A stretch of 21,949 bases of DNA, taken from positions 1-21,949 of the IMG/VR virus record IMGVR_UViG_3300043436_001922; one strand, written 5' to 3'. The notes under the pieces were generated by a model. The model did no database searches. It saw nothing but the letters and a program-made list of their open reading frames with translations, and was not told the DNA's origin. The translations under genes and the position numbers were made by a program. Of this stretch, positions 1-21,949 are shown one piece after another (position 1 is the stretch's first letter; each line of letters opens with the position of its first letter). Source of the stretch: a virus.

Positions 1-6
1 ATGTGA

Positions 7-897
7 TTACTTGTCCCCGCGGACCCGGACGAACACCGGGTGGCGGAGGGAACCGTTCGGGGTCTTCATCTGGAAGTCTACCTCGGCGGTCTGGCCGATG
101 AGCTGAGAGCGGTCGGCGAGCAGGGCGACGCGGGTGGCGTTGTCCATGCCGGTGCCGACATTGACGAGGCGGCGTCCGCAGCGCACGACGATGTGGCCCG
201 CCATCCCGGCGCACTTGCCCGTGCCTTCGACCACGTCCACGATCTCGGCGTCAGTGGTGTCGGCGTCCTTGACCTTGAGCCAAGCCCTGGAGCGGAGGCC
301 GTGGGAGTAGGGGGCGGCGGTGTCCTTGACCATGGCACCTTCGAAGCCTTCGGCGGTAAAGCGGAGAAAGGCTTCCTCTGGGGTGCAGGAGACGCTAGGG
401 ATGAGCAGGAGGGAGGTAGGGTAGGACTGAGCGAACAAAGCCTCCAGCGAGGCACGGCGGGTGCTGTAATCGCCCTCCACGGAGGGAAGGTCGAACAGCC
501 AGACGCAGGCATCGTCGGCAGACTGCTCGGAGCGGAGGGCACCGACCGAGGTGAAGAAGGACTTGCCGGACACGGCCTCGCCGTCGAGCAGCCATACGCC
601 GTCCTTGCCAGCCAGGAGGTCGAGCACCTCGTCGGCCAGATGGTCGAGGGAGGGCATCGGGTTGCCGTTGCGGGTCTCGAAGCGCACGACGCGGCGGGAT
701 AGGTCCGCAGTGATCAGGACGCGAAGGCCGTCGACCTTGGGCTCGCAGACATAGGACGCAGGCGTCTCGCCAGCATACAGGCGGGCCAGCATAGGCCCAC
801 GGCGAACCTTGGGCGAACGGCGCTTGGGCTGACGCGGGACCGCGTCCTCGAAGATTGAGAAGAACGCGGCAAGTACTGGGTCCTGTTGGCAGAGCAT
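7..897 (-). CDS. ATP-dependent DNA ligase
   Basis: Seals nicks in duplex DNA by adenylating itself on a lysine, passing AMP to the 5' phosphate and closing the nick. The 296-residue protein carries the nucleotidyltransferase motifs in order: EPKVDG at 52-57 with nucleophile K54, LDGE at 104-107, LFD at 134-136, EGAMVK at 186-191 and WLKVK at 206-210. The last 80 residues look like the OB-fold domain of small phage ligases. The ATG start has a clear AGGAG about 8 nt upstream on the minus strand, unlike most genes here. It is the only reverse-strand gene and is divergent from the tail operon. Its likely role is joining nicks left by replication and recombination. The length fits the minimal phage/viral ligase class, and the family call is firm. 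Confidence 0.93.
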   Translation of the reverse strand: MLCQQDPVLAAFFSIFEDAVPRQPKRRSPKVRRGPMLARLYAGETPASYVCEPKVDGLRVLITADLSRRVVRFETRNGNPMPSLDHLADEVLDLLAGKDGVWLLDGEAVSGKSFFTSVGALRSEQSADDACVWLFDLPSVEGDYSTRRASLEALFAQSYPTSLLLIPSVSCTPEEAFLRFTAEGFEGAMVKDTAAPYSHGLRSRAWLKVKDADTTDAEIVDVVEGTGKCAGMAGHIVVRCGRRLVNVGTGMDNATRVALLADRSQLIGQTAEVDFQMKTPNGSLRHPVFVRVRGDK

Positions 898-941
898 CGG
901 TGGAACTCCTGAAGCAAAAGCCTAGCCCCCTGCCCCGTCAA

Positions 942-965
942 GCCCCTTTCCCTACCAAAGCGGGC
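942..965 (+). promoter_or_regulatory. Hairpin in the divergent intergenic gap
   Basis: GCCCCTTT at 942-949 pairs with AAAG-C-GGGC at 957-965, leaving one bulged C and a seven-base loop. It lies between the reverse ligase gene and the first tail gene, just upstream of the AAAGG at 966-970. No gene ends here, so it is more likely a leader structure or protein site than a terminator. Function is inferred from position only. Confidence 0.3.
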
Positions 966-974
966 AAAGGTACA

Positions 975-1406
975 ATGGGCACGAAGAGCATTAGGCACAT
1001 CGTAGAGGCCACCTTGGCCACCTACCTATCCACCCAGACCGGGCTGACCACCGTGGCCTTCCTGACGGGCGACAGCGCCGCGACCCAGACCCTACCCAAG
1101 GCCGTGGTCCTATGCGAGTCCGCCCGCAACCCTGCCGACCTCCCCGAGGGCGCCGGCAACTTCAGCTGCTCGGTCCGCATCACCCTGTTTTCCAACGCCG
1201 ACGACACGACCCTCGCCGATCACCGCGCCCGCTGCGCCGCCCTGTCCGGCAATATGCGAGACCTGACCAGCATCAAGGCGGCCTTCGTCACCTCGACCGA
1301 CGCGTCCTGCTATGACGTCACCATGCAGTCCGAAGACGAGGGTATCGACGAGCGCTCCTGGGCGACTTCCTTCTCGTTTGACGTGTTGGTGGTCCTGCCC
1401 GCCTGA
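975..1406 (+). CDS. Putative tail terminator / tail completion protein
   Basis: A 143-residue alpha/beta protein placed directly before the tube-like gene, the usual place of the tail terminator that caps the tube and joins it to the head connector. The N-terminal helix (IRHIVEATLATYLST) followed by beta strands ending in FSFDVLVVLPA agrees with the general build of such proteins, but I see no diagnostic motif. The ATG at 975 is chosen over an upstream in-frame start at 855 because that extension would run into the ligase gene and reads as arginine- and proline-rich noise. AAAGG sits 4 nt upstream of the ATG. The function rests mainly on gene order; a head-tail connector or another minor tail protein is also possible. 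Confidence 0.5.
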   Translation: MGTKSIRHIVEATLATYLSTQTGLTTVAFLTGDSAATQTLPKAVVLCESARNPADLPEGAGNFSCSVRITLFSNADDTTLADHRARCAALSGNMRDLTSIKAAFVTSTDASCYDVTMQSEDEGIDERSWATSFSFDVLVVLPA

Positions 1407-1432
1407 GCCAATTCCAAAGCCTGCAAATACAA

Positions 1433-1813
1433 ATGGCCGCCATCTCAAACGGAACCACCTGCATCTACGGAGTCGCGGGCACTGTCGCAAACCTCTTCGT
1501 GCAGTCCTACAGCCTTTCGTCCTCCTTTAACGCTGACGTCACCGTGGTCGACGAGACGGGTATCACCAAGACCCACCGCTTGGATGACCGCAAGAGCGAG
1601 ATCACCATCGAAGGCATTGCCAAAACGACCTCGATGCCCGTCCTAGGCGCCGCTCTTTCCTTCACGGTCAACACTCTTTCGGCCTACCCGGCTGGCTCGG
1701 CCTCCGCGTCGTTTGTCGGCACCATCACCAAGATTGACGACAAGGGCTCGAACAAGGGCTTTACCGCCGTCACGATCACGGCGATTGACTACGAAGGCAT
1801 CACGCCTGCGTAA
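1433..1813 (+). CDS. Putative major tail tube protein
   Basis: A 126-residue protein, rich in Thr, Ser and beta-branched residues, that looks like a compact beta sandwich. The segment around THRLDDRKSEITIEG (about 45-60) followed by a strand, a loop and a second strand resembles small tail-tube subunits, where rings stack to form the tail lumen. It sits between the terminator-like gene and the tail assembly chaperone, where the tube gene usually lies. The ATG has no Shine-Dalgarno; its leader is AGCCTGCAAATACAA. A strong hairpin follows the stop codon, which fits a highly expressed structural gene. It is smaller than many siphovirus tube proteins, so a baseplate or tail-tip protein is an alternative. 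Confidence 0.5.
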   Translation: MAAISNGTTCIYGVAGTVANLFVQSYSLSSSFNADVTVVDETGITKTHRLDDRKSEITIEGIAKTTSMPVLGAALSFTVNTLSAYPAGSASASFVGTITKIDDKGSNKGFTAVTITAIDYEGITPA

Positions 1814-1819
1814 TTGACA

Positions 1820-1833
1820 CCCCCGAAAGGGGG
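1820..1833 (+). promoter_or_regulatory. GNRA-capped hairpin after the tail tube gene
   Basis: Five C bases pair with five G bases across a GAAA tetraloop (CCCCCGAAAGGGGG). It starts 6 nt after the stop of the tube-like gene and ends 15 nt before the GTG of the chaperone gene. No T-tract follows, so it is more likely to stabilise the upstream mRNA end or lower downstream translation than to terminate strongly. The G arm is also purine-rich and could influence ribosome access. Confidence 0.5.
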
Positions 1834-1848
1834 ACAGTCTAGAGGACA

Positions 1849-2439
1849 GTGGACCGTCGCTTCCTCAATGCCCACATCGACCCAGCGCCTTTAAAAGGGT
1901 TTCTGGGTCGAACGCTTTACCCATGGTGTCTCAAGTACCGGGTGCGCCTGATGGCCTTTGACTCCCCGCTCGTCACTGGCTCCCGCGGCATAACCCCCGC
2001 CGACCTTATCTTCGCCTGCCAAGTGTGCGCCGAAGAACCCCTGGGCGGAGCCATCGGCTGGGTCGACAAGCTGCGCATCCTAAGCCTTCAGCGTAACCCC
2101 GCCAAGTTTGAGCGCCTGCTGGAAGCCTTTGCTGGCTATATCCTAGTGCAGGACTGGCCCAAGTTCTGGGAGCAGACCAAGACCAAGTCAGGGGGCGGCG
2201 ACAAGGGGGTTCCTTGGCCGTTGTCCATCGTGGCCAACCTGATCGCCTCAGGCGTCCCCGAGCAGCGGGCTTGGGAGATGCCGGAGTGTCAGGCCATCTG
2301 GCTCAACTCCGCCCTGGCTATCCGCAAGGGTGCAGACGTGGCGATCATGTCGCCCGAGGAAGAAGCCTTCATGGCCGAGGAGGAAGCCAAGGAGGCCGCG
2401 GCGGCTGCTTCCAATCCTGCAAAGGAAAGCACCCCCTGA
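1849..2439 (+). CDS. Putative tail assembly chaperone
   Basis: The 196-residue protein has the size, position and pattern of phage tail assembly chaperones, which coat the tape measure while the tube forms. A conserved-looking centre runs VPWPLSIVANLIASG (about 120-134), then RAWEMPECQAIW (139-150). The C-terminus is an acidic and alanine-rich tail containing EEEAFMAEEEAKEAAAAA. It starts at GTG 1849; the next in-frame ATG (1951) would delete the N-terminal helix region. The stop codon is one base away from the ATG of the tape measure gene. No canonical -1 slippery heptamer was found, but the gene ends CCC TGA C, a possible +1 site. The call comes from gene order plus pattern recognition. Confidence 0.65.
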   Translation: MDRRFLNAHIDPAPLKGFLGRTLYPWCLKYRVRLMAFDSPLVTGSRGITPADLIFACQVCAEEPLGGAIGWVDKLRILSLQRNPAKFERLLEAFAGYILVQDWPKFWEQTKTKSGGGDKGVPWPLSIVANLIASGVPEQRAWEMPECQAIWLNSALAIRKGADVAIMSPEEEAFMAEEEAKEAAAAASNPAKESTP

Positions 2440-2440
2440 C
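2434..2440 (+). other. Candidate +1 frameshift or coupling site (CCC TGA C)
   Basis: The chaperone gene ends with codons ACC CCC TGA followed by C and the ATG of the next gene. If tRNA-Pro slips from CCC to CCT, reading continues GAC ATG in the tape measure frame. UGAC is a weak stop context, and an AAAGGAAAG purine stretch lies at 2421-2429. Ordinary stop-start coupling would explain the same layout, so this is only a candidate. Confidence 0.3.
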
Positions 2441-3226
2441 ATGGCCCAAGACCTGACAGTCAACATCAAGACGACCTCCGACGTCCCGCAGGCCATGGAC
2501 AAGGCCAAGTCGGCGACCGTGTCCTTTTCTAAGCAGGTCGAGGACATCCAGAAGAAGTTCAGCACGGCGTTCAAGGACATCTTCCTCGGCTTCACGGCTC
2601 CGATGATCCTTCTACAGGGTGCGATTTCTTACATCACCGGAGCAATCGAAAAAGCAAAACAAGACGCCCGTGATGGCCTTGATTTGCTGGCCCGCGGTGA
2701 AAGCAAGTTTGCCACAAGCGAAGAACAGAAGGCCGCTTCATTCTTCAAGCGTCGCGCCGAACTAAAAGAAGAGCAGCGGCTCGCCGAGGAGGGCCGTGCC
2801 GAGATTACCAAGCAAGTCCTTACCAGCACCGAGTTCAAGGACTTCGTCTTGCCCGATCAGTTCAAGCGCCGTCTGGCGGCCGGAGAAAGCATCTCCAGCA
2901 TCTCTCGTGACAAAGGGCTACAACAGGACGCCCTTGATTTTTATAAAAACTCTCCAGAGGGAAAGAGGATTGTTGAAGACATTGACACATCCAAGCCTAT
3001 ACAAAAGTCCAGAGACTTCAAAGGCCCAGAAGGCTTCTCCAACGTCGTCGGCGTCGGCGCCAACCCGGTCATCGAGGCCATGACCCAGCAGTTGGATGAA
3101 GCCAAAAAGACAAACGAACTTCTTTCGCAAATTGCTAACGCCAGTGGAGCACGGACTGCCAGCTGGCTGAACTCCGCAAACGCTCCGGCCCCTTCCCGGG
3201 CATCTATGCTGGCCGGAAATAAATAA
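2441..3226 (+). CDS. Putative short tail tape measure protein
   Basis: The tape measure fixes tail length and helps DNA enter the cell. This 262-residue protein follows the chaperone, is largely helical and charged, and holds one hydrophobic stretch (about 44-63, IFLGFTAPMILLQGAISYIT) typical of tape measures. Helical segments follow (EQKAASFFKRRAELKEEQR), and the C-terminus is Ser/Ala/Pro-rich. The ATG at 2441, two bases after the previous TGA, is chosen over an upstream in-frame start at 2330 whose residues are arginine/proline noise. It is far shorter than usual (often 600-1500 residues); at about 1.5 angstrom per residue this implies a tail near 40 nm. The DNA of its second half is richer in A and T than its neighbours. 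A minor tail protein is the alternative. Confidence 0.55.
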   Translation: MAQDLTVNIKTTSDVPQAMDKAKSATVSFSKQVEDIQKKFSTAFKDIFLGFTAPMILLQGAISYITGAIEKAKQDARDGLDLLARGESKFATSEEQKAASFFKRRAELKEEQRLAEEGRAEITKQVLTSTEFKDFVLPDQFKRRLAAGESISSISRDKGLQQDALDFYKNSPEGKRIVEDIDTSKPIQKSRDFKGPEGFSNVVGVGANPVIEAMTQQLDEAKKTNELLSQIANASGARTASWLNSANAPAPSRASMLAGNK

Positions 3227-3231
3227 ACTTT

Positions 3232-4137
3232 ATGGCACGTATCGACCAAGGCGACGCACTGACGACCCCCATCCTCCAGCCTGGAGGCAAACTGACTAAC
3301 GACGGCTACGGCCTCCTCACGGCCACCTGCGTCTGGAAGGCCAACACGAACAACGACCTTTCGGTCGGCAACCGAGGCTCGACCTGCCCCATTAACGCGG
3401 ATTGCAAAGCTCACAAGTTCAGCGTCACTTATGACAATCTTGGGATGGTCACGATCACCGTGGACTATATCGGCATCGACTCGACCATCAACGAAGGTGT
3501 CTACACTAACCCGGAAGTTGCTTCGTCAAACGGCCTGACCTCCGAGAACATCACGACCAACCCGAACTTCTTCACGGCTGGCGGGGATGGATACGCTGGC
3601 GTGATCGCCGGAGCCGCCGGAACATACACCCAGTCGCCCATCGGTCCGCTGGTGGAAATCAAAGACCCCGCTGACTACATCGAGGTAATCCGTGGGAAGT
3701 CTGTCGCCATCGCTAACAAGAAACAGTCCTACATCGGCCTTAACGGCGCTTGCTTCGAGGACGTGAACGGCGGTCGCTTTATCGGTTTCGTCAAGGCAGC
3801 TGATAAGCACTTCTACGGTAAGACCAACTACCTTGCCCCGCAGTCGTCCTTCTCCGGGCATTTCTACACGACCTCGGATCTAGAGGTTAAGAATATGCTT
3901 TCCTACCTCGGCACGACCTCCCGCGACAATGATTGGTCCAGCGTCCTCCCTCCTATCATCCCTGACTACGCGGGGACCACTTGGGTTTCCAGCGCGGAGA
4001 GCGGAGCGTTCAATCAGCTGCTCTTGTCCCAGGTCAACGTGCAGGACTACGGATCGCTGTACAAGGTCAACTACGAGGTGCGCTACAGCGTTGTCGGCTG
4101 GCACGATAAGGTCTACCGCGACAACCGCCTGATTTGA
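3232..4137 (+). CDS. Putative tail tip / baseplate structural protein
   Basis: I do not recognise this 301-residue protein by family. It is rich in Gly, Thr, Ser, Asn and Tyr, has no membrane segment or signal peptide, and looks beta-rich, as expected for a virion protein. Visible segments are a glycine-rich N-terminus (LQPGGKLTNDGYGLLTATC), a central strand region (FSVTYDNLGMVTITVDYIGI) and a C-terminal run (YKVNYEVRYSVVGWHDKVYR). It lies directly behind the tape measure gene, where siphoviruses keep distal tail and baseplate genes, and two bases before the next tail gene. The leader AAATAAACTTT is AT-rich and lacks a Shine-Dalgarno. Distal tail protein is the likeliest specific role, but I cannot show it. 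Confidence 0.5.
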   Translation: MARIDQGDALTTPILQPGGKLTNDGYGLLTATCVWKANTNNDLSVGNRGSTCPINADCKAHKFSVTYDNLGMVTITVDYIGIDSTINEGVYTNPEVASSNGLTSENITTNPNFFTAGGDGYAGVIAGAAGTYTQSPIGPLVEIKDPADYIEVIRGKSVAIANKKQSYIGLNGACFEDVNGGRFIGFVKAADKHFYGKTNYLAPQSSFSGHFYTTSDLEVKNMLSYLGTTSRDNDWSSVLPPIIPDYAGTTWVSSAESGAFNQLLLSQVNVQDYGSLYKVNYEVRYSVVGWHDKVYRDNRLI

Positions 4138-4139
4138 AC

Positions 4140-5897
4140 ATGAGCCTACAACCCGGCGACGGATACACCTTCAAGGCTTCGTCTAGCGGGTTCTCCCTGG
4201 ACATCGAAAAGCCATGGTCGGCTTCCTCTGGCGAGGGCCTCTGGCTTGGCGTCCTTTTACCAGACCCTCCCCTTCCGCCCGACCCTCCCCTTCCGCCTAT
4301 CAACCCGGACTTGCCTCCGTTCGTTGACCCGTTTGCGGCCAAGCCGAAGCCGTTGCAGTTCCAGTGCGGGATGGTGTCTTTGCCCGTCTCAGGGACTCCG
4401 GCCCCCGTCCTACAGGTCGCCTTGGGCTCGGTGACCTATACGCATTCCTTGATGCCCCTCATCAAGAAGGCGCCGTTTACTGACCACCGCCAAGCCTACA
4501 TTAACTTTGCGGCGGTGCTGTCCTCTGGCGTCGCGCCTGTGACTGTCGGGGACTCTAGCTCGCCTTGGATGCTGGGCGGCGGAGGTTACGCGCTGACGGG
4601 CACGGGCCGCTGGTTCGTCACCCTGTCGAAGTGGGACGCTGGCAACGGCGAGTTCGCCGGCGGACTGCTCGACCAAAACCTCCCCTGGGTGTCTATCGTC
4701 AAGGACGGCACCGATCAGTTCAATAAGCTCTTCGTGGACTCTGGTCCGTCGCTTTATCAGAATAAGACCAACGTGCAGAAGATGTCCGGCTATGACGCGG
4801 CATCCACCGGGCTGACCACTGACTGGGGCAACTGCCATACCACTTGGTTCAACCCTCGGTTCTTCGGTCACCACGTCCGGGTGCTGGCCGTCATCGACTC
4901 CATTGCGGCCACGCCTTGCACCGTCTCAGTCGTTCAGGTCAGGGCCGGCAGCGCGACCGTCAACGAAGTCCAGCAGATCATCTTTGTCGGCATCTACAAA
5001 TCGGGCACGGTGACGTTCACCTATGGCGCGGCGACGACCACCACCTCGTTCAATCCTGGCACCCAGAATGGCTATGATTTGCAACAGTGCCTAAACACAA
5101 TCCCAGCGCTGAACAATAACGTCACCGTCCAGCAGGCTGGCCCTGGGGTGTTCCAAGTCGAGTTTACGAACAGCCTTAGGACGACGGACGTGGCCTTGCT
5201 CACGGTGAACTCAAGCCTCACTTCCTTTACCACTTGGTACTCCGTCTATCAGTGCGCCGTCGGCTCTCAGGACATCGTCATTCCCTGCGAACTGAACGCC
5301 ACGCAGCTGATGAACGTATCCGGCATGACCGAGGCCCAAGACCCTTATAACCTTAACGCGGCCACGACCCCCGTGAAGTGGGCCCACGTGGTAAACTACG
5401 AGGATGCCTACGCGGCCAACGCCCTGACGTTCACCACGGCTTGGGCTACCCCGGTCATTAACGACACGACGCCGCGCACGTTCACGAAGCGTATTCTGGA
5501 CTACGGAGAGGTTTCCGGTTGCACTGCCGAACCGACGACGGACCACCCTTTCAAGGTCATCCACGTCAGCACGGTCGGGGCAAACACCACCTACCGCATC
5601 GTCTCGGGCACGGTCAACAACGTCACCCCTGGCAACATCGCCAGCACGATCACCGTCTCGACCAGCACCTACGAGGTCTGGGTCAAGGCGCCTTACGCGG
5701 CTGGAGTATACCCCGCGACATCAGGCTTCGAGTGGAACATCGGTACGCCGGTGCCTTCGGATACCAACTCGGAAGGCTACATCCGCGTGGCCTCCGTCAA
5801 CGGCGCTACGGTCACGCAGTACGTCACCGGCTCGCTCTGGTCTGACCGCATCAAGATGGGCACGCAGACGGCCCGCTACTACCACGCCCGCATCTGA
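4140..5897 (+). CDS. Large tail-tip protein with proline linker and beta domain
   Basis: A 585-residue beta-rich protein, probably part of the tail tip. An N-terminal 40 residues are joined to the rest by a proline linker (about 41-63) with two DPPLPP units, encoded by a tandem 18-bp repeat. At about 274-355 lies a domain of the pattern NEVQQIIFVG, then GTVTFTYG, then a helix with LQQCLNTIPAL and NVTVQQAG, ending FQVEFTNSL. I recall this pattern as a repeat domain in bacterial surface and phage proteins; it would act in binding or spacing. The C-terminal half is further beta sheet. The ATG at 4140 (two bases after the previous stop) is chosen rather than TTG at 4134. No enzymatic motif was seen. 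Confidence 0.55.
   Translation: MSLQPGDGYTFKASSSGFSLDIEKPWSASSGEGLWLGVLLPDPPLPPDPPLPPINPDLPPFVDPFAAKPKPLQFQCGMVSLPVSGTPAPVLQVALGSVTYTHSLMPLIKKAPFTDHRQAYINFAAVLSSGVAPVTVGDSSSPWMLGGGGYALTGTGRWFVTLSKWDAGNGEFAGGLLDQNLPWVSIVKDGTDQFNKLFVDSGPSLYQNKTNVQKMSGYDAASTGLTTDWGNCHTTWFNPRFFGHHVRVLAVIDSIAATPCTVSVVQVRAGSATVNEVQQIIFVGIYKSGTVTFTYGAATTTTSFNPGTQNGYDLQQCLNTIPALNNNVTVQQAGPGVFQVEFTNSLRTTDVALLTVNSSLTSFTTWYSVYQCAVGSQDIVIPCELNATQLMNVSGMTEAQDPYNLNAATTPVKWAHVVNYEDAYAANALTFTTAWATPVINDTTPRTFTKRILDYGEVSGCTAEPTTDHPFKVIHVSTVGANTTYRIVSGTVNNVTPGNIASTITVSTSTYEVWVKAPYAAGVYPATSGFEWNIGTPVPSDTNSEGYIRVASVNGATVTQYVTGSLWSDRIKMGTQTARYYHARI
4263..4298 (+). repeat. Tandem 18-bp repeat encoding DPPLPP
   Basis: GACCCTCCCCTTCCGCCC is followed at once by a second copy that differs only in its last base. 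It codes the proline linker of the tail-tip protein. Such in-frame repeats can gain or lose a unit by slippage, which would change linker length without breaking the frame. Confidence 0.85.
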
Positions 5898-6388
5898 TGG
5901 GCGTGATCATCGGAGCGACCGACGCGCTCACGGGCGACTACTACAGCACGTGGGGGAAGTTGCGTTCGCCGATACTGGGGCAGGACGTCACCGGGGGCGT
6001 CGGAGCGGCTGGTGATCATTCCATCGAGTATGACGCGGGAAGCGGCTTCCTCACGGACAACGACACCCCTGTGCGCTTCGATATGCGCTACGACAGCACG
6101 ACGTGGCCTCCGGGTTTCTACAGGCCGACGTTTGCCTTTTATGAAACCAACCTATTTGGCACGAATGGCTGGTACGCTGAACTGTTTGTTCCTTCCCCAT
6201 CCCTGACCGACGAGGACATCACCCAACTGACGGGGGAGACCGTCGTGGCCTCTGGCACGATCGGGACGTTTACCATCGCCTCGTCTTTCTTCACTCCTGG
6301 GCAACTGATACAAGCGGGGACGGGCTTCACGCCCCCCTACCCGGTCGAGCAGCCTATCTTCTCCGTGGGCAAACTTAACGCCTTCTGA
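5897..6388 (+). CDS. Putative minor tail protein, unknown
   Basis: A 163-residue protein whose ATG shares a base with the stop of the preceding tail gene (TGATG), so the two are probably translated together. It is Gly/Thr/Pro/Phe-rich with aromatic patches (FDMRYDSTTWPPGFYRPTFAFYE) and looks like a beta-sandwich virion protein. No family motif, membrane segment or signal peptide is visible. Its place between the tail-tip gene and the fibre genes suggests a tail-tip or fibre-attachment role. The stop is followed by a run of eight C bases and a short gap before the next gene. Confidence 0.5.
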   Translation: MGVIIGATDALTGDYYSTWGKLRSPILGQDVTGGVGAAGDHSIEYDAGSGFLTDNDTPVRFDMRYDSTTWPPGFYRPTFAFYETNLFGTNGWYAELFVPSPSLTDEDITQLTGETVVASGTIGTFTIASSFFTPGQLIQAGTGFTPPYPVEQPIFSVGKLNAF

Positions 6389-6423
6389 CCCCCCCCTTCC
6401 AATCGGGGCAAGGTTAAGACCCG

Positions 6424-6744
6424 ATGAGCTGCACTAATCAAGTAACCGTCTCGCAGGGTAACACCTTCGCCTGCACCTTTACCTGGACGCCCGGGGCGAC
6501 GGGCCCGGCCAATCTGCTGACCACGACCCTTAGCTCGTCCCTCGAAGACCGCCAAGGAAACGTCTATGACATGACGGTGACCAAGGCCGGCGACGGCCTG
6601 TCATTCACGGTGACCTACCCGGGCTCGACCGCCGACTGGGCTATCGGCCTCGGCAAGTGGGACATCAAGTTCGTCTTCCCGGGCTCGACCATCTCGCGCA
6701 CCGAAATCTTCCGCGTCAACGTCATCGACAGCGTCACCGTCTAA
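6424..6744 (+). CDS. Small Ig-like / baseplate-type protein
   Basis: A 106-residue protein with strands typical of an immunoglobulin-like or BppU-N-like beta sandwich: VTVSQGNTFACTFTW at the start, YDMTVTKAGDGLSFTVTYPG in the middle and KWDIKFVFPG then RTEIFRVNVIDSVTV at the end. Phages place such small domains at the base of fibres or on the baseplate. It stands three bases before the fibre gene and probably shares its mRNA; it may be a fibre adaptor. A weak AAGG lies about 10 nt before the ATG. The assignment is by fold impression only. Confidence 0.5.
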   Translation: MSCTNQVTVSQGNTFACTFTWTPGATGPANLLTTTLSSSLEDRQGNVYDMTVTKAGDGLSFTVTYPGSTADWAIGLGKWDIKFVFPGSTISRTEIFRVNVIDSVTV

Positions 6745-6747
6745 GCC

Positions 6748-9063
6748 ATGCCTGACGCGACGATCACCTCGACGGCTTCGACCTTCGGGACCATCTCGGG
6801 GGTATTTTCCGCTGACCAGTCCACCATCTCGGGGACCATCTCGGGCATCGTCCCTGGTACCCTGACGGGTTCGGTCGGCGTCCCTGGGCCTGCGGGCCCT
6901 TCCGGAGCCCCTGGCGTTGGCGTTCCTGCTGGCGGCACGGCTGGCCAGTACCTCCAGAAGATTGACGGCACGAACTACAACACCGACTGGGTGACCCTCA
7001 ACCTGTCGGCCTATCTGACGACCAGCGCCGCCGCGTCGACCTACTACCCGCTGACCAACCCCTCGGGCTACATCACGTCCTCGTCCCTCTCGCCCTACCT
7101 CCTCAGCTCGACGGCGGCCTCGACGTATCAGACCCTCTCGGGTATGTCGTCCTATCTGACGACTTCGGCTGCGGCCTCGACCTACGCGACCATCGCCCAG
7201 GGCCAGCCCGCCTCGGGCACGATCGGCCAAGTCCTGACCAAGAACTCTGGCACGAATTACGACTCCTCCTGGCAGACCCTCATCCCGGGCGACCGCTACC
7301 TGACGACCTCGACGACGAGCAACACCCTTAGCAATACGACTAAGACCTTCACGATTGGCACGGGCCTCTCTTACACGCCGACCCAAAGCATCACGATCTC
7401 TTACGACGCCTCGAACCATATGCACGGCGAGGTGCTGACGTACAACTCCGGCACGGGTGTGCTCTCGGTTGACATCAATCACCACACCGGCTCGGGAACC
7501 TATACGTCTTGGACGGTCAATGTCGCGGGCGTTGTCCCTGCGGCCTCCGTTGCCTGGGGCTCTATCACCGGCACGCTCGGCAGCCAGACCGACCTAGCCA
7601 CGGCGCTGAACGCGAAACTCGCCACGGCTGACGCGGCCACGACCTACCAGACGATCTCGGGCATGAGCTCGTATCTCTCTAAGGCTGGCAATCTCTCTGG
7701 CTTGGCTAACACGGCTACGGCGCGTACCAACCTTTTGCTGGGTGCTACAAACACGGTGGCCTTCCGAGCGGTCAACTTGTCTGAAGGAGCGGCTGAGATT
7801 GACGACACGCTTTCGACCTTAAATGTAACTACTTCAAGCGTTGGTTATGGTGTTGGCGGAAGCACCACCTCTTACGTCGACGATGGCAGCGGTGCGGCTA
7901 TTGTCAGCGAGTCTGGTTCATTCGGTCTAGATAAGAATACTTTTAGTCTGGCCCGCTATCCGACTTACGACAGCAGCAATCCTTCAAGCGCTACGTCTGG
8001 AAACGAACTTAACTACAATGCCGCCACAGGCTCGTTGAGCATTAGGAGTTTTGAAACGGCTGGCCCAAGCGACCAGACCATCACTCTGGCCGCAGCTGGT
8101 GTCACGCTGTCGAGCGCCGGATCTATCACCTTCGGCGACGCTACCGTTCAGACCACGGCGGCTGTTACTCCCGACCTGTCGCCTTACGCCCCCCTCGCAA
8201 GCCCGACCTTCACCGGCACGCCTTCCCTGCCGACGGGCACAATCGCGGTGACCCAGACCGCTGGCAATAATACGACCGCTGTCGCCACGACGGCCTTCGT
8301 CACCGCTGCGGTTCCGGCCTTTGCGACCGTTGCCCAGACCATTGTCGGCACCTCGACGACCACCTCGCTGTCCCCAGCGCTGGCTCCGTCATTCCTTACG
8401 CATCCAGAGTGTCGTTCGCTCGCCTACTTCAAACAGACTGCGGTGTCTGGCTCTGGTGGCGTTACGGCTAGCACCATTGATTACGGTGCTCGTGAAATGT
8501 TTCTGTCCACGCTGGCCGTCGGTCGTGCTGGCTGGATGTATGGCATCACCGGCGCGAACATCCCCAACATGAGCCGCGCCGACTGGCGCAAGGTGGATTT
8601 CTCGAAGAAAATCTGGCTGTCTGGCAGGGCTATGGCCTACAGCACGACGGCCTTCGGATCGTCATATCCTGGCGACGCAAACACCTTCGCCCGCATCACG
8701 CTCGGAGGTTATAGCACGAACACCACCGGCGACATGACGATGCTTGGCATCGGATGGAAGAAGCAGGGTGGCTTGGCGTCTTTTTACACCTTGACCGTAC
8801 ACAATGGCACAACGCGCACAGACGTGGCGACGAGCGTATCCGCTACAGATAACTCGGTGATTGATTGGGTGCTCTACTCTGAAGGAAACGGCAACGTCAG
8901 TTTCTACATCAACGGAACGCTGGCCGCTTCTACTTCCGCAGGCCCTACCGGGATCACCGCATCTTACGCTGGTATGTACCGTGAACAGGTCGAGGCCGCC
9001 ACGACTCCCACCGCTCGGCAAATCCTCGAAACCACGGGCGGCTGGCTTTACATGGAAGCATAA
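6748..9063 (+). CDS. Tail fibre with repeats and lectin-like C-terminus
   Basis: A 771-residue receptor-binding fibre candidate. Residues 1-40 may be the virion anchor. Residues 41-62 form a short collagen-like Gly-X-Y stretch (GVPGPAGPSGAPG). Two copies of the fibre motif G-x-x-GQ-[YV]-L-x-K-x-x-GTNY-x-x-x-W lie at about 63-81 and 157-175, with three YL[TL][TS]S[AT]AASTY repeats at about 89-99, 117-127 and 136-146. The common phage fibre segment SPTFTGTPSLPTGTI follows near residue 490, with a Thr/Ala-rich shaft. The last 200 residues resemble a concanavalin/LamG-like lectin (WVLYSEGNGNVSFYINGTL). No chaperone or peptidase domain is seen. Part of the shaft (about 7720-8060) and the C-terminal part are richer in A and T, which suggests exchange of fibre modules. 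Confidence 0.85.
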   Translation: MPDATITSTASTFGTISGVFSADQSTISGTISGIVPGTLTGSVGVPGPAGPSGAPGVGVPAGGTAGQYLQKIDGTNYNTDWVTLNLSAYLTTSAAASTYYPLTNPSGYITSSSLSPYLLSSTAASTYQTLSGMSSYLTTSAAASTYATIAQGQPASGTIGQVLTKNSGTNYDSSWQTLIPGDRYLTTSTTSNTLSNTTKTFTIGTGLSYTPTQSITISYDASNHMHGEVLTYNSGTGVLSVDINHHTGSGTYTSWTVNVAGVVPAASVAWGSITGTLGSQTDLATALNAKLATADAATTYQTISGMSSYLSKAGNLSGLANTATARTNLLLGATNTVAFRAVNLSEGAAEIDDTLSTLNVTTSSVGYGVGGSTTSYVDDGSGAAIVSESGSFGLDKNTFSLARYPTYDSSNPSSATSGNELNYNAATGSLSIRSFETAGPSDQTITLAAAGVTLSSAGSITFGDATVQTTAAVTPDLSPYAPLASPTFTGTPSLPTGTIAVTQTAGNNTTAVATTAFVTAAVPAFATVAQTIVGTSTTTSLSPALAPSFLTHPECRSLAYFKQTAVSGSGGVTASTIDYGAREMFLSTLAVGRAGWMYGITGANIPNMSRADWRKVDFSKKIWLSGRAMAYSTTAFGSSYPGDANTFARITLGGYSTNTTGDMTMLGIGWKKQGGLASFYTLTVHNGTTRTDVATSVSATDNSVIDWVLYSEGNGNVSFYINGTLAASTSAGPTGITASYAGMYREQVEAATTPTARQILETTGGWLYMEA

Positions 9064-9066
9064 CCT

Positions 9067-9264
9067 ATGGCTATCACATACAAAGTCACGATGAACGGAG
9101 TTTCTATCTCCGACCCTTACGCCCTGCTTAAGGCCGTCTTTCCTATGATGAACGGAGAGGACGCCGAAGGCTCTAACAGTTACGCGCAAGTCACCTTTGC
9201 CGAACCGCAGACGCCCGCCGACCTCGGCCCTCTCGTCCGCGTCGAACTCCTCCCCTCCGAATAA
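9067..9264 (+). CDS. Small conserved-looking hypothetical protein
   Basis: Sixty-five residues, not recognised. The sequence starts MAITYKVTMNGVSISDPYALLKAVFP, suggesting a beta hairpin and helix, and ends in an acidic LLPSE. No membrane segment. It starts three bases after the fibre stop codon and ends one base before the next gene. It could be a fibre assembly factor, since such small genes often follow fibres, but nothing in the sequence proves this. Confidence 0.5.
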   Translation: MAITYKVTMNGVSISDPYALLKAVFPMMNGEDAEGSNSYAQVTFAEPQTPADLGPLVRVELLPSE

Positions 9265-9265
9265 C

Positions 9266-9397
9266 ATGATCACCCACCTCCTCGCCCTCCTCGTCGGCTT
9301 CGTAGCCGGTGCCCTCGTCTTCCGCAAGCACGCCGTCAAGGCCAGCGAGCTCGAAGCCAAAGGCCGTCAGGCTCTCGACGCCCTCAAAGGCAAGTAA
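9266..9397 (+). CDS. 43-residue single-pass membrane protein
   Basis: A tiny protein with one clear membrane helix (about residues 3-19, THLLALLVGFVAGALVF) followed by a basic, helical tail (RKHAVKASELEAKGRQALDALKGK). The ATG at 9266 is preferred because upstream in-frame residues are Pro/Ser/Arg noise overlapping the previous gene. It is one base from the previous stop and three bases from the GTG of the lipoprotein gene. Its position beside holin and spanin candidates suggests a role in membrane disruption or holin control, which is inference. Confidence 0.55.
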   Translation: MITHLLALLVGFVAGALVFRKHAVKASELEAKGRQALDALKGK

Positions 9398-9400
9398 GCC

Positions 9401-10150
9401 GTGCGCCTGCTTCTGGTCATCGCCGCCTTGGCCCTGACCGGGTGCAGCCTGTTCCGTTCGTCGCCTGCGGACGTTCCCCTGCCCAAGCAGCTGGACGCCC
9501 CGACGACTCCTTCGGTCGTCCAGACCCTAGGCAAAGACCTCGACAAGACGGATCACCGCGTCGCCGCGTCCCTCGTCGCTATCGAGCGCAACGCGACCAG
9601 CCCCAAGGTGGTCGTGGCCGAGTCCCGCCTAGCCCAGTCCTATCTACCCCAGCCCCCCGAGGCTGACGTCGCCTTTGCTATGGCCCGTGCCACCAAGGCC
9701 GACCCTATCGACTACGCCAAGCAGATGGAGTTCGGACGCAAACTCGCCACCGCCGTCAACCGTGCCTGGGAGAAGCTGGAAGCCGACCAAGCCGAAGCCA
9801 AGCGAGTCTCCGGCCTGAAGGACAAGCGTATCGAAGACCTGACCGCAGCGCTGAAGGAATCGGAAGAGTCGGCCAACAAGTCGCCCCTCCGCGTCTCCGC
9901 CGGCTTCTGCTTTCTCGCCGCCCTCGGCCTAGCCATCGTCGGCCAGTACCTCCGTGCGGGGGCCTGCGTGGCCCTTGGCGGCATCCTGATCGGCATCTCG
10001 ACCATACTGTCGTCTCCTTGGTTCATCTGGTCTCTGATTGCCACGGCTGTCGTCGTCTTGGGCCTAGGCGTCTGGGTGGTCTTCGATATGGCCCGGGACA
10101 AGGTAAACGCTAAACCTTCCGACGATGAGCAAGCCCCCCCGCAAGTCTGA
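9401..10150 (+). CDS. Spanin-like lipoprotein with three C-terminal membrane helices
   Basis: The 249-residue protein begins with a lipoprotein signal (MRLLLVIAALALTGC, lipobox LTGC with Cys15), followed by a Pro/Ser-rich start and a long helical, charged periplasmic region with a likely coiled coil (about 105-158). Three membrane helices follow at about 165-184, 186-204 and 206-228, then a charged cytoplasmic tail. An N-terminal lipid anchor plus C-terminal inner-membrane anchor is the design of u-spanins, which fuse inner and outer membranes in the last step of lysis. Known u-spanins usually have one C-terminal helix, so three is unusual. It starts at GTG, three bases after the previous stop, and overlaps the next gene by 26 bases. 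A structural membrane protein is the alternative. Confidence 0.55.
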   Translation: MRLLLVIAALALTGCSLFRSSPADVPLPKQLDAPTTPSVVQTLGKDLDKTDHRVAASLVAIERNATSPKVVVAESRLAQSYLPQPPEADVAFAMARATKADPIDYAKQMEFGRKLATAVNRAWEKLEADQAEAKRVSGLKDKRIEDLTAALKESEESANKSPLRVSAGFCFLAALGLAIVGQYLRAGACVALGGILIGISTILSSPWFIWSLIATAVVVLGLGVWVVFDMARDKVNAKPSDDEQAPPQV

Positions 10151-10442
10151 CCCGCCCGCGGTCAAGTACGCGGAGCCCCACTTCACCTTCCGCATCCTGG
10201 GCAAGGTCAAGCCCTCGCATAATCCTAACTGCAAGACGCCCTTCGGCTACTGCTGGAAAGGCTACGGAGACATCCACGTCGACCCTCGGCAGCCGGAGCA
10301 CGAGCTCATCGACACGGCAGTGCACGAGCTCATCCACGACACCTATCCTTTCCTAGACGAAGACGCGGTCGAGGCCGGAGCGACCCGCATCGCCGAAGCC
10401 CTGTGGCGCATTGGCTACCGCCGCACCGTCATCAACCCATGA
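10125..10442 (+). CDS. HELIH zinc metallopeptidase-like protein
   Basis: A 105-residue protein with a HExxH zinc motif (HELIH at 67-71) and acidic residues nearby (FLDEDAVEAG, 77-85), E83 being a possible third ligand. The surrounding order (GDIHVDPRQPEHELIDTAVH, then a helix ending EALWRIGYRR) resembles small phage metallopeptidase-like proteins I have seen annotated as hypothetical. There is no signal peptide, so it probably works in the cytoplasm; a cell-wall function is not supported. It begins inside the lipoprotein gene and ends by sharing ATGA with the holin gene. The substrate is unknown. Confidence 0.6.
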   Translation: MSKPPRKSDPPAVKYAEPHFTFRILGKVKPSHNPNCKTPFGYCWKGYGDIHVDPRQPEHELIDTAVHELIHDTYPFLDEDAVEAGATRIAEALWRIGYRRTVINP

Positions 10443-10822
10443 GCCCGCCCCCTCCGCCCATCAGCCCCGAGGACATCCCGAAGGAACTCAAGGACGGCGT
10501 CGTCGCGTCAGTCCTTGGCGGCCTCGCCATGACGGCCCGCCTTCTGCTGTCGACCGAACCTGTGTCCCTGGGCTGGGTCGTGCGCCGTGTCCTCGCCGCC
10601 GCAATCACTGCGGCCTTGGTCGGCTACGGCATCCAAGAGCATATCCAAAGCCCGGGCCTGAAGATGGCCGTCGTCGGTGCGGCTGGTTACGCGGCCCCCG
10701 AATGCCTGGACTACCTGATGCGGTACATCAAGGCCCGCGGAGAGAAGGAAGTCGGAGCGGTCACCGCCAAACTCAAACCCCATGGGAAAGGCAAAGCCAG
10801 CAAAGCAAAGCGGAAGCGATAA
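10439..10822 (+). CDS. Putative holin (superfamily III-like)
   Basis: A 127-residue membrane protein: a proline-rich N-terminus, helices at about 19-37, 47-65 and 73-88, then a basic, lysine-rich tail (KLKPHGKGKASKAKRKR). The third helix carries a GAAGYAAPECLDYL pattern resembling the G-x-x-G-x-E-x-x-D segment of LydA/holin superfamily III proteins. Holins form inner-membrane holes that time lysis. ATG at 10439 overlaps the previous stop (ATGA), showing translational coupling. The next gene starts inside this one, overlapping its basic tail. The holin role is likely but rests on topology and a weak motif match. Confidence 0.7.
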   Translation: MSPPPPPISPEDIPKELKDGVVASVLGGLAMTARLLLSTEPVSLGWVVRRVLAAAITAALVGYGIQEHIQSPGLKMAVVGAAGYAAPECLDYLMRYIKARGEKEVGAVTAKLKPHGKGKASKAKRKR

Positions 10823-11108
10823 CCTCCTGCTGGCCGTCACGCTGCTCACCGGCTTCGCGGGAGTGTCCGCCTTTGCGTCCGCCTACATCGCCGGGTACGT
10901 CCTCGACCAACTGCAATCCACCGACGCCCTGGTCATGATCGTGACGGACGCGGGCCTGAAGTCCGACTCTGCCGACCTCGAGCGCAACATGAGCACGGCG
11001 ACGATGGCCCTGCGGTCAGTCCGCGACCTAGGTTGGGCCTTGGCCGTGGGGTGCTTAGGGGTAGGGGTGGCGGTCTTCTTACGCTCCCGCCGTCAAAACG
11101 CCTCCTAG
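10782..11108 (+). CDS. Two-helix membrane protein, possible antiholin or pinholin partner
   Basis: A 108-residue protein with an N-terminal basic stretch (MGKAKPAKQ), a membrane helix at about 15-40, a polar loop (about 48-80) and a second helix at about 82-101 ending in FLRSRRQNAS. Both termini are positively charged, which places them in the cytoplasm with the loop outside. It overlaps the holin gene by 41 bases in another frame, so the two are produced together. The pairing suggests a holin modulator, but no family motif confirms it. Three GGGG runs lie in its last part (11048-11067). Confidence 0.55.
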   Translation: MGKAKPAKQSGSDNLLLAVTLLTGFAGVSAFASAYIAGYVLDQLQSTDALVMIVTDAGLKSDSADLERNMSTATMALRSVRDLGWALAVGCLGVGVAVFLRSRRQNAS

Positions 11109-11134
11109 GGCAAGCCAGAGGGGTCTAATGGCCC

Positions 11135-11162
11135 TTGACGGAGGCAACCCTAGGGGCATAGT
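11135..11162 (+). promoter_or_regulatory. Weak candidate promoter
   Basis: TTGACG (11135-11140) and CATAGT (11157-11162) are 16 bases apart and resemble -35 and -10 boxes. They lie in the 209-bp gap downstream of the membrane genes and upstream of the small early genes, a sensible place for a promoter. A second TTGACG at 11273 has no good -10. The match is weak and GC-rich hosts often use poor consensus boxes. Confidence 0.25.
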
Positions 11163-11227
11163 GGACTCAGTCGGGTAGGGGTGCGCTCGTTCATGGCGGG
11201 CCTCGATGACCCGAGGGACACGAATTG

Positions 11228-11255
11228 CCCTGACCCCTTAAGTGGGGTCACAGGG
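11228..11255 (+). terminator. Hairpin with terminator-like form, gap 11109-11317
   Basis: TGACCCC (11231-11237) pairs perfectly with GGGGTCA (11244-11250) around a TTAAGT loop, and CCC/GGG extend it across a two-base bulge. TATTT follows at 11256-11260, a poor T-tract. It may end transcription from the lysis group or bind a regulator. The remainder of the 209-bp gap has no convincing open reading frame apart from a shadow, and shows direct repeats of GGGTAGGGGTG shared with 11059-11069. Confidence 0.45.
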
Positions 11256-11317
11256 TATTTGTGGAAAGGTGCTTGACGAATGTGGAACAGTCCGCCAAGG
11301 ATGTTGACGCACCACCA

Positions 11318-11455
11318 ATGAAAGCCCTCATCACCCTGTCCTTCCTCATCATCTTCGGCTGGCTGGCCGTCGTCACCTTCTGCGGTCCTGAACTGGCCCG
11401 CGCCATCAACGGCCCGGAGCCGGTCAAGGCCAAGGCCGTCCGCCACGCCCGCTAA
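11318..11455 (+). CDS. 45-residue single-pass membrane protein
   Basis: A short protein with one membrane helix (about residues 3-21, ALITLSFLIIFGWLAVVTF) followed by a small charged tail rich in Lys, Ala and Arg. The ATG at 11318 is preferred over the GTG at 11261 because the upstream segment falls within the regulatory gap. There is no Shine-Dalgarno; the leader ends GCACCACCA. It opens the row of small genes that runs to 13440. The function is unknown; host-membrane takeover or lysis control are possible. Confidence 0.5.
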   Translation: MKALITLSFLIIFGWLAVVTFCGPELARAINGPEPVKAKAVRHAR

Positions 11456-11464
11456 TTTCCCACC
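11456..11464 (+). promoter_or_regulatory. Leader nonamer TTTCCCACC, copy 1
   Basis: Directly after a TAA stop and 4 bases before the ATG at 11469. First of four copies of [T/C]TTCCCACC placed directly after or within 2 nt of a stop codon, upstream of starts without Shine-Dalgarno. It cannot pair with the anti-SD, being pyrimidine-rich. Its role is unknown. Confidence 0.45.
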
Positions 11465-11468
11465 CACC

Positions 11469-11681
11469 ATGACTAAAGCAGAACACAAAAAACAGATGCG
11501 AAACGAAAACGCTCACCTCCGTCAACTTATCGACGACCTTCTGACGACTCGAGATAACTTGGCTTTCTTTTCTGGCCCCGATCAATGCCACGAAATTAGC
11601 GAACAGAGATTTGACGCAATTCAAGAAACTATCGACGACCTAGAGGACATCTACATCGCCCGCGTCAACGCCGCCAAGTAA
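11469..11681 (+). CDS. Small helical charged hypothetical protein
   Basis: Seventy residues, mostly helical and charged, with no recognised domain: MTKAEHKKQMRNENAHLRQ at the start and a likely second helix with QETIDDLEDIYIARV near the end. Its DNA is visibly richer in A and T than the neighbours, which hints at a different origin. It starts after the leader TTTCCCACCCACC. No membrane segment or metal motif is seen. It may form a small helical hairpin. Confidence 0.55.
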   Translation: MTKAEHKKQMRNENAHLRQLIDDLLTTRDNLAFFSGPDQCHEISEQRFDAIQETIDDLEDIYIARVNAAK

Positions 11682-11682
11682 C

Positions 11683-11691
11683 CTTCCCACC
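11683..11691 (+). promoter_or_regulatory. Leader nonamer CTTCCCACC, copy 2
   Basis: Starts one base after the TAA at 11679-11681 and abuts the ATG at 11692. In this copy the motif itself occupies the place where a Shine-Dalgarno would lie. Confidence 0.45.
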
Positions 11692-11958
11692 ATGCCCAAC
11701 GCAAACCACCCCTACACCGAGACGCTGACCTTCGCCGGTCGCGTCCTCCCCCTCAAGCGCCCGATGGCCGAGTACGCCGCCCGACGCCTTCAGGCCATCC
11801 TCCCGCAGATCGCCGCGCTCAACGCCGCAGGCAAGTCGCAGGCCGATGCCGCCGCCGCCCTGGACACGACCGTCTGCACCCTCCGCCAGTGGCTCGACAT
11901 CACCGGGACTACGTGGGTCAACCTCAACCGCCGCGGCCCGTACCGCCGCCAGAAGTAA
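11692..11958 (+). CDS. Small helix-turn-helix DNA-binding protein
   Basis: An 88-residue protein whose centre (about 37-69) reads as a homeodomain-type helix-turn-helix: LPQIAALNAAGKSQADAAAA, a turn, then TVCTLRQWLDITG as recognition helix. It is followed by WVNLNRRGPYRRQK, a basic tail. No effector domain. It probably binds DNA and may regulate the early operon. It is followed by five bases and then the repeat protein gene. The fold call is good; the target is unknown. Confidence 0.6.
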   Translation: MPNANHPYTETLTFAGRVLPLKRPMAEYAARRLQAILPQIAALNAAGKSQADAAAALDTTVCTLRQWLDITGTTWVNLNRRGPYRRQK

Positions 11959-11963
11959 CCGCC

Positions 11964-12272
11964 ATGACCGACAAGGAAATCCACGCGTACAAGCGCAAGC
12001 TGCGCATCGCCGCCAACCCTGAGAAGTACAAGGCCTACGCCATCGCTTGGCAGAAGGCCAACCCCGAGAAGTGCCGGGAAGCATCCCGCCGCTACTACGC
12101 GAAGAACAAGCACAAGTGGGTCGCCAAAGTCCGTGCATGGCAAAAGGCCAACCCTGAGAGCGTGCGCGCCTCTGTCCGCAAGTGGCAGGCCGCCAACCCC
12201 GACAAGCTGAAAGCCTACCGCCGGGCATACTACCTCCGGCGCAAGGCCCTCTCCCAATCCACCAATGCCTGA
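11964..12272 (+). CDS. Basic protein with tandem NPEK/WQK repeats
   Basis: A 102-residue, strongly basic, helical protein made of about five 14-16 residue repeats: 17-31 (ANPEKYKAYAIAWQK), 32-47, 48-61, 62-76 and 77-90, four of which begin ANP[ED] and three of which end in WQ[KA]. Such repeats appear in phage proteins, often in front of HNH nuclease domains; no nuclease domain is present here. The charge suggests nucleic-acid binding. ATG at 11964 (leader CCGCC) is preferred over an upstream in-frame start inside the previous gene. Function unknown. Confidence 0.65.
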   Translation: MTDKEIHAYKRKLRIAANPEKYKAYAIAWQKANPEKCREASRRYYAKNKHKWVAKVRAWQKANPESVRASVRKWQAANPDKLKAYRRAYYLRRKALSQSTNA

Positions 12273-12274
12273 CC

Positions 12275-12283
12275 CTTCCCACC
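12275..12283 (+). promoter_or_regulatory. Leader nonamer CTTCCCACC, copy 3
   Basis: Lies two bases after the TGA at 12270-12272 and 14 bases before the ATG at 12298. Its placement after a stop, as in the other copies, is the reason for choosing 12298 rather than 12265 as the start of the next gene. Confidence 0.4.
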
Positions 12284-12297
12284 GCCCCTACCAACCC

Positions 12298-12603
12298 ATG
12301 ACCATCATCCGACCCGACTCCATGCCACGCCTCTGGTGGCTCGTCCCCTGGGCCTACGCTCGCCAACTGCACCGCACGGCCAACGCCCTGCGGGCCCTCT
12401 CCGACCGCCTCGACGACGCCGTGGGCCTTCAGGAGCGCATCATCTCCGACCAGTCCGAGGAGATCGCGAACCTCCGCGCCGAGATTGGCCGGCTGAACGA
12501 CAACGTGCTCTATTGGAGCGTCGAGGCCAAGACCGATCACGCCCGCTGGCTGCGCGCCCTCGAGCAAAACGAAGCCCTCCGCAAAAAAGGAGCCCAGTCG
12601 TGA
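12298..12603 (+). CDS. Coiled-coil protein with aromatic N-terminus
   Basis: A 101-residue protein. An N-terminal aromatic patch (PRLWWLVPWAYARQL) is followed by a long helix with heptad-like spacing (LRALSDRLDDAVGLQERI, then SEEIANLRAEIGRLND), probably a coiled coil. The aromatic patch could be an interface helix at the membrane, but it is too short and charged to span it. An in-frame ATG at 12265 would add 11 Pro-rich residues; I reject it because the CTTCCCACC leader lies within that stretch. The gene ends by overlapping the next start (GTGA). No family is recognised. Confidence 0.5.
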   Translation: MTIIRPDSMPRLWWLVPWAYARQLHRTANALRALSDRLDDAVGLQERIISDQSEEIANLRAEIGRLNDNVLYWSVEAKTDHARWLRALEQNEALRKKGAQS

Positions 12604-12884
12604 GCACCTTCCGCCACCTCGACGGCATGGTCGCCCTGCTGTCCGAAATCTACGAAATCAACGAGCGCATCCTGACCGGGGACATCTGCTCCAACAAGAC
12701 GGCCATCGCCTCCCACCGCATGAAGAAGCTGCTCAACCACTACCACGAAGCCCTCTCCGAAGACGGCGCCACGAAGATTAGCCTGCAAGCCTACGCCGCC
12801 GCCGGTGGCTGGGTCGGCATCACCTACTCCTACGAGGTCGACGGCTTCGAGGTCGCCGGATCACAAGTCCCGAGACGCGTATGA
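12600..12884 (+). CDS. Hypothetical protein, 94 residues
   Basis: Not recognised. The first half is helical (HLDGMVALLSEIYEINERIL, then SHRMKKLLNHYHEALSED); the second half looks like a beta hairpin (GGWVGITYSYEVDGFEVAG). It starts at GTG 12600, overlapping the previous stop, and has one of the few good Shine-Dalgarno sequences in the window: AAGGAG at 12587-12592. It ends overlapping the next ATG. No metal, nucleotide-binding or membrane motif is visible. Confidence 0.6.
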   Translation: MSTFRHLDGMVALLSEIYEINERILTGDICSNKTAIASHRMKKLLNHYHEALSEDGATKISLQAYAAAGGWVGITYSYEVDGFEVAGSQVPRRV

Positions 12885-13240
12885 GCGAAAAACAGCCAGC
12901 CTACTTCTACGGCCAAATGCCTGTCGGTAAACGCCCGAAGGTCATCAAAAAGGTCATGCCCTATGCCGTCGACATCGAGAGCAAGGTGGTCCAAGTGATG
13001 GGTGCGGACTATAGGATGCACGCCCTTGACGGCATTAGGTATGACCACACCGTCAGCCTATACTTCCGCTTCAAGACTCCTGAAGCCATGGAGAAAGCCG
13101 AAGGCGGCCTCGGCGACGACTTCAAGTACCGCTCCAGGATATTCCAAGTCTGGACGCGCGAAGAAGGCTATCTGAACGACCATTGGACTCTGATCATCAC
13201 AGGAAAAGGCCAAGACAAACCCCTCTACCCACGCCCATGA
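12881..13240 (+). CDS. Hypothetical protein, 119 residues
   Basis: Not recognised. A mixed alpha/beta sequence with segments VIKKVMPYAVDIESKVVQV, GIRYDHTVSLYFRFKTPEAM and a C-terminal strand region HWTLIITGKG. No membrane helix, signal peptide or catalytic motif. Both ends share four bases with neighbours (ATGA at each side), so it is translated within a coupled chain from 12600 to 13889. A fold search is the only way to a function. Confidence 0.6.
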   Translation: MSEKQPAYFYGQMPVGKRPKVIKKVMPYAVDIESKVVQVMGADYRMHALDGIRYDHTVSLYFRFKTPEAMEKAEGGLGDDFKYRSRIFQVWTREEGYLNDHWTLIITGKGQDKPLYPRP

Positions 13241-13440
13241 GCGACCTAGAACTGACGATGATGCGACGCGTCGGCGAACTGAACAAGGAAGTCGCCCGCC
13301 TCAAGGCCGAGGTCGAGAGGCTGACCAAGGCAGGGGATGCGATGGCAGATGAGCTCATTCGACTTGAAGCGGCATTTAATAATATTGAGTCAGCAGAGGC
13401 TCAAATGTGGTACATCGCGAAGGAAGGAGGATGCCCGTGA
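13237..13440 (+). CDS. Short coiled-coil protein
   Basis: A 67-residue helical protein with heptad-like spacing (LNKEVARLKAEVERLTKAG, about 14-32) and a second helix with MADELIRLEAAFNNIESAE. It has no enzymatic motif and is likely to oligomerise. It starts inside the stop of the previous gene and ends overlapping the GTG of the lysozyme-like gene. The AAGGAGG that serves that next gene lies within its own last codons. Confidence 0.55.
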   Translation: MSDLELTMMRRVGELNKEVARLKAEVERLTKAGDAMADELIRLEAAFNNIESAEAQMWYIAKEGGCP

Positions 13441-13889
13441 CCCTCAACCAACGCTTCTCCATCGTCGCCCTGCTGCTCCTCGGGCTCAACGCCCAGGCCA
13501 AGACCGACGCCGCCTTCCTCGAGGCCGTCGCCGAGGTCGAGTCCGGCATGAACCGCAAGGCCATCGGCAAGGCCGGCGAGCGGGGAATGTATCAGGTCGG
13601 CAAGGCCGCTTGGGACGACGCCTCCGCCCGCCTCAAGGCCGAGGGCCACTACGCCTTCCCCTGGTCTAAGTGGCGCGACGCTACGGCGCAGGACATGGTA
13701 GCCGCGTCCCACCTCCGCTGGATCAGGGCGAACTTCCACCGCGTCGGCATGACCGACCCGACCCCCGAACAGATGGCGCTCGTCTGGAATGTCGGATGGA
13801 CCGCCGCCCGCTCCCAAGGCTTCCGGGCGAACGGCTACGCTTTCCGCGTGGCCAACCTTTTCCGCTTGTCCTCGGCCAAGCCACGATAA
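13437..13889 (+). CDS. Secreted lysozyme-like lytic transglycosylase (endolysin candidate)
   Basis: Cuts peptidoglycan glycan strands. With GTG 13437 as start the protein has 150 residues: a Sec signal peptide (basic start MTLNQRFS, hydrophobic core IVALLLLGL, cleavage after AQA at 21), then an SLT-like domain. Motifs are AEVESG with catalytic candidate E35, GERGMYQV (47-54) matching the G-x-x-G-[LM]-x-Q-V signature, and ALVWNVGW (114-121) in place of the usual A-x-Y-N-A-G. AAGGAGG at 13424-13430 favours the GTG start over the in-frame ATG at 13431, which lies immediately after it. The gene is about 2.6 kb away from the holin group. A virion-associated muralytic role is possible, but the signal peptide suggests export during lysis. 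Confidence 0.78.
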   Translation: MTLNQRFSIVALLLLGLNAQAKTDAAFLEAVAEVESGMNRKAIGKAGERGMYQVGKAAWDDASARLKAEGHYAFPWSKWRDATAQDMVAASHLRWIRANFHRVGMTDPTPEQMALVWNVGWTAARSQGFRANGYAFRVANLFRLSSAKPR

Positions 13890-13900
13890 AGGGTCTTGCC

Positions 13901-14365
13901 GTGGCTCATCTCATCGTGGCAATCGACCCTGGCGTGAACGGAGGCATCGTCTGGTCGGCGGACGGCGACCCTGTTGAGTGCGCTAAGATGCCCGGCTCTG
14001 ATGTCGAGGTCTGCCAACTCCTCGCTGACTTGAGCTGCAAGGCCAAGGACGTCTCCCTCTACCTTGAGGAGCCCCCGCTGTTCGCCGGCAAGAACATCCC
14101 GGGCAGTGCCATCGGCAAACTGATGTGGAATACGGGCGTCCTCTACGGCGCCGCTGTCGCCATGGGCTGGAAAATCCACCGCATCCGTCCGGCCATCTGG
14201 CAGAAGACGCACACCTGTGGCACGAAGGGCGACCTGACCACGACCCAGTGGAAAAACAAGTTGAAGGCCCGCGCCGCCGAACTGTTCCCGACCGTCGACG
14301 TCACCCTCTGGAACGCCGACGCCCTCCTCATCTTCGACTCCGCCACCCGCGGCGTCATCAACTGA
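13901..14365 (+). CDS. RuvC-fold Holliday junction resolvase
   Basis: Resolves four-way DNA junctions and branched concatemers before packaging. A 154-residue RNase H-like fold protein: IVAIDPGVNGGIVW (5-18) with D9, then LYLEEPP (53-59) with E56 or E57, then a helix WNTGVLYGAAVAMGWKIHRI and a C-terminal WNADALLIF with D140. These match the DPG / acidic / D-A-x-x-I pattern of RuvC-type enzymes. The N-terminus is chosen at GTG 13901, supported by AAAGGG at 13888-13893; upstream in-frame residues overlap the lysozyme-like gene in another frame. It is at the head of the recombination gene group. Confidence 0.8.
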   Translation: MAHLIVAIDPGVNGGIVWSADGDPVECAKMPGSDVEVCQLLADLSCKAKDVSLYLEEPPLFAGKNIPGSAIGKLMWNTGVLYGAAVAMGWKIHRIRPAIWQKTHTCGTKGDLTTTQWKNKLKARAAELFPTVDVTLWNADALLIFDSATRGVIN

Positions 14366-14380
14366 GTTAACATAACTCAG
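14362..14380 (+). promoter_or_regulatory. Perfect 19-bp dyad, operator or terminator candidate
   Basis: CTGAGTTA and TAACTCAG are perfect reverse complements around ACA. It begins in the last codon of the resolvase gene and covers its TGA stop. It is AT-rich in a GC-rich genome and is followed by ACTTTTG at 14391. As DNA it suits a dimeric repressor; as RNA the three-base loop and lack of an adjoining T-tract make a weak terminator. It stands ahead of the recombination genes. Confidence 0.5.
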
Positions 14381-14413
14381 CCTAACCCTCACTTTTGTAA
14401 ACTCTCCCTCCCC

Positions 14414-14635
14414 ATGAAGAAAGACTCCAAACTTCCTACTGAATACCGCATCATCGCGGACTCGTCATACATCGTTTTACCCGATCAGAAGGTCGCCCGC
14501 CTCCTGACCCCGACCGTCCGCAACGGCGTGACGTACTACAACCTCTTCGTCCCCGACTACACGCGGATGTCCCTCGCCGACATCGAGGCCACCATCAAGG
14601 CCGGTGAAGTCACGAAGGCCGAAGCTACCAAATAA
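14414..14635 (+). CDS. Small hypothetical protein, 73 residues
   Basis: Not recognised. It begins MKKDSKLPTEYRIIADSSYI and contains a strand-like run GVTYYNLFVPDYTRMSLADI, then a short Lys/Glu-rich end. It is the first gene after the dyad at 14362-14380, with a C-rich leader (CTCTCCCTCCCC) and no Shine-Dalgarno. Its position as first gene of the recombination group would suit a small early regulatory or accessory protein, but there is no direct support for a role. Confidence 0.5.
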   Translation: MKKDSKLPTEYRIIADSSYIVLPDQKVARLLTPTVRNGVTYYNLFVPDYTRMSLADIEATIKAGEVTKAEATK

Positions 14636-14641
14636 TCTCCC

Positions 14642-15103
14642 ATGAGCACCAAACCCACGCCCTCCTCCGCCACCGCCTCCCTCGTCCAAGCGCTCGCCGC
14701 CCTGGACAACGTGAAGGCCAACAAAATCAACCCCGCCTTTAAGGCCAAGTATGTCTCCCTCGACGCGCTGCTCGACGCCATCAAGCCCGTCCTCCTCGAC
14801 CACGACCTCGCTCTGATCCAGACGCTCGTCAGCCAGGAGGGCAAGGTCGGCGTGTCCACCGCCTTCCTCCATGCATCCGGCGAACGCTTTGAGTTCGGCA
14901 CCCTGCTCGTCAAGGCCGAGGGTCTGACCGCCCAGCAGATCGGCGGGGCCATCACCTACATCCGCCGCCAGTCCATTCAGACCGCGTGCGGCATCTCGGT
15001 CGACCTTGACGATGACGGCGCCGTGGCCTCTGGCTTCCGTTCTACGCCCTCTTCGACCTCCGCCCCTGCCTTCTCCCCCACCCCCCGCCCCCTGACCAAA
15101 TGA
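14642..15103 (+). CDS. erf: ERF-family single-strand annealing protein
   Basis: Anneals complementary single strands in phage recombination and concatemer formation. The 153-residue protein follows the ERF pattern: LVQALAALDNVKANKINPAF, KYVSLDALLDAIKPVL (about 37-51), DHDLALIQTLV, then GVSTAFLHASGERFEF, and the helix AQQIGGAITYIRRQSI (98-112) before CGISVDLDDDG. A Ser/Thr/Pro-rich tail ends the protein. It is coupled to the next gene by ATGA, and the RecE-like nuclease follows about 1.2 kb downstream, giving a Red-like exonuclease/annealase pair. The leader is TCTCCC, without Shine-Dalgarno. The family call is strong. Confidence 0.85.
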   Translation: MSTKPTPSSATASLVQALAALDNVKANKINPAFKAKYVSLDALLDAIKPVLLDHDLALIQTLVSQEGKVGVSTAFLHASGERFEFGTLLVKAEGLTAQQIGGAITYIRRQSIQTACGISVDLDDDGAVASGFRSTPSSTSAPAFSPTPRPLTK

Positions 15104-15342
15104 GCAAGCCTGACTTTGACCCCTTCGACCCGGTCTCCGCCGCGATGGGTGCCCTGCACAACCAGAACCTCCTCGCCGCCGAACAGGCCAAGCAGAAGGC
15201 CATGCTCTACGCTGGCAACGAACTCGCCCGCGTCCTCGACGACGTGGTCAACTCCGAACTCTGCCAGTTCGACGCGATCTCCAAGGCCGTCTGCATCGCC
15301 ACCATCGCCAAGTGGAACCGCGCCAAGACCGGGCAACTCTGA
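15100..15342 (+). CDS. Small helical hypothetical protein, 80 residues
   Basis: Not recognised. An acidic start (SKPDFDPFDPVSAAMGAL) is followed by one long helical segment (NLLAAEQAKQKAMLYAGNEL) and a second (LCQFDAISKAVCIATIAKW). Without a membrane helix or motif, it may be a partner of the annealing protein with which it overlaps by four bases. It ends sharing the A of TGATG with the next gene. Confidence 0.55.
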   Translation: MSKPDFDPFDPVSAAMGALHNQNLLAAEQAKQKAMLYAGNELARVLDDVVNSELCQFDAISKAVCIATIAKWNRAKTGQL

Positions 15343-15590
15343 TGGCCGACGTTCCCAAGGGCATCGAACGGATTGCGGCCACCGTCCCGAAGCAGTACGC
15401 CCTGCTGCTCTTCCTGGACGGCTTCCCCTACGTCGAGTTCACGGCCCGCAAGTCCGCCGACTTCCTGACCGACCTCAACGCCTGGAAGCGCAAGACCTAC
15501 CCGTCCCTGTCCCGCTCCGCCGTCCGTTTCTTTACGCTTGCCCCTAACGGGGAGATAAAGGAACTTACCTTCACGCCCACCCGCTCATGA
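15342..15590 (+). CDS. Hypothetical protein, 82 residues
   Basis: Not recognised. It reads as mixed alpha/beta: KGIERIAATVPKQYALLLFL, a strand-like FPYVEFTARKSADFLTDL, then SRSAVRFFTLAPNGEIKELT. It starts within TGATG and ends overlapping the next ATG, so it belongs to a coupled chain from 14642 to 16236. The balanced charge and small size suggest a soluble cytoplasmic protein. No catalytic residues can be assigned. Confidence 0.5.
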   Translation: MADVPKGIERIAATVPKQYALLLFLDGFPYVEFTARKSADFLTDLNAWKRKTYPSLSRSAVRFFTLAPNGEIKELTFTPTRS

Positions 15591-15940
15591 CCAACCGCGA
15601 CTCAATCAAGCGCCTCGTGGAAAACATCACGGGCTCACTGGCCACCGTCCAGCATATCGCCGGGCGATACGAACAGCACGACGCCGACATCATCACGCTG
15701 TCCGACCTGAACCGCTCGGCCATCACCGAACTTCAGGTCTTCGCCGATCAGATTGATACCGCTGACGAGTCCGCCCAGGTCAAACCCCTCCACGACCGCG
15801 TCCACGTCCTCGTCGTCCAGCTGCGCGTCCTGCGGAATACGCTCGAGGCCATGGAGAACGCCGCCGAGGCCGCCCTTGAAGACGTCCGCCGCATCTCGGC
15901 CAGCGTCGAGGAAGCGAACCCCGAAGACGACAGCCTGTGA
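15587..15940 (+). CDS. Long-helix protein, possible coiled coil
   Basis: A 117-residue, mostly helical acidic protein. Segments VHVLVVQLRVLRNTLEAM and ALEDVRRISASVEEANPED look amphipathic, with hydrophobic spacing suited to a coiled coil or helical bundle. Its first half (DSIKRLVENITGSLATVQHI) is also helical. No enzyme motif. It is linked by four-base overlaps to both neighbours. A structural or scaffold-like accessory of recombination is conceivable but not shown. Confidence 0.5.
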   Translation: MTNRDSIKRLVENITGSLATVQHIAGRYEQHDADIITLSDLNRSAITELQVFADQIDTADESAQVKPLHDRVHVLVVQLRVLRNTLEAMENAAEAALEDVRRISASVEEANPEDDSL

Positions 15941-16236
15941 GCAAAGCCTGTGAACTGTGCAAGGGTGCGTGCTGTGAAAGCATCCTCCTGCCTATCGACG
16001 CGTCCCCGACCACGACCGAGTTCTACGCCGCCCGCGGCGAGGTCTTCATGATTGTCGGACGCACCTTCGCCGAACTGCCTTCCCGATGCCCGCACCTGTC
16101 CGGCTCCGGCAAGTGCAAAACCTACGCCAACCGCCCGGTCGCCTGCTCCCGCTTCGCCGTGGGCTCGACCATGTGCGTGACCGCCATCCAGCGCCGCCGC
16201 CCCGATCAGGCCGACGCCATCATGGCCCTTCTCTGA
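15937..16236 (+). CDS. YkgJ-like cysteine-cluster (Zn/Fe-binding) protein
   Basis: A 99-residue protein with CELCKGACC at 5-13 (cysteines 5, 8, 12, 13), then CPHLSGSGKCKTYANRP with further cysteines and a last Cys near SRFAVGSTMC. This matches the CxxCxxxCC metal-binding domain of the YkgJ / FliB-like family, thought to bind zinc or an iron-sulphur unit. The biochemical role of the family is poorly defined. GTG start overlaps the previous stop (GTGA). It is an unusual gene in the middle of a recombination group. Family assignment is good; function is not. Confidence 0.75.
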   Translation: MSKACELCKGACCESILLPIDASPTTTEFYAARGEVFMIVGRTFAELPSRCPHLSGSGKCKTYANRPVACSRFAVGSTMCVTAIQRRRPDQADAIMALL

Positions 16237-16245
16237 TTTCCCACC
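16237..16245 (+). promoter_or_regulatory. Leader nonamer TTTCCCACC, copy 4
   Basis: Follows the TGA at 16234-16236 without a gap and is 19 bases before the ATG of the RecE-like gene at 16265. Identical in sequence to copy 1. Confidence 0.45.
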
Positions 16246-16264
16246 AACACCCAATAACATACCC

Positions 16265-17071
16265 ATGCCCGACCTCATCACCGAACGCGTCATCTATGAC
16301 GGCATCCAAGCGCTCAACCAATCCGGCGCGAAGGAACTGCTCAAGTCCCCGGCACACTACCAGGCTTACCTCTCCCGCACCCGCGAAGAGTCCAAAGCCC
16401 TCCGAGTGGGCACGGCGGTCCACAAGTTAGCCCTTGAAGGGCTCGACGCCTACAACGCCACCCACGCCATCGCCCCGGACGTGGACAAGCGCACGAAGGA
16501 AGGCAAGGCCGCTTGGGCCGACTTCTGCGAGCACAACGCCGATAAGGCCATCCTGACCGCCGAAGAGGGTGCCCTCGTCGACGCCGTGGCCAACTCCGCC
16601 GCTGTCTGCATGAAGAACAACGGCATCGTCCTCTCGAAGACCGAGGTCATGTTTACTGCCTTCATCGGCGATACCCTGGTCAAGTGCGCCATCGACGGCA
16701 TCTCAGACGACGGCTATATCTACGATCTGAAGACCTGCGAAGACGCCAGCCCGCACGGCTTCCTCCAGTCCGTCCGCAAATACAAGTATGCCCTCCAGGC
16801 TTACTTCTACCGGCACGCCGTCGAGTCCGCCTATAAGTGCCGCGTCCTCGGCTTTCGCTTCATCGCCGTCGAGAAGGAGCCGCCTTACGCCCACGCGGTC
16901 TACGAGCTGGGGCCGGAACTGATGACCGGGGCCGCCTTTGACTTCGAGCGCGCGCTGACCCTGTACAAGGACTGCACCGCCTCGGGCAACTGGCCCGGCT
17001 ACCAGACCGAGATCACCACCATCGACATCGCCGCCAAGCCCAGCGCCGCGACCAACATCAACTTCGCCTAA
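16265..17071 (+). CDS. RecE-like PD-(D/E)XK exonuclease
   Basis: Degrades one strand of a duplex end to feed the annealing protein. The 268-residue protein carries the RecB-type nuclease core: GTAVHKLALEG with H53, KTEVMF with E127, IDGI with D144, YDLKT with D154 and K156, and YALQAYFY (175-182) matching the Q-x-x-x-Y helix. The N-terminal part (Y11 to about 45) is helical, as in the DUF3799/RecE-like group. It is preceded by the TTTCCCACC leader and has only 4 bases before the next gene. ERF plus this nuclease forms a Red-like system. Strand polarity cannot be told from the sequence. Confidence 0.85.
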   Translation: MPDLITERVIYDGIQALNQSGAKELLKSPAHYQAYLSRTREESKALRVGTAVHKLALEGLDAYNATHAIAPDVDKRTKEGKAAWADFCEHNADKAILTAEEGALVDAVANSAAVCMKNNGIVLSKTEVMFTAFIGDTLVKCAIDGISDDGYIYDLKTCEDASPHGFLQSVRKYKYALQAYFYRHAVESAYKCRVLGFRFIAVEKEPPYAHAVYELGPELMTGAAFDFERALTLYKDCTASGNWPGYQTEITTIDIAAKPSAATNINFA

Positions 17072-17075
17072 TACC

Positions 17076-17516
17076 ATGACCACCGAAAACAACGACCGTC
17101 CCCCGCTCACGTCCATCAGCACGAACGGCACCTACAAGTTGAAACTCATCAAACCCAAATTTGAGAAGGTCAAGCAGTGGGAGGACGGCACCTCGTCCGC
17201 CCGCCTGTTCTTCGTCGACGACAAGGGCTTCTGCCTGTCCAAGAACTTCTCCAGCAAGTACGGCAAGGCCCTCGCCATGCTCGTCGGCAAGTTCTCCGGC
17301 AAGTACACTAACGAGATCAGGCTCGACGCGACCCCTGCCGAGTACCTGGAATACATCGGCCCGGCCTGCGGTCAGACCATCCTCGTCGGCGTCGAGGTCG
17401 AACCGAACGGCGAGTGGCAGGGCAAGCCCCAGTATAAGTACAAGATGACTTATCCGAAGGGCTCCCAGAAGCCCACGGTCCCCGACGCGCTGCCGCCCGA
17501 AGGCGTTCCCTTCTAA
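17076..17516 (+). CDS. Candidate single-stranded DNA-binding protein
   Basis: A 146-residue protein with beta-rich stretches that may form an OB fold (TYKLKLIKPKFEKVKQW, ARLFFVDDKGFCLSKNF, and QTILVGVEVEPNGEWQGKPQ) and a C-terminal PPEGVPF, which resembles the acidic/Pro-Phe tail of SSB proteins (D-x-P-F). It sits between the nuclease and the dNMP kinase, where phages often carry SSB. It has no canonical SSB signature in the core and the tail is less acidic than usual, so this is a reasoned guess. Leader TACC, no Shine-Dalgarno. Confidence 0.5.
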   Translation: MTTENNDRPPLTSISTNGTYKLKLIKPKFEKVKQWEDGTSSARLFFVDDKGFCLSKNFSSKYGKALAMLVGKFSGKYTNEIRLDATPAEYLEYIGPACGQTILVGVEVEPNGEWQGKPQYKYKMTYPKGSQKPTVPDALPPEGVPF

Positions 17517-17520
17517 TCCC

Positions 17521-18114
17521 GTGACCGAAGCACCCACGCCGATGTCCGCCCCGACGCTCGTCCTGATCGCAGGCTACGCCAGGGCGGGCAAGGACACCCT
17601 CGCCTCCGGCATCCTCGAGTGGTCTCAGCGGCCCGCCGAGCACATCAACTTCGCTGACGCCCTCAAGGAGGCCGCAAACCATTACATGGACTACCTCGGC
17701 CTCGACGGCGACTTCTTCAAGGAGGACTTCAAGGTGGATAACCGCGACTTCCTCGTCCACGCTGGGAAGTTCGCCCGGCGCATGGATCGGGACGTCTTCG
17801 CCCGCCACTTCGCCAACTGGTGCCCGGTCATGAAGCATCACGACCAACCCTCCCCTGAGACGGTCGTCTGTTCCGACTGGCGCTACGTCAACGAGCTCAG
17901 GGTCTGTCAGGACATCCTCTGGGAGAAGGGCTGGAAGGTCCGCACAATCTACGTCGCTACCGCTGGGGTCGGCCCGGCCAATGACGAAGAGCTCGACAGC
18001 ATCGCCGAGATACGCGCGTCCCACCTGTTCGACCAGGAGTATATCTTCAGGCCGTCCTCGCGTAACGCGATCATGACCGAAGGCCGCAACCTCGCCCGCT
18101 CATGGAAACTATGA
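17521..18114 (+). CDS. Deoxynucleoside monophosphate kinase
   Basis: Phosphorylates dNMPs to dNDPs, raising DNA precursor supply. The 197-residue P-loop protein has GYARAGKDT (18-26) as Walker A, FADALKEAANHY (44-55) typical of dNMP kinases, and CSDWRYVNEL (117-126) corresponding to the S-D-x-R-x-x-N-E motif of the phage family. The C-terminus is short and helical. GTG 17521 is chosen with leader TCCC; ATG at 17542 (residue 8) would also keep the P-loop. The gene overlaps the next ATG (ATGA). Confidence 0.85.
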   Translation: MTEAPTPMSAPTLVLIAGYARAGKDTLASGILEWSQRPAEHINFADALKEAANHYMDYLGLDGDFFKEDFKVDNRDFLVHAGKFARRMDRDVFARHFANWCPVMKHHDQPSPETVVCSDWRYVNELRVCQDILWEKGWKVRTIYVATAGVGPANDEELDSIAEIRASHLFDQEYIFRPSSRNAIMTEGRNLARSWKL

Positions 18115-18416
18115 ACCCCGAGACGCTGCGCTGGGCGAACAAGGTCGGCCTGTCGCCTGACCGCGTGGCCTTTCTCCTCGCCTGCCCGAAGTACACCCGC
18201 ACCGGGCGAAACGACAAGCCCGCCTACATCAAGGCCGAGAACCCGAACCACCACCTGCAGAAACTCGGCGACTGCTATTGGTTCCGCCTGCGTCGTCGCG
18301 GCAAGGACATCGTCGAGAACATCGCCAGCGACCTCGAGACCGCCCGCAAGCGCCGTGACGAAATGCTCGCGGCCTTCGATGCCGGGAAGCCCATCCCTTA
18401 CATCAACGTCCGCTGA
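18111..18416 (+). CDS. Arm-type DNA-binding-like small protein
   Basis: A 101-residue basic protein. Its second half (DCYWFRLRRRGKDIVENI, then DLETARKRRDEMLAAFDAG) resembles the arm-binding or AP2-like N-domain of tyrosine recombinases, with three strands and a helix, but there is no catalytic domain. The first half (WANKVGLSPDRVAFLLACPK) may be a helix-turn-helix. ATG 18111 gives an ATGA overlap with the kinase; a second in-frame ATG at 18102 is possible. It may be a standalone DNA-binding protein. Confidence in the gene is good; in the function low. Confidence 0.5.
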   Translation: MNPETLRWANKVGLSPDRVAFLLACPKYTRTGRNDKPAYIKAENPNHHLQKLGDCYWFRLRRRGKDIVENIASDLETARKRRDEMLAAFDAGKPIPYINVR

Positions 18417-19180
18417 TGAGCACCCCCACCCGCTTCGTCGCCTTCGGTGATAACCACGGCGACATGGCCGACGAGAACGCCGTCGAGGCCCTCGTCGAGT
18501 TTATCAAGGACTACAAGCCGACCGTCCGCGTCCACCTCGGAGACTGCTTCGACTTCCGATCACTGCGCCGTGGAGCCGGGCAGGATGCCGAAGGCGCCGA
18601 GTCCCTCATCTCCGACATCGAGGCCGGTGAAGCCTTCCTTGAGCGCACCAAGCCAACCGTCTACCTGATGGGCAATCACGAGCACCGGGCCCAAGCCCTC
18701 CAGCATACCTCCGGCTCCGCCCTGGTCCGCGACTACTGCGCCGACCTCGAAGCCCGCATCAAGACCGCCGCGAAGAGCTGCGGAGCGAAGACCATCCTGC
18801 CCTACCACGCTGAGAAGGGCGTCTATCGTCTCGGCCAAGTGGCCTTCATTCACGGTTACGCCCACGGCCTGAACGCCACCGCCGAACAGGGCAAGCACTA
18901 CGCCGACCGCGGAGGCGCCCTGATCCACGGACACACGCACACGCTCGCTCAGGTTAACTTGACCAAGGCCGAAGGAGGCGCCGCGTTCTCCGCCGGCTGT
19001 CTCTGCCAGAAGGACGCCATGGCCTACGCGTCGCACCGCCTAGCCACCTCCCGCTGGGGCTCAGGCTTCGCCGCCGGCTGGGTCGACGGCAAAGACTGGA
19101 AGGTCTGGCTCGTCCACCGCGTCGGCTCCCGCTGGGTCTGGACCACCGACCTCAAGGTCTTCACCCCGAAGGCCCGATGA
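18416..19180 (+). CDS. Calcineurin-like metallophosphoesterase
   Basis: Hydrolyses phosphate esters using two metal ions. The 254-residue protein holds all signature motifs: GDNHG (11-15), GDCFD (42-46), GNHEH (86-90), HGYAH (146-150) and HGHTH (171-175). Phage members of this family may act on DNA ends, nucleotides or RNA; the sequence does not decide. TGATG joins it to the previous gene and ATGA to the next, so it belongs to the coupled replication group. The C-terminal part (WGSGFAAGWVDGKDWKVWLV) is Trp-rich. Confidence 0.85.
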   Translation: MSTPTRFVAFGDNHGDMADENAVEALVEFIKDYKPTVRVHLGDCFDFRSLRRGAGQDAEGAESLISDIEAGEAFLERTKPTVYLMGNHEHRAQALQHTSGSALVRDYCADLEARIKTAAKSCGAKTILPYHAEKGVYRLGQVAFIHGYAHGLNATAEQGKHYADRGGALIHGHTHTLAQVNLTKAEGGAAFSAGCLCQKDAMAYASHRLATSRWGSGFAAGWVDGKDWKVWLVHRVGSRWVWTTDLKVFTPKAR

Positions 19181-19623
19181 AGCGCTTCGACGCCCACGCC
19201 CTCGTCGCCGCCCTGGTCAGCGAACCCAAAGACGCCCCCGAAGGCTGGCTCAAGACCGTCGAGGTCACCCGCCTCCTAGGTTATCGGACCCGGGCAGGAG
19301 TCGCCCTGCCTATCGCCCGCATCGTCAAGGCCGGCTTCGCCCAAGAGCGACGCATCACCCGCAGCCGATTGGCGTACAAGCTGAGCCCTCGGTTCAAGAC
19401 CTGGGCACAGGCGCACCAAGCCGCCCTCGCCCTTGAAGCCTTCAAGGCGCCCGCCGGATGGGTCAACCTTTCAGACTACGCCCGCAAGCACCGACGCACC
19501 GTCCGCGGCATCCAATACCGCATCGACGCCGCCCTGATCCCTGTGCGCATCTTCCGCACCCCTCGCCCGGTCCCGCACTATCGCAAGTCCGACCTCGACC
19601 GCATCCTACGCAAAGCATCTTGA
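19177..19623 (+). CDS. DNA-binding protein with duplicated helix-turn-helix
   Basis: A 148-residue basic protein with two similar parts. Residues 22-43 (EGWLKTVEVTRLLGYRTRAG) and 92-113 (PAGWVNLSDYARKHRRTVRG) share the pattern P-x-G-W followed by helix-turn-helix-like helices, the second resembling a MerR-type or replisome-organiser DNA reader. It precedes the helicase gene by 41 bases and ends the coupled chain that starts at 17521. A role in bringing helicase to the origin is plausible; a transcription factor is equally possible. Confidence 0.55.
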   Translation: MKRFDAHALVAALVSEPKDAPEGWLKTVEVTRLLGYRTRAGVALPIARIVKAGFAQERRITRSRLAYKLSPRFKTWAQAHQAALALEAFKAPAGWVNLSDYARKHRRTVRGIQYRIDAALIPVRIFRTPRPVPHYRKSDLDRILRKAS

Positions 19624-19664
19624 CCACGGGCACCCACGCCCACAAACCCCAAACCCTCTCTTCC

Positions 19665-20975
19665 ATGATCCCGCCGAATAACGTCGCCGCGGAACGCCAC
19701 CTCCTCGGCGTCCTCCTACGCGAAGCCGCCCAACTACCGGGCGACCTCCAGCCCTCTGACTTTTTCGAGCCAGCCCACCAGGACATCGCCGCCGCCATGC
19801 TCTCGCTGGCCGTGGACGGAGTCACACCCGACGAGCTGACAGTAAGCCAGCGCCTACGCCAGGTTAACAGCCCGGTGACCGAAGCCACCGTCTCGCTCCT
19901 CGTCAGCGACGCAGGCCAAGCCACCTTCCGCTTGGAGCACGCCGACATGATCGCGGATGCGGCCATCCTCCGCCGTGCCCTGGTCGCCGCGGAACAGGCC
20001 ACCGACCCCGACACCCTGCTCGACCATTATGCCACCATCGCCGAGACGCGCAAGGGGCGGAAAGCAAAGCACGGCCCGCAGCGCATGGACTTCGACGCCC
20101 TGCTATCCTTCGAGCGTAAGGAAGACCCCTCCTGCATCCTTGGCAACCACCGCTGGCTCTGCAAGGGCGGCTCGCTCCTGATCGTCGGACAGTCCGGCAC
20201 GGGCAAGTCGTCCCTGATGATGCAGGCCGCCGTCCATTGGTGCATCGGCAAGGACTTCTTCGGCATCAAGCCTGCCAAGCCACTTCGGGCCATCGTGCTC
20301 CAGGCTGAGAATGACGCGGGGGACATCTCCGAGGCATTGCAGGACGTCATCGCCGGGGCATACCTTGACAGCGACGAACGCTCTCAGCTGCGCGAACACC
20401 TCGCCATCTTCCGCGACACCGTGAGCACCGGCACGACCTTCACCTCGGCCCTGCGTGACCTCATCATCGAGCACAAGGCCGACATCGTCTTCGTCGACCC
20501 TCTCCTGTCCTTCGCCGGCATCGACGTCTCCGATCAGGAGCAGGCATCCAAGTTCCTGCGCCATGACCTCGCCCCTATCCTCCTCGAGACTGGCGCCGTC
20601 CTCGTGGCCATGCACCACACCGGGAAGCCCAAGGCCGCCTCCGACAAGGAAGGCCACACCGTCGCCGACCTGGCCTACGCGGGCCTAGGCTCCTCCGAGT
20701 TCACGAACTGGTTCCGCGAGGTCGCCGTGCTCTTCCGATGCCAGGGCGAGGAGCCGATCTACAAGTTCGGCCTGACCAAGCGCCGTGGTCGGGCCGGCCT
20801 CAAGGACCATGCCAACCAGTTCAAGGGCGAGATTTACATCCGCCACGCCGCCGAGAAGGGGGTCATCCGCTGGGAATACAGCCAGCCCCCATCCGAAAGC
20901 CTACCCGACAACGCCCCAAGGGATGCCCATTCCAGCCCCGCTAAGGGGTCGCCAAGGCGTTTTAAGGTCAACTGA
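19665..20975 (+). CDS. Replicative helicase with DnaB-type N-domain and RepA-type ATPase
   Basis: Unwinds DNA ahead of the fork. With ATG 19665 the protein is 436 residues. Residues 1-75 resemble the DnaB N-terminal domain (VAAERHLLGVLL, then FFEPAHQDIAAAML). The ATPase core has Walker A GQSGTGKS at 175-182, an AENDAGD (214-220) RepA-type element, Walker B DIVFVDP (273-279) and the MHHTGK motif (316-321). These fit the AAA_25/RepA group more than DnaB's own C-domain. The C-terminus is Pro/Ser-rich and basic. An upstream in-frame extension to 19458 is arginine/proline noise and overlaps the previous gene, so it is rejected. No primase domain is present. Confidence 0.82.
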   Translation: MIPPNNVAAERHLLGVLLREAAQLPGDLQPSDFFEPAHQDIAAAMLSLAVDGVTPDELTVSQRLRQVNSPVTEATVSLLVSDAGQATFRLEHADMIADAAILRRALVAAEQATDPDTLLDHYATIAETRKGRKAKHGPQRMDFDALLSFERKEDPSCILGNHRWLCKGGSLLIVGQSGTGKSSLMMQAAVHWCIGKDFFGIKPAKPLRAIVLQAENDAGDISEALQDVIAGAYLDSDERSQLREHLAIFRDTVSTGTTFTSALRDLIIEHKADIVFVDPLLSFAGIDVSDQEQASKFLRHDLAPILLETGAVLVAMHHTGKPKAASDKEGHTVADLAYAGLGSSEFTNWFREVAVLFRCQGEEPIYKFGLTKRRGRAGLKDHANQFKGEIYIRHAAEKGVIRWEYSQPPSESLPDNAPRDAHSSPAKGSPRRFKVN

Positions 20976-20993
20976 GGGTCAACACCCTGACCC
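20976..20993 (+). promoter_or_regulatory. Hairpin after helicase gene
   Basis: GGGTCA and TGACCC flank ACACCC, directly after the TGA. The six-base stem uses the same TGACCC/GGGTCA arms as the hairpin at 11231-11250. No T-tract follows. It may be a weak terminator for the replication group. Confidence 0.4.
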
Positions 20994-21021
20994 CCACCTT
21001 CAGCCCAATGTCAAATCCCTT

Positions 21022-21045
21022 CTCAACTTCCGACTCAACTTCCGT
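21022..21045 (+). repeat. Tandem 12-bp repeat in gap 20976-21141
   Basis: CTCAACTTCCGA and CTCAACTTCCGT are adjacent and differ in one base. They lie in the 166-bp gap between helicase and the next gene, amid hairpins. Repeats of this size beside replication and packaging genes suit protein-binding sites (origin or packaging), but this is inference. Confidence 0.6.
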
Positions 21046-21061
21046 CCCATATCCTACGGAT

Positions 21062-21113
21062 AAGGGTGACTCTAGTCTCACCCCTTGTCGCTTACGCTCG
21101 GGGTTCGACCGAG
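21062..21113 (+). promoter_or_regulatory. Two adjacent hairpins, gap 20976-21141
   Basis: First: GGGTGA (21064-21069) pairs with TCACCC (21078-21083), and outer AA/TT can extend it past a bulged C. Second: CTCGG (21097-21101) pairs with CCGAG (21109-21113) around GGTTCGA. GGAGG at 21123-21127 then precedes the ATG at 21142. They may form a terminator, leader or protein site. Confidence 0.4.
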
Positions 21114-21141
21114 TCTCTGGCGAGGAGGCAAGTCTAACGCG

Positions 21142-21504
21142 ATGACCAAACCGAACCGTACCACCGCGCGGAGAGGTTGGGTTCTCCGTAAGCTCGCTTT
21201 GACCCGGTACCGCCAGAAAGCCTGGAGGGATCAGCCTGAGAGGATGGAGCATATCCGGCAACAGGCCACCGAGGCAGCCAAGGCAGTCAAGGAAAGGAAA
21301 GACATGGAGCTGAGGGAAGTGATCAGCACATGGCCGGCCAAGATGACGTCAGCGGAACTCAAGGACATCGTCGAGCATAGCCTGGACTACTCGGGCAAGT
21401 ACTCATCCCTGACCTATCGCTTCACCCGTAAGGCGATGCTACGGTTCGACATGGACGGATACTGGCACAACCTTTGCCACTTGCCCCGCAGTCAAGATAG
21501 TTGA
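21142..21504 (+). CDS. Basic hypothetical protein, 120 residues
   Basis: Not recognised. A strongly basic, helical N-terminus (RGWVLRKLALTRYRQKAWRD, then a helix rich in Lys, Glu and Ala) is followed by SAELKDIVEHSLDYSGKYSS and a C-terminal helix (FTRKAMLRFDMDGYWHNLCH). It probably binds nucleic acid. The ATG at 21142 is preferred over an upstream TTG at 21085 that would include the hairpins; GAGGAGG lies 14 bases before it. It is the first gene after the repeat-rich gap. Confidence 0.55.
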   Translation: MTKPNRTTARRGWVLRKLALTRYRQKAWRDQPERMEHIRQQATEAAKAVKERKDMELREVISTWPAKMTSAELKDIVEHSLDYSGKYSSLTYRFTRKAMLRFDMDGYWHNLCHLPRSQDS

Positions 21505-21515
21505 CGCTGTGACGC

Positions 21516-21949
21516 GTGACACGCGCTAGGCTCAACGACCTGACGGCTCCGACCAAGGAGGCCAAGTCGTTTGATGCTTGGTTCTTTGCCCAGCCGAAGA
21601 AAGTCCAGGAGAAGATGCGCGAGAACGGCGTGCTGCCTTACGCTGAGATGGCGCAACCTCGGCACGTCTTCAACATCGACGCCAATCATCCTGACTGGGC
21701 GTTCAACCCTACGGACATCGGCAGACGCGAAGAGGTCGATGCGTTTATCTCACGCGATCATGTCGGCGTCATGCTCAAGGGGTTCATGGATGCGCTGGCC
21801 TGCACGGATAACTTCGCCTTCCGTCGACACGTCGAGCTCATCCGCTGGGCGCTGAGTCTGCCCGGCTGTCTGTCCTCTCGCCTCATAGGGAAAATGTATG
21901 GCCGTTCTCACTTCTGGATGCGTGCCAGGGCTAAGGAGATCCAGCGCAC
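21516..21949 (+). CDS. Partial open frame at window end, possible small terminase or DNA-binding protein
   Basis: An open frame running off the window; about 144 residues are visible. Natural-looking sequence (SFDAWFFAQPKKVQEKMREN, PRHVFNIDANHPDWAFNPTD) ends with RWALSLPGCLSSRLIGKMYG then SHFWMRARAKEI, which reads like a helix-turn-helix. In-frame TGA at 21510 bounds it upstream; GTG 21516 is the first start. No Shine-Dalgarno precedes it. Its place after a repeat-rich gap would suit a terminase small subunit, but this cannot be shown because the next genes are outside the window. Confidence 0.5.
   Translation, partial: MTRARLNDLTAPTKEAKSFDAWFFAQPKKVQEKMRENGVLPYAEMAQPRHVFNIDANHPDWAFNPTDIGRREEVDAFISRDHVGVMLKGFMDALACTDNFAFRRHVELIRWALSLPGCLSSRLIGKMYGRSHFWMRARAKEIQR

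Follow-up and report, generated by a model that had tools for sequence, protein, structure and literature searches.

A spanin-like phage protein with a lipobox and three predicted C-terminal membrane helices

Spanins are the proteins with which phages break through the outer membrane of the host cell. Unimolecular spanins (u-spanins) combine an outer-membrane lipoprotein signal with a C-terminal transmembrane domain, and the survey PMC6139136 gives 58 of them from 677 genomes, in 13 families; its threshold for sequence homology is 40% identity across 40% of the periplasmic sequence. According to the same survey, periplasmic cysteine occurs in 0 of the 58 proteins, the periplasmic domain of T1 gp11 is predicted to be beta-rich, and Colwellia phage 9A is listed as a u-spanin singleton (PMC6139136). 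The survey adds that it left other topologies out of account (PMC6139136), and in PMC7830690 the one transmembrane domain of u-spanins, N-out/C-in, is described as an anchor only. Among the spanin papers listed in literature searches, judged by titles and the openings of abstracts, none is about a three-helix spanin. Here we describe a spanin-like protein of 249 amino acids, together with its lysis cassette, its relatives and the possible readings of its function. It is encoded in a possibly incomplete virus record 21,949 bases long (IMG/VR record IMGVR_UViG_3300043436_001922), which was analysed at its full length and is called the window below.

Gene layout and predicted protein

The open reading frame occupies plus-strand positions 9401-10150, has a GTG start codon and lies among the following features.

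9266-9397, plus strand: 43-aa protein with a single transmembrane helix, phrog_3879 (function unknown); its stop lies 3 nt before the spanin-like gene
9401-9445, plus strand: signal and lipobox of the spanin-like protein; GTG start, lipoprotein signal peptide, L12-T13-G14, Cys15
9446-9880, plus strand: predicted periplasmic region; Pro-rich linker 16-36, all-helical part 37-159 (AlphaFold), free of Cys
9884-10084, plus strand: three membrane helices, predicted from hydrophobicity and the model; pLDDT 52-61 for TM1-TM2
10085-10150, plus strand: C-terminal tail and stop codon; short, charged, predicted cytoplasmic
10125-10442, plus strand: 105-aa HExxH (HELIH) metallopeptidase-like protein; weak library matches only
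10439-10822, plus strand: holin (superfamily III / LydA-like); phrog_6384 holin, E 2.7e-6
10782-11108, plus strand: 108-aa protein, two hydrophobic helices; its reading frame differs from that of the holin gene, which it overlaps
13431-13889, plus strand: lytic transglycosylase of the SLT type, hydrophobic segment at the N-terminus; 25.1 bits to Pfam SLT (cut-off 21.3), scored on the frame from 13407

The HExxH gene begins before the spanin-like gene has ended, and its own stop codon shares the sequence ATGA with the start codon of the holin. From such overlaps we infer that the five genes of 9266-11108 form one group with coupled translation. The holin is identified by PHROG holin families and by Pfam matches in its relatives: phrog_6384 is matched by 17 of 21 relatives and Pfam Phage_holin_3_3 by 10 of 21 (E<=0.01), the window holin's own Pfam match being 16.3 bits and below the cut-off of 28.4. 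A preliminary description of this DNA had put the spanin-like gene next to the holin; the lysis group is confirmed, direct adjacency is not, since the 105-aa HExxH gene (10125-10442) lies between the two. The transglycosylase at 13431-13889 is, from its sequence, likely the endolysin, and one may guess at an antiholin or accessory lysis protein in the 108-aa protein with two helices.

Three minor observations concern the other genes. The HExxH protein in the cassette is zinc-peptidase-like and keeps its HExxH motif in 14 of 14 diverse variants, and the 43-aa protein consists of one transmembrane helix with a basic C-terminal tail. A gene on the opposite strand (window 7-897, minus) matches ATP-dependent DNA ligases with a best E of 1.3e-21, below curated cut-offs.

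The signal peptide of the spanin-like protein is MRLLLVIAALALTGC; the lipobox is LTGC with Cys15, and Ser occupies position +2. C-terminal hydrophobic peaks begin at residues 163, 186 and 209. An AlphaFold model from 32 aligned sequences (mean pLDDT 67.8, pTM 0.36) contains helices at 37-63, 68-81, 87-99, 102-159, 162-179, 184-202 and 206-235, with block-mean pLDDT of 75-88 over residues 41-80, 74-83 over 81-140, 71 over 141-150, 59 over 151-160, 52-61 over 161-210 (TM1 and TM2) and 73-76 over 211-230. A model built before it on 28 close sequences placed the helices similarly but scored lower (pLDDT 54.7). A helical region of about 145 residues is predicted, in which the 58-residue helix 102-159 would reach up to the first membrane helix; the hydrophobic part of the third membrane helix stops near residue 228. 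The lipobox, the long helical middle (37-159, at moderate confidence) and the three C-terminal membrane helices named in the preliminary description are thus all recovered. When ORFs of at least 40 aa with a hydrophobic segment and no charge in the nine residues before Cys were scanned on both strands of the 21.9-kb window, which may be a partial genome, no second lipobox candidate was found. The predicted layout looks like that of a protein with a lipid anchor in the outer membrane and three helices in the inner membrane.

Family and neighbourhood conservation

Scans of IMG/VR with family queries reported 202, 214, 31, 32 and 194 relatives in overlapping sets, from each of which the best 80 at most were taken. 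The 318 loci, the window included, all carry the family gene, as expected from retrieval by family. Removal of identical genes left 180, of which 172 are complete; the 8 truncated genes were left out. The family in metagenomic phages thus amounts to at least 180 distinct genes, one of them on a contig of an Opitutae MAG.

All 172 complete distinct relatives have the lipidation Cys under a permissive pattern. The strict lipobox [LVI][ASTVI][GAS]C is present in 139, and M, T, G or A stands at -3 in 33; the contig of one of the 172 (L134) begins at this point, which leaves no start within range. Position +2 is occupied by S (88), K (59), A (19), T (3), G (1), V (1) or E (1), and by D in 0 of 172. 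Three C-terminal hydrophobic peaks occur in 143 of 172 relatives at KD>=1.4, the other 29 having two, and in all 172 at KD>=1.0. Loops, tail and TM segments of the relatives were delimited by the numbering of the window protein. In loop 1, K/R is found in 172/172 and D/E in none; in loop 2, D/E is found in 96.5% and K/R in 1.7% (n=172); in the tail, K/R is found in 99.4% (n=172). Loop 2 of the window protein itself has no acidic residue. A charge falls inside TM1 in 3/172, and Cys over residues 16-158 in 0/172. By the positive-inside rule, the loop and tail charges agree with an N-terminal part in the periplasm and a C-terminus in the cytoplasm. As predicted from these sequences, this is a large family without assigned function, with a common layout of lipobox, helical part and three C-terminal helices.

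No family in Pfam, NCBIfam or PHROGs fits the window protein: its best Pfam match is DUF4229 (17.6 bits, cut-off 27), its best PHROG match has E 0.072, and NCBIfam gave none at E<=0.1. Among the relatives, Rz-like phrog_812 matches 9/28 members (best E 0.00086), and phrog_37737 (58 positions, function unknown) matches 19/28 (best E 1.1e-4) and, when isolated C-terminal parts are used, 9/20 (best 6.5e-5), covering part of the membrane region. Pfam Phage_holin_3_6 is matched by 12/32 members (best 3.8e-6) and XhlA by 4/32 (best 2.4e-5), both over helix and TM; when ten members were rescanned all Pfam holin and XhlA bits were below curated cut-offs, the best-scoring Phage_holin_3_6 member lying outside the ten. 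The Slp outer-membrane lipoprotein model is matched by 3/32 (best 0.019) and Rz1-like LysC by 1/32 (0.043). The Rz-like, holin, XhlA, Slp and LysC matches were rejected as homology and judged to reflect coiled-coil, TM or signal-peptide likeness. A PADLOC match to Cas11e (E 0.0034) was dismissed as weak and implausible.

In tblastn against 50,697 annotated phage records, a set from which records very near the window may be excluded, the window protein found nothing at E<=0.01, and the 43-aa, HExxH and holin proteins found no match in annotated phage records. Of three diverse members of the family searched in the phage records, L049 matched only mycobacteriophage DNA polymerases (E about 1, attributed to chance), L214 matched nothing at E<=1, and the one match of L213, to phage 9A (E 0.6), is not trusted. 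In PDB, a Foldseek search found no match at E<=0.001 and a sequence search none below E 0.59. Two uncharacterized proteins of uncultured Caudovirales phages were found by Foldseek: A0A6J5MZD0 (E 2.8e-13, 39% identity) is likely a member of the family, and A0A6J5MD62 (E 9.7e-4, 20%, TM-score about 0.25) is a possible one.

In 159/159 loci with at least 1 kb of downstream sequence the holin follows on the same strand, with a median gap of 214 nt between the open frames of lipoprotein and holin (5-95% range 31-450). Among loci with enough flank, the HExxH protein is present in 153/164, the 43-aa protein precedes the lipoprotein in 153/169, a tail-fibre gene lies upstream in 149/160, the two-TM protein lies near on the same strand in 114/151 and the transglycosylase is found in 64/103. 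A reverse search from two holin profiles, one of them represented by its best 80 of 249, fetched 150 new loci, 91 of which were distinct with at least 2 kb upstream; the lipoprotein is within 1.5 kb in 91/91, and among these 91 no locus has a homologous holin beside another spanin. The counts 159/159 and 91/91 are not independent, as both come from the same collection with many shared contigs and the holin profiles were made from lipoprotein-bearing loci. With the HExxH protein as query, the lipoprotein was present in 27/27 loci fetched. Homologues without the lipidation Cys or outside lysis groups, which the preliminary description had named as evidence against a spanin, were sought among the complete relatives and in both sets of loci with enough flank, and none was found.

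Comparison with known spanins

The contrast with single-helix u-spanins drawn in the preliminary description holds for the phages compared: of six listed phages scanned, T1 (gp11), 9A, SIO1 and ICP2 have a protein or candidate with a single C-terminal helix, and 11b and VpV262 gave no trusted u-spanin candidate in the scan. The gene assignments for 9A, SIO1 and ICP2 were made here; ICP2 is NC_015158, and the Haiti isolate is the one listed in PMC6139136. We infer that the 9A singleton is the lipoprotein gene beside the 9A lysozyme gene. Profile comparison covered T1 gp11 and the 9A protein: T1 gp11 gave an hhalign probability of 1.3% with 12 columns aligned, and the 9A protein gave 64%, with similarity confined to about the first 35 residues (signal and linker).

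The u-spanin features of a lipobox, a C-terminal TM anchor (three helices, not one), a place in a lysis cassette and the absence of periplasmic Cys are all found in the spanin-like protein. It has them in common with T1 gp11, as it does coding by a single gene and the predicted N-out/C-in orientation. T1 gp11 differs in having one helix and a predicted beta-rich domain, whereas the present protein has three helices and is all-alpha in a model of moderate confidence; with no sequence homology either, membership in the T1 gp11 sequence family was rejected. The 9A lipoprotein likewise has a lipobox, adjoins a lysis gene and shows the weak likeness in signal and linker, but it has 161 aa and one C-terminal helix and resembles the window protein nowhere past signal peptide and linker. 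Rz/Rz1 offers a helical periplasmic part (Rz) and a lipid anchor (Rz1), and some members of the family have weak Rz-like PHROG matches; unlike Rz/Rz1, however, the present protein is a single polypeptide with both anchors, in reversed order and without periplasmic Cys. A two-component Rz/Rz1 spanin was rejected, since a single gene carries both anchors and no other lipobox candidate was found in the 21.9-kb window, itself perhaps only a piece of the genome.

Proposed function, alternatives and module exchange

Among genome contigs one relative was found, on the Opitutae MAG contig, and a search of 372 genomes of that MAG's order found only the same place. An Opitutae-order host for the window phage is only suggested by this, mis-binning being possible. 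Omp85 is present in 34/35 genomes of the order, and such hosts are therefore diderm. LolA was found in 2/35 genomes, 1 of them over the cut-off (completeness of the genomes unstated; control positive in E. coli, Caulobacter and others), so that outer-membrane sorting cannot be assumed; the +2 sorting rule of E. coli may not apply to such hosts. Lipoprotein transport to the outer membrane in the Opitutae order may use diverged or other carriers.

On balance we favour an alpha-helical protein, anchored by three helices, that works like a unimolecular spanin, and regard this as fairly probable. After export the protein would be lipidated on Cys15, and its N-terminus would pass to the outer membrane, the three C-terminal helices remaining in the inner membrane. 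Pro-rich linker and helical region would then cross the peptidoglycan mesh and tether both membranes; after triggering of the holin and cutting of the wall, the tethers would gather and, as the published model for spanins has it, fold back, fusing the two membranes. By layout and context the protein would work like a u-spanin, outside the T1 sequence family and as a candidate for the functional class, and it may represent a variant membrane-fusion class, as the preliminary description had proposed. If so, the three-helix anchor and helical periplasmic part would widen the rules by which spanins are searched for, a lysis function would be suggested for a family of uncharacterized phage proteins, and the family would provide a naturally occurring case for testing if the anchor of u-spanins is passive.

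A different role would follow if the lipid were retained in the inner membrane, which would make an antiholin-like holin regulator more likely. Its lipidated N-terminus would stay in that membrane and its periplasmic helices would sense or bind the holin and set the lysis time, in the manner of RI of T4; the pairing of the two genes would then reflect a complex. We consider this unlikely. The linkage of 159/159 and 91/91, the match of some members to holin-like Pfam models and the scarcity of LolA (2/35, 1 over the cut-off), which makes such retention possible, agree with it, but a lipid seems redundant beside three TM helices in the same membrane, yet Cys is kept in 172/172. Moreover, a relationship of the TM part to the cassette holin was rejected as unsupported, profile comparison giving no similarity (hhalign probability 0.2%), and a second candidate for an antiholin exists in the two-TM protein, whose gene overlaps that of the holin. 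Still less likely is a late superinfection-exclusion or other envelope lipoprotein unrelated to lysis: phage lipoproteins of the superinfection-exclusion type exist, but the gene sits in the lysis cassette in the loci tested. Least probable is the o-spanin-like half of a two-component spanin with the 43-aa TM protein or the two-TM protein as partner. Both candidates are membrane proteins of the cassette (153/169 and 114/151 loci), but, judged by eye, the 43-aa protein has charges that would place its C-terminus in the cytoplasm, and a free periplasmic C-terminus is missing from the two-TM protein; by this placement neither looks like an i-spanin, and the lipoprotein has inner-membrane helices of its own.

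The favoured spanin-like reading could be carried further, to a single-chain, all-helical spanin class whose three-helix anchor couples physically to the constant holin partner, one complex triggering both permeabilisation of the inner membrane and membrane fusion; we regard this as doubtful. If true, interchangeable periplasmic and membrane modules would let a phage tune either half.

When the 172 genes were clustered greedily at 55% and 50% identity, the periplasmic parts fell into 5 types and the C-terminal parts into 6, and 14 pairings of the two occur. With L004 the window protein is 93% identical in the periplasmic part and 35% in the membrane part, and its membrane type is common only to L002 and L082 among the 172. 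From these comparisons periplasmic and membrane modules are shuffled between phages, the predicted layout of lipid, helical spacer and three helices staying the same. For the membrane part dN/dS is 0.37-1.38 with one value undefined, in pairs of different types that are near saturation and little informative. For the periplasmic part, over 16 pairs, it is 0.05-0.32 against the 13 relatives that share the window's periplasmic type, which shows purifying selection on this part of the window protein, and 0.53-0.66 against the three relatives whose type differs.
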